From positions 1-46,535 of the forward strand of contig JAJFUG010000081.1 of NCBI GenBank assembly GCA_021372515.1: a stretch of DNA of 46,535 nt. The letters are read 5' to 3'. The DNA comes from a bacterium. Its GTDB lineage: Bacteria > Gemmatimonadota > Glassbacteria > GWA2-58-10. The position numbers were made by a program, and so were the translations under genes. The first letter of the stretch is position 1. Every line of letters begins with the position of its first letter. The notes below the pieces were generated by a model. The model was not told where the DNA came from. It made no database searches and worked only from the letters and a program-made list of their open reading frames with translations. Positions 1-46,535 of the stretch are shown here, one piece after another.

Positions 1-995
1 CGGGCGGCCAGGGACTCAAGGTAGTCATAGGGCGGCTGCTTGTCCAGCCTGTCGAGCATGTAGAGGCCCGCGGCCACGGCCAGCGGGTTGCCCGAAAGCG
101 TCCCGGCCTGGTAGACCGGCCCCAGGGGCGAAAGCTGCTCCATTATCTCGCGCCGCCCGCCCACCGCGCCCACCGGCAGCCCCCCGCCGATGATCTTGCC
201 CAGGCAGGTCAGGTCCGGTGTGATCCCGTAGCGCCCCTGCGCCCCGCCGCGCCCCAGGCGGAACCCGGTGATGACCTCGTCGAAAATGAGCAGCGCTCCG
301 TGCTTGCGGGTCAACTCGCGCAGAGCGGCCAGATAGCCCGGCGCGGGCGGCACCACACCCATGTTGCCCGCCACCGGCTCCACGATCATCGCGGCCACGT
401 TGCCGCCGCAGTCGGCCAACACGCGCTCCAGGGCCGCGGCATCGTTGTAAGGGACATTGACCGTGAGGGCGGAAAGCTCCCTGGGCACACCGGCGCTGTC
501 CGGCACCCCGAAAGTGGCCCCGCCCGAGCCGGCCTTGACCAGAAAACTGTCCGAGTGGCCGTGGTAGCAGCCCTCGCATTTGACTATCAGGCTGCGGCCG
601 GTGAACGCGCGCGCCTGGCGCAGGGCGGTCATGGTGGCCTCGGTGCCGCTCGACACCAGGCGCAGCATTTCTATCGAGGGCAGGCAGCGCGCCACCCGCT
701 CGGCCAGCTCGATCTCGCCCCCGGTGGCCGCGCCGTAGCTCGTGCCGAGCCGCGCCGCGCGGGCCAGCACCTCGGTCAGCCCCGCGGGCGTGTGGCCGAA
801 CAGCAGCGGGCCCCAGGAGCAGACAAAATCCAGGTAGCGGTTGCCGTCCACGTCGTAGAGGTAAGCCCCCTCGCCGCGCTGGACGAAAAACGGCGCTCCG
901 CCCACCGAGCGGAAAGCCCGCACCGGCGAGTTCACCCCGCCGGGGATGATCCGCTGCGCGCGGCTGAACAGTTCGGCTGAACGGCTGCGTTTCAC
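1..995 (-). CDS. hemL: Glutamate-1-semialdehyde 2,1-aminomutase (3' end cut by window edge)
   Basis: PLP enzyme that turns glutamate-1-semialdehyde into 5-aminolevulinate, the first committed tetrapyrrole precursor. Translating the minus strand from a GTG at 995 gives the family's N-terminus ([19 protein letters not shown]), a [13 protein letters not shown] segment that binds the PLP phosphate, [10 protein letters not shown], and the Schiff-base lysine in [15 protein letters not shown]. About 331 codons are visible of the usual ~430; the C-terminus lies beyond base 1. The GTG start overlaps the stop of the preceding decarboxylase gene as GTGA, and GGAGG lies seven bases upstream, so translation is probably coupled. 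It is the last visible gene of the sigma/heme group. Confidence 0.95.
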
Positions 996-1504
996 TCCCG
1001 GGCCTCCTTCTCTATATCAGCGAAATACTTCATCGAGGTCTTTTTCCATTCTTTCACACTGTGCACCAGACGGTAATCGATGAGGCCCGTGGCCGCGGAC
1101 ATCCGGGCCACCAGGGCCTCGATGGCTTCCTGGTCCGCGCCGTGGATCATGGTGTAAAGGCTGTAGGGCCAGCCGGGGAACTCCGGCCGTCGGTAGCAGT
1201 GGGTCACCTCGGGGAACGCGGCGAAAACCTTCCCGGCGGCCTGGGCCGCCTCTGTCTCCACGCGCCAGACCACCATGCAGTTGGCCTTGTAGCCCATGTT
1301 CACATGACGGACCGAGGCGCCGAACCGTCGGATAACGCCCGACTCGCTCCAGCGGCGCACCCGCTGGATGACTTCTTCCGGGGTCAGCCCCACCTTGGCC
1401 GCCAGCTCGTGATACGGCCGCTCAACCAGCGGCAGGTCCTCTTGCAGAAGGCGGATCAGGGCCCGGTCTTTCCGGTCGAAGGAGGCGGGCAGCGGTTCAG
1501 GCAT
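992..1504 (-). CDS. ahbB: Siroheme decarboxylase subunit, AhbB-like
   Basis: 170 residues. Lrp/AsnC-type fold: an N-terminal winged helix-turn-helix (about residues 8-60, ending [10 protein letters not shown]) and a C-terminal ferredoxin-like domain with [11 protein letters not shown]. AhbA and AhbB form the heterodimer that removes two acetate side chains from siroheme to give 12,18-didecarboxysiroheme in the alternative heme pathway; NirDLGH do the same for heme d1. Its place next to a second such subunit, hemB and hemL supports a biosynthetic rather than a transcriptional role. The ATG overlaps the upstream stop by one base (TGATG), with a strong GGAGGAGG ribosome site. Which subunit is A and which is B is a judgement from the YTMIH versus FNLWFT segments and could be reversed. 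Confidence 0.82.
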
Positions 1505-2004
1505 CAGTCCTCCTCCCCGGCCGCGGAGGAGCCGCCGCCCTCCAGGGGACGGAACTCGGCGCGGACCTTGTACAGATCGAGCTGGGGCAGGGAGCGCACC
1601 TCGGCCACACCGGGCAGGGCTGCCACCTGCGCCAGGATCGTTTCCATGCGGGCCGGGCTTTCGGCGATCAGGGTGAACCAGAGGTTGAACCTGTCGGTGC
1701 GCTCGTAGTTGTGGGTCACTTCCAGATAACGTCCCACCGCCGCGGCGACCTCGGGAAGGCGCTCCGGCTCCGGGATACGCACCGCCACCAGGGTGCTGAC
1801 ATAGCCCAGGCGGTGCGAGTCGAACACGGCCCCGAATCGACGGATCACCCGCCGCTCGACCAGGCTCCTCAGCGTGTCGAGCACCTCCTGCTCGCTCAGG
1901 CCCAGGCTGCGGCCTATTTCCGCGAAGGGCCGCTCCACGGCCGGAAAACCGCTCTGCACCGCGCCCAACACTAAATTATCCCGCTGGCTGAGGTCGCCGC
2001 TCAC
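1504..2004 (-). CDS. ahbA: Siroheme decarboxylase subunit, AhbA-like
   Basis: 166 residues, paralogous to the downstream subunit. It has the same Lrp-like layout: a helix-turn-helix (residues ~8-58, ending [11 protein letters not shown]) and a C-terminal domain containing [20 protein letters not shown]. In this family the HNY...N-W-FT segment belongs to the siroheme-binding half. It should pair with the AhbB-like protein as the siroheme decarboxylase heterodimer in the cytoplasm. The start is a GTG overlapping the hemB stop (GTGA, 2001-2004), and the stop overlaps the next ATG. A free-standing Lrp regulator is unlikely given the tandem pair and the heme-gene context. Confidence 0.82.
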
Positions 2005-2987
2005 GGCTGTTTCCCCTGGCTCAGCAGGCGCGCGGCCTCGCGGGCGAAATAGGTGATGATGAGGTCGGCCCCGGCGCGCTTGATCGAGGTGAGCACCTCC
2101 AGCATCGCCCGGGAGCCGTCCAGCCAGCCCAGGCGCTCGGCGGCGCGCAGCATCGAGAACTCACCGCTCACGTTGTAGGCCGCCACCGGTACATCGAAGC
2201 GCTCACGCACCCGGCAGACTATGTCCAGGTACGGCAGCGCCGGCTTGACCATCAGGATGTCGGCCCCCTCCTGGATGTCCTGGGCCACCTCGCGCAGCGC
2301 CTCGCGGCTGTTGGCCGGGTCCATCTGATAGGTGCGGCGGTCGCCGAAAGCCGGGGCGCTGTCGGCGGCCTCGCGGAACGGGCCGTAGAAAGCGCTGGCG
2401 TACTTGGCGGCATAGCTCATGATCGCGGTCTCGACAAACCCCTCGGCATCCAGCGCCTTGCGGATCGCCAGCACCCGGCCGTCCATCATGTCGGAGGGAG
2501 CGACAATGTCCGCCCCGGCGCGGGCGTGGCTGAGCGCCTGCTGCGCCAGGATTTCGAGCGTGGCGTCGTTGTCCACCCGGCCGTCAACGATCTTGCCGCA
2601 ATGGCCGTGGTCGGTGTACTCGCAGAGGCAGACATCCGTGACCACCACCAGCTCGGGCAGCTCTTTCTTGAGCGCGCGCACCGCCTGCTGGACTATCCCA
2701 TCCTCGCGCAGGCTGCTGCTGCCGGTCGGGTCCTTGCTGTCCGGCAGGCCGAACAGCAGCACAGCGGGCACGCCCTCGGCGAAAGCCTCGGCCGCCTCCC
2801 GGACCAGACAATCGACTGAAAGATGGTAGTTGCCAGGCATGGAGGGTATCTCGTGGCGCACTCCGGCGCCGTGCACGGCAAAGAGCGGGTAGATGAAATC
2901 GGCGGGGCTGAGCGCGGTCTCGCGCACCATGGAGCGTAGCGCCGCGCTTTTCCTGAGACGGCGGCCCCGGTTGAGCGGAAAAGTCAT
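2001..2987 (-). CDS. hemB: Delta-aminolevulinic acid dehydratase (porphobilinogen synthase)
   Basis: Condenses two 5-aminolevulinates to porphobilinogen. 328 residues, the usual family length. The two Schiff-base lysines are visible at about Lys195 ([14 protein letters not shown]) and Lys248 ([12 protein letters not shown]). The metal-site segment [13 protein letters not shown] has cysteines at about 120, 122 and 130, so this is a zinc-type active site rather than the magnesium-only Asp type. The ATG at 2987 fits the family N-terminus ([15 protein letters not shown]). The gene lies 59 bases downstream of the sigma factor gene and overlaps ahbA by four bases, so hemB, ahbA, ahbB and hemL look co-transcribed. 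Confidence 0.97.
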
Positions 2988-3012
2988 GGCGGCCTCGCAA
3001 GGGGACCCGCAG

Positions 3013-3029
3013 CCGGATCGTGCATCCGG
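3013..3029 (-). other. Hairpin between sigma factor gene and hemB
   Basis: Perfect inverted repeat with six-base arms CCGGAT/ATCCGG and a five-base loop, in the 59-base gap between the sigma factor stop and the hemB start. No T-run follows on the minus strand, so it is not a good intrinsic terminator. It could be a processing site or a weak attenuator that sets hemB below or apart from the sigma gene. Confidence 0.4.
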
Positions 3030-3046
3030 TGCGGATAGTGAAAGGT

Positions 3047-3727
3047 CTATTTGAGGAACGGCTCGACGATCTGGGCGAACTTGGCCCGCGCGCGGTTCAG
3101 GCGGCTTTTGACCGTGCCGATGTTGCAGCCAAGAATTTCGGCGATCTCCTCGTAGCTTTTGCCCTGGGTCTCGCGCAGGCTGAAAACGAGGCGGTGACGG
3201 TTGGGCATCTTTTCCACCGCCCTGGAGACAATGTCGCCCAATTGTTTCTGGTACAGCTCGTCATCCGGGCGGCCGGCCTTGTCGGCGGCCTCGAACATCT
3301 GCGGCTCGTCCTTGCGGAAGAAGAAGTTCTGGAAATACATCAGCGGGCTGCGGCCGGCGTTGCGCAACTCGTTCTTGGCCAGGTTGGTGGCGATGGTGTA
3401 CAGCCAGGTCGAGAACTTGCGGCTCTGGTCGAAGCGGTGGATATTGCGGTAGACCCGGATGAAAGTGTCCTGGAGAAGGTCCTCGGCCCGGTCGCGGTCG
3501 CCGATGATCCGGTAGATGTAGTTGACCATCCGGCGGCTGTAGCGGTCCATCAACTCACGGAACGCCCGCTCGTCGCCGTCGATGAACTCCCGGACCAGCT
3601 CCTCGTCGCTCAGCGCGGCGCGCGTTGGTCCCCTCTTGACTGACTCGTCGCCGTTGGTCGTCAAAATTCCGATATCTTCTGCTGAATTTTCGAGACTGCA
3701 AGCTGTATCCTGCACATTGACCGCCAT
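3047..3727 (-). CDS. ECF-type RNA polymerase sigma factor
   Basis: 226 residues. Sigma-70 region 2 spans about residues 45-125: [34 protein letters not shown], then [11 protein letters not shown], which contacts core and the -10 element. Region 4 spans about 165-218, with a helix-turn-helix ([23 protein letters not shown]) that reads the -35. There is no region 1.1 or region 3, which places it among ECF factors of the RpoE/SigW kind. About 40 residues precede region 2, longer than usual, and no strong ribosome site is seen before the ATG at 3727, so a later start is possible. No adjacent anti-sigma gene is visible. It sits first before hemB-ahbA-ahbB-hemL; control of heme synthesis is inference only. 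Confidence 0.9.
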
Positions 3728-3964
3728 GGTTGACCGCTTTCATAGTAACATAAACCAACTCAATCTCCAAGAATTGAACGCCCGCCCGGCAGCCTGCGCC
3801 GCAGTCGGGACACCTGACTGAATGCAAGAAACAAACCAGCTTTTCAGTCCGGTTGGAGATTGCGGGGCACACTCGAAACCGGAGCGCGTTCCCCTCAGTT
3901 CAAATATACAGAAGCGGTCAAGCACGAAGCAAAAGGGGTGTGCCCAGCCCGGGTGCAAGCCGGC

Positions 3965-4774
3965 TCAGATCTGCTCCAGACGGGCGGCCGGCATCCAGCC
4001 GCTGCTGCCGCTGGGCAGACTGACCAGCACCCAGCCGTTGCGGCTCTCGCCCAGGCGCACCAGGGTGCCCTCCGGCAGGACCATGACCCGGTTGTTCTCC
4101 TCCCCCGGTCCGCTGCGCGCCTCGGAGTTCGCCTCCAGTACCACGGCCTCGGTGAAGTAGTTCTGACGGTACCAGTGCATGGACAGAAGAGCGCTGTTGG
4201 CCAGCAGCAGGAACGTGCCGGCCAGAGTGGCCCAGATCAGGAGACGCCGCGCCCGGCCCGCGTAGCCGGCCACCAGGAACGTCGCCCCCAGAGTGGCCCA
4301 GCCCAGCAGCACGAGCTGGCTGAACCCCACCTCGCGGTCGGAGAGCAGGAACATCCAGCCCAACAGCGGTCCGCTCAGGAAATCCTCGCCCTCCTCCTGC
4401 GAGTTCTCGGGCCGGGTCAGGGCCTGCACGAAGCGCAGGTTGGCCCGGATGTCCTTGTCGCGGGGAGCCAGCCGCGCCGCGCGGTGGAACGAGGCCGTGG
4501 CAGGCCCAAGTTGATTGGCCTTGAGCTGAGCGCAGCCCAGGTTGTAGTAGAGTCCCGCGCTGGGGCCAGACAGCTTGAGCAACTCGGCATATTCCTTTGC
4601 CGCCTGCTCGTACTCGCCCTGGCTGTAGCTGCGGTTGGCCTGGATGAAACGGGTCTCCAGGGTGGTGATGTTCTGCTCCTGCGCCCGTAGGCCCCGCGCC
4701 GTGAATACACAGGCGAGCACAGCGGCGATAAGGATTACCAGTCCTCTTCCGGTCGATAAGTTATTCAGTTTCAT
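3965..4774 (-). CDS. batE: BatE-like TPR and SH3-domain membrane protein
   Basis: 269 residues from an ATG at 4774 that overlaps the batD stop as ATGA. An N-terminal signal anchor (about residues 10-30) precedes TPR repeats at about 35-120 (ANRSYSQGEYEQAAKEYAELLKLS; LYYNLGCAQLKANQLGPATASFHRAARLAP). Two hydrophobic segments follow around 145-190, then a C-terminal bacterial SH3 domain ending NGWVLVSLPSGSSGWMPAARLEQI. This matches BatE of the Bacteroides aerotolerance operon. It is the last gene of the MoxR/Bat run. A longer in-frame reading upstream exists but lies inside batD and lacks Bat-like sequence. The TPR and SH3 parts suggest a periplasmic scaffold; its molecular role is not established. 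Confidence 0.88.
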   Translation of the reverse strand: MKLNNLSTGRGLVILIAAVLACVFTARGLRAQEQNITTLETRFIQANRSYSQGEYEQAAKEYAELLKLSGPSAGLYYNLGCAQLKANQLGPATASFHRAARLAPRDKDIRANLRFVQALTRPENSQEEGEDFLSGPLLGWMFLLSDREVGFSQLVLLGWATLGATFLVAGYAGRARRLLIWATLAGTFLLLANSALLSMHWYRQNYFTEAVVLEANSEARSGPGEENNRVMVLPEGTLVRLGESRNGWVLVSLPSGSSGWMPAARLEQI

Positions 4775-6618
4775 AGCGCTCTCTCCAGGCTGGAGGCAAG
4801 CTGCTTGACCCGCTCGCACCAGGTGGCGGCCTCCGCGGCCGAGACCTGCGAGGGCGCGAAACGCGCAAAGGCGAAATGCTCCAGGCACTGGCGCACCTCC
4901 GAGACCAGGGAGCTGTCCAGTTTGCGGCTCTCCAGCAGCTCTAAAATCTGTTCGGTCACCATGCCGCGCGCCTCGGTGTTGAGCTTGTCCCCGATGAAAT
5001 CGATCAGGGCGCGGTCCAGCGCGGCGAAAGCCTCGGGGGCCTTGCCTGCTGCGACGGCGCGGGAGGCCTCTTTCAGGTGCGCCGTCAGCCGCCGCCCGGA
5101 GCGCCGCAGCCGCGCATAGCCCATGTCGCTCATCAGGCGGCCGCGGTGGCGGCGCCAGGCCAGGGCCAGGCCCAGGCAGAGCAGCGGCAGCGCGTGGGCG
5201 CCCCAGAACCCGAACCCCTCCAGCGGCGAGCCGGAATGCGCCCGCAGCAGGTCCAGGTTCTCCTTGATGTAATGGATGTCCTCGCCCAGAGTGAGTACTT
5301 TCTCGGGAGCCAGGCGGTAGCCCGGGGCCTCGCGCCCGGCCTCGGAGGGCGTGACCGTGAATTTCACCGGCTGGCTGTGCAGGAGCACGTACTTTTCGAC
5401 CGCGGGGTCGAAATAGGCGTAATCCACGCCATCCCAACCGAACGAGCCGGGCTTGCGCGGCACGATCACGTAGCGGAACGTTTTCTTTCCGCCGATCCCA
5501 CCCGCGGTGCGCTCGATATTCTCCTCGCTCTTGGAGGAGTAGACGTCGAAATCTTTCAGACCCGGAAGGTTCGGTTCCTGCAGGGTCTTGATGTTACCCG
5601 TGCCGGACACTGTTACTTCCAGGGTCACAGGCTCGCCCTGCTTGACCTCGTTCTTGTCCAGCTTGGCGGACAGAGTGAACTTACCCACTGCGCCGTTGAA
5701 AACATCCGGGCGGCCGCTCTCGGGCAGGGCTTTCACTTTCACGCTCACCGGGTTGGTCCGGAGCTGGAAACGGCGCGGGCGGTCGAAAAAATTCCAGATG
5801 TCGCTGACCACATAGTTCAGGCCGGCCGGGGTGATCGCGGCCTCGCCCGCGGTGGTCGGGAACAGGGCGTAGCGCAGCTCCTGCACCACGAAAGTCATGC
5901 CGTTCACGTTACGGGTCGACTGCACCGCGTTCTGGTCGATCTGCTCGACCCAGAACCCGTTGAACGTGGGCGGGATATACTCCGGGTTCTCCACCAGGCG
6001 CGTGCGGTAGAAAAAGCCGAAAGTGTAGATCACCTGCTCGCCCACGAACACCTCGCGGCGGTCGGCGTTGCCCTGGATGAACACGCTGCCGTCCGGCGAA
6101 CTGGCCCCGCCGGAGGGGGCCTCGGCCGGGGCCTGCGGCTGTGACTGCCTGGACGCGGCCGGGTTGGCGGGTGCGGCCGGATTGGCCGGTTGTGCGCCGG
6201 AGCCGCCCGCTCCCACAGTCACCTGGACCGTGTTGGAGGAATAGGTCTTGCCCTTGACCTGCACCGTGGCCGGCCCCAGGGTGAAGGCGCCCACCTGGTT
6301 GGCGAACAGGCTGTACTCGTAGGCCACGCTCACGCTGGTGCGGCCGTTGATAAAATTGAAGCTGGAGTTCTGGCTGGTCCCGGCCACGGTGAAGCTCTCC
6401 AGCCCGGCGATCTGCGGCTGTCCGACCTGCAGCATCGCCCCGGAAATGGAGACAGTCAGGTCGAGCTGCTGGCCCGCGGCCAGGCTGGTCGGCTGGGCCT
6501 CGATGCGCACGGTCACGTCATCCGCGGCGCGGCCCGTGACCGCGAGGCAAAGCACGGCCACCGACAGCGCGGCTAAAGTCCTGCTCCAGAAATAGTTTTT
6601 CGTCATAATGGTTCTCAC
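4771..6618 (-). CDS. batD: BatD family protein (BatD-like immunoglobulin-type repeats)
   Basis: 615 residues. A signal peptide ends near the AVTGRAADDV segment. The large periplasmic part begins VTVRIEAQPTSLAAGQQLDL and has the repeated beta-domain pattern of BatD (KGKTYSSNTVQVTV; VGEQVIYTFGFFYRT; FRYVIVPRKPGSFG). A transmembrane helix at about residue 475-495 is followed by a cytoplasmic helical tail. A Pro/Ala/Gln-rich linker lies at about 140-170. The GTG at 6618 overlaps the batC stop (GTGA); an ATG four codons later is an alternative. BatD is thought to work with the VWA proteins BatA and BatB in envelope stress or oxygen tolerance, but the biochemical role is unknown. Confidence 0.9.
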   Translation of the reverse strand: MRTIMTKNYFWSRTLAALSVAVLCLAVTGRAADDVTVRIEAQPTSLAAGQQLDLTVSISGAMLQVGQPQIAGLESFTVAGTSQNSSFNFINGRTSVSVAYEYSLFANQVGAFTLGPATVQVKGKTYSSNTVQVTVGAGGSGAQPANPAAPANPAASRQSQPQAPAEAPSGGASSPDGSVFIQGNADRREVFVGEQVIYTFGFFYRTRLVENPEYIPPTFNGFWVEQIDQNAVQSTRNVNGMTFVVQELRYALFPTTAGEAAITPAGLNYVVSDIWNFFDRPRRFQLRTNPVSVKVKALPESGRPDVFNGAVGKFTLSAKLDKNEVKQGEPVTLEVTVSGTGNIKTLQEPNLPGLKDFDVYSSKSEENIERTAGGIGGKKTFRYVIVPRKPGSFGWDGVDYAYFDPAVEKYVLLHSQPVKFTVTPSEAGREAPGYRLAPEKVLTLGEDIHYIKENLDLLRAHSGSPLEGFGFWGAHALPLLCLGLALAWRRHRGRLMSDMGYARLRRSGRRLTAHLKEASRAVAAGKAPEAFAALDRALIDFIGDKLNTEARGMVTEQILELLESRKLDSSLVSEVRQCLEHFAFARFAPSQVSAAEAATWCERVKQLASSLERAL

Positions 6619-7409
6619 CAGTCCGGCCCCTTGGCGCGTTTCTGAACGGCGGCTTTCTTTTCCTTCTCCTGCATGTCCTTTTCCATCTGCATCAGGGCGT
6701 TGAGGATGCGCTCGGCCTCCTCCTTGCTCATCTGGCCCGGCTGCGGCTGGGGTTTCTGCTCCTGTTGCTGCTTGTCCTTCTCGGCCTGCGGCTGCTGTTG
6801 CTGCTCTTTCTTATCCTGCTGCTTCTTCTGCTGGTCCTGGTTCTGTTGCTGCTTTTGCTGCTGGTCTTTCTTGTCCTGATCCTTCTTCTGGTCCTGGTCC
6901 TTCTTCTGGTCCTGGTTCTGCTGCTGTTGCTGCTGCTGTTTCCTTATCAGACGGCGTGTCAGCTCGTAGTTGTACTTGCTGTCCAGGTCCGCGGGGTTGC
7001 GCTGGATGGAACTGCGGTAGGCCTGGAGCGCCTGCTCAAGCATTTTCTGGTCCTGCCCGGCCTTGCCCATCTGGAACAGCGTGTTGCCCAGGTTGTAGAG
7101 CGAGTTTGCGCTGAGCGAGGGCTTGTCTTTCTGCAGCACCTTCGAGAACTGTTTCGAGGCGTCCTGGTAGCGGCCCAGGCTGTAGAGCGTGTTGCCCAGG
7201 TTGTAGGCCAGGGTGTCGGAGTCGGGCTCGTGGGTGGCTGCATCCTGGTACAGATCGAGGGCTTTCTGGAAATTGCCCTTGTGATAGGCTTTCTGGGCCT
7301 GCTCCGGCTTGCTCTGGGTAAGGTTCTCCCAGGCGCCGGCGAATGATAACACGAACACCGTGGAAAGCGCCAGCAAATGCAATGCTGTATTGTACCCTGG
7401 CTGTCTCAC
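6615..7409 (-). CDS. batC: BatC-like TPR protein with a Gln/Lys-rich tail
   Basis: 264 residues. An N-terminal hydrophobic signal (about 8-25) precedes three TPR units: AQKAYHKGNFQKALDLYQDA; LAYNLGNTLYSLGRYQDASK; SLYNLGNTLFQMGKAGQDQK. Residues about 155-230 are an extreme low-complexity run of Gln, Lys, Asp and Glu, then a short helical end (EEAERILNALMQMEKDMQEK). BatC proteins elsewhere also end in Gln-rich tails, but this one is long. The GTG start overlaps the batB stop by GTGA. It probably scaffolds the BatA/BatB VWA proteins at the periplasmic face of the membrane. The tail is a place where replication slippage could change length. Confidence 0.88.
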   Translation of the reverse strand: MRQPGYNTALHLLALSTVFVLSFAGAWENLTQSKPEQAQKAYHKGNFQKALDLYQDAATHEPDSDTLAYNLGNTLYSLGRYQDASKQFSKVLQKDKPSLSANSLYNLGNTLFQMGKAGQDQKMLEQALQAYRSSIQRNPADLDSKYNYELTRRLIRKQQQQQQQNQDQKKDQDQKKDQDKKDQQQKQQQNQDQQKKQQDKKEQQQQPQAEKDKQQQEQKPQPQPGQMSKEEAERILNALMQMEKDMQEKEKKAAVQKRAKGPDW

Positions 7410-8455
7410 CCTCGTTCCCCTCCCTGCACCGCAAGCCCGTTCCGCCCGTTGTCACGGCGGCGGCGGGTCTCGACCAGCAGCGGCTCCAGCACGAGCAGCG
7501 CGAAAGCCAGCCCCAGGAACCACTGGTAGCGGTCCTTGTACAGCACGAACTCCTTGCTTTCGAGCTGGCGCTTCTCCAGCTTGCGGATATCGTCGAAAAT
7601 GCGCTCCAGCTCCAGGGCCTGGTCACCGGCGCGGTAGTACTCACCACCCCCGGCGCGTGCCAGCTCGGCCAGGAGCTGCTCTCCCAGGCGGCTCATCACC
7701 ACCTGGCCCTGGTAGTCGCGCTTGTAGTCGGTCACCTTGCCCGAGCCGTCCCGCACCGGAATCGGCACCCCATCCGGTGTGCCTATGCCGATGGCGTAAA
7801 GCCGCACTCCGGCCTCGCGCAGCTTGCGCGCCTCATCGAGGGCGTCCCCGCTCAACTGCTCACCGTCGGTGATAAGCACCAGCACCCGGTACTTGGTCTG
7901 CTCCTTGTCAAACGCGCCCGCCCCCACTTCCAGGGCGCGGGCGATGTCGGTGCCGGGCTCGGAGGTCATCTGCGTATCCAGGGCGTCGATGAACAGGGCC
8001 GCGGCACTGTAGTCGGTGGTCAGTGGGCAAAGGATGTCGGCGTCCCCGGCGAACGGCACCACGGCCACGCGATCGCCCTCCAGACGGCCCAGCAGGCTGC
8101 TGATCTCGAAACGCGCCCGGCTCAAGCGGTCGGGCTTGATGTCATCGGCCAGCATGCTGGTCGAGGTATCGATCAGGAACACGATATCGCGCCCCTCGCG
8201 CTTCAGGATCACCGGCATGCGTCCGTACTGCGGGCGGGCCAGGGCTGTCACCACCAGGCCCAGGGCGGTCAGCAGGCACACAGTGCGCAACGGGCTGACC
8301 CACTCGAACACCGGGTCGCTCAGGCGCTCCAGCAGCGGCGCCCCGGCGAAACGGGCCAGGGCGCGACGACGCGCCCGTCCGCTCAGCCAGAGAAACAGCA
8401 CGGTCAGCGGCAGCAGCCAGAGCAGATGAAAAAACTGCGGGTTCTGGAAATGCAT
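7406..8455 (-). CDS. batB: BatB-like von Willebrand factor A domain membrane protein
   Basis: 349 residues. Two N-terminal membrane helices (about 8-25 and 57-73), a VWA domain (about 88-290) and a C-terminal helix (about 315-332). The metal-ion site motif is intact as DTSTS at about 96-100, followed by the SRARFEISSLL and VAVVPFAGDADI segments and VLVLITDGEQLSGD. This layout is that of BatA/BatB, in which the VWA domain faces the periplasm and binds partners through its metal site. It follows batA, 16 bases apart, and overlaps batC. In these proteins VWA function is usually tied to the MoxR AAA+ ATPase encoded at the head of the same run. Confidence 0.9.
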   Translation of the reverse strand: MHFQNPQFFHLLWLLPLTVLFLWLSGRARRRALARFAGAPLLERLSDPVFEWVSPLRTVCLLTALGLVVTALARPQYGRMPVILKREGRDIVFLIDTSTSMLADDIKPDRLSRARFEISSLLGRLEGDRVAVVPFAGDADILCPLTTDYSAAALFIDALDTQMTSEPGTDIARALEVGAGAFDKEQTKYRVLVLITDGEQLSGDALDEARKLREAGVRLYAIGIGTPDGVPIPVRDGSGKVTDYKRDYQGQVVMSRLGEQLLAELARAGGGEYYRAGDQALELERIFDDIRKLEKRQLESKEFVLYKDRYQWFLGLAFALLVLEPLLVETRRRRDNGRNGLAVQGGERG

Positions 8456-8471
8456 ATCCCAACCCCTCGAA

Positions 8472-9524
8472 TCAAGGCAAAGTCCCGAAACGTGTCCGGG
8501 CCAGCAGGATCTCGATCACCAGCAGCAGCAGCGCCGGAACGAGCAGCAGCATGAACAGCTCATCGTAGCGCTGGTACTGCTTGACTTCCACTTTCGTCTT
8601 TTCCAGACTGTCGATCTCGCGGTAGATGTTCTCCAGCTCGGCGGCGTTGGTGGCCCGGTAGTAGCGGCCGCCGGTCAGCTCGGCGATCTCGCCCAGGGTC
8701 TTCTCGTCGATCTCCACCTGCTGGTTCACGTAGCGCGTGTTGCCGAACTGGTCCATCATCGGCACCGGGGCCACCCCGCGGGTGCCCGCGCCGATGGTGT
8801 AGACTTTCACTTTCTCGGCCTGGGCCACATGTGCCGCGGTCAGCGGGTCGATTTCGCCGCGGTTGTTCATCCCGTCCGTGAGCAGGATTATCACCCGGCT
8901 CTTGGCCCGGGAGGAGCGCAGGCGGTTGACGCTGCTGGCCAGGGCCACCCCGATCGCGGTGCCGTCCTCGATGGAGCCGATCTTCAGGTTGTCCACCTGG
9001 GCCTGCAGCACGCGGTAGTCCAGGGTGGGAGGACAGCGGGTCAGGGCCTTGGCCGCGAACGCCACCAGGCCGATGCGGTCGTGACGGCGCTTGCCGATGA
9101 AATCGGTCACCACCTCGCGGGCCACCTCCAGACGGTTCTCGCCGCGGCGCAGGTCCTCGGCCAGCATGCTGGTGGACACATCCACGGTCAGGATGATGTC
9201 GATCCCCTCGCTGGAGACCTCCTCAACGCTGGAGCCGCTGCGCGGACGGGCCAGGGCCAGGGCGATCAGGGCCAACGCCAGAAGGCGCAGCGCGAACGGC
9301 ACGTGCGGGCGCACCCGGGTCCAGGGGCCGGTCACCCGGACCAGGCCCGGCAGATCGGAAAAATCCAGGCTGCGGCGACGGCGCGAGCGCCAGCCGAACC
9401 AGGCCCAGCCCAGCGGCGCCAGCAGCAGCAGGAGTAGAAGGGCGTAGCGGTCGGCGAACTCGAAACCGGCGTAGTTTATGTCAGGGAGCCAGTCAAGCAC
9501 GGCTTCAATTATTCTTTCTATCAT
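8472..9524 (-). CDS. batA: BatA-like von Willebrand factor A domain membrane protein
   Basis: 350 residues with the same plan as the next gene: helices at about 27-43 and 77-93, a VWA domain with an intact DVSTS metal site (115-119), IGLVAFAAKALTRCP and VIILLTDGMNNRGEIDP, and a C-terminal helix at about 328-345. The two VWA genes are distinct paralogs, as in canonical Bat operons. The batA start overlaps the stop of the upstream BatD-like gene (9521-9524). Function in aerotolerance or envelope integrity is taken from the Bacteroides and Leptospira family literature; nothing here shows the substrate. Confidence 0.9.
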   Translation of the reverse strand: MIERIIEAVLDWLPDINYAGFEFADRYALLLLLLLAPLGWAWFGWRSRRRRSLDFSDLPGLVRVTGPWTRVRPHVPFALRLLALALIALALARPRSGSSVEEVSSEGIDIILTVDVSTSMLAEDLRRGENRLEVAREVVTDFIGKRRHDRIGLVAFAAKALTRCPPTLDYRVLQAQVDNLKIGSIEDGTAIGVALASSVNRLRSSRAKSRVIILLTDGMNNRGEIDPLTAAHVAQAEKVKVYTIGAGTRGVAPVPMMDQFGNTRYVNQQVEIDEKTLGEIAELTGGRYYRATNAAELENIYREIDSLEKTKVEVKQYQRYDELFMLLLVPALLLLVIEILLARTRFGTLP

Positions 9525-10540
9525 TTCGGCGCCTCCTCTGTGGAGGCCGGCTCAACGCTGTCCACGTCCGCGACCGGGGCTGTCTCCTCCGCAGCTTCAG
9601 CCGCGGGCAGACGGCGGGTCAGTTCGACCAGATCATAGGCCTGGTTGAAAACCGAGTTTATCTCCACAATGGGCGGACGGTACTTGGCGAACTTGACCAG
9701 GTCGCAGGCCTGCAGGAACTCCTGGAAACGGTCGGCGATGTCCGGCCCGGCCGTGAGCGCCCGGTGCAGGCTCTCGTACACCTCCCAGGTGGTCATGTCG
9801 ATGGCCTCGATCTCGTAGAGGTCCTGGATGTAGCGCCGCATCGCATCCGAGATCAGGCTGTGGAACAGCTTGATCTCGCCCTTTTCGATCAGCCCGAGGG
9901 CCTTGATCCGGTCCAGTTCCTCCAGGGCCACCACGTGGGCGGGACGTTTGGGGCCCGCCTCTGCCGGGGCGCCGCTCAGGCGCTGGTCGCGGCGTTTCAG
10001 GTAGCGCCGCCATAGCCAGATCAGTCCGGCCAGGACCAGCAGGGCGGCCACGGCCAAGAGCGCCAGGACATGCCAGCGCGGCGGCGCCTCGATCAGCGGC
10101 TTGAGTGGACGGACATCGGTCTTGGTCGTGTCCTGGAGCAGGCTGACCACCTCCAGGGACAAGGCACGGGTGTAGACCGTGTCCACCGAGCCGTTCGACT
10201 CCATGACCACAAACGGCAGGGGCGGAAGCTCCAGACGGCCGGTCTCGAACGAGGTGAGCCTGAAGCTGCGGCGCTCAAGGCTGGCCCCGTTGCCCTCCTC
10301 GTAACGCTCCGGAGAGCCGGCCGAGATCAGCTCGAATTTGTCGGGTGCGGGCTGAAGGTCCGGAAAGCGGACAGTCTCCCCCGGCCCGGTGTGGGCCGAA
10401 AGAGTGAGGGTCACCGGGTCGCCGATACTGATCCCGGTGGTGTCCAGGCGGGCATCCACCTGCGGTTGGGCTGCCGCCGTCGCCCCGGTGCAAAGCAGCA
10501 AAGCCAGGGCCGGCAGGGTAAACGATCTATTCATATACAC
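9521..10540 (-). CDS. BatD-like single-pass membrane protein of the Bat cluster
   Basis: 339 residues. A signal peptide (about 1-24, ending TAAAQPQVDA) precedes a short periplasmic beta-rich domain (ISIGDPVTLTLSAHTGPGE; RLELPPLPFVVM) like a single BatD repeat. One membrane helix at about 155-177 is followed by a basic stop-transfer (WRRYLKRRDQR) and a helical cytoplasmic domain (about 200-315: HSLISDAMRRYIQDLYEIEAIDMTTWEV). The acidic Pro/Ala/Glu tail is low complexity. Proteins of this form sit next to MoxR/DUF58/VWA genes in many bacteria, but I do not know a named function. It overlaps batA by four bases. The first codon near 10540 is probably GTG; an ATG two codons on is possible. Confidence 0.8.
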   Translation of the reverse strand: MYMNRSFTLPALALLLCTGATAAAQPQVDARLDTTGISIGDPVTLTLSAHTGPGETVRFPDLQPAPDKFELISAGSPERYEEGNGASLERRSFRLTSFETGRLELPPLPFVVMESNGSVDTVYTRALSLEVVSLLQDTTKTDVRPLKPLIEAPPRWHVLALLAVAALLVLAGLIWLWRRYLKRRDQRLSGAPAEAGPKRPAHVVALEELDRIKALGLIEKGEIKLFHSLISDAMRRYIQDLYEIEAIDMTTWEVYESLHRALTAGPDIADRFQEFLQACDLVKFAKYRPPIVEINSVFNQAYDLVELTRRLPAAEAAEETAPVADVDSVEPASTEEAPK

Positions 10541-10557
10541 GTTCTTTGGCGTTTATG

Positions 10558-11928
10558 CTATTGAACCACATGCCTGACCGGGACATCCGCCAGATCGTCG
10601 AACGTCCAGGACAGCCGCTCCAGAGTGCGCGGGGGGATCGTATAATCGGTCCTCAGCAGGACATCCCGGAAATATATGTCCATACCCGCGTAGTCCCCCA
10701 CCAGAAAATGCCCGACCAGGCTGTCGCCGCTGAACAGGCTCAGATCGAGCTGCGGGTCCTCGAACCCACGCCCGTTGGCCTGCTGCTGCAGCACTGTCAG
10801 CGCGTTCATCGTATCCACCTCGGCCAGGATCCGCTCCACCTGCCAGAGACGGGCCTTGTGCTCGCGGGGCAGAAGTATCCGCCACAGGGTGTCGGAATCG
10901 GCCTTGAGCTCCAACTCGTTGGCCCGGTACTGCAAAAGCATCCGGTCGACAGTGTGGATGTCAAGCTGGGCCAGACGGACATAGGGGATTCTCTCGGGCC
11001 GCAGACGGTCGAGCTGGCTCACCAGCAGCGAATCCACCATCAAAAGCTCATTCGGATAGACGGTCGAGCTGGCCCAGAGCAGGTAGTCCCGCCCGGCCAC
11101 GGGCCGGCCCAGACGGACCTCGTTGCGCTTGCCGTCCAGGTCCTCCACGCTCACGCGGCGCACCGGACGGTCCAGTCCGGTGACCGGCATGCCGGCCTCC
11201 TCAGGCGCGTGGAACTCGCGCACCTGTCCCAGGTGCAGCCTTTCCAGCACGGTCAGGACAATCAGTTTGTCGACCGGATGGGCCACGGAGCCATCCAGCG
11301 CGTTCCAGCCGCCGGACTGCGGGTCCACGGCGAGACGGTCGCTGCGCCCGTCATGCTCCAGCTCCAGGGCGCTCACCCGCAGCACCGGCAGGTTGATCAG
11401 CTGCTTGCTGCGGATCATCCGGCTGTTCACGGCCAGGGACGGTCCCAGGATCTTACTCACCATCAGGACACTGTCCGCCGAGGTTCTCCGGACATAGAGG
11501 TTGTCAGTGGTGGGGTTCAGGGCCCCGAAACTCACCCCCTGCGTGCTGCCGTCCAAGAAATGCAGTTCGAACGAAAGCACCGGATTGTCGAGGTTCACCT
11601 GTGCCAGGCTGATCGAGTCCAGCGGAATCTTGCGTATCACGCTGATCTTGGTCAGGGTCCGCAGCATGTTGTTGACTGTCAGACTGTCGGCCTGCTCGCC
11701 GGGATAGGGCTGCGCGATCCGCCACTCGTCGAAATGACGCTCGAGCTGGTAGGTCGTATCCATAAAGCTGATCTGCGCCCGGTCCACCGTCGCCAGGTCG
11801 AAAGTCAGCAGCTTTTCGATCTGTTTCGGCTGCGGCTCCTCTTTCTTGAAACCCCCCATTTGCCGGGCCAGATACACCCCGGCTCCGGTCATGACCAGCA
11901 GAATGACAAGCAGTATCTTCCAGTTCAT
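10558..11928 (-). CDS. DUF4340 domain-containing membrane-anchored protein
   Basis: 456 residues. A single N-terminal membrane helix (NWKILLVILLVMTGAGVYLA) is followed by a long, mostly beta extracytoplasmic region with repeats of the DUF4340 type (ITFDL-like strands, W-R-I patterns such as EWRIAQPYPGEQADSLTVNNML and DTLWRILLPREHKARLWQVERIL). DUF4340 genes are typically found beside GldG-like and ABC-2 permease genes, as here. It comes 51 bases after the GldG-like gene and 17 bases before the BatD-like gene, so it links the ABC and Bat halves of the run. No enzymatic motif is visible; a structural or accessory role for the ABC exporter is inferred. Confidence 0.82.
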   Translation of the reverse strand: MNWKILLVILLVMTGAGVYLARQMGGFKKEEPQPKQIEKLLTFDLATVDRAQISFMDTTYQLERHFDEWRIAQPYPGEQADSLTVNNMLRTLTKISVIRKIPLDSISLAQVNLDNPVLSFELHFLDGSTQGVSFGALNPTTDNLYVRRTSADSVLMVSKILGPSLAVNSRMIRSKQLINLPVLRVSALELEHDGRSDRLAVDPQSGGWNALDGSVAHPVDKLIVLTVLERLHLGQVREFHAPEEAGMPVTGLDRPVRRVSVEDLDGKRNEVRLGRPVAGRDYLLWASSTVYPNELLMVDSLLVSQLDRLRPERIPYVRLAQLDIHTVDRMLLQYRANELELKADSDTLWRILLPREHKARLWQVERILAEVDTMNALTVLQQQANGRGFEDPQLDLSLFSGDSLVGHFLVGDYAGMDIYFRDVLLRTDYTIPPRTLERLSWTFDDLADVPVRHVVQ

Positions 11929-11979
11929 CAGCCTATCCCTTATCGTGGTCGGATGCCTTAGGTGGACCGAGTTGTTGCA

Positions 11980-13671
11980 TCAGGTGCGAAGGCGCATCAC
12001 CCAGACCCAGACCCCGAACAGCAGCACCAGGAGCGGCAGCCCGTACTGCACCGCCAGGGCCATGCGCTTGGCCTGGCGCTGGTTGATGTAGATGGTCTGG
12101 TCTTCCGGGTCCTTGGCGGCGATGCTGATCAAGCGCTCATCGCCCACCAGCCAGTTGATCGAGTTCATGAACAGGTCCCAGTTGCCGCCGTAGCGCAGGT
12201 ACTCGTTCGAGGCGAATTCGCTGTCGCCGAACACCACCATCTCGGCCCGGCGCTGCGACAGATCGAGCTTGATCTTGCGCAACTCCTGCTGGGTCGGGGT
12301 GTGGTCGATCGCACCGGTCTTGACCTCCCGGACCCCCGGCTCGGTCTCCTCCAGTTTCTTGTGCATGGCCACGGCCACCGGCACCGGGCCGCTCAGGTCG
12401 GACGGGTCGAAAGTGGGGGTCTTGATCGCCATCGGGGTGAGGTCGGTCTCACCCCAGCTGTTGTCACTGGTGCTGGCCAGGACGGTCAGAGTGATCTCGG
12501 GGTCGTGGTCGCTCATCACCCGAACCGAGCGCACCGTGGGCAGGGTGGTGAAAGCTTTCTGCAGCGGAGCGGTAATCGGGTGCTCCTTGTCGTAGCTGTA
12601 GATCAGCGGCTCGGTGGGCCCGGCGCCCTGGCGCACGCCGGCGGCGGAATTGTCCACCACGATGTCCTTGTCCACCCGGATGCCCCAGCTCAGGAGCCAC
12701 TCATCGAGACCGGCCTCGTACTCGGGGTCCAGGGCCACCAGCACCCGGCCGTTGTTCTCCAGGTAATCGTCGATCAGGCGAATCTCATCGGGCAGCAGCG
12801 GCTTGTGCGGCCCGGCTATCACCAGGACGCGGCAGTCGGCGGGCACGCCCCCGGCCTCCAGCACGTTGAGCGGCTCGACCATGTAGCTCTGGTCGGCCAC
12901 GGCCTGCCCGGCCAGCATGAACCCGCTGTTGCCCCCGTCATCGATGGCCCGCTCCTGGTGTCCCTGCAGGAAATAGATCTTACGGCGGTCGGCGCTCAGG
13001 GCGCGGATCAGGGCGTTGGTCACCGCCTCCTCGTTGCCCATGTTCGTCACCATCTCCTGGCTCGCCCCGCTCTCCACCGCCACCACGTTGTCACGGTAGC
13101 GCTGGATGTTGTACTGTTGCGACAGGACCAGCTCGCGGTTCGGGTCGATGAAACGGAAGTGGATGAAGGGGCAGACACTGCTGTAGACCGCCAGCAGGTC
13201 GCGCAGCTTGCTCTCGCGGCGCGCGTTGTCGCGGACCATCTGCTGGTTCTGCTCGGTCGACAGGTTGTAGTCCACGTGCTGCCAGAAAAAGGCGGTCAGG
13301 TGGATTTCCTTTTTCGCCTCTTCGATCTGCTTGATCACGTTCAGGGTCAGGGGGCTGAGCTCGTATTTCTTGGCCAGGGTGATGTCCTTCCAGACGAAAT
13401 GGCGGTAGCCTAACAGGTTCACCACCACCAGCACGCTGGCCGCCACGCTGATCACCAGCAGCGTGCTGGTCCCGGAGCGGAAAGTTCGCGCCCGGAACAT
13501 CTGGCGCACCTCATCCATGCCCACGGCCAGCCAGAGGACCAGGCCCGCCGCGCCCAGGACGCTCAGGCCGATCGAGAGCGAATCCCACAGACCGTTCACA
13601 TAGTACATGCCCAGACCGGCCAGCAGGATGACCGGGGACGCGTATCCGTATTTTCTGATTTTCTGTCTCAT
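11980..13671 (-). CDS. GldG-like ABC transport auxiliary membrane protein
   Basis: 563 residues. Three N-terminal hydrophobic segments (within about 12-95) precede a large extracytoplasmic region of the GldG/DUF7088 type: FVWKDITLAKKYELSPLTLNVIKQIEE, then a Rossmann-like part with VLVIAGPHKPLLPDEIRLIDDYLENNGRVLVALDPE. A C-terminal helix (VQYGLPLLVLLFGVWVWVMRL) ends the protein. GldG partners the ABC-2 permease GldF and ATPase GldA in Bacteroidetes gliding, but homologs are widespread in bacteria that do not glide. It starts six bases after the permease stop. The substrate is unknown; nothing else of the gliding machinery (GldK, L, M, N) is visible. Confidence 0.87.
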   Translation of the reverse strand: MRQKIRKYGYASPVILLAGLGMYYVNGLWDSLSIGLSVLGAAGLVLWLAVGMDEVRQMFRARTFRSGTSTLLVISVAASVLVVVNLLGYRHFVWKDITLAKKYELSPLTLNVIKQIEEAKKEIHLTAFFWQHVDYNLSTEQNQQMVRDNARRESKLRDLLAVYSSVCPFIHFRFIDPNRELVLSQQYNIQRYRDNVVAVESGASQEMVTNMGNEEAVTNALIRALSADRRKIYFLQGHQERAIDDGGNSGFMLAGQAVADQSYMVEPLNVLEAGGVPADCRVLVIAGPHKPLLPDEIRLIDDYLENNGRVLVALDPEYEAGLDEWLLSWGIRVDKDIVVDNSAAGVRQGAGPTEPLIYSYDKEHPITAPLQKAFTTLPTVRSVRVMSDHDPEITLTVLASTSDNSWGETDLTPMAIKTPTFDPSDLSGPVPVAVAMHKKLEETEPGVREVKTGAIDHTPTQQELRKIKLDLSQRRAEMVVFGDSEFASNEYLRYGGNWDLFMNSINWLVGDERLISIAAKDPEDQTIYINQRQAKRMALAVQYGLPLLVLLFGVWVWVMRLRT

Positions 13672-13677
13672 CCGGCC

Positions 13678-14457
13678 TCACCTCCAGCGCAGTGATGAAA
13701 TGGACTGGTATGTCAGGAGCAGGCCGAAGAAAGTGAACGACAGGTAGAACAGCACATCGCGTGAGTCTATCACTCCCATGGCGAAATTGTTGTAGTGCGA
13801 GGTGATCGACAGGTAGTCGGCCAGCTTGGACCAGACCGTGAAATTCGACTCACCCAGCCTTCCCATCAGCCAGAGGAACAGGAACGCCCCGAAAGTGAGC
13901 GCCCCGGCGATGATCTGGTTCTCGGTCAGCGAGCTGATCAAAAGGCCCAGCGCTATCACCGCTGCCCCGAACAGCACGATCCCGGCGTAACTGGTCAGGA
14001 TCGGCCCCAGGTCGGGGTTGCCGTAGAGGAACAGGTAGAAAAACAGCGCCGAGGTGGGCAGCACCATGGTCAGGAACAGGATAAACCCGCCCAGGAACTT
14101 GCCGAGCACCAATTGTGTGATGGTCAGCGGGGAGGTGAGCAGCAGCTCCACCGTGCCGGTCTTGCGCTCCTCGGCGAACAGGCGCATCGTGATCATCGGC
14201 AGCAGGAACATGCTGATCGTGCGTATCTCCTGGAAGATGCTGCGCACCACAGTGTCGTTGATGCTGACCTTGGGGATAGCCTGCTGCCGGGCCAGAGCGT
14301 CGCTGATCGTCTTGAAGCTCAGGTCGACGAACTGGTTGAACTGGTAGACGAAACGGTTGGCCACCAGAAAGATAAACACGCCGATCACCACATAGGCGAT
14401 CGGGCTGACAAAGTAAGACCGGTACTCGCGCCAGAATATCGATAAGATATTTCGCAT
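13678..14457 (-). CDS. ABC-2 type transporter permease, GldF-like
   Basis: 259 residues with six predicted membrane helices. It opens NILSIFWREYRSYFVSPIAYVVIGVFIFL, the usual ABC-2/NosY/GldF beginning, and carries FAEERKTGTVELLLTSPLTITQLVLGKFLGG, the conserved cytoplasmic loop after helix 2 that couples to the ATPase. A periplasmic loop at about 35-70 is longer than in simple ABC-2 permeases, as in GldF. It lies between the ATPase and the GldG-like gene, so the three likely form one exporter. The initiator is ATG. Confidence 0.9.
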   Translation of the reverse strand: MRNILSIFWREYRSYFVSPIAYVVIGVFIFLVANRFVYQFNQFVDLSFKTISDALARQQAIPKVSINDTVVRSIFQEIRTISMFLLPMITMRLFAEERKTGTVELLLTSPLTITQLVLGKFLGGFILFLTMVLPTSALFFYLFLYGNPDLGPILTSYAGIVLFGAAVIALGLLISSLTENQIIAGALTFGAFLFLWLMGRLGESNFTVWSKLADYLSITSHYNNFAMGVIDSRDVLFYLSFTFFGLLLTYQSISSLRWR

Positions 14458-14508
14458 GCCTGTTTTCCCCTGGATGTGTCCGGGTGACTGAGCTCGGGCT
14501 CCGCCGGC

Positions 14509-15459
14509 TCAGGACTCGATCTGCGAGGTGATACGGATGAAAATTTCCTCCAGGGACATCGTATTGGCCCGCAGTTCGAGCAACTCCGCCCCGGACTCAA
14601 CCACGGCGCGGGCGATCTCCCCGCGGTGGTCCTGTTTCAGCTCGAATTCCAGTTCCATCCGCTTGACCCGGCTGTCCTCCCGCTCGGGTTGCGGCTCGCC
14701 CACCTTGATCCGCCCGGGCAGTGCGGCCAGACGCTGCGGCAGGTCGGCCGGGCCGCCGCGCCAGGTCAGGCTCAGGTTCTCGTTGCCCTGGAGCCGTCCG
14801 GTCAGGCGCTCGGTGGTGTCCTCGGCCAGGATACGGCCGCGGTTGATTATCAGCACCCGGTCGCAGGTCAGGCTGGCCTCGGGCAGAATGTGCGTGCTCA
14901 GAAGGATGCTGTGGTCACCGGCGATCTGGCGGATGAGCTGGCGCACCTCGATGATCTGGTGCGGGTCCAGGCCGCTGGTCGGCTCGTCCAGGATCAGGAT
15001 CGGCGGGTTGTGGATCAGCGCCTGGGCCAGGCCCACCCGCTGACGGTAGCCCTTGCTGAGCTTGTGCATGTGGAAAGAGCGCACCTCGCCCAGCGAGCAG
15101 CGATCCAGCACGAAATCCAGGCGCCGTTTGCGCTCGCGGGCGCTCTTGAGGCCCTTGATCACCCCGCAGAAATTCAGGTAGTCCTGCACCCGCATCTCCT
15201 TGTACAGCGGGGGCAGTTCCGGCAGGTAGCCGATATTGCGCTTGGCCGCCAGGGGCTGCTCGAAAATGTCGTGGCCCGCCACCTCCACCTTGCCCTCGCT
15301 CCGCGAGAGGAACCCGGTGATGATACGCATCGTGGTGGTCTTGCCCGCGCCGTTGGGCCCCAGAAAGCCCAGTATCTCGCCCTTTTTCAGGTGGAACGAG
15401 ATATCTCGCACGGCGTGAAAGTTACCGTACCTCTTGCTCAGGTTCTCTACTTTTATCAA
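14509..15459 (-). CDS. ABC transporter ATP-binding protein, GldA-like
   Basis: 316 residues from a TTG at 15459. That start gives the canonical opening IKVENLSKRYG, with GGAGG four bases upstream; a GTG twelve codons earlier has no such ribosome site. All ATPase motifs are present: Walker A GPNGAGKTT (about 34-42), Q-loop region YLPELPPLYKEMRVQDYL, signature LSKGYRQRV, Walker B ILILDEPTSGLD, and the switch histidine in LLSTHILPEA. The C-terminal ~90 residues are the accessory domain common to ABC-2 exporters. It pairs with the next two genes as a Gld-type exporter. Confidence 0.92.
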   Translation of the reverse strand: MIKVENLSKRYGNFHAVRDISFHLKKGEILGFLGPNGAGKTTTMRIITGFLSRSEGKVEVAGHDIFEQPLAAKRNIGYLPELPPLYKEMRVQDYLNFCGVIKGLKSARERKRRLDFVLDRCSLGEVRSFHMHKLSKGYRQRVGLAQALIHNPPILILDEPTSGLDPHQIIEVRQLIRQIAGDHSILLSTHILPEASLTCDRVLIINRGRILAEDTTERLTGRLQGNENLSLTWRGGPADLPQRLAALPGRIKVGEPQPEREDSRVKRMELEFELKQDHRGEIARAVVESGAELLELRANTMSLEEIFIRITSQIES

Positions 15460-15507
15460 TGCGCCTCCGCTCGGCCTGCCCGCCGAAACCGCCACCGACA
15501 GACAGGT

Positions 15508-16386
15508 TTATCTGATCTTCCTGGCCCGCATGCGGAAAAAACCCATGAGGGGTTCAATATAAGAGCTTCCGGCCTTAAGGTCTATGTAATCGATGCCAGA
15601 GCTCTTGAAAAAGCTCTCCTGCTCGCCACGCCGCCGTGCGGCCTGGACACGGAACCCCTCGCGCACCGCGGGCGAGGACAGGTCGGCCACCAGGGTGCGG
15701 CCGGTCTCGGGGTCGCGCAGGTTGACCAGCCCCACCGTGGGCAACTCCAGCTCGCGCGGGTCGGTGATCCGCACCACCACGACATCGTGACGGCGGCTCA
15801 GCAGGCGCAGCGCCCGCTCGTAACCCGCATCCATGAAATCGCTCACGATGAAGATCACGGCGCGGCGGCTGAGCACGCGGAACAGGTGCTCCAGTCCCTC
15901 GCGCAGGCAGGTGCCACGGTGCTCGGGACGGAAATAGAGCAACTCACGGATCACCCGCAACACGTGCTTGCGCCCTTTCTTGGGCACCACCACTTTCTCC
16001 ACCTGGTCGGTGACCATGGCCAGACCGACCCGGTCGTTGTTGCGAATGGCGCTGAACGCCAGCACTGCGCACAGCTCGGCCGCGAACTCACCCTTGGTCC
16101 GGTCCACAGAGCCGAACATACCACTGCCCGAGGCGTCCACCATCAGCATCACGGTCAGCTCGCGCTCTTCGTGGAACTTCTTGACGAAGGGGTGGCCCAT
16201 GCGGGCGGTCACGTTCCAGTCGATGGCGCGGATGTCATCGCCCGGCTGGTACTCGCGGACCTCGGAGAACTCCATCCCCAGGCCCTTGAACGTGCTGTGG
16301 TATTCCCCGGAAAAAACGTCGTCCACCACCTGACGGGTGACGATCTCGATGTGGTGGACCTTGTCCAGGATTTCCTTCGGGATCAA
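15508..16386 (-). CDS. DUF58 domain-containing protein (VWA-like, MoxR partner)
   Basis: 292 residues. The DUF58 core is plain: FSGEYHSTFKGLGMEFSEVREYQPGDDIRAIDWN followed by a VWA-like fold with the degenerate metal site MVDASGSGMFG. DUF58 proteins are encoded beside MoxR ATPases and are thought to be their targets or adaptors. A TTG at 16386 is preferred: it gives the family N-terminus IPKEILDKVHHIEI, lies one base past the MoxR stop, and has GAGGTG seven bases upstream. A TTG at 16401 inside the MoxR gene is the alternative. No membrane helix is seen, so it is probably cytoplasmic. Confidence 0.9.
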   Translation of the reverse strand: MIPKEILDKVHHIEIVTRQVVDDVFSGEYHSTFKGLGMEFSEVREYQPGDDIRAIDWNVTARMGHPFVKKFHEERELTVMLMVDASGSGMFGSVDRTKGEFAAELCAVLAFSAIRNNDRVGLAMVTDQVEKVVVPKKGRKHVLRVIRELLYFRPEHRGTCLREGLEHLFRVLSRRAVIFIVSDFMDAGYERALRLLSRRHDVVVVRITDPRELELPTVGLVNLRDPETGRTLVADLSSPAVREGFRVQAARRRGEQESFFKSSGIDYIDLKAGSSYIEPLMGFFRMRARKIR

Positions 16387-16387
16387 C

Positions 16388-17377
16388 TCAGGGCACCTCA
16401 ACGTGGTCGAAAATCTTCTGCACGATGTCCTCGGGCGTGCGCTCCTCGGCCTCGGCCTCGTAGGTGAGGATCACGCGGTGGCGCAGCACGTCCAGGCCCA
16501 CGTACTTCACGTCTTCCGGGGTCACATAGCCGCGGCGGCGGATAAAGGCGTTGGCGCGGGCGGCCTGGGCCAGGTAGATCGTGGCGCGCGGGCTGGCCCC
16601 GTACTCGATGAGCGAGCCCAGCTCGGGCAGTCCGAACTCGGCCGGCTGACGGGTGGCCATGACCAGCGAGACGATGTAGTCCTTGACTTTATCGTCCATG
16701 TAGACCTCGCGCACCACCTTGCGCAGGCGCACGATGTCCTGGGGCTTGAGCAGCGGGCGCACCACGGGCGGCTCGCCGGTGGACATCAGATCGAGAATGC
16801 GGCGCTCGTCCTCGCGGCCCGGATAGTCCACCTTGATCTTGAACATGAAACGGTCCACCTGGGCCTCGGGAAGCGGGTACGTGCCCTCCTGCTCGATCGG
16901 GTTCTCGGTGGCCAGGACCAGGAACGGGTCGGGCAGACGGTAGGTGGTGGAGCCGATGGTCACCTGGCGCTCCTGCATGGCCTCCAGAAGGGCGCTCTGC
17001 ACCTTGGCCGGGGCGCGGTTGATCTCATCGGCCAGCACTATGTTGGTGAACAGGGGGCCCCGGTGCGGCACGAACTCGCCGGTCTTCTGGTTGTAGACCA
17101 TCGTACCGATCAGGTCGGCGGGCAGAAGGTCGGGGGTGAACTGGATACGCTGGAACCCGGCCTCGATCACCTGGCTCAGGGTGCGCACACTGAGTGTCTT
17201 GGCCAAGCCCGGCACACCCTCCAGCAGCACATGCCCGTCGCACAGAATGCCCAGCAGCAGACGCTCCAGCATGTGGCGCTGCCCCACTATCACCCGCCCC
17301 ACCTCGTGGATCACGCTCTCGACGAAAGCGCTCTCCTGTTTCACCTGCTCGTTCAGGATGCTTATCTGTTCGTTCAT
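16388..17377 (-). CDS. MoxR family AAA+ ATPase
   Basis: 329 residues. AAA+ motifs: Walker A GVPGLAKT (about 54-61), Walker B IVLADEINRAP, sensor 1 in FLVLATENPIEQEGTYPLPEAQVDRF, and a helical lid domain ending in the GASPRATIYLAQAARANAFIRRR signature of MoxR. These ATPases remodel or activate VWA-domain proteins, and a DUF58 gene plus two VWA genes follow in the same direction. The ATG at 17377 has GGAG seven bases upstream. As first gene of a run reaching to 3965, its upstream region (17378-17600) should hold the operon promoter, which I could not pick out with confidence. Confidence 0.94.
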   Translation of the reverse strand: MNEQISILNEQVKQESAFVESVIHEVGRVIVGQRHMLERLLLGILCDGHVLLEGVPGLAKTLSVRTLSQVIEAGFQRIQFTPDLLPADLIGTMVYNQKTGEFVPHRGPLFTNIVLADEINRAPAKVQSALLEAMQERQVTIGSTTYRLPDPFLVLATENPIEQEGTYPLPEAQVDRFMFKIKVDYPGREDERRILDLMSTGEPPVVRPLLKPQDIVRLRKVVREVYMDDKVKDYIVSLVMATRQPAEFGLPELGSLIEYGASPRATIYLAQAARANAFIRRRGYVTPEDVKYVGLDVLRHRVILTYEAEAEERTPEDIVQKIFDHVEVP

Positions 17378-17601
17378 CCAAGTCTCCGTGAGAGGAAAGC
17401 TTCTTGGGCCCGGACCGCTCGCGCCGGGACAAGTGTGTCATTGCCCTAAAGGCAAACCCCATACCAGCCGGCACAAATTTCAGCGCTCAATTCAACCGCT
17501 TGATCCCGCTCAGCTTACGCCGGAGCCGCCACAACAGCCGTTTCCGGCGCTTTCGCCTTTTAAAGCAAAGCTGCCCCAAATGGGGCAAAGACAAGTGGCA
17601 A

Positions 17602-17631
17602 TAAAAAACTGAGACCTCCGGCGGTCTCAGT
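17602..17631 (-). terminator. Intrinsic terminator of the pyr operon
   Basis: On the minus strand a perfect nine-base stem (ACTGAGACC/GGTCTCAGT, arms 17608-17616 and 17623-17631) with a six-base loop is followed by a run of T (the A-run at 17603-17608). It lies 39 bases after the stop of the HEAT-repeat lipoprotein gene and separates the pyr operon from the MoxR/Bat run. A smaller GC hairpin (TGCCCC/GGGGCA) sits just beyond at about 17571-17586. Confidence 0.85.
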
Positions 17632-17669
17632 CCTCGCAGCCACAACCGGCCGCAGACCCCGCGCGCGAA

Positions 17670-18428
17670 TCAACTGCCGGCCGGGGTCCCGAAATGTTCC
17701 AGCTCCTGGATGGTCAGGTCGAAATTCGTGTAGATGCCGTCATCCGTCCCGGCCTCGGCCTTGCGCTGCTCGGCCATCCGCTTCAACTCGGGCAGGAAAC
17801 GGCGGAACGAGTCCACGTTGTCGGCGCTCAACACCTCCATCACGCCCACGGACACGTAGGAGCAAAGCTCGATATCCCCGCCGTTGGCTTCCAGTATATC
17901 CGTGAAAGCCTTCACCACCTGCGGCGTTGCCTCCCCGTGGCCGAACGAGGCCAGGGTGATCGGGATGCTCAGGCGCAGGTCGCGGTCTGTGGCCGGGTCG
18001 GTGAGAAGAGCCACCAGGATCGGCACGCTGCTGGTGTCGCAGACCTCGCCCACGGCGTAGAGCACGGTCTCGCGCAGGAGGTAGTCCGTGGCCGTGGTGA
18101 GCAGGCGGTTCAGCGCCGGGGCCGAGGACTTGTCCTTGAGGAACCCCAGGGCGCTGACCATGGCGATCCGCACGTTCGGATCGGGGTCATCCAGGTGCGC
18201 GGTCAGCAGCTCCGCGTGCTTGAGGCTGTATAAAGTGCGTATGGTCGAGTCCCGCTGCAGAGGCGTGCCGCTGCGCAGCACCTCCAGGCCGCTGGTCACC
18301 ATCGCGGTTTCCTTTTTAAGCTGCGGGTCGCGCGGACCGCAGGCCAGCGCCAGAACCACCGCCGAAACCAGCAGGGACACCGGGGCAGGACCGGTTTTCT
18401 TCGCGGAAAAGAGTCTTAATACAGACAT
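17670..18428 (-). CDS. HEAT-repeat lipoprotein
   Basis: 252 residues from the ATG at 18428, chosen because GAGGGAG precedes it and it starts a good lipoprotein signal: basic residues, a hydrophobic stretch, then the lipobox VLALAC. The mature part is built of HEAT-like alpha repeats of ~35 residues (LLTAHLDDPDPNVRIAMVSALGFLKDKSSAPALNRLLT; VPILVALLTDPATDRDLRLSIPITLASFG). Such repeats make a curved protein-binding surface. It is probably exported and anchored to a membrane. The neighbours are pyrimidine genes and a small membrane protein; no functional link is obvious. I cannot assign a specific role. Confidence 0.82.
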   Translation of the reverse strand: MSVLRLFSAKKTGPAPVSLLVSAVVLALACGPRDPQLKKETAMVTSGLEVLRSGTPLQRDSTIRTLYSLKHAELLTAHLDDPDPNVRIAMVSALGFLKDKSSAPALNRLLTTATDYLLRETVLYAVGEVCDTSSVPILVALLTDPATDRDLRLSIPITLASFGHGEATPQVVKAFTDILEANGGDIELCSYVSVGVMEVLSADNVDSFRRFLPELKRMAEQRKAEAGTDDGIYTNFDLTIQELEHFGTPAGS

Positions 18429-18487
18429 AATCTCCCTCAATGCTGTCGCATGAACGGCAGAGCGCCTGATATAAGCGCCGCCCGGAT

Positions 18488-18646
18488 TCATTTGAAAAAC
18501 GGATGGTCGAACCAGCCCCAGCCGAACACCTCGCTCAGCGCGGCCAGGGTCAGAAGCAGCGCGTAAAGCCCGAAAAACACCAGTGGCAGGCCGGGCCGGG
18601 CGGGGTTCCTCTCCCCCTCCGGCTGGCTGTCGGCTCCAGCGTCCAT
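18488..18646 (-). CDS. Small single-pass membrane protein, 52 residues
   Basis: Reading from the ATG at 18646 gives a hydrophilic N-terminus (DAGADSQPEGERNPARPG), one strongly hydrophobic helix (LPLVFFGLYALLLTLAALSEVFG) and an aromatic end WGWFDHPFFK. The ATG lies one base after the pyrC stop, and a G-rich ribosome site is inside the end of pyrC, so translation is probably coupled. A longer in-frame reading runs back into pyrC but that part is arginine/tryptophan-rich shadow sequence. The short aromatic C-terminus is like those of uncharacterised small membrane proteins. No function is assigned. Confidence 0.68.
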   Translation of the reverse strand: MDAGADSQPEGERNPARPGLPLVFFGLYALLLTLAALSEVFGWGWFDHPFFK

Positions 18647-18647
18647 C

Positions 18648-19934
<1,287 letters not shown>

Positions 19935-19970
19935 AAGGCACCTGCCTTTCCTCGCAGAACGTTCAAGGGT

Positions 19971-20927
19971 CTATTCGCGCATCGAGGCGGCCTCGGCCGC
20001 GCCAGCGGGCTTGCCGCCCGCCAGAAGGAACAGCACCGCCATGCGGATCGCCACGCCGTTGGTGACCTGCTTGAGGATCACCTGCTGCGGCCCGTCCGCC
20101 ACGTCGCTGTCGATCTCCACGCCGCGGTTCATCGGCCCGGGGTGCAGGATCAGGATATCGTGCCCGGCGGCCCTGAGACGGCGGGTGGTCACGCCGTAAA
20201 TGCGGTTGTACTCCTGGAGCGAGGGGAACATGTTCGACTGCATGCGCTCGAGCTGGATGCGCAGGACGTTGATCACATCGCACTCGGCCAGGACATCCTC
20301 CACCCGCGGGTAGACTTTGACCCCCAGCTCGCGGACATGGCCCGGCACCAGGGTCGGCGGGCCGCACACCCCCACCTCGGCCCCCATCTTGCGCAGGCCC
20401 CAGATGTTGGAGCGGGCCACCCGGCTGTGGGTGATGTCGCCGATGATCCCCACCTTGAGCCCGGCCAGGCGTCCGAACCGCTCACGCATGGTGAGCATGT
20501 CGAGCAGACCCTGGGTCGGGTGCTCATGCCAGCCGTCCCCGGCGTTGATCACGTTCGAGTCGATACGCTCGGACAGGAAACGCGGCGCGCCCGAGGCCCC
20601 GTGGCGGATCACCACCATGTCGATCTTCATCGCTTCGAGGTTGCGCGCAGTGTCGACCAGGGTCTCACCCTTGACCACGCTGCTCTGGGAGGTGGAGATG
20701 TTGATCGTATCGGCGCTGAGACGTTTCTCGGCGAACTCGAAGGAAGTGCGGGTGCGGGTGCTGGGTTCGAAGAAGAGGTTGACGATTGTCTTGCCACGCA
20801 GAACGGGGACTTTCTTGATCTGTCGCTCGCTGATTTCCTTGAAGGGCACGGCGGTGTCCAGGATCATCTGGATTTCTTCCGCCGTAAGTTCCTCCAGGCC
20901 TAAGAGATGCTTGCGGTTGAATAGCAT
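19971..20927 (-). CDS. pyrB: Aspartate carbamoyltransferase catalytic subunit
   Basis: 318 residues; joins carbamoyl phosphate and aspartate to give N-carbamoyl-aspartate. The carbamoyl-phosphate motif STRTRTS is at about 56-62, HPTQGLLD at about 136-143, and the aspartate-binding region near [19 protein letters not shown] and HPGPMNRG. No pyrI-like regulatory subunit gene is adjacent, as is usual for PyrR-regulated operons. The ATG at 20927 has AAGG six bases upstream. It sits between pyrR (63 bases upstream) and pyrC. Confidence 0.96.
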
Positions 20928-20990
20928 GCAAGACCTTCTGCGGACAGGGTTGAAAGAAACGGCAACGGAAAACCAGGGCTTGCCTGACGG

Positions 20991-21536
20991 TCAAACCGGC
21001 CGGATCCAGACACCGTCGGCCCCGTCCACCTCCCTGACCTTGACCACCACCTCCTCGTTCTGCGCGGAGGCGACAGTCTTGCCGACAATGTCCGCCTGGA
21101 TCGGCAGCTCGCGGTGTCCTCGGTCGACCAGCACGGCCAGTTGGATACGCGCCGGGCGGCCGAAATCCACCAGGGCGTCCAGGGCCGAGCGTACGGTGCG
21201 GCCGGTGAACAGAACATCATCCACCAGCACCACGTGCAGGCCGGTGATATCGCTGGGCAGGTCGGTGCTGCGCACCAGGGGTTGGACAGCCACATGACGG
21301 AGGTCATCGCGGTACAGGGTGATGTCCAGCTTTCCGGTGGGCACCCGCACCTCCTCGGCCTGCTGGATGCACTGGACCAGACGCTCGGCCAGGTTCACCC
21401 CGCGGGTCTGTATCCCGACCACCAGCAGCGACTCGGTGCCCTGGTTCTGCTCCACGATCTCATCGGCCATGCGTTTGAGCGTGCGCTCGATCATCTTGGC
21501 GTCGAGCACCAGCCTGTCTCTGGATGGGGAGTTCAT
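20991..21536 (-). CDS. pyrR: PyrR, pyrimidine operon regulator / uracil phosphoribosyltransferase
   Basis: 181 residues from the ATG at 21536, with AGAGG five bases upstream. The PRPP-binding motif is [13 protein letters not shown], and DRGHRELPI with GKTVAS are PyrR-specific segments. In Bacillus PyrR binds a leader RNA loop when UMP or UTP is high and causes early transcription stop; in mycobacteria it blocks translation. It also has weak uracil phosphoribosyltransferase activity. As first gene of pyrR-pyrB-pyrC it probably controls the whole operon. A possible binding loop lies about 170 bases upstream. Confidence 0.95.
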
Positions 21537-21621
21537 CACGACCTCTGGCAAAAGCTTGAATGAAGCTTAACGTCCCGTATATCGCGCGGCTGCCGCTCAC
21601 GAACAGCGGTTGCACCAACGG

Positions 21622-21653
21622 TTGAATGTACCGAGATTCAAAGCGCTTCGCAA
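21622..21653 (-). promoter_or_regulatory. Candidate pyr operon promoter with overlapping palindrome
   Basis: On the minus strand TTGCGA (21648-21653) and TACATT (21625-21630) are 17 bases apart; each matches four of six sigma-70 consensus bases. A perfect inverted repeat TTGAAT/ATTCAA with an eight-base spacer (21622-21641) overlaps the -10 and the spacer, as an operator would. If this is the start site, the pyrR leader is about 80 bases long and does not include the hairpin at 21672-21724. Assignment is by eye only. Confidence 0.4.
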
Positions 21654-21671
21654 CATAAAACTGGGCATTCC

Positions 21672-21724
21672 CGAAAAGACCCTCCAGCGGGGCGTACTGC
21701 CCACCTCACCGGAAGGTCTTTTCG
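21672..21724 (-). terminator. Long hairpin after TPR gene; possible terminator or PyrR leader element
   Basis: A 14-base stem (arms 21672-21685 and 21711-21724, one G-U pair on the minus-strand RNA) begins CGAAAAGACC and closes GGTCTTTTCG, with a smaller GGGC/GCCC hairpin inside. An A-rich start and T-rich end on both strands fit an intrinsic terminator for the TPR gene that stops at 21776. Within it the minus strand reads TCCGGTGAGGT (21703-21713), which fits the PyrR-binding core UCCNGNGAGGY. The two readings compete for the same bases. Confidence 0.6.
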
Positions 21725-21775
21725 TCAGTTCAATTCCAGCGTTCGCAAAGCCGAGGCCACCGAACCCGCAGCAGC

Positions 21776-22912
21776 CTACTTCTTACCCGCGTCGCTCGCC
21801 TTGAGCGCCTCAGCCTCTTTGAACACCTCGACGCCCTTTTCCTTGTTGCCAACCTTCACGTAAGCCACGCCCAGGTTCTGCAGGGTCGGGTAATCGCGCT
21901 GGCAACCGTTCTTCATCATGCCCTCGATGGTCTCGATCACTTTCGGCCAGTTTTCGAGGTTGATATAGGTGTAATAGAGCTGGGTCGCGGCCTCGCAATC
22001 GTTAGGAGTTTCCTCCAGCACGCTGGTGTAAGCGCCCGCGGCCTTGTGCAGGAACTCGGCCGCCTTGTCCTTGGAGGCCTGGTCCTCTTTCTTGGACAGG
22101 CCCATGTAAATCTGGTAGTAGCAACTGGCGGCGTTGAAATAATCGGCGGCGCCCAACTCGGCCCCGGCATCGGAGAGCATGGTGTCGAAGATACGGGCGG
22201 CGGCTTCGAAATCCTGGCGGGTCATGTACAGGGTGACCAGGCGTTCCTTGATCTGAGAGTCATCCGGGTTGTTTTCCAGGCATTTTTCGTAAATCCCGAT
22301 CGCCTCGTCTTCCTTGCCGGCGATCGTATAGGCCTGAGCCAGGTTCTTGATGAACGTTTCGTTGGTCGGATCGAGCTCCAGCGCTTTCTTGAACGAATCG
22401 ATGGAACCCTCGTACAGGATCTTGGCGCTGTCCGGCTTCGGGGGCTGGGCCTCATCGAAGGCGCGTCCGCTCTCGAGCTGCGCCACACCCAGGTTGGCCC
22501 AGCTTTCCTTGCGGTCTGGATTGATCTTGTTGGCCAGGACATACTTGTCGATGGCGATGTCATAGCGCTTCTGCTGCAGCAGCGCCGAACCTTCCTTGAC
22601 GAACGACGACCAGTGGAAGTCGCGCCACTTCTCGATCTCTTTCTTCAGTTCCTTGTCCGGATTGAGAGTGAGCGCCTTGCTGAAATTATCGCCCGCAGGG
22701 GCCCATTTGGCCGTGCCGGCATAGGCCCGGCCCAGGTAGTAGTACAGCTCGGGATCGTTCGGATACTCGGCTTTGCTGTCCTCAAGGACCTTTATCGCCT
22801 CATCGTACTTTTTGGCCTTGATTCTCACCTTTGCTCCGGTCACCACGGGGGAGGATGCCACTGTGAACATCCAGACCACGGCCAGCGACAGGACTACGAT
22901 CAGCTTGCGCAT
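21776..22912 (-). CDS. Exported TPR-repeat protein
   Basis: 378 residues from the ATG at 22912 (AAGGAT six bases upstream). A signal peptide at about 1-24 (LIVVLSLAVVWMFTVASS) leads into tetratricopeptide repeats along most of the protein, for example VRIKAKKYDEAIKVLEDSKAEYPND, DPELYYYLGRAYAGTAKWAPAGDNF and FIKNLAQAYTIAGKEDEAIGIYEKCLENNPDD. It is probably periplasmic and protein-binding. It has its own promoter and a ~200-base leader, and ends before a strong hairpin, so it is a single-gene unit. The partner is unknown. Confidence 0.88.
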   Translation of the reverse strand: MRKLIVVLSLAVVWMFTVASSPVVTGAKVRIKAKKYDEAIKVLEDSKAEYPNDPELYYYLGRAYAGTAKWAPAGDNFSKALTLNPDKELKKEIEKWRDFHWSSFVKEGSALLQQKRYDIAIDKYVLANKINPDRKESWANLGVAQLESGRAFDEAQPPKPDSAKILYEGSIDSFKKALELDPTNETFIKNLAQAYTIAGKEDEAIGIYEKCLENNPDDSQIKERLVTLYMTRQDFEAAARIFDTMLSDAGAELGAADYFNAASCYYQIYMGLSKKEDQASKDKAAEFLHKAAGAYTSVLEETPNDCEAATQLYYTYINLENWPKVIETIEGMMKNGCQRDYPTLQNLGVAYVKVGNKEKGVEVFKEAEALKASDAGKK

Positions 22913-23239
22913 TTTGTTATCCTTTCTTCCAGCGATTGTAATGATTCCGGGCTTTTGCAGGCCAGGTACATTCCCCCTAAAATAATCCCAGCCTGACATA
23001 TTTCATCACATCCACAAGGAGAAATCTTCAGACCGTGGCAGCAAACCTGGCGGCAGTCACCGTCAGGTAAGACATTCCGCACAAAAGACATCCAAATGCC
23101 AAACCTGTAAACAATAAACTTAAAGATACTTTTCACCTTACTACCAGTCAAGGAAAAAGCTTTTCCACGGTCCCAGGCCGCCTTCTCGGCAATCTTCCGC
23201 TTCACTCATTCTGTTTGACCGCCCGGACTGGAATTTTCT
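22913..23239 (-). other. Non-coding stretch: promoter and structured leader of the TPR gene
   Basis: No convincing gene. A 101-codon open frame here (22900-23205) overlaps the TPR start and has no family-like sequence. The stretch holds the TPR promoter at 23123-23151 and, on the leader RNA, a hairpin with arms ACCTG/CAGGT (23045-23068) enclosing CGG/CCG. I do not recognise a known riboswitch class. Confidence 0.6.
23123..23151 (-). promoter_or_regulatory. Sigma-70-like promoter of the TPR gene
   Basis: Minus strand: TTGACT (23146-23151), a 17-base spacer, then TATCTT (23123-23128). Five of six and four of six bases match the consensus, with ideal spacing, in an AT-rich patch of otherwise GC-rich DNA. 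Transcription would start near 23116, giving a leader of about 200 bases. Confidence 0.6.
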
Positions 23240-24004
23240 TCAATTAATGCCGGCAGCCCCTTCTTCCGCGGACAGCGAACCGCTTACGTCGGTAAACCAG
23301 AGACCCTCCTCGCGCGTTTCTCCGACCCCCGGCGCGGGGTCGCGCGGCTTGCCACGGCTGTCCCAGACACCCGGCCTGAAACCCTGTCCCTCCAGGGTGA
23401 CATAGATATCGGCCAGACCGGCCAGGGGGGCCGGTTCGGCGGCGGCTGCCACCACCACTGCCCCGCCGCGGCAGGCAGCCGCCAGGAAACGCAGCACCTC
23501 CCCACCGCTGACTCCATCCAGGCAGGCCAGGGGCTCATCGCAGAGCCAGAGCCCGGGACTGGCCGCAGCCTGGGAGGCCAGCAGCAGCAGGCGCCGCTCG
23601 GCTGAACTCAGCTCCCAGACCGAGCGCGGAAGAAGGCCGGCGAAAAATTCCCGCAACCACTGCGGAGGGGCAGCCTCTCGCTCGCCCGACTCGGAGACGG
23701 CGAAAGACAGCTCCTCCTCCACCGTGGCGCCGGCGAATATTTCCGCGCCCTGGGGAGGCAGGTAGGCGCGACGGAACCCGGCCGGGTCGACACGGCCCGA
23801 CAGGGCACCCGCTTTCAACACGGCCCTGGAGGCTTTCCCGCTGTCCAGACCGGACAGGGAACGCAGCAGAGCGCTCCGCAGCGAGGCGCTCCCGCCGCAG
23901 AGCAGAGTAAACTTGCCTTCCGCTGCCGGAATCACTTCCGCGGAAATAGTACCGTTCCTGTCCACCGCCTCAGCCAGAAAAAACATACCTTTGTGCTCCA
24001 GCAT
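23240..24004 (-). CDS. Degenerate ABC-type ATPase-like protein (orphan)
   Basis: 254 residues from the ATG at 24004, preceded by GGTGGTGAG. The layout is that of an ABC ATPase, closest to the energy-coupling (EcfA/CbiO) type in its Q-loop region, YLPPQGAEIFAGATVEEELSF. The key motifs are damaged. The P-loop reads CGGSASLRSALL, with Leu-Arg where Gly-Lys is expected. The signature is LSSAERR instead of LSGGQ. The switch histidine is absent (VVVAAAAEPAPL). Walker B is kept (LWLCDEPLACLD). ATP hydrolysis is therefore doubtful; it may bind nucleotide poorly or act as a regulator. No transporter gene adjoins. A longer in-frame extension to 24202 lacks family sequence. Confidence 0.72.
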   Translation of the reverse strand: MLEHKGMFFLAEAVDRNGTISAEVIPAAEGKFTLLCGGSASLRSALLRSLSGLDSGKASRAVLKAGALSGRVDPAGFRRAYLPPQGAEIFAGATVEEELSFAVSESGEREAAPPQWLREFFAGLLPRSVWELSSAERRLLLLASQAAASPGLWLCDEPLACLDGVSGGEVLRFLAAACRGGAVVVAAAAEPAPLAGLADIYVTLEGQGFRPGVWDSRGKPRDPAPGVGETREEGLWFTDVSGSLSAEEGAAGIN

Positions 24005-24583
24005 CTCACCACCACCCTTTCCCGTTAGCCATCCACCCCTCTGTTGCAGATTCGGCCGACCGCAGTCCCCGAAACATTCCCTCGAAACGCACGAGCGCCA
24101 CGAGTCGCTCTCCCAATTTTTTACGGTCCGTCGTTGAAGATACAGTCCCCGGAACCCCTCGCCTGTAATCCGGGCGGCTGGTCCTGAATACAATATAGTC
24201 ATCCCCGGGTTTGAACAGTAAAGTCTTGCCGCGTTGGGTTTTTTGTCATGATTGTGTGCAGATGTCCAGAGGGCTTCGCTCTCAGATCCAACGTAACCGG
24301 CTCATCGAGTTCGTATTTGCAACCGAGAGCGCCCGGAAAAGCCCGGCCGCGACCCGGTGCGAGATGACCGGAGAGCCGAAATTATTCTTGACTTTTATAA
24401 TTAGTCCGCTATCATATAATTAGCGTTTCTAACGCTATGTGTACTAAACGCCCAGTGCAAGGATGTTCCACTGATTGTATAATTCAGTCGGACCGTTGCG
24501 CCGTCGCGGGAAGGCGCCTGTTGTTCAATTTTGAGGAAAAGGTTATTCTTCAAATATTTCTGTTGCTACGCAGGAGGCGCTCT
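24005..24583. other. Divergent intergenic region between the ABC-like gene and the first secreted paralog
   Basis: 579 bases without a supported gene. Open frames extending either flanking gene lack family-like sequence. It carries the plus-strand promoter at 24388-24415, the palindrome at 24421-24437 and a ~160-base leader ending in AGGAGG. The segment 24380-24430 is much richer in A and T than its surroundings. A TATATT at 24194-24199 on the minus strand could belong to a promoter for the ABC-like gene, but no good -35 goes with it. Confidence 0.5.
24388..24437 (+). promoter_or_regulatory. Sigma-70-like promoter with palindrome at the start site
   Basis: TTGACT (24388-24393), a 16-base spacer and TATCAT (24410-24415), each five of six to consensus. 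Directly after it, where transcription should begin, is a perfect inverted repeat TAGCGTT/AACGCTA with a three-base loop (24421-24437). It may be an operator or a 5'-end stem-loop. The downstream gene starts at 24584. Confidence 0.62.
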
Positions 24584-24988
24584 ATGAGAGGGTTTGGCTC
24601 ATTTTTATTCCTGTCGATCCTGCTGGCCTCGAGCCTGATGGCTCAGGATAAGGAACTTAAAGGAAGCTTCGGGGTGGTGATAGCCGAAAATTTCGTCAAA
24701 TTCAACTACACCATCTCCTACCTGGGCGATTCGGCCCAGCCCGACAACCTGGCGTTCAGAATCAGCTTCGATGATACGAAGGGTTTCAATCTCGCCGGCG
24801 AGATCACCGAAGCCGAGACCCAGCTTAAAAACCTGAAAAACCAGTCCCTCCAGGGTAAAGTCCAGCGGGAAAGCGCCGCCAGCGCACTCCTGCTGTTCCC
24901 CAAAGACGCAAGTTTCGACCTCAAGGGCAAGACCAAGCTATATACCGAAATCAAAGGCTACAAGCTGAAGAAAGATTTCACTCTGTAA
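24584..24988 (+). CDS. Small secreted protein, paralog 1 (unknown function)
   Basis: 134 residues from an ATG with AGGAGG six bases upstream. A signal peptide (MRGFGSFLFLSILLASSLMA, cut before QDKE) leads to a 114-residue mature protein of alternating beta-like stretches: GSFGVVIAENFVKFNYTISYLG, NLAFRISFDDTKGFNLAGEI and a lysine-rich end (KGYKLKKDFTL). It has no cysteine in the mature part and no lipobox. By hand count, 83 of 114 mature residues are identical to the protein at 26045-26449. I do not recognise the family. The strong promoter and ribosome site suggest high expression; the predicted site is periplasm or outside the cell. Confidence 0.78.
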   Translation: MRGFGSFLFLSILLASSLMAQDKELKGSFGVVIAENFVKFNYTISYLGDSAQPDNLAFRISFDDTKGFNLAGEITEAETQLKNLKNQSLQGKVQRESAASALLLFPKDASFDLKGKTKLYTEIKGYKLKKDFTL

Positions 24989-25053
24989 AACCGCTCCTGC
25001 CGCAGGGATAAGTTGTCAGTCCGAGACCGCCACCGGCAGATCAGCTGTCTTTG

Positions 25054-25089
25054 AAAGGGCTGGTCCTCGCTCAAGAGGTTCAGCCCTTT
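25054..25089 (+). terminator. Probable terminator after the first secreted paralog
   Basis: Nine-base stem AAAGGGCTG/CAGCCCTTT (25054-25062 and 25081-25089) enclosing a second CCTC/GAGG stem. The T-run is only three bases, so it may stop transcription only in part and allow read-through into the response regulator gene 37 bases further on. Confidence 0.5.
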
Positions 25090-25125
25090 GCATATCCATT
25101 TGCCGTCGATCCACCGAGGACTTCC

Positions 25126-25530
25126 ATGCCCGCACACCAGAGGATTCTTGTGGTGGAGGACGATCCGCTGGTACGGCAGAGTTTCGTGCGCCTGATCGCG
25201 GAGGAGCACTACGAGGTTCACAGCGCCGGAAGTTGCCGCGAGGGCCTGGTCATGATCAAGGAAAATCGCTTCGACCTGATCCTGACCGATATCCGCCTGG
25301 GCGATGACAACGGGCTGAAAATCCTGGCCCAGGCCAAGAAACTGGACCCCCGGGTGGTGGTGTTCATGATAACCGGGTTCAGCTCGATGGACAGTATGAA
25401 ACGCGCCATGCGCAAGGGAGCCGAGGACTATATAGTCAAACCGGTCGACACCGAGCTGTTACTGATGAAAATCAAGAATGTGCTGGAGCGCCAGAGCGGC
25501 CGCAACCTTCCCGGCCAGGCCCCCGCCTGA
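25126..25530 (+). CDS. Single-domain response regulator (CheY-like receiver)
   Basis: 134 residues, a receiver domain with no output domain. The acidic pocket is EDD at 11-13, the phospho-acceptor is Asp55 (LILTDIRLGDDNG), the switch Thr is in FMITGFSS (about 83), and Lys105 is in DYIVKPVD. The ATG at 25126 with GAGGA five bases upstream is preferred over an ATG 25 codons earlier, because the receiver fold begins right after it (RILVVEDDPLVRQ). No histidine kinase gene is in the window, so it takes phosphate from elsewhere. It sits between the two secreted paralogs on the same strand. Confidence 0.92.
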   Translation: MPAHQRILVVEDDPLVRQSFVRLIAEEHYEVHSAGSCREGLVMIKENRFDLILTDIRLGDDNGLKILAQAKKLDPRVVVFMITGFSSMDSMKRAMRKGAEDYIVKPVDTELLLMKIKNVLERQSGRNLPGQAPA

Positions 25531-26044
25531 ATAGCCGGCTGGAGGAACTCCCCAGGTATTGTGCGGTTGGTCCGGTCACTCCACTACAGATATTGGATTC
25601 GGCGTACGGTTTCGCCCACTGTGGTTGATTTCAGACAGTGAGAGCGGAGACCCGCAGACAGGTGCTCAATTGGGATTCATGCACTTACATTTTCGTGTTC
25701 CCACGGCACAACTTCTGCATTACATTCTGTGGATATTAACCCATAATCTGGATGATTGAGCAGCAATTCCATACCTTTAACGAATTGCCGCCCGCGCTGT
25801 CGCCCCGTAACGGTGTGCGATTTCGCGCAGCGGGAGGAGAGCTTTCAGCAGAAATATGAGCGGATAGCAGGATGGACCCGGCCTTTCAGGGGCCGGCGGA
25901 TTAAGCCGAAAAGGAACGTCTCGGGGAAAGTGGTCGAACCAGTCATTCCGCGACAATGCGGCTGGGCGCAGGCCGGCCCCGGATACTCAGCAGTGATTCA
26001 CGGCCGTTCAATGTACAAATCGCTCTGACAGGAGAGAAAGACCG
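25531..26044 (+). other. Intergenic region before the second secreted paralog
   Basis: 514 bases with no supported gene; short open frames at 25559-25759 and 25756-26028 have no family-like sequence or well-placed ribosome site. It holds an imperfect stem CCCGCGCTG/CAGCGGG (25791-25834) and a hairpin CCGGCC/GGCCGG (25878-25896), so a structured leader is possible. A GG-N10-GC sequence reading CGGCAC...TGCAT (25704-25720) resembles a sigma-54 promoter only weakly. No good sigma-70 promoter was found. Confidence 0.45.
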
Positions 26045-26449
26045 ATGCGCAAGAGTTTGCTCGCAGTAGCCATGTGCGTGCTGTGCGCCGGAAGTCTGCT
26101 GGCGCAGGAAAAGGAAATGAAGGGCAGTTTCGGCGTGGTGATCGCCGAAAATTTCGTCAAGTTCAACTACACAATCACCTACCTGGGTGATGCATACCAG
26201 GGCAACAACCTGGCGTTCCGGCTCAATTTCGACGACACCAAGGGCTTCAATCTCGGCAGCGAGATCAACGAGTCGGAGACCCAGCTCCGGAATCTGAAAA
26301 ACCAGACCCTGCCCGGCAAGGTGCAACGCGAGGGCGCCGGCAGCGCGGTCCTGATCTTCGCCAATGACGGCTCGTTCGACATGAAGAGCAAGACCAAGAT
26401 CCAGACCGAGGTCAAGGGCGTCAAGCTGAAGAAGGATTTCGTGATCTGA
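26045..26449 (+). CDS. Small secreted protein, paralog 2 (unknown function)
   Basis: 134 residues, the same length as its paralog at 24584-24988. Signal peptide MRKSLLAVAMCVLCAGSLLA is followed by QEKEMKGSFGVVIAENFVKF. The mature parts align without a gap; conserved blocks are GSFGVVIAENFVKFNYTI, NLAFR, FDDTKGFNL, ETQL-NLKNQ, GKVQRE and KLKKDF. AGGAGAG lies eight bases before the ATG. The copy differs most in the signal peptide and in the stretch after YLGD. No function is known to me. A strong terminator follows, so it is a single-gene unit. Confidence 0.78.
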   Translation: MRKSLLAVAMCVLCAGSLLAQEKEMKGSFGVVIAENFVKFNYTITYLGDAYQGNNLAFRLNFDDTKGFNLGSEINESETQLRNLKNQTLPGKVQREGAGSAVLIFANDGSFDMKSKTKIQTEVKGVKLKKDFVI

Positions 26450-26488
26450 GCGGCGGGCACAGGCCCGGACACTGCGCGGGAAGCGTCG

Positions 26489-26523
26489 AGGCCGGTTCTC
26501 CCAGGCGGAGGACCGGCCTTTTC
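26489..26523 (+). terminator. Intrinsic terminator after the second secreted paralog
   Basis: Stem AGGCCGGT/ACCGGCCT (26489-26496 and 26512-26519) extended inside by CTCC/GGAG pairing and followed by TTTT. It stands between this gene and the convergent recombinase gene that ends at 26528, and its symmetry may serve both strands. Confidence 0.85.
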
Positions 26524-26527
26524 ATGC

Positions 26528-27475
26528 TCAGGCCCGCGGGTGGTAATCGCGGTGGACCTGGCGCAGGGTTTCGCCGCTCAGGTGGGTGTAGATCTGGGTG
26601 GTGGAGATGTCCACATGGCCCAGCATCTCCTGCACCGCGCGCAGGTCGGCCCCGCGCTCGATCAGGTGTGTGGCGAACGAGTGCCGCAGCACGTGGGGGT
26701 GCACCTTGCTCTCCACTCCGGCGAGGATCGCGTACTTGCGCAGGATTTTCCAGATACCCATCCGGGACAGGGGCGTGCCGCCGCGGTTTAGGAACACCCG
26801 TCCCTGGCCGCGCCCCTTGTCCAGAATCGGGCGCTCCCGCTCCAGATATTCCCTCAGCGCCCGGATCGCCGCCTCACCCACAGGCACAAGCCTCTCTTTC
26901 GAGCCTTTCCCGAACACCAGCACCACCTGGCGCTCCAGGTGGAGGTTCTGCAGCGGCAGGCCGGCGGCCTCCGAGACCCGCATCCCGGTGGCGTAGAGGC
27001 TCTCGATCAGGGCCGTGTCACGAAGGCCGCCCAGGGCGCCGCGATCCACCGCCCCGAGCAGGGCCATTATCTCCTCCAGCGACAGCACGTGCGGCAACCT
27101 TCGCCCCAGGCGTGGCAGCTCCAGGGTGTCGGTGGGGTCCCGGCCGACCACGCCCTCCCCGGCCAGGAAACGGAAATACAGACGGATCGAGCTGCTCTTG
27201 CGCGCCAGAGAGGTGGGGGCCAGCTCCAGTGCGGCCAGGCTGTTCAGGTACTCGGCCACGTGGCTGCGCTCCACCGCGCCGGGCGACTGGACGCCGCGCC
27301 GGGCCATCTCCTGCGCGAACGCTTCAACGTCCCGGCTGTAGGCGGCCTGGGAATTGTCGGCCAGGCTGCGCTCGAACAGCATGTAGTCCTCGAACTGCTC
27401 CAGGTGGTAACTCCGGCGCAGGCTGTCACGTTGACGTTCGGCCTCCTGCCGGCTCAGGTCAGGAACGGGTTCCAC
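26528..27475 (-). CDS. xerD: XerC/XerD-type tyrosine recombinase
   Basis: 315 residues. An N-terminal SAM-like DNA-binding domain (about 25-110: EQFEDYMLFERSLADNSQAAYSRDVEAF) and a catalytic domain with the full active site: Arg166 (ATGMRVSE), Lys190 (VFGKGSKER), His261/Arg264 (HPHVLRHSF), His287 (LGHVDIS) and Tyr296 (TQIYTH). Xer recombinases resolve chromosome dimers at dif. The family-typical length, XerD-like motifs and an operon position after uvrC and an MBL hydrolase argue for a housekeeping Xer rather than a phage integrase. It starts with a GTG 22 bases inside the preceding gene, with AGGAG five bases upstream. XerC cannot be ruled out. Confidence 0.88.
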   Translation of the reverse strand: MEPVPDLSRQEAERQRDSLRRSYHLEQFEDYMLFERSLADNSQAAYSRDVEAFAQEMARRGVQSPGAVERSHVAEYLNSLAALELAPTSLARKSSSIRLYFRFLAGEGVVGRDPTDTLELPRLGRRLPHVLSLEEIMALLGAVDRGALGGLRDTALIESLYATGMRVSEAAGLPLQNLHLERQVVLVFGKGSKERLVPVGEAAIRALREYLERERPILDKGRGQGRVFLNRGGTPLSRMGIWKILRKYAILAGVESKVHPHVLRHSFATHLIERGADLRAVQEMLGHVDISTTQIYTHLSGETLRQVHRDYHPRA

Positions 27476-28080
27476 TTCCTCTCCTGTCCGATAGTGGTGT
27501 TCTGGGCGTGTCCGGGCAGCACCTGGGTCGGGTCGGGCAGCACCAGCAGCCCCTTGCGGATCGCCTTCACCAGGGTTTCGAGATTGCCGCCGGGAAGGTC
27601 GCAGCGGCCGATCGACCCGGCGAACAGGGCGTCCCCGGTGAACACTATCCCCTCGCCGTCGTACAGGCTCACCCCGCCCGGACTGTGGCCGTTGGTGAGG
27701 ATCACCTCCAGCTCCACCCCGCCGAATTTCACTTTCTCACCCGGCGCCAGCAAGCCATCCGCCGGCGGGCTGACCACCGGCTCGCCATAAACCGAGGACA
27801 TGTTGAGGACCGGGTCGCCCAGCAGCGGCAGCTCCGCCTCATGGATCAGGATCGGCACCCCGTACTCGTCCTTGATCGCCCCGTTGGCCCCGATATGGTC
27901 GCCATGGCCGTGGGTGTTCAGGATATAGCGCATTTTTAGGTCTCGCTTGCGCACGGCCTCGATTATCCGCTCCGGGTCGGCCCCCGGGTCGACAACGGCC
28001 GCCTCGCGCGTGGCCTCGTCCCAGGCCAGGAAACAGTTCGACTGCAAATCCCCCACCGGAATCTTAAGCGTCCTGAGCAT
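27454..28080 (-). CDS. MBL-fold metallohydrolase (glyoxalase II-like)
   Basis: 208 residues. The metallo-beta-lactamase signature is HGHGDH at about 57-62. Further metal ligands are in TNGHSPGGVSL, FTGDALFAGSIGR and VLPGHAQNT. Short glyoxalase II-like members of this size hydrolyse thioesters such as S-lactoylglutathione or act on related small thiols, but the substrate here cannot be read from sequence; the protein lacks the C-terminal domain of classic glyoxalase II. Its ATG is 17 bases inside the end of uvrC and its 3' end overlaps the recombinase gene, so uvrC, this gene and xerD form one unit. Confidence 0.88.
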   Translation of the reverse strand: MLRTLKIPVGDLQSNCFLAWDEATREAAVVDPGADPERIIEAVRKRDLKMRYILNTHGHGDHIGANGAIKDEYGVPILIHEAELPLLGDPVLNMSSVYGEPVVSPPADGLLAPGEKVKFGGVELEVILTNGHSPGGVSLYDGEGIVFTGDALFAGSIGRCDLPGGNLETLVKAIRKGLLVLPDPTQVLPGHAQNTTIGQERKWNPFLT

Positions 28081-29914
28081 CCTGTTCTCCGTTCTCCGTC
28101 TCTCCGTTCAGCAATTCGAGCACCCCGGCGGCCAGTTCGGCCGAGATGCCTTTCACCTCCATCAACTGCTCCACGCTGGCCTTGCCCACCGCCTCGGCCG
28201 AGCCGAAAGCCACGATCAGCGCCCGGCTGCGCGCCTTGCCGATCCCGGGGGCCTCTTCCAGGCGCGTGGCCAGGGTCTCGCGCGTGCGCACCACGCGGTG
28301 GTAGCCCACGGCAAAGCGGTGGGCCTCATCCCGCAGGTGCTGGAGCATGCGCAGCGCCTCGCTGCGGCGCGAGAGCACGTAGGGGTCGCTCTCGCCGGGC
28401 AGGAAAACCTCCTCCTCGCGCTTGGCCAGGCCGATCAAGGGCGGGATGTTCTCCAGCCCCGCCTTGCGTACTGTCTCCAGGGCCGCACCCAGTTGTCCCT
28501 TGCCCCCGTCGATCACCACCAGGGTGGGCGGTTCGATCTCTCCGGCGGCCACCCGGGCGAAATATCGCCCCACCGCCTCCTGCAGCATGGCGAAATCGTC
28601 CTGTCCCTCGACGCTGCGGATACGGAAACGACGGTAGCCGCTCTTGGCCGGCTGGCCGTTGCGGAAACAGCTCATCGCGGCCACGGCATAGGCCCCCTGG
28701 ATGGTAGAGACATCGAAGCAGACCATCAGCCGGGGCAGGCGCGGCAGGCGCAGGGTTTTCTGCAGGGTGAGCAGGGCCTCGGGCACCCGCTGACGGGCCT
28801 TGGCGCGCTGGAGCACCAGCTCCTCCAGCAACAGGTGGCTGTTGCGTTCGGCCATGGCGGTGAGGGCGGCTTTCTCGCCGCGCTCGGGCACGCGGACATG
28901 CACCCGGCGGCCGGCGCTTTCGCTCAGCACCTGCTCGATGATCTCGCGCTCCGGCGCCTCGGAGGCCAGGAACACCTCGGGCGGGTACTCGCGGTCGCTG
29001 AAATATTTCTGGGTTATGAAAGCGGCGAGCACGGCCTCGGTGGATTCGCCCAGACGGTTCTGCAGATAATGGTGCTCCCGTCCGATCAGCTTGCCGTCGC
29101 GCACCTTGAGCACCACCCCGCAACCGTCCACACCGTCCACGGCCACGGCCAGGATGTCACGGTCGGCGCCGCCGGGCGAGTGCATTTTCTGGCGCTGGCT
29201 CATCTTGCGCACCGCGGCGAGCTGGTCGCGCCAACGGGCCGCGCTCTCGAAATCCAGGCTCTCGCTGGCCCGCTGCATCCGCTCCTCAAGGCGCTTCTCG
29301 ATCCCTGCGGTGCGGCCCTCCAGGAACAGCAACATCTCGTCGATCATCGCCCGGTAGTCGGCCTCCGAGATATGCCCGTGACAGGGCCCCGAGCAGCGGC
29401 CCAGGTGGAAATTCAGGCATTCGCGCGCCCCGCGCCGGTGGGGAAGCGGCCAGCGGCAAGAACGGATCGGGAAAATCTTGCGCAGGGATTCCAGCGTGGT
29501 GCGCAGCGCCCCGGCATCCGTGTAGGGCCCGAAATAGCGCCCCCCGTCCCGCTCGAAACGCCGGGTGACAAAGGCGCGCGGGAACATTTCGTTCACTGTG
29601 ACCTTGAGGTACGGGTAGCGCTTGTCATCCTTGAGGCTCACGTTGTAGCGCGGGTGGTGCTCCTTGATCAGGTTGCTCTCCAGAACCAGGGCCTCGACCT
29701 CGCTGTCGGTGACGATGTAGTCCAGGTCATCCACCCGGGCCACCATCGCCGCGGTGCGCGGGTTCTCGATCCGGCCGTGGAAATAGCTGCGCACCCGGTT
29801 GGTGAGCAGCTTGGCCTTGCCCACGTAGATTATCCGGCCCTCGCCGTCACGCATCAGGTAGACCCCCGGACGGGCGGGCAGAGTGGCCAGCTTGGCTTCG
29901 ACTTTGGGTTTCAA
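28064..29914 (-). CDS. uvrC: UvrABC system protein C (excinuclease subunit C)
   Basis: 616 residues from a TTG at 29914 with GGAG five bases upstream; this matches the ~610 residues of E. coli UvrC, whereas earlier starts add non-family sequence. Domains: the GIY-YIG nuclease at the N-terminus (GVYLMRDGEGRIIYVGKAK), which makes the 3' cut; a Cys-rich segment ARECLNFHLGRCSGPC; a UVR motif that binds UvrB (IEKRLEERMQRASESLDFESAARWRDQL); an RNase H-like nuclease for the 5' cut (CFDVSTIQG, VVIDGGKGQL); and tandem helix-hairpin-helix motifs at the end. It is the first gene of uvrC-MBL-xerD. Confidence 0.96.
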   Translation of the reverse strand: MKPKVEAKLATLPARPGVYLMRDGEGRIIYVGKAKLLTNRVRSYFHGRIENPRTAAMVARVDDLDYIVTDSEVEALVLESNLIKEHHPRYNVSLKDDKRYPYLKVTVNEMFPRAFVTRRFERDGGRYFGPYTDAGALRTTLESLRKIFPIRSCRWPLPHRRGARECLNFHLGRCSGPCHGHISEADYRAMIDEMLLFLEGRTAGIEKRLEERMQRASESLDFESAARWRDQLAAVRKMSQRQKMHSPGGADRDILAVAVDGVDGCGVVLKVRDGKLIGREHHYLQNRLGESTEAVLAAFITQKYFSDREYPPEVFLASEAPEREIIEQVLSESAGRRVHVRVPERGEKAALTAMAERNSHLLLEELVLQRAKARQRVPEALLTLQKTLRLPRLPRLMVCFDVSTIQGAYAVAAMSCFRNGQPAKSGYRRFRIRSVEGQDDFAMLQEAVGRYFARVAAGEIEPPTLVVIDGGKGQLGAALETVRKAGLENIPPLIGLAKREEEVFLPGESDPYVLSRRSEALRMLQHLRDEAHRFAVGYHRVVRTRETLATRLEEAPGIGKARSRALIVAFGSAEAVGKASVEQLMEVKGISAELAAGVLELLNGETENGEQDAQDA

Positions 29915-30000
29915 CGCAACTCCGGTGAATCCAACAGTCTCGACGACATTCAGAACAAACCGGATGCTACACACACACACAGACCGATGGTTTGTCTTTT

Positions 30001-30052
30001 GCAGGGGCGGACCCATGTGTCCGCCCGGTCGCACACCCGGGTGCGGCCCTGC
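30001..30052. repeat. Compound palindromic (REP-like) element, copy 1
   Basis: An outer inverted repeat GCAGGG/CCCTGC (30001-30006 and 30047-30052) encloses two hairpins: GGGCGGAC/GTCCGCCC (30005-30012 and 30019-30026) and CGCAC/GTGCG (30030-30034 and 30041-30045). It lies between uvrC and the MshN-like gene. The layout matches the element at 45841-45900, while the stem sequences differ. Confidence 0.7.
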
Positions 30053-30179
30053 ATAAATAAAAGGCCACCGGCCATACGCTGACGTGGCAACACGTCCGGG
30101 ACCATCCTGTAATATGCAAGTTCAGGCTGCGCGGCACAACAGGTGCGGAAAGGCTCGGGGGCAGAGGAGCGGCTCTGTC

Positions 30180-31649
30180 TCAGGGGGCGCCCAGGTGGAG
30201 CAGGCGCTCGCGCACCCGGGCGTTGATCTCCGGGCTGCCGCCGCCGTTGTTCAGGAAAGAGCGGTACTCCTCGATGGCGCGGTCGAGGCGGCCGGTCTCA
30301 TCGTAGAGCAAGGCCAGGTTGTAGTGCGCCGCGCCGTAAGTCGGGTCGAGGGCGATGGCGCGCTGGAAAGCCTGTTCCGCCTCCCCGCTGCGGCTTGTCT
30401 TGCGGTAGACCAGCCCCAGGTTGTTGTAGGAGTCCTGGCTGGAGGGCTCCAACTGCACCGCCCGCTCCAGTTCGCTCCGGGCCTGCTCGTACTGCCCGCT
30501 GCGGTAGTAGGCCAGACCCAGATTGTTGTGCGCCTTGCTGTAGCGCGGGTCGATGAGCAGGGCTTTCTGCAGCACGGACACGGCCTTGCCGTATTCGCCC
30601 ACCTGGTTGTACAGCACGCCCATGTTGCTGAAGGCCTCGGCGTTGTAGGGCGAGATGTCGATCACTTTCTGGTATTGGTCAAGCGCGGACTGGATGTCGC
30701 CGTTGCGCTGGAAATAGACCGCCATGTTGAAATGGTAGATGTCCGGCCGTATCTCGGCGGTCGCCTCCCGGTCGCGCGGGACTATCTCGCCGCGCGGCGC
30801 GGCGGTGGTCGGGGTCTCGGTTGTCTCTCCGGGGCCCTGGGCCACGGTCTCGGCCAGCGGGGGCTGCTCCGCCGGAGCGGGCAGGTTGCCGGTCGGTGGA
30901 CCGGGGGGCAGGCTCACGGGCGCCGTGGCGCCGGCGGGATAGCTCTTTTGCTCCCCGGCGGGCCTGATCCGCGCCACATGTTCCCGGGCCGGTGTTTCCG
31001 CGGCGGTCTCGGCCGTCTCGGCGGGCGCGGCCTCGCTCCCGGCGGCTTCGGCCGCAGCCGTGGCCGTGCTGTCGGTGGGCTGGACGGCTTGCGCGGAATC
31101 CGCTGCGGAGTCGTTCGGGGCGGCGGCCTCGGGCGCGGGAGCCGGCGCGGGGGCGCTCTCCTGCCGCAGCGGGGCGGAGGACACGCTCATCCCGCCCTGG
31201 CTCAGGCCGGGCAGATAGACCTTGTTCACATAGTAAAGCGCGCCTGCGGCCAGCCCCAGCACAAAAACTACCAGCACCGGGATACGCCAGCTCCAGAGCT
31301 TGCGCGGGGCTTTCGGTTTGGCGGCCGGCTTGGCTGCGGCTTTGGCGTAGTCCGGGGCTGCCGCCTGGGCGGCGACCGGCTTGGTGGGACGCGGCGCGGT
31401 CGTGGCCGGGGCGGGCGCGGCGGTGGCGATCACGGATGCGGCCTGCAGCGCGGCGGCGGTTCGGGGCGCGGCGGTCTGAGTCAGCGGGATCGCCCGCGGG
31501 GCGGCCGCGGCCTGGGTGGCGGTGGCAACCGGGGCGGCCTTGACTGCCGGCTCGCCGCCCTCCTTTTTCAGGTCGAACGGTGGCAGGCCCTCCACCGGTT
31601 TCACCCCGATGCGCTGCGCTTTCTTGAGTGCGTCGGCTATGATGCTCAT
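30180..31649 (-). CDS. MshN-like TPR protein of the pilus locus
   Basis: 489 residues from an ATG at 31649 with GGAG six bases upstream. It opens SIIADALKKAQRIG, a motif typical of GspB/MshN-like pilus or secretion proteins. An Ala/Pro-rich stretch precedes one membrane helix (about 120-140). A second Ala/Pro/Glu-rich linker of ~150 residues follows, then five TPR units (about 305-475), for example AFSNMGVLYNQVGEYGKAVSVLQKALLIDP. The N-terminus is cytoplasmic and the TPR part should be periplasmic. It closes the pilus gene run and follows the ExeA-like gene by 28 bases. MSHA loci also place an mshN next to mshL and mshM. Confidence 0.8.
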   Translation of the reverse strand: MSIIADALKKAQRIGVKPVEGLPPFDLKKEGGEPAVKAAPVATATQAAAAPRAIPLTQTAAPRTAAALQAASVIATAAPAPATTAPRPTKPVAAQAAAPDYAKAAAKPAAKPKAPRKLWSWRIPVLVVFVLGLAAGALYYVNKVYLPGLSQGGMSVSSAPLRQESAPAPAPAPEAAAPNDSAADSAQAVQPTDSTATAAAEAAGSEAAPAETAETAAETPAREHVARIRPAGEQKSYPAGATAPVSLPPGPPTGNLPAPAEQPPLAETVAQGPGETTETPTTAAPRGEIVPRDREATAEIRPDIYHFNMAVYFQRNGDIQSALDQYQKVIDISPYNAEAFSNMGVLYNQVGEYGKAVSVLQKALLIDPRYSKAHNNLGLAYYRSGQYEQARSELERAVQLEPSSQDSYNNLGLVYRKTSRSGEAEQAFQRAIALDPTYGAAHYNLALLYDETGRLDRAIEEYRSFLNNGGGSPEINARVRERLLHLGAP

Positions 31650-31677
31650 CGGACACTCCAGGGCGCGAAGGGCGCTG

Positions 31678-33582
31678 TCATCTGGCGGTTTTCCACAGGC
31701 CGGTCCTTTCCACCAGTTCGCCGTGCAGCCCGGATTCCTCCAGACGGTCGGCCAGGAAAGCAGCCTGGGCTTTCTCCTCGAACGCTCCGGCGTACAGACG
31801 GTAGACCGCGGGGGTGCTCCCGTGCAGCTCGAAAGCGTACGAGGGGATGCTGAAACGGCTGAGATAGTCCTGACGGTCCTTTTCCGCGCCGGCCTGGCTG
31901 TCGTAATCACCAAGCTTGAAAGCCAACGGCGTCTGCACGATCCGGGCGCTGCCGGACGAGACTGTCCCCTGCTCCACCAGACGCATCAGCTCGGAGCGCG
32001 CGGCGTCGGCATCCGGGTAGCCGCCCAGGAACAGGCGGTACCAGCGGCCGCCCAACTGCACCAGGTGCAGCGGCACCACGTACATCTGCCCGCTCAGCCC
32101 CTGCTCGGTCAAAAGGCGCATCTGGTCCAGCCCGTCATCCAGGCTCTGGAACGCGCCGAGCTGGATGGAATAGGAAAGCTGCACCGCCGCATCGGTCGCC
32201 TGGCCCTGTCCCGCCTGGGCGGAGGCGGCCTCGGTCGCCGCAGCGGTCTGGCTCTGGGCCGGTGCTGCACTCTGCGCGGCCGGCTCCCTGGCCTGCGGCG
32301 CGGTCTTCTCCTGACCGGCCGCGGAGGGTTTGGACGCCGCGGGGGTATTTTTCTGCATATAGAAACGGTAGCCGAAAGCCGCGGCCAGTAGCAGGGTCAG
32401 CAGGACCAGCGCGGCGACGATGATTTTTCGCATCCCACCCGAGCCGCTTGCCTTCTTGCGCTCCCAGGGCTGTTTCACGGCCTCCTCGGGCGTCTCCTCC
32501 ATCTCGAACACCGGCGCGCCCTGACGGGGCGAGGTCGCGGCAGCCGGGGCCGCAGCCACGTGGTTCACCACCGCGGGCGTCTCATCCGGGCTGCTGATCG
32601 AGCGGACTATCTCGGCCTCCTCATCCAGGTTGCTCTCCAGGGAGCGGCGGCAGCGCTCGACCAGCTCACGGTCCACCCGCCGGGTCTGGTCCACGTAGGC
32701 CCCCAGCATCGAGCGCTCGCTGATGACGTTGATCAGGCGCGGCACGCCGCGGCTGTAATCGTAGATCGCCCCGTAGGCGTCATCCCCGAAAGTGACCGCC
32801 GCGTTGGAGCCGGCCACGAACAAGCGGTGCTCCACGTAGCGCTTGGTCTCCTCGACTGTCATGGGCTTGATCTGGTAACGCACCGAGATGCGCTGGTTGA
32901 GCTGGCGCAGGGCGGGGCCCTCCAGCTTACGCTTGAGTTCGAGCTGTCCGACAAGCACGATCTGGAGCAGTTTCTGGCGCGGGGTTTCGAGGTTCGATAG
33001 GATGCGTATCTGCTCCAGCACAGGGGACGAGAGGTTCTGGGCCTCATCGATGATGAGCACGGCGTTGCCGCCCTGGCTGGCGCGCTCCAGGAGCCAGGCG
33101 TTGAGCCGGTCGATCAGCTCTTTCTTGGAGGGCTGCACCGCCGGTTTTTCGACTTTGCTCAGGATGTCCTGCAGGACTTTGTTCGCCGGGAGCATGGGGT
33201 TCAGCTCCAGGGCGGTCTGGGTCTCGGGATCGAGGGTCTCGTACAGGCGGCGGTACTCCTCCTGACGGGCCTCGGGGGCATGGGGCGAGGGCAGGATGCC
33301 GAAATCCTGCAGGATCGCCTCCAGCAACTCGGTCTCGCTGAGCAGCGGGTTGAGGATCAGCGCGCTGGCCGAGCCGGGATCGAGCTTTTCGAGCAGCTCG
33401 CGGCAGATCGTGGTCTTGCCGGTGCCGATGTCCCCGACGATGAGGATGAACCCCTCACGCTCCCGGATGCCGTAGAGCATGTGGTCCAGCGCCTGACGGT
33501 GGCTTTCACTCAGGAACAGGAACCGTGGGTCCGGGGTCAGGGAAAACGGTTTTTCTTTCAGTCCGAAGAAATCAAGGTACAT
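31678..33582 (-). CDS. ExeA/MshM-like ATPase with membrane helix and two SPOR domains
   Basis: 634 residues. The N-terminal ATPase starts YLDFFGLKEKPFSLTPDPRFLFLS, typical of ExeA/GspA/MshM. Walker A is GDIGTGKTT (50-58) and Walker B is VLIIDEAQNL (about 175-184); an insert of ~60 residues lies between them. A membrane helix is at 386-408, then an Ala/Gln-rich linker, then two SPOR-like domains (about 470-545 and 555-634, the first with YSIQLGAFQS and WYRLFLGGY). SPOR domains bind denuded peptidoglycan. In Aeromonas ExeA, a different peptidoglycan-binding domain helps the secretin cross the wall; this protein probably does the same job. It follows the secretin gene by 65 bases. Confidence 0.86.
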   Translation of the reverse strand: MYLDFFGLKEKPFSLTPDPRFLFLSESHRQALDHMLYGIREREGFILIVGDIGTGKTTICRELLEKLDPGSASALILNPLLSETELLEAILQDFGILPSPHAPEARQEEYRRLYETLDPETQTALELNPMLPANKVLQDILSKVEKPAVQPSKKELIDRLNAWLLERASQGGNAVLIIDEAQNLSSPVLEQIRILSNLETPRQKLLQIVLVGQLELKRKLEGPALRQLNQRISVRYQIKPMTVEETKRYVEHRLFVAGSNAAVTFGDDAYGAIYDYSRGVPRLINVISERSMLGAYVDQTRRVDRELVERCRRSLESNLDEEAEIVRSISSPDETPAVVNHVAAAPAAATSPRQGAPVFEMEETPEEAVKQPWERKKASGSGGMRKIIVAALVLLTLLLAAAFGYRFYMQKNTPAASKPSAAGQEKTAPQAREPAAQSAAPAQSQTAAATEAASAQAGQGQATDAAVQLSYSIQLGAFQSLDDGLDQMRLLTEQGLSGQMYVVPLHLVQLGGRWYRLFLGGYPDADAARSELMRLVEQGTVSSGSARIVQTPLAFKLGDYDSQAGAEKDRQDYLSRFSIPSYAFELHGSTPAVYRLYAGAFEEKAQAAFLADRLEESGLHGELVERTGLWKTAR

Positions 33583-33647
33583 ACTGGCAGTCCCGGTCTG
33601 TCCAGCGCTTCAGTCAACTGCCGCCGTCCGCGGCGCGAGGAGCATTC

Positions 33648-35342
33648 TCAGCGGCGGAACTGGCCCTCGCCGAACTCGTAACGCTTGACCAGCTCGCGGT
33701 AATGGTTGATCTGCTGCTGCGAGCTGATCTGTTCGGTCGGACGGCTGTAATTTATGTAGGGTGTGAGCATTATCACAAGCTCGATCTTATCCCTCTTCTT
33801 TTCCACCTGCTTGAACAGATTGCCGAACAGCGGCACTTTCGACAGCCCCGGCACCTCGCGCTTGTCATCGTTCTCGCGCTCCTGGATCAGGCCGGCCAGG
33901 ACCACGGTCTGGCCGTGACGGACCTTGGCCACGGTGTCCAGCTCGCGCACATCCGTGACAGGGCTGGAACTCAGCCCGTCCGGGCTGACCGCCACCGAGG
34001 CGATGGTGGTGATCGAGGGCCGGATGGACATGATGATCAGGCCGTCATCGCTGATCTGCGGGGTTAGGTTCAGCACCACGCCCGTGGGCTGCTGGATGGG
34101 CACGTAATTGACTGTCGGCTGAGTGGCCGGACTGGTGGCCGTGGCCTGCAGTCCCGGAGTTTCCTGGCGCTGGAAGAAAGTCTCGTTGCGCGCCACCCGG
34201 ATCACGGCGGGCTGGTTGTTCAGGGTGCTCACCTGCGGGCTCTGCAGCACGTTCACCGTGCCGTGCTGGCTGATCGCCGACATGATCGCGCTGATGTTCT
34301 TGTTGGACACACCGATCTGGAACTCGCCGTTGCCCGGATCGAGCGACTGGCTGGCGGCCGCGCCGCCGGTCAGGGCGCCCTTGAGGTTGGACAGGTTGGT
34401 CAGGTCCGGGATCACCGACCAGTCCAGGCCGGCGCTGAAATTCTCGCTCAGGTTGATCTCGACGAATCGCGCCTCGATCAGCACCTGACGCTGCAGGCTG
34501 CTCTCGATGGCCTGGATGAAATTCTCCGCCTCCGCCATCACCTCGTCGTTGGCCGTGATCTGCACCACACCGGAGTTGGGGTCGACCACCAGACGGTGGC
34601 CGGTGGTGGCATCCACTCCCGAGAAATTGCCCTGCGGAGTCAAGGCCGGCGTGGTCTGCTGGCCCTGGCCCAGCACAATCGCCTGCAGGCCGTTGCGGAT
34701 GTCCTCCCACAAGTTGACCGTGTTCTGGGTCTGCAGCGTGGTGGTGCTCTGCGGGATCAACCCGCCGGCCGCCGCGCCGCCCTGGCCGGTCAGGGTCATG
34801 GTCCCGGTGATCTGGCGCGCCGTGTTCAGGTAGTTCAGGTTGAACACCTTGGTGCGCAGCCCGGCGGCGTCCACGAACAGGAAATTGTCCTCCAGGCGGT
34901 ACTTGAAATTCTTGCGCGGCAGCACAATGTCCAGGAACTTGAAGAAAGTCACGCCCTTGAGGTTCAGGTTCAGCGTATCCTGGACCTTGGGATCGAGCAC
35001 AAGGTTGAGCCCCAGCTGGTCGCACATGGTCTGAAGGACCGTGCCCAGCTCCACGCCCGGCAGGTCGAGGTCGAACACATGCTCGGCCTTGTTGAAACTG
35101 TAGTCGGGATGCTTTTCCTGCTCCACCTGCGGGACGGATATCTCGGGCAGGCCCTGGGCGTCCGGCTCATCCTGCAGGCTTATCCGGTTGACCGGCTGGC
35201 TGACCTCGGGCACTGCGGGCGCCGCGCGACGCTCCGAGCGCAACTGACGGTGGCAGGAGGCGGAGACAAGGACCATCAACACTGCGGGGACAAGCAAAAT
35301 CACTCTGAAGGCGCGGGCCGCGACTGCACCGTGCACTCTCAT
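33648..35342 (-). CDS. Outer-membrane secretin lipoprotein (MshL/PilQ/GspD family)
   Basis: 564 residues. The signal ends in a lipobox (VLVSASC), so the protein is lipid-anchored, as MshL is. N-terminal domains (about 85-170) contain a secretin N0/STN part: FDLDLPGVELGTVLQTMCDQLGLNLVLDPKV. An N1-like part follows, then the C-terminal secretin barrel (VLQSPQVSTLNNQPAVIRV; VLNLTPQISDDGLIIMSIRPSI; VVLAGLIQERENDDKREVPGLSKVPLFGNLF). It forms the gated ring through which the pilus leaves. GGAGG sits five bases before the ATG. A 193-base gap separates it from pilO upstream. Confidence 0.92.
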   Translation of the reverse strand: MRVHGAVAARAFRVILLVPAVLMVLVSASCHRQLRSERRAAPAVPEVSQPVNRISLQDEPDAQGLPEISVPQVEQEKHPDYSFNKAEHVFDLDLPGVELGTVLQTMCDQLGLNLVLDPKVQDTLNLNLKGVTFFKFLDIVLPRKNFKYRLEDNFLFVDAAGLRTKVFNLNYLNTARQITGTMTLTGQGGAAAGGLIPQSTTTLQTQNTVNLWEDIRNGLQAIVLGQGQQTTPALTPQGNFSGVDATTGHRLVVDPNSGVVQITANDEVMAEAENFIQAIESSLQRQVLIEARFVEINLSENFSAGLDWSVIPDLTNLSNLKGALTGGAAASQSLDPGNGEFQIGVSNKNISAIMSAISQHGTVNVLQSPQVSTLNNQPAVIRVARNETFFQRQETPGLQATATSPATQPTVNYVPIQQPTGVVLNLTPQISDDGLIIMSIRPSITTIASVAVSPDGLSSSPVTDVRELDTVAKVRHGQTVVLAGLIQERENDDKREVPGLSKVPLFGNLFKQVEKKRDKIELVIMLTPYINYSRPTEQISSQQQINHYRELVKRYEFGEGQFRR

Positions 35343-35535
35343 CGTTCCTCCCGGGTAGATTGCTCCAAAAAGGCATTATTTTCCGCGAACAACAAGGGCA
35401 AGGCGGATAAGCCCGCTGTCCGTACACAGAATAAGAGCAAAAATCGCACCATGCACCCCGGACAGCCAGATGGAGCCTTTCGCAGGTTGGATTGGAACTT
35501 TTTTCCCAGGGACGGAGGCAATTCTTACCTCGCAC

Positions 35536-36096
35536 TCATTCTGGGGTGTAATAGCATTTCAGGTTCAGGCTCACCGTGACATGCGGCATCCCGCGGGTGA
35601 TATCCAGCGAGGTGACCTCCACCAGACGGTCGAGCGCGCGGATGTCGCGCAGGAACTCCAGCAGGGCGCCGAACCCGCACTGGAAAGTGAGCTTGAGGTC
35701 GAAACTGCTGTGCGCGATCCCGCCCTCCTCACTCACGGCCGGGGCGGCCCCTCCGGCCAGCTCGACCAGCTCCCGCTGGAAATCGATCAGCGAGTCCTTT
35801 TCCACCAGACGGGACAGATCGCTGTATAGCGAGGTGATCTCCATCCCCTTGGGCATCCGGCGCTGGATCAGCAGCCCCAGCGTGTCCCACTGGGCGCGCT
35901 CCGAGTCGGTGGGCTCCTCGAACGAGCTGAGCTGCATGGCGATCGACTCGATCTGTTGACGGGTGGCCAGGGGCTTGTTCCTGTACTCGGAGATCTTGGC
36001 CATCTCCGGGCGGTACAGGCCGAACCAGACCACGGCGAAAAAAGCCAGCACGCCGAGCGGCAGCAGAACCTTGTTCAGAACGCTCTTCAGGTTCAC
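35536..36096 (-). CDS. PilO/MshJ-like pilus assembly protein
   Basis: 186 residues. A short cytoplasmic tail, one membrane helix (about 10-28) and a coiled-coil (about 30-65) lead to a small alpha/beta periplasmic domain (SFDLKLTFQCGFGALLEFLRDIRALDRLVEVTSLDI). That is the PilO layout. PilN and PilO form a dimer that aligns the inner-membrane platform with the secretin. Its GTG start overlaps the stop of the PilM-PilN gene (GTGA), which supports joint production. Related GspM/MshJ proteins have the same fold. Confidence 0.85.
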   Translation of the reverse strand: MNLKSVLNKVLLPLGVLAFFAVVWFGLYRPEMAKISEYRNKPLATRQQIESIAMQLSSFEEPTDSERAQWDTLGLLIQRRMPKGMEITSLYSDLSRLVEKDSLIDFQRELVELAGGAAPAVSEEGGIAHSSFDLKLTFQCGFGALLEFLRDIRALDRLVEVTSLDITRGMPHVTVSLNLKCYYTPE

Positions 36097-37739
36097 GGCC
36101 CCACCCCCACCTGCAGCTCACCCTCGATCTGAAACGCCAGGACATAGACATTGTTCTCGTAGGCGCCGTTGATTTTCGGCTCCTTGAGCGAGACGAACAG
36201 CCCGCAGCCCTGCAGGCGCTGGTACAGAAGGTTGAGCTGGGTATCGGTCTCGGCGATCGAGGCGCTTTTCACCTGGCCGGCGACCGAGGCCAGGGGCTTG
36301 CCCGAGGTGTCATCCACCTTTACGTTCAGCAGACAGGCCTTGTCCGGCAGATAGTTGCTCAGGGCGTAGAGCAGAAGGACATCCGGGGAGGCGGACGATT
36401 CGAAGCGCGCCAGAAACGCACGCCGCACCGCGGCCAGGTCGCGCGACTGCTTGATCTCGCCGATCCGGTCCAGGCTGCGGGTCAGTTCGGCCAACTGGTG
36501 CTCCTGGTCGCTCTGGCGGATCGCATCCTCCAACTCGGTGCGCGTGTCCCGGATCATCAGGTAGCCCACGCTCATGCCCACAAAAACGACCACCGCCGCG
36601 GCTATGCCAAGGGTGCGGCGCAGGCGCGCCTGACGGCGCGACTGGTAGGCCGGGGGCACGAAATTGAGCTTGGCCTCTTTCTGGCCCTGAAGCGCCGCCC
36701 CGAGGGGCAGGGCCAGCGAGGGGAAAATGCGCTCCAGCTTTTCGGCGCGCTCGCCCAGGTGGCTGTACTGGAAACCCATCGAGGGCAGGTAGGTGCAGGA
36801 CTCGATCCCGATGTTCTTGCCGATCGAGCCGGCGATCTCATCCAGGTTGAACGCCTCGCCGCTCAGGACGATCAGGCTCACCCCTTCCCCGCGGAATCGC
36901 TGCTTGAAATACAGCAGGGAGCGGTTGACCTCGATCAGGAGACGTTCCTGGTCGGCCATGTAGCGCGCGCTGGCGAACTGGCGCTTCGCCTGGAGCGAGG
37001 CCTGCCCCTGGTTCTCGCTCTCGTTCTTGGTCAGCACCGACTGGAACTCGCGGGAGAAGACCCAGGTGCCGCGGTTGGAAATGACCAGGAAACTGCGGTC
37101 GCGCTCCAGGTGCACCATGGCGGCGATTATTTTCGTGCTTTTCTCGCCGTAGGCGCCGAACGCCGAGATGAGCGACAGCGGCACGGTGCTGATGAGCTGG
37201 GTCTCCAGCTCGCAGTTCTCCATCAGCCCGATGATGCGGCCCACGTTCTCGCGCGGCACCACGCCGATCAGCACATCGGACTTGCGCCCGGCGCGTCGCG
37301 CGCCGCGGTCGAGCCAGAAATCGGAGGCAATGTCCCGGCTGCCCGCCTCCGGCACTATTTTCTTGACCTCGCGCCGCACCAGGGCTTCCATCTCGTTGCG
37401 GTTGAGCGCCGGCAGCGAAACCTGGCGGTGCTCGACCCCGGTGTCGTAGACCATGGCGTTCACGGTGGTGGCGGTGATGTTCTTTTCGTGCATCAGCCCG
37501 AGGATCTGGTCCGTGGCCTCCTGCACGTTGTCCATCAGCGGGTCGATGGCCGAGAAATTGATGATGCGCGGCGGGTTGGTCCCGCGGTCGATCTCGATTA
37601 TACGCATGATCGAGGGCGTGACCTGCAAGCCGATCACGTTGCGGCCGCCGGGACGGGCCAGCCCCAGCCGCTGGAGGATCGCCGCGGGAGTGTATTTGGC
37701 CTTGCGCCTGGGGCCTTTCTTTCCGGTCTGTCCAGCCAT
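36093..37739 (-). CDS. PilM-PilN fusion protein (pilus inner-membrane platform)
   Basis: About 548 residues from the ATG at 37739 (AGG five bases upstream); an ATG at 37751 is also possible. Residues about 30-345 are an actin-like PilM/GspL-cytoplasmic domain (NVIGLQVTPSIMRIIEI; SLIVLSGEAFNLDEIAGSI). LNFVPPAYQSRRQARLRR then matches the N-terminal PilN motif, a membrane helix lies at about 374-396, and a coiled-coil and periplasmic ferredoxin-like domain follow (ALSNYLPDKACLLNVKV; LLYQRLQGCGLFVSLKEPKI). In standard type IV pili PilM and PilN are separate and PilM binds PilN's tail; here they are one chain, as in GspL. Confidence 0.82.
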   Translation of the reverse strand: MAGQTGKKGPRRKAKYTPAAILQRLGLARPGGRNVIGLQVTPSIMRIIEIDRGTNPPRIINFSAIDPLMDNVQEATDQILGLMHEKNITATTVNAMVYDTGVEHRQVSLPALNRNEMEALVRREVKKIVPEAGSRDIASDFWLDRGARRAGRKSDVLIGVVPRENVGRIIGLMENCELETQLISTVPLSLISAFGAYGEKSTKIIAAMVHLERDRSFLVISNRGTWVFSREFQSVLTKNESENQGQASLQAKRQFASARYMADQERLLIEVNRSLLYFKQRFRGEGVSLIVLSGEAFNLDEIAGSIGKNIGIESCTYLPSMGFQYSHLGERAEKLERIFPSLALPLGAALQGQKEAKLNFVPPAYQSRRQARLRRTLGIAAAVVVFVGMSVGYLMIRDTRTELEDAIRQSDQEHQLAELTRSLDRIGEIKQSRDLAAVRRAFLARFESSASPDVLLLYALSNYLPDKACLLNVKVDDTSGKPLASVAGQVKSASIAETDTQLNLLYQRLQGCGLFVSLKEPKINGAYENNVYVLAFQIEGELQVGVGP

Positions 37740-37799
37740 CTTCGCCTGCATGTCCGAAGTTGAAGTCCGACTTGTTCTCAAGCTGTCACGTGACTGCGA

Positions 37800-38411
37800 T
37801 CAGGGCGCCTTGCGTATCCGGATAACCGGCTGCCGGGCGCTGGTATCCTGGGCCGTGGCATTCAGCGGAATCCGCCGGGTGCTCCCGTTTCCGGATTCCA
37901 GTGTCATCGTGTTCATATCCAGCCCGACCACCTTTTCCTCCCCGATCCGGTCCCCCACCCCGTAATAGCGCCCCTCGATCAGCGCCATGAACTTGCCGGT
38001 CACGTTGTCCTGGATCACACCCTTGACCGGGATTTCAGGCGGGGGCGGCCCCTCGTCGACCACGACCGGTGCGGCGTCCGGCAGGGCCGGCTCCAGCAAT
38101 TCGCCGTGGGCCAGGGCCTTCTCCTCATCCAGAGTGAGGAAAGGGTTGCGGGCCAGGCTGGACGGGACATTCAGCGCCACCGGCGCACCGGGGGCCGCAG
38201 CCGTTGCGGCGGGCGGCCCGCCGGCGGGGGCGGCCGTGGCTGCCGCGGCCTGCTCGGCCTGAAACTCCTGCTCCACTTTGGAGGGCTGGCGCACCACTTC
38301 CAGGTTGACCGGCGGCGCGGCGTGCTGCTTGAAATAGTTCAACCAGTTCCAGGCGCCGCCGGCAAGCCCGGCCAGGGCCACCACCGCCAATATGATATGC
38401 TTCTTCTGCAA
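37800..38411 (-). CDS. PilP/MshK-like pilus periplasmic protein
   Basis: 203 residues from a TTG start. One N-terminal membrane helix (about 5-22) precedes a Pro/Ala-rich linker (about 50-80). A C-terminal beta domain has RNPFLTLDEEKAL and, near the end, IPVKGVIQDNVTGKFMALIEGRYYGVGDRIGEEKVVGLD. This 'G-x-I, then binding-site, then V-G-D' pattern is that of PilP, GspC and MshK homology regions that join PilN/PilO to the secretin. It is anchored by a helix rather than by a lipid. It lies ten bases after the pseudopilin gene. Confidence 0.75.
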   Translation of the reverse strand: MQKKHIILAVVALAGLAGGAWNWLNYFKQHAAPPVNLEVVRQPSKVEQEFQAEQAAAATAAPAGGPPAATAAAPGAPVALNVPSSLARNPFLTLDEEKALAHGELLEPALPDAAPVVVDEGPPPPEIPVKGVIQDNVTGKFMALIEGRYYGVGDRIGEEKVVGLDMNTMTLESGNGSTRRIPLNATAQDTSARQPVIRIRKAP

Positions 38412-38421
38412 ACCACCCCCG

Positions 38422-40188
38422 TCAGAACAGCCCGTTGATATGGAAACTGGTCGTATCCGCGCCGCCGCCCGGGTTGGTGATATAAATCAGACGGTCCACC
38501 CCCAGCAGGCTGAACCCGACATCCACCCGGACCCGGATGCTGGTCGCGCTCTGGAACTGGGTCTGGTCGACCGAAAGCGGCGAGCCGCTGGTCGTGGCCG
38601 TGAACCCGCTGACAAAGTTGCTGCCGGTGAACTGGATCCAGACATTGTTGTTGCCGGTGTTGGCGCTGACCGGGTTGATCGAGGCGATATTCGGCTTGAC
38701 CGCCAGCAGGGTGAACGCCGACTCGGCGAACTTGTTGTCCGGGTTGGTGACCCGTACGGTGCCGGCTCCGGTGGAGGCGCTGCCCGAAACATTGACTGTG
38801 ACATTGATCTGCGAGGAGCTCACGAATGTCTTGTTGGTGATCGAGATCCCCGGGTTGGAGAAAGTCACGTTGGTGTTGCTCAGGAGATTCTGCCCCGTGA
38901 TCGTGATCAGCAGGCCCGAGGTTCCCTGGTTGGCCATGGCTGGCGAGACCAGCGTGATCTGCGGAGACGGGTTGCCGGAGGAGGTCAGGACCTCGAACTT
39001 GTTGTAGCCCGAGCCGTACAGGCTGTTCGGGTTGGTCACAGTCACGTTGCGGTAGCCGGTGGGGGCCGAGGCGGCGATGGTGACGCGCACCGTGAGCTGC
39101 GTGGCGCCGACGAAAGTGGCCGGCACTGTCAGCACGGTGATGCCGGTGCCGCTGAACGCCACTGTGGCCCCGTCCGCGAAATACGCCCCGTCGATCGTGA
39201 TCAGCTTGTTGGTCTCGCCCTGACGGCCGAAGCTGGGCGTGATATCGTTGACTATGGGCGTTGACATTTCGCCGGCCGCGCCGCCGTTGATCGCCGGGTT
39301 GAGCGAGTCGGGGTCGATGGCGTTGGGCGTGCCGTCGCCGTCGATGTCCGGGTCCAGGCTGTTCGGGACCCCGTCACCGTCCTGGTCCTCCAGACGGTCC
39401 GGGACCCCGTTGGCGTTGAGGTCCGTATCGGTGCGGCTCAGATAGTCGGCATCCTGCAGACTTACACTGATCGTGGTCTTGGAGCCGGGAAGGATCGTCA
39501 CCAGCTCCTTGGCCGTGCTGGCCGGATCGATAATCGCCTTGGTGGCGTTGACCGTGAGAACGTGGACCCCCTGGTGGATCGAGTCCACCTTGAAGATCAT
39601 GTCCGTGGCGTTGAAAGGCAAGGTCATCACCGCTGGGGCGCCGTTGTTGGCGTACGAGAGGGTGGCGTTGACCTGTTCGAAAGTGGCGTCCTGGATCAAC
39701 CGTCCGTTGATGAACACCTGAACGTCCAACTCACCCTTGTACTTGCTGATGGGGTTTTCCGGGTAGTTGATGTCATCTCCGGTCCCGTTGTTATTCGTCC
39801 GGTTGGGTCCGAAACTACGCACGCGGATGGGGCTTTTGTCGAAAGCATAAGGCTTTCCGTAGGGGTCTTTCACGGTCACGGAGCCCCCGAGCGACAGATA
39901 GGGTCCGTTCCAGGCCGTGCCCTGGCCGGCCCCGTTGATAAGCTGAGGAATCGAATCCGGCAGGCGGCCGACATCGCCCACAAACCCGAAATAATTCTCC
40001 TGCGGCTTGCCCATGGCGGCCTCGTAAATCGCTTGGAGGTCTCCCACCACCCTCTTGTAGCGCGCCTCCTCGATCTGGTGGTATGCCACCGGGACCACGG
40101 CCGCGGCCAGGATCGCCATGATCGTGATCGCGACGATCACTTCGATCAGGCTGAAACCACGGTCTGTATGCAATCGTATCCGTTTCAT
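38422..40188 (-). CDS. GspG-like pseudopilin fused to Ca-binding repeats and three IPT/TIG domains
   Basis: 588 residues, about four times a normal pseudopilin. A short basic leader ends at the prepilin peptidase site G11/F12 (RG-FSLIEV, Glu at mature position 5), followed by the ~20-residue hydrophobic pilin helix. A GspG-like globular part runs to about 145 (VKDPYGKPYAFDKSPIRVRSFGPN). A beta stretch and then Asp-rich thrombospondin type 3-like repeats lie at about 253-295 (DLNANGVPDRLEDQDGDGVPN). Three IPT/TIG immunoglobulin-like domains follow at about 311-400, 408-495 and 498-588. These features suggest a tip or minor pilin acting as adhesin, with calcium-stabilised stalk. The ATG at 40188 gives the shortest plausible leader. 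Confidence 0.85.
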   Translation of the reverse strand: MKRIRLHTDRGFSLIEVIVAITIMAILAAAVVPVAYHQIEEARYKRVVGDLQAIYEAAMGKPQENYFGFVGDVGRLPDSIPQLINGAGQGTAWNGPYLSLGGSVTVKDPYGKPYAFDKSPIRVRSFGPNRTNNNGTGDDINYPENPISKYKGELDVQVFINGRLIQDATFEQVNATLSYANNGAPAVMTLPFNATDMIFKVDSIHQGVHVLTVNATKAIIDPASTAKELVTILPGSKTTISVSLQDADYLSRTDTDLNANGVPDRLEDQDGDGVPNSLDPDIDGDGTPNAIDPDSLNPAINGGAAGEMSTPIVNDITPSFGRQGETNKLITIDGAYFADGATVAFSGTGITVLTVPATFVGATQLTVRVTIAASAPTGYRNVTVTNPNSLYGSGYNKFEVLTSSGNPSPQITLVSPAMANQGTSGLLITITGQNLLSNTNVTFSNPGISITNKTFVSSSQINVTVNVSGSASTGAGTVRVTNPDNKFAESAFTLLAVKPNIASINPVSANTGNNNVWIQFTGSNFVSGFTATTSGSPLSVDQTQFQSATSIRVRVDVGFSLLGVDRLIYITNPGGGADTTSFHINGLF

Positions 40189-40213
40189 ATGCACCGCCCC
40201 CGAGTTGTCGGGT

Positions 40214-41455
40214 TCAGCTCTGGCCCAGTTGCTGCAGCGACAGCATGGGCAGGAGAATGGCAAGGACGACAAACAGTATCACCACACCCAGAACCAGGAT
40301 TACGCCGCTCTCCAGCACTGTGGTCAGTCTCTTGACCGCCTGCGGCACTTCGCGGTCATAATAGTCCGCCACTTTCTGCAGCGTCTCCTCCAGGTTTCCG
40401 GTGGTCTCGCCGATCGTGACCATCCGCACGACCATGGACGGGAACTGGCCGCTTTCGCGCAGCGCCCCGGCGATAGTCTGGCCGGTGCCGACCTGGATAC
40501 GGGCGCGGCGTATGACCTCGGCCAGCACGGCGTTTCCCACCACACGCTCGACCACTTCCAGGGCCCCCATGATGTTGACCCCGGCGCCGAAAAGAGTGGC
40601 CAGGTAATGCGAGAACCGGCTGAGCGCGATCCGCCGGACCAGCTCGCCGAACACCGGAATCCTCAGCTTGATCCGGTCCAGGACCAACCGTCCGCCCGGT
40701 GTCTTGTTGGCCGCGCGCAGGCCGACTATGGTCCCCACCACCGCCGCGATCAACAGCCACCAGAAATTCTGGAAAAACGCGCTGAGCGCGATTACGATGC
40801 GGGTGGGCAGGGGCAGTGGAATGTTGAAGCTGTCGAAAATGCCCAGGAAACGCGGGAGGATGAAAGTGAACAGCGCGGTGACCAGACCGCCGACGAAAGT
40901 CATGACAATTATCGGATAGGTGCTGGCCTGCTTGATCGTGCCGATAAGCTCGCTCTGCCATTCCAGGAAACGGACTATTTCCTTGAGCACCTCGTCCAGG
41001 CGGCCGGTGGTTTCGCCGCTCTTTAGGATCGAAACGTACAGCTCGCTGAAAATGTCGGGGTACTGGGCGAAAGCGTCCGAGATGCTGAACCCGTCCTGGA
41101 TCGATTGGCGGATGCCGCGGACCACCTCGCGGAAACGGGGGTTCTCGGTCTCCTCGATCATGTCGTCCAGGCCCTGCAGGATCGGCACACCGGCGCCGAT
41201 CACCGTGGCCAGGTGCACGGTGAACGAGATCAGGTCCTGACGTTTGACTTTGGCCCGCACGATCCGGCGTGAACCGGATTCGGAACGTCCGCCGGAGGAG
41301 GCTTTTTTCCCACCACTTTTGGACTCGCGGGCCGTGATGAGGATCAGGTTGCTCTTGTCGAGCTGGTTTTCCAGATCGCCTTCATCCTCGGCGGTCAGTG
41401 TCCCCTTGACCGTCTTGCCCGCGTCGTCCGTGGCTTTGTAATCGAAAACCGGCAT
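40214..41455 (-). CDS. Type II secretion/type IV pilus inner-membrane platform protein (PilC/GspF/MshG)
   Basis: 413 residues. It opens PVFDYKATDDAGKTVKGTLTAEDEGDLENQL, the usual PilC/GspF N-terminus, and has two repeated GspF domains (SFTVHLATVIGAGVPILQGLD and RFSHYLATLFGAGVNIMGALEVV). Three membrane helices lie at about 175-200, 222-245 and 383-406. GETTGRLDEVLKEI and GETTGNLEETLQKV are the conserved cytoplasmic loops. It turns with the motor ATPase to add pilin subunits. It lies between the ATPase gene (169 bases upstream) and the pseudopilin gene. Confidence 0.94.
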   Translation of the reverse strand: MPVFDYKATDDAGKTVKGTLTAEDEGDLENQLDKSNLILITARESKSGGKKASSGGRSESGSRRIVRAKVKRQDLISFTVHLATVIGAGVPILQGLDDMIEETENPRFREVVRGIRQSIQDGFSISDAFAQYPDIFSELYVSILKSGETTGRLDEVLKEIVRFLEWQSELIGTIKQASTYPIIVMTFVGGLVTALFTFILPRFLGIFDSFNIPLPLPTRIVIALSAFFQNFWWLLIAAVVGTIVGLRAANKTPGGRLVLDRIKLRIPVFGELVRRIALSRFSHYLATLFGAGVNIMGALEVVERVVGNAVLAEVIRRARIQVGTGQTIAGALRESGQFPSMVVRMVTIGETTGNLEETLQKVADYYDREVPQAVKRLTTVLESGVILVLGVVILFVVLAILLPMLSLQQLGQS

Positions 41456-41563
41456 GGCTCGCTCTCCGCAGGCTCATATACCCGACTTGCGTTCGGAAGC
41501 TTCTAAGCCCCGCTTCCTGGGGCCAGCCTGCATAGCGGCAGGCCCCTGTGCTTGCCATATTCG

Positions 41564-41595
41564 ATTCGGGCGGCCACAGGGGGCCGCCCCTACGG
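41564..41595. repeat. Palindromic (REP-like) element, copy 2 (single hairpin)
   Basis: ATTCG, then arms GGGCGGCC/GGCCGCCC (41568-41575 and 41582-41589), then CTACG. On the minus strand it begins GTAGGG and ends CGAAT, the same ends as half of the element at 45841-45900. A second hairpin with arms CCTGC/GCAGG flanked by GGGG/CCCC sits just upstream (about 41519-41546). It occupies the gap between the MshE/PilB-like and PilC-like genes and may affect their relative expression. Confidence 0.65.
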
Positions 41596-41624
41596 TGTTA
41601 TCTCCCACGCCCCGGCCAAAAGAA

Positions 41625-43307
41625 TTACATCCCGGCGTAGGTCACCCGCAGGACTTCCTCGATACTGGTCTGGCCGCCCACGGCCTTGATCAGGGCGTCG
41701 TGCATCAGGGTGGTCATCCCTTCCTCGATCGCGGCGGTCTTGATCTCGGGGCCGTCCGCCCGGCGCAGCACCAGCTTCTCGATCCGTGGGCTGACCGTGA
41801 GCACCTCGTAGATCGCGCAACGTCCGCTGTAGCCGGTGCCGTTGCAGGCTTCGCAGCCCTCGCCCTTGTAGAACTTATACTTGCGGCCCTTCTCGTTCAG
41901 ACCCAACTTGCGCAGGTCATCATCCGAGGGCTCGCACTCTTTCTTGCACGAGAGGCAGATCTTGCGGATCAGGCGCTGGGCCAGCACACAGTTGACCGAG
42001 CTGGAGACAAGGAACGATTCGATGCCCATTTCAACCAGACGGGGGAAGGCACCGGCCGAGTCGTTGGTGTGCAGGGTGCTGAACACCAGGTGGCCGGTCA
42101 TGGCGGCCTGCATGGCAATCTCGGCCGTCTCCTGGTCACGTATCTCGCCCACCAGGATCACGTCCGGGTCCTGGCGCAGGATCGCGCGCATGCCCGCGGC
42201 GTAGGTGAACCCGGCGCGGGTGTTGATCTGGGCCTGGCGCACCAGGGTCATCTCGTACTCGACCGGGTCCTCCAGGGTGACGATCTTGCGCTCGGAGTTG
42301 TTCAGGAAACTCAGGGCCGAATACAGGGTGGTGGTCTTGCCGCTTCCGGTGGGCCCGGTGACCAGGATGATGCCGTTGGGACGGGTGATGGAGCGCTTGA
42401 ATATCTCCAGGTTCTTCGGGGTGAACCCCAGGCGCTCCAGGCCAAGGATGACCTTGCTCTTGTCCAGAAGGCGCAGGACCACGTTCTCGCCGTTGATTGT
42501 CGGCAGGGTGGACACGCGCAGGTCCACCTGCTTGCGACCCATGTGGAACCGGATTCGCCCGTCCTGGGGAAGGCGGCTCTCGGCGATGTTCATGTTGCTC
42601 ATGACCTTGAGCCGGGCGATCACCCCGGCCTGCAGCGACTTGGGCAGCGAGGGCCCCTGCTGCAGAATGCCGTCGATCCGGAACCGTGTGCGGATCGTGT
42701 TCTCATCCGGCTCGATGTGTATGTCCGTGGCCCCGCCGCGGGCGCCCTTGATCAATATCTGGTCCACGATCTTCACCACCGGTGACTCCTCGGTGGAGGC
42801 CTGGCGCTCATCCGCGCCGCTGCGCTCGGCGGCCAGGGAGAGCTGCTCGATCACGTCATCCTCGCTGACCTCGCCCTCGTAGAACCGCTCGATGGCGGAG
42901 AGGATATCGCTTTCGGTGGCCTGGACCGCCTCGATGAACTTGCCGGTGCGGCTCTGCAACTGGTCGATCATCATCACGTCCAGCGTGTTGTCCATCGCCA
43001 CCAGCAGGGTGTCATCCTTGAGTGAGACCGGCACCAGCTTGTTGCTCTTGGCAAACTCCTTGTCGATCAGGCGGATCGCGCTGTCATCCCCACGGCGGCG
43101 TCCCAGTTCGAGAAGCTTGACTCCGGCCTGGCCCGCCACCACCTGGGCGACATCCTCCTCCTTGCAGAAACCGAGATTGACCAGCACCTCGCCCAGGCGC
43201 TTGCCCGTGCGGTTCTGCTCTTTCACTCCCAGTTCGAGCTGGTCGCGGGTGATCACCGCCGCGTTCACCAGCGCCTGTCCCAGCGGCTGTGCCGACTGAA
43301 TCGCCAT
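41625..43307 (-). CDS. Pilus extension ATPase (MshE/PilB/GspE family) with MshEN domain
   Basis: 560 residues. Two 24-residue motifs of the c-di-GMP-binding MshEN type lie at 8-31 (PLGQALVNAAVITRDQLELG...) and 37-60 (RLGEVLVNLGFCKEEDVAQV...), separated by exactly five residues. The motor domain has Walker A GPTGSGKTTT, the Asp box LEDPVEYEM, Walker B ILVGEIRDQETAEIA and the His box TGHLVFSTLHTNDS. Zinc-binding cysteines are in ICLSCKKEC and GCEACNGTGY. It powers pilus assembly at the cytoplasmic face. The ATG at 43307 with GGGAG seven bases upstream begins the nine-gene pilus run. Confidence 0.94.
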   Translation of the reverse strand: MAIQSAQPLGQALVNAAVITRDQLELGVKEQNRTGKRLGEVLVNLGFCKEEDVAQVVAGQAGVKLLELGRRRGDDSAIRLIDKEFAKSNKLVPVSLKDDTLLVAMDNTLDVMMIDQLQSRTGKFIEAVQATESDILSAIERFYEGEVSEDDVIEQLSLAAERSGADERQASTEESPVVKIVDQILIKGARGGATDIHIEPDENTIRTRFRIDGILQQGPSLPKSLQAGVIARLKVMSNMNIAESRLPQDGRIRFHMGRKQVDLRVSTLPTINGENVVLRLLDKSKVILGLERLGFTPKNLEIFKRSITRPNGIILVTGPTGSGKTTTLYSALSFLNNSERKIVTLEDPVEYEMTLVRQAQINTRAGFTYAAGMRAILRQDPDVILVGEIRDQETAEIAMQAAMTGHLVFSTLHTNDSAGAFPRLVEMGIESFLVSSSVNCVLAQRLIRKICLSCKKECEPSDDDLRKLGLNEKGRKYKFYKGEGCEACNGTGYSGRCAIYEVLTVSPRIEKLVLRRADGPEIKTAAIEEGMTTLMHDALIKAVGGQTSIEEVLRVTYAGM

Positions 43308-43644
43308 CCGACAGCTCCCGAGTGCCCGCAGTTGCAGGGAGGGCGGCGGTCCCGCCCGCGATCCACTGCGGTCTTGCGGTTATGATCCGCGACAATTCAA
43401 TAAGAAAAAATTATGAATAGTTTCCATACCATAAAAATAGCGAAAAGACCCGGTCGCATAATAATACCACCCGTCGTAAGCTCTGGCAAGTTCAAAGTTG
43501 TCGGGATTTCCGGGCGGGATTTGACAGCCGTTGCCGCGGCGGGTATTCTGGAACGTTTATTGCTATATCTGCGCCGTATCGAACCACATAACAGGCAGTC
43601 ACGAACCGTAACGATAACCCGGAACGGAAAGCGGTATTCAGCCT
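43308..43644. other. Divergent intergenic region between the pilus run and the glycosyltransferases
   Basis: 337 bases with no supported gene. The segment 43395-43480 is clearly richer in A and T than its surroundings and should hold promoters for the pilus genes (minus) and the glycosyltransferases (plus). I did not find a -35/-10 pair good enough to mark. Confidence 0.5.
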
Positions 43645-44607
43645 ATGGAAACACCCCGTCTGAGTGTGGTCATCCCGATGTACAACGAGGGCGAAAACGT
43701 GCGCCGCACCGTGGCCGCCGTGATCGCGGAACTCGAGCCCGCGGGAATCGGCTTCGAGCTGGTGTGCGTGGATGACGGGTCCACGGACGACACGCTGGGC
43801 ATGATCCTGGAGCTGGCCGCCTCCGACAGCCGGGTCCGGGCAGCCGGCCATCCGGTCAACCGCGGGCGGGGCGCGGCTCTGCGCGCCGGTTACGCCGCCT
43901 CTGCGGGCGAATATATCGTGGCGATCGACGCCGACCTGAGCTACCACCCGCGGCAGATAATGCAGCTCGTACGCCGCCTGGAGGAACCGGATGCGCCGGA
44001 CATCGTGCTGGCCAGCCCCTACATGCCGGGCGGCCGCACCGAGGGCGTGGCGCCGCTGCGGCTTTTTATCAGCCGGGCGGCCAACGTGATCCTGCGTCAG
44101 GCCATGGGACGGCGCTACTGGACCATGACCAGCGTGTTCCGCGCCTACAGGCGAAGGGTTTTCGAGTGCATCGAACTCTACAGCGAGGGCAAGGACATCC
44201 ACCTGGAAACCGTGGCCAAGGCCGAGGCAGCGGGCCTGAGGATAGTCGAGTCGCCGGCCGTGCTGACCAGCCGCAAGCGCGGCAAGAGCAAGCTCAAGTT
44301 CCGCGTCACCGCGCTCAGCCACCTGATGTTCTCGTTCTACGAGCGGCCGATCCTGCTGTTCGGCGTGGCCGGCCTGGTCCTTATCCTGGCCGCGGCGGGA
44401 ATAGCCGGGTATCTTTTCCACCTCTGGCTGATCGCGCGGCTGAACCCCACCCGCCCGATTGTCTGGCTGAGCGTGATCCTCCTGCTGGCCGGCATCCAGA
44501 TCGCCGGGTTCGCGTTCGTGAGCACCCAGGTGAGCATGCTGCGGCGCGAGCTGTTCCGCACCCAGAAAGAAATCCTCCTGCTGCGGCGCGGCGACGCCCG
44601 GAAATGA
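43645..44607 (+). CDS. Family 2 glycosyltransferase with C-terminal membrane helices
   Basis: 320 residues. A GT-A domain opens LSVVIPMYNEGENVRRTV, with nucleotide-binding CVDDGSTDDT and the metal-binding DxD in VAIDADLSYHP. The GT2 dolichol-phosphate-mannose-synthase-like pattern continues with TSVFRAYRRRVFE. Two membrane helices lie near the C-terminus (about 234-260 and 272-295). It probably moves a sugar from a nucleotide donor to a lipid carrier or to a growing glycan at the inner membrane. The next gene starts eight bases after its stop, so the two enzymes likely act in one pathway; the product is unknown. Confidence 0.9.
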   Translation: METPRLSVVIPMYNEGENVRRTVAAVIAELEPAGIGFELVCVDDGSTDDTLGMILELAASDSRVRAAGHPVNRGRGAALRAGYAASAGEYIVAIDADLSYHPRQIMQLVRRLEEPDAPDIVLASPYMPGGRTEGVAPLRLFISRAANVILRQAMGRRYWTMTSVFRAYRRRVFECIELYSEGKDIHLETVAKAEAAGLRIVESPAVLTSRKRGKSKLKFRVTALSHLMFSFYERPILLFGVAGLVLILAAAGIAGYLFHLWLIARLNPTRPIVWLSVILLLAGIQIAGFAFVSTQVSMLRRELFRTQKEILLLRRGDARK

Positions 44608-44614
44608 GCCCCGC

Positions 44615-45781
44615 ATGCCCGGCCCGGTCTGTGTCATAACCAACGCCTACCCCGACCTGCCCGGCTCCTACCACGGCTCTTTCATCCGCCGCACGGTGGA
44701 GGACCTGGCAGTGCGCGGCTGGCGCTCGTACGTGCTGGCCCCGCGTATCTACCGCGAAAGCCCCCCGCGCGAGAGCTTCCCAACTCACGACATCCGGCGG
44801 TTCCCGTTCCTCTCGGCGCAAAAGCTCCTTATCGAATACGAACGCACCCCGTACCTGCGCGTGGCCTCCCTTGTCACTTCGGGAACAGCGGCATCTGTCA
44901 GCGAAATTCTGCGCCACGGCTGCGGCCTGATCCACGCGCATTGGGCGTTCCCGGCCGGGCTTGTGGGCCTGGCCGCGGCGCGTGTGACCGGAAGGCCCCT
45001 CATTCTCACGGTCCATGGCTCGGACCAGCGTCTTGCCGCCGAGCGCGGCGGTGTTGCGGCGCAAATATTCCGCACTGTCGCCCGCGGAGCCGCGCGGGTG
45101 CAAAGTGTCTCCGGCCCGATCACGGATTACCTTCTCTCCATCGGCGTGCCGGCCGGGCGTATCCTCACCCGCCCGCTGGGGGTGGATGAGTCCGTGTTCA
45201 ACGCCTCCGTGCAACCGGACAAGGACTCGGCGGACTCTTTCGGCATCCTCAGCACGCGCAGCCTGTTGCCGCTCTACCGGGTGGAGGACCTGGTGCGGGC
45301 CGCCGCGCGCCTGCGCGAAAATATCCCGAGACTGCACCTGGTCCTGGCCGGGGAGGGCCCCGAGCGCGGTTCTCTTGAATCCCTGGGCGCGGAGCTGGGC
45401 CTGGGCGACAGGCTGACTTTCACCGGACGGCTCACCCCACCCGAGCTGGCGCGCCAGTTGGCCGCCTGCCGGGTGTACGTGAGCACCAGCCCGGCCGACG
45501 GCACGAGTGTATCTCTTCTCGAAGCCCTGGCCCTGGGTTGCCTGCCCGTAGTGGCCGACATTCCCTCCAACCGCGATTGGGTGAGTCTCGGCGTGAACGG
45601 CCTTCTGTTCCCGCCCGGGGACATAGACTCCCTGGCGGAGTGCATTCTGCAGGCCAGCCGTGACAGCGCTCTGGCCGCCCGGGCACGGAGCGAGGGACCC
45701 AGGCTTGTGGCCGCGCGTGGCCTCTGGCGCGGGCAGATCGAGACGTTGGATTCGCTCTACAGCGAGTTGTGGCGGGGGTGA
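44615..45781 (+). CDS. Family 4 (GT-B) glycosyltransferase
   Basis: 388 residues. The N-terminal Rossmann half begins CVITNAYPDLPGSYHGSFIRRTVEDL and includes IHAHWAFPAG and LTVHGSDQRLA. The C-terminal half has VLAGEGPERGSLESLGAELGLGDRLTFTGRL and the donor-binding Glu region SPADGTSVSLLEALALGCLPVVADI. This is the GT4 pattern of retaining enzymes that build capsule, exopolysaccharide or lipopolysaccharide. No membrane helix is predicted. It follows the GT2 gene by seven bases and ends before a compound palindrome at 45841. Confidence 0.9.
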   Translation: MPGPVCVITNAYPDLPGSYHGSFIRRTVEDLAVRGWRSYVLAPRIYRESPPRESFPTHDIRRFPFLSAQKLLIEYERTPYLRVASLVTSGTAASVSEILRHGCGLIHAHWAFPAGLVGLAAARVTGRPLILTVHGSDQRLAAERGGVAAQIFRTVARGAARVQSVSGPITDYLLSIGVPAGRILTRPLGVDESVFNASVQPDKDSADSFGILSTRSLLPLYRVEDLVRAAARLRENIPRLHLVLAGEGPERGSLESLGAELGLGDRLTFTGRLTPPELARQLAACRVYVSTSPADGTSVSLLEALALGCLPVVADIPSNRDWVSLGVNGLLFPPGDIDSLAECILQASRDSALAARARSEGPRLVAARGLWRGQIETLDSLYSELWRG

Positions 45782-45840
45782 AAAAAAATGGAAGGGCTTG
45801 CGGCAAAGTGAAGCCTGTGCAACACCGTTTGGCGCCTGTC

Positions 45841-45900
45841 GTAGGGGCGAGGCCTGCCTCGCATAGAAAAGAATTCGGTCACGGTGCACTGTGACCCTAC
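45841..45900. repeat. Compound palindromic (REP-like) element, copy 3
   Basis: Outer inverted repeat GTAGGG/CCCTAC (45841-45846 and 45895-45900) around two hairpins: GCGAGG/CCTCGC (45847-45852 and 45857-45862) and GGTCAC/GTGACC (45877-45882 and 45891-45896). It is the clearest member of the family seen at 30001 and 41564. It separates the glycosyltransferase gene from the convergent membrane protein gene. Confidence 0.75.
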
Positions 45901-45918
45901 GCGAAAGACAAAAGGCGA

Positions 45919-45934
45919 ATCCCCCAAAGGGGAC
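45919..45934 (-). terminator. Weak terminator-like hairpin after the right-edge gene
   Basis: Stem TCCCC/GGGGA with a short loop on the minus strand, 12 bases past the stop at 45946, followed by a T-containing stretch (CGCCTTTTG). The stem is short and the T-run is offset, so this is tentative. Confidence 0.35.
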
Positions 45935-45945
45935 CCGAGAGGGAT

Positions 45946-46535
45946 TTATCTCTTGAACCGCCGACGCACGGCCAGCAAAAGCAGGGCGAACTGCGAGGAA
46001 AACACCAGCACGGCCGCCACTTTCCATATTTCTGTCAACAGGCCGTACGGCTCGTAGCGCATGCTGCGCTGGAAAGGCAGGATTGAGAGCGTGAAACGCA
46101 GAGCTTCTTTGAAGTCCACCCAAGAAGGCAGCCCCCAGCCCCAATTGTAGTTCACTGGTTTTTCCCCCACCACCTCGAACCCGGACATAAGGAAGATGCC
46201 GGAGAAAGCCAGGAACATGCAAAGCAGCACCCAGAACGCCTGCCAATAGCTTGTGCCGTAATTATTGAGGATGCGGTACAGGTTATACTCGTTGCACCAT
46301 TCGCGGAGCTTACGCCAGAAAGGAGACTTGACCTTTTCACCTTTCTGTTTTCTGCGGCACTCCATTTCACCGATGTGGAACTGTTCTGCGGAGGGGAAAT
46401 CTCTTTTTCTTTCGTAGTTGATAACTAACTGGCTATAGTTTTCGGCGATCTTGGTATAGTCTATTTCCTCTTTTGGTGCATTAGTTTCAGCGCTTTCAGA
46501 GTTTTTATACTCGTCATAAAGTGCCAATTTTCTTT
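45946..46535 (-). CDS. Membrane protein, C-terminal part (5' end beyond the window)
   Basis: At least 193 residues. The reading frame stays open to the last base of the window, so the start is probably outside; a TTG at 46527 would be possible but has no clear ribosome site. The visible part has a helical segment (YSQLVINYERKRDFPSAEQFHIGEMECRRKQ), then two membrane helices (WQAFWVLLCMFLAFSGIFLMSGF and VAAVLVFSSQFALLLLAV). This resembles the C-terminal end of pentapeptide-repeat or ion-channel-like membrane proteins, where such a segment precedes the helices. Base composition is visibly more AT-rich than in the neighbours, which hints at a different origin. Confidence 0.65.
   Translation of the reverse strand, partial: RKLALYDEYKNSESAETNAPKEEIDYTKIAENYSQLVINYERKRDFPSAEQFHIGEMECRRKQKGEKVKSPFWRKLREWCNEYNLYRILNNYGTSYWQAFWVLLCMFLAFSGIFLMSGFEVVGEKPVNYNWGWGLPSWVDFKEALRFTLSILPFQRSMRYEPYGLLTEIWKVAAVLVFSSQFALLLLAVRRRFKR

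Follow-up and report, generated by a model that had tools for sequence, protein, structure and literature searches.

A probable adhesive modular pilin with a GspG-like head and three IPT/TIG domains in an MSHA- and T2SS-like operon of Glassbacteria

Does a single gene at this locus really join a pilin to calcium-type repeats and an array of Ig-like domains, and if so, what would such a protein do in a pilus? We studied the question in the window, the whole stretch of 46,535 nucleotides that was analysed. The gene had been placed at 38422-40188; these coordinates are correct, and the strand is the minus strand. The frame runs from an ATG at 40188 to a stop at 38422-38424 and contains no internal stops. 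The encoded protein consists, in order, of a prepilin signal, a GspG-like head, a beta-sandwich, an Asp-rich TSP3-like stretch, and three IPT/TIG domains, and the arm beyond the head is about 440 residues long.

38422..40188, minus strand: modular pilin gene, 588 aa (open frame and translation; orthologs in five relatives)
40156..40188, minus strand: prepilin leader, residues 1-11, ending in Gly11 (N_methyl, E=5.8e-8; TIGR02532, 32.5 bits, cut-off 16.3)
39757..40155, minus strand: alpha-1 helix and GspG-like head, residues 12-144 (TIGR01710 match; alignment with GspG-like pilins of the phylum; helix 14-59 in both structure models)
39454..39741, minus strand: predicted CnaB/transthyretin-like beta-sandwich, residues about 150-245, seven strands (two models; Foldseek)
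39301..39432, minus strand: TSP3-like Asp repeats, residues about 253-296 (PF02412 below cut-off; ortholog identity; weak match to 3fby)
38977..39264, minus strand: IPT/TIG domain 1, residues 309-404 (NF058597 at 39019-39261; model)
38701..38976, minus strand: IPT/TIG domain 2, residues 405-496 (PF01833, E=3.6e-8; NF058597)
38425..38700, minus strand: IPT/TIG domain 3, residues 497-588 (NF058597 at 38452-38697)

This type of gene was present in all six sampled genomes of the order, and a class-wide search likewise reached only six genomes. Four relatives have the gene at full length, with 55-61% identity (55-60% in the alignment). In the fifth (G002), the gene is split: contig C206 breaks off after the first 174 codons, and the last 246 lie at the edge of C410. 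A frame-joining or assembly error was thus excluded, as the same fusion is found at full length in four relatives and is interrupted in the fifth solely by contig ends; the pilin and IPT parts thus form one gene in four of the five relatives. Recent acquisition was also rejected on composition, as the GC3 of the gene (0.85) resembles that of its neighbours. No other full-length relative was found among 298 genomes sampled across the phylum. The other matches were as follows: one Muribaculaceae IPT protein, from a search of genome contigs, has no pilin signal; the IPT proteins matched in the phylum have none in the parts examined (the N-terminus of one, L020, runs off its locus); and the remaining phylum matches are compact pilin frames of at most 308 codons.

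The N-terminus carries a class III (prepilin) signal, with N_methyl above its cut-off, and the predicted cleavage site stands. The mature chain starts with FSLIE, with Glu at mature position 5, and the signal is present in 6 of the 7 aligned rows, the seventh being a C-terminal fragment. The following head was matched by the GspG profile TIGR01710 at residues 10-141, covering profile positions 1-131 of 134, with 39.4 bits against a cut-off of 88.85; on the isolated head, Pfam T2SSG gave 20.3 bits against a cut-off of 21. The GspG-like head of the original prediction is borne out by this nearly complete profile coverage, although the TIGR01710 score is far below its cut-off. The head contains the motifs GPYL and DPYG and a GspG-like Ca-loop (SFGPN...GTGDD), and in the alignment GPYL, DPxG, and the C-terminal loop are common to it and the GspG-like pilins of the phylum; these GspG-type motifs occur in a gene that follows gspF. 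Both structure predictions modelled the head at low confidence, and a second run with added GspG-like pilins still gave no confident head.

Between the head and the Asp-rich stretch, both models placed a beta-sandwich at moderate confidence. Its Foldseek matches were a rhamnogalacturonan lyase domain, CnaB2, and DUF3823, and it had no match in the Pfam search. This modelled CnaB/transthyretin-like domain is an addition to the domain list of the original prediction, in which it was missed.

The TSP3-like Asp repeats had been recognised there, and the recognition is upheld by composition and conservation: Asp accounts for 13 of 52 residues, and no other part of the protein is as well conserved among the orthologs, the mean pairwise identity being 80% here and 50-65% elsewhere. 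The PF02412 match itself is weak and below its cut-off (on the isolated stretch, E=0.0014 and 18.7 bits against 25; best score among the orthologs, E=0.0043), and the TSP3 region of COMP (3fby) matched residues 253-296 weakly (E=0.065). Calcium binding by this stretch is putative, judged from the Asp pattern and the conservation. Four repeats resembling the stretch (VDENGNGINDRLEDDDSDG...DPDSK) also occur in a small secreted-looking protein of the same genome (L005, G000:C39:9554-9937).

All three predicted IPT/TIG domains were recovered. The NCBIfam IPT-like repeat NF058597 matched three times, each above its 30-bit cut-off. PF01833 exceeded its cut-off in domain 2 only (33.7 bits against 20.9); domains 1 and 3 are assigned to IPT through NF058597 and internal similarity. 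The three copies resemble one another with z=16.0, 9.1, and 10.8, and none of 1000 shuffles reached the score, which excludes chance resemblance. The predicted structure is all-beta with high confidence over residues 312-588 (pLDDT about 84-94 over the IPT region, about 309-588), so that Ig-like domains do follow residue 310. The Foldseek matches for the array included the IPT domains of plexin A1, Bacteroides SGBP-B, invasin, and FdeC. Over the whole chain their TM-scores were low, as would follow from domains without a fixed mutual orientation; thus, these matches support the fold and not the arrangement. Domain 3 is the most variable domain, with 50% mean identity among the orthologs. As an extra C-terminal part not specific to pilus biology, the three domains have the character of the module in modular pilins.

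The only other PF01833 match in the same genome (L002, G000:C197:29358-29600) lies in a frame of 1549 codons; the part examined has no pilin signal, and its N-terminus runs off the locus. In two other genomes of the phylum (L024 in G165 and L026 in G183), proteins of about 570 aa have, as judged by eye, a serine-protease-like N-terminal part and a C-terminal IPT-like domain; one TGA was counted inside each of these two matches.

The 588-aa gene sits between gspF and the gene of a PilP-like protein in the same operon, with flanking gaps of 25 and 10 bp. The other genes of the operon are as follows.

41625..43307, minus strand: extension ATPase (GspE/PilB type) with an MshE-type c-di-GMP-binding motif (PF00437, E=4.9e-133; MshEN, E=3.1e-18; NF053729, 60.5 bits, cut-off 38)
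40214..41455, minus strand: platform protein, GspF (T2SSF, E=4.1e-57)
37800..38411, minus strand: PilP/GspC/MshK-like periplasmic protein (position and sequence pattern only; orthologs aligned)
36093..37781, minus strand: PilM-like protein with a C-terminal extension, probably a fused PilN (PilM_2, E=9.1e-9)
35536..36096, minus strand: PilO/GspM-like protein (PilO, E=0.0037, and T2SSM, E=0.0034, both below cut-off)
33648..35342, minus strand: secretin, closest to MshL (Secretin, E=1.5e-38; TIGR02519 MshL, 210.6 bits, below the cut-off of 250.2)
31678..33582, minus strand: ExeA/MshM-like AAA ATPase with a SPOR domain (AAA_22, E=5e-27; SPOR, E=2.6e-9)
30180..31649, minus strand: TPR protein starting MSIIADALKKAQ, in an MshN/ExeB-like position (TPR families; start 31649 assigned by eye)

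The PilP-like protein had no match in the Pfam and NCBIfam searches, and no PilT was found in the operon. As far as the contigs extend, the relatives share the order gspE-gspF-pilin-PilP-PilM/N-PilO-secretin (in G002 it was read across two contigs). When 249 genomes were searched with the PilM/N protein of this operon, strong matches came from the six genomes of the order alone. As a whole, the machine resembles both MSHA and T2SS and does not qualify as a member of either type. The original claim, one protein combining a pilin, calcium-type repeats, and three IPT domains, is thus confirmed, and this protein is conserved and encoded in a secretin-containing pilus operon. The 588-aa protein is thus real and probably an adhesive subunit.

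Two features were seen beside these genes. The 169-bp gap between gspE and gspF (41456-41624) contains a GC-rich palindrome-like sequence (GGGCGGCCACAGGGGGCCGCCCC), whose 15-base core occurs once in the window. Two glycosyltransferase genes, one of the GT2 and one of the GT1 type (43645-45781, plus strand), are divergent from gspE, and a similar pair adjoins the operon or the compact pilin described below in G001, G003, and G004.

The gene had also been called the only pilin-like gene in the locus. This holds for the window, where a prepilin motif scan found one motif only; with this single motif, neither MshA and minor pilins nor the minor pseudopilins H, I, J, and K are found at the locus. 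It does not hold for the genome. PF07963 had six matches in each of the four genomes checked. One is the 588-aa type, another is a compact GspG-like pilin encoded in a frame of 215-225 codons, and the other four are clustered and look like a T4a set. The four genomes further encode two secretins and four T2SSE-family ATPases apiece. The pilin operon holds a single member of either kind, and the remaining ones would fit a T4a pilus. Upstream of gspE, the compact pilin ends at a distance of 4.9 kb in G001 and 2.6 kb in G004, separated from it by two oppositely oriented glycosyltransferase genes. In G003, a different contig carries it at its end, next to apparently the same pair, and in the source genome it is on contig C10, unlinked to the operon.

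What, then, does the 588-aa protein do? We propose, with moderate confidence, that it is a modular pilin whose IPT arm serves adhesion and is displayed at or close to the end of a filament. A prepilin peptidase would process the N-terminal part, and the MSHA/T2SS-like machine of the same operon would polymerise the pilin under the c-di-GMP-responsive MshE-type ATPase. The C-terminal arm, with the CnaB-like sandwich, the calcium-type spacer, and the three IPT domains, would be carried out through the secretin at, or close to, the leading filament end. Calcium may stiffen the Asp-rich spacer, and the distal IPT domains may bind a surface, glycan, or protein ligand; no ligand-binding motif was identified in the protein. 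The bulk of the filament would more likely be built by the compact GspG-like pilin (215 aa).

Several observations argue for this reading. The protein has a complete pilin signal, a GspG-like head, and Glu5; its gene lies tightly inside a machinery operon of the same order in the relatives; and the ATPase carries the MshE-type motif. The confident IPT array has structural matches in adhesins of bacteria (invasin and FdeC) as well as in SGBP-B and plexin IPT domains, and variation is greatest in the distal IPT domain and smallest in the Asp spacer. All four genomes checked also encode the compact GspG-like pilin, which lies near gspE in two of them. PilB and PilC of Streptococcus sanguinis (PMC8179133) provide a precedent: their grafted modules mediate adhesion, and tip exposure was thought likely.

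Other observations count against this reading. The protein may instead be the main filament subunit itself, a positional GspG, in a filament or short pseudopilus decorated with IPT domains lengthwise. GspG is the shaft-building kind of pseudopilin in T2SS, and the 588-aa protein has a GspG-type head, matched over nearly the whole profile, in the gene order gspE-gspF-pilin. It is also the sole pilin in its operon, the compact pilin being unlinked in the source genome, and it keeps Glu5, unlike GspK, the extreme tip subunit. On the other hand, one or a few arms at the leading end could pass the secretin, whereas bulky arms of 440 residues on every subunit would not be expected to, and these genomes also encode a compact GspG-like pilin. 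We regard a main subunit as unlikely. The stronger form of this idea, a lineage-specific filament of a type undescribed so far, decorated over its full length with calcium-braced IPT arms, seems to us quite improbable.

It is just as unlikely that the operon encodes a T2SS-like secretion machine whose periplasmic arm recognises the secreted substrates or pushes them, with no display outside. The GspE/GspF/GspG-like set and the lack of PilT in the operon would suit such a machine, and a large pseudopilin at the tip has a precedent in GspK; however, the H, I, J, and K pseudopilins are missing at the locus, the secretin scores best as MshL, and IPT stalks are typical of surface proteins. That the pilin part is merely an inner-membrane anchor, or is held in the machine, with the arm tethering envelope parts and no filament formed, would fit the low-confidence model of the head but is very improbable given the full pilin signal, Glu5, and the dedicated assembly operon in all relatives.

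Our preferred reading, an adhesive arm at the filament end, has to be placed among known systems. Modular pilins were described in 2021 as more than 1,200 proteins with 264 architectures (PMC8179133). As large pilins with grafted domains are thus a described class, the original statement that the protein is not of a type known as described was too strong. In the article texts covered, searches for pilins that carry TIG or TSP3 turned up no account of this domain order. The 588-aa protein belongs to the modular-pilin class, and its domain order is probably a new variant; its incorporation into a filament is predicted from sequence. The point of interest is that a GspG-like head, and not the head of a small minor pilin, bears a long Ig-like arm, fixed throughout the lineage together with a c-di-GMP-type pilus operon. 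MSHA has been reported in a few Proteobacteria only (PMC10191384). If confirmed, our finding would add MSHA/T2SS-like machines, apparently from outside Proteobacteria, to the systems that have modular pilins, and would raise the question of how bulky arms pass a secretin.

Compared with S. sanguinis PilB and PilC (PMC8179133), the protein is alike in combining a pilin signal with a large, non-pilin C-terminal module and in being a candidate filament-displayed adhesin. It differs in its head (theirs is that of a small T4P minor pilin), in its arm (a CnaB-like sandwich, TSP3-like spacer, and three IPT domains, compared with vWA or lectin), and in its MSHA/T2SS-like operon. It resembles T2SS GspG in the near-complete profile alignment, GPYL, DPxG, the Ca-loop, and the gene position after gspF, but it scores far below the GspG cut-off, has the 440-residue extension, and has no other T2SS pseudopilins at its locus. 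The operon shares with the MSHA (mannose-sensitive haemagglutinin) pilus, a proposed T4eP, the MshE-type ATPase, an MshL-like secretin, the ExeA/MshM-like SPOR ATPase, a TPR protein, and the lack of PilT; however, its secretin is below the MshL cut-off, and the MshA/B/C/D/O/P/Q set is missing. The IPT arrays of plexins and Bacteroides SGBP-B are not pilins and have no sequence-level relation beyond the domain, but they match the arm structurally as tandem IPT/Ig-like domains forming an extended arm.
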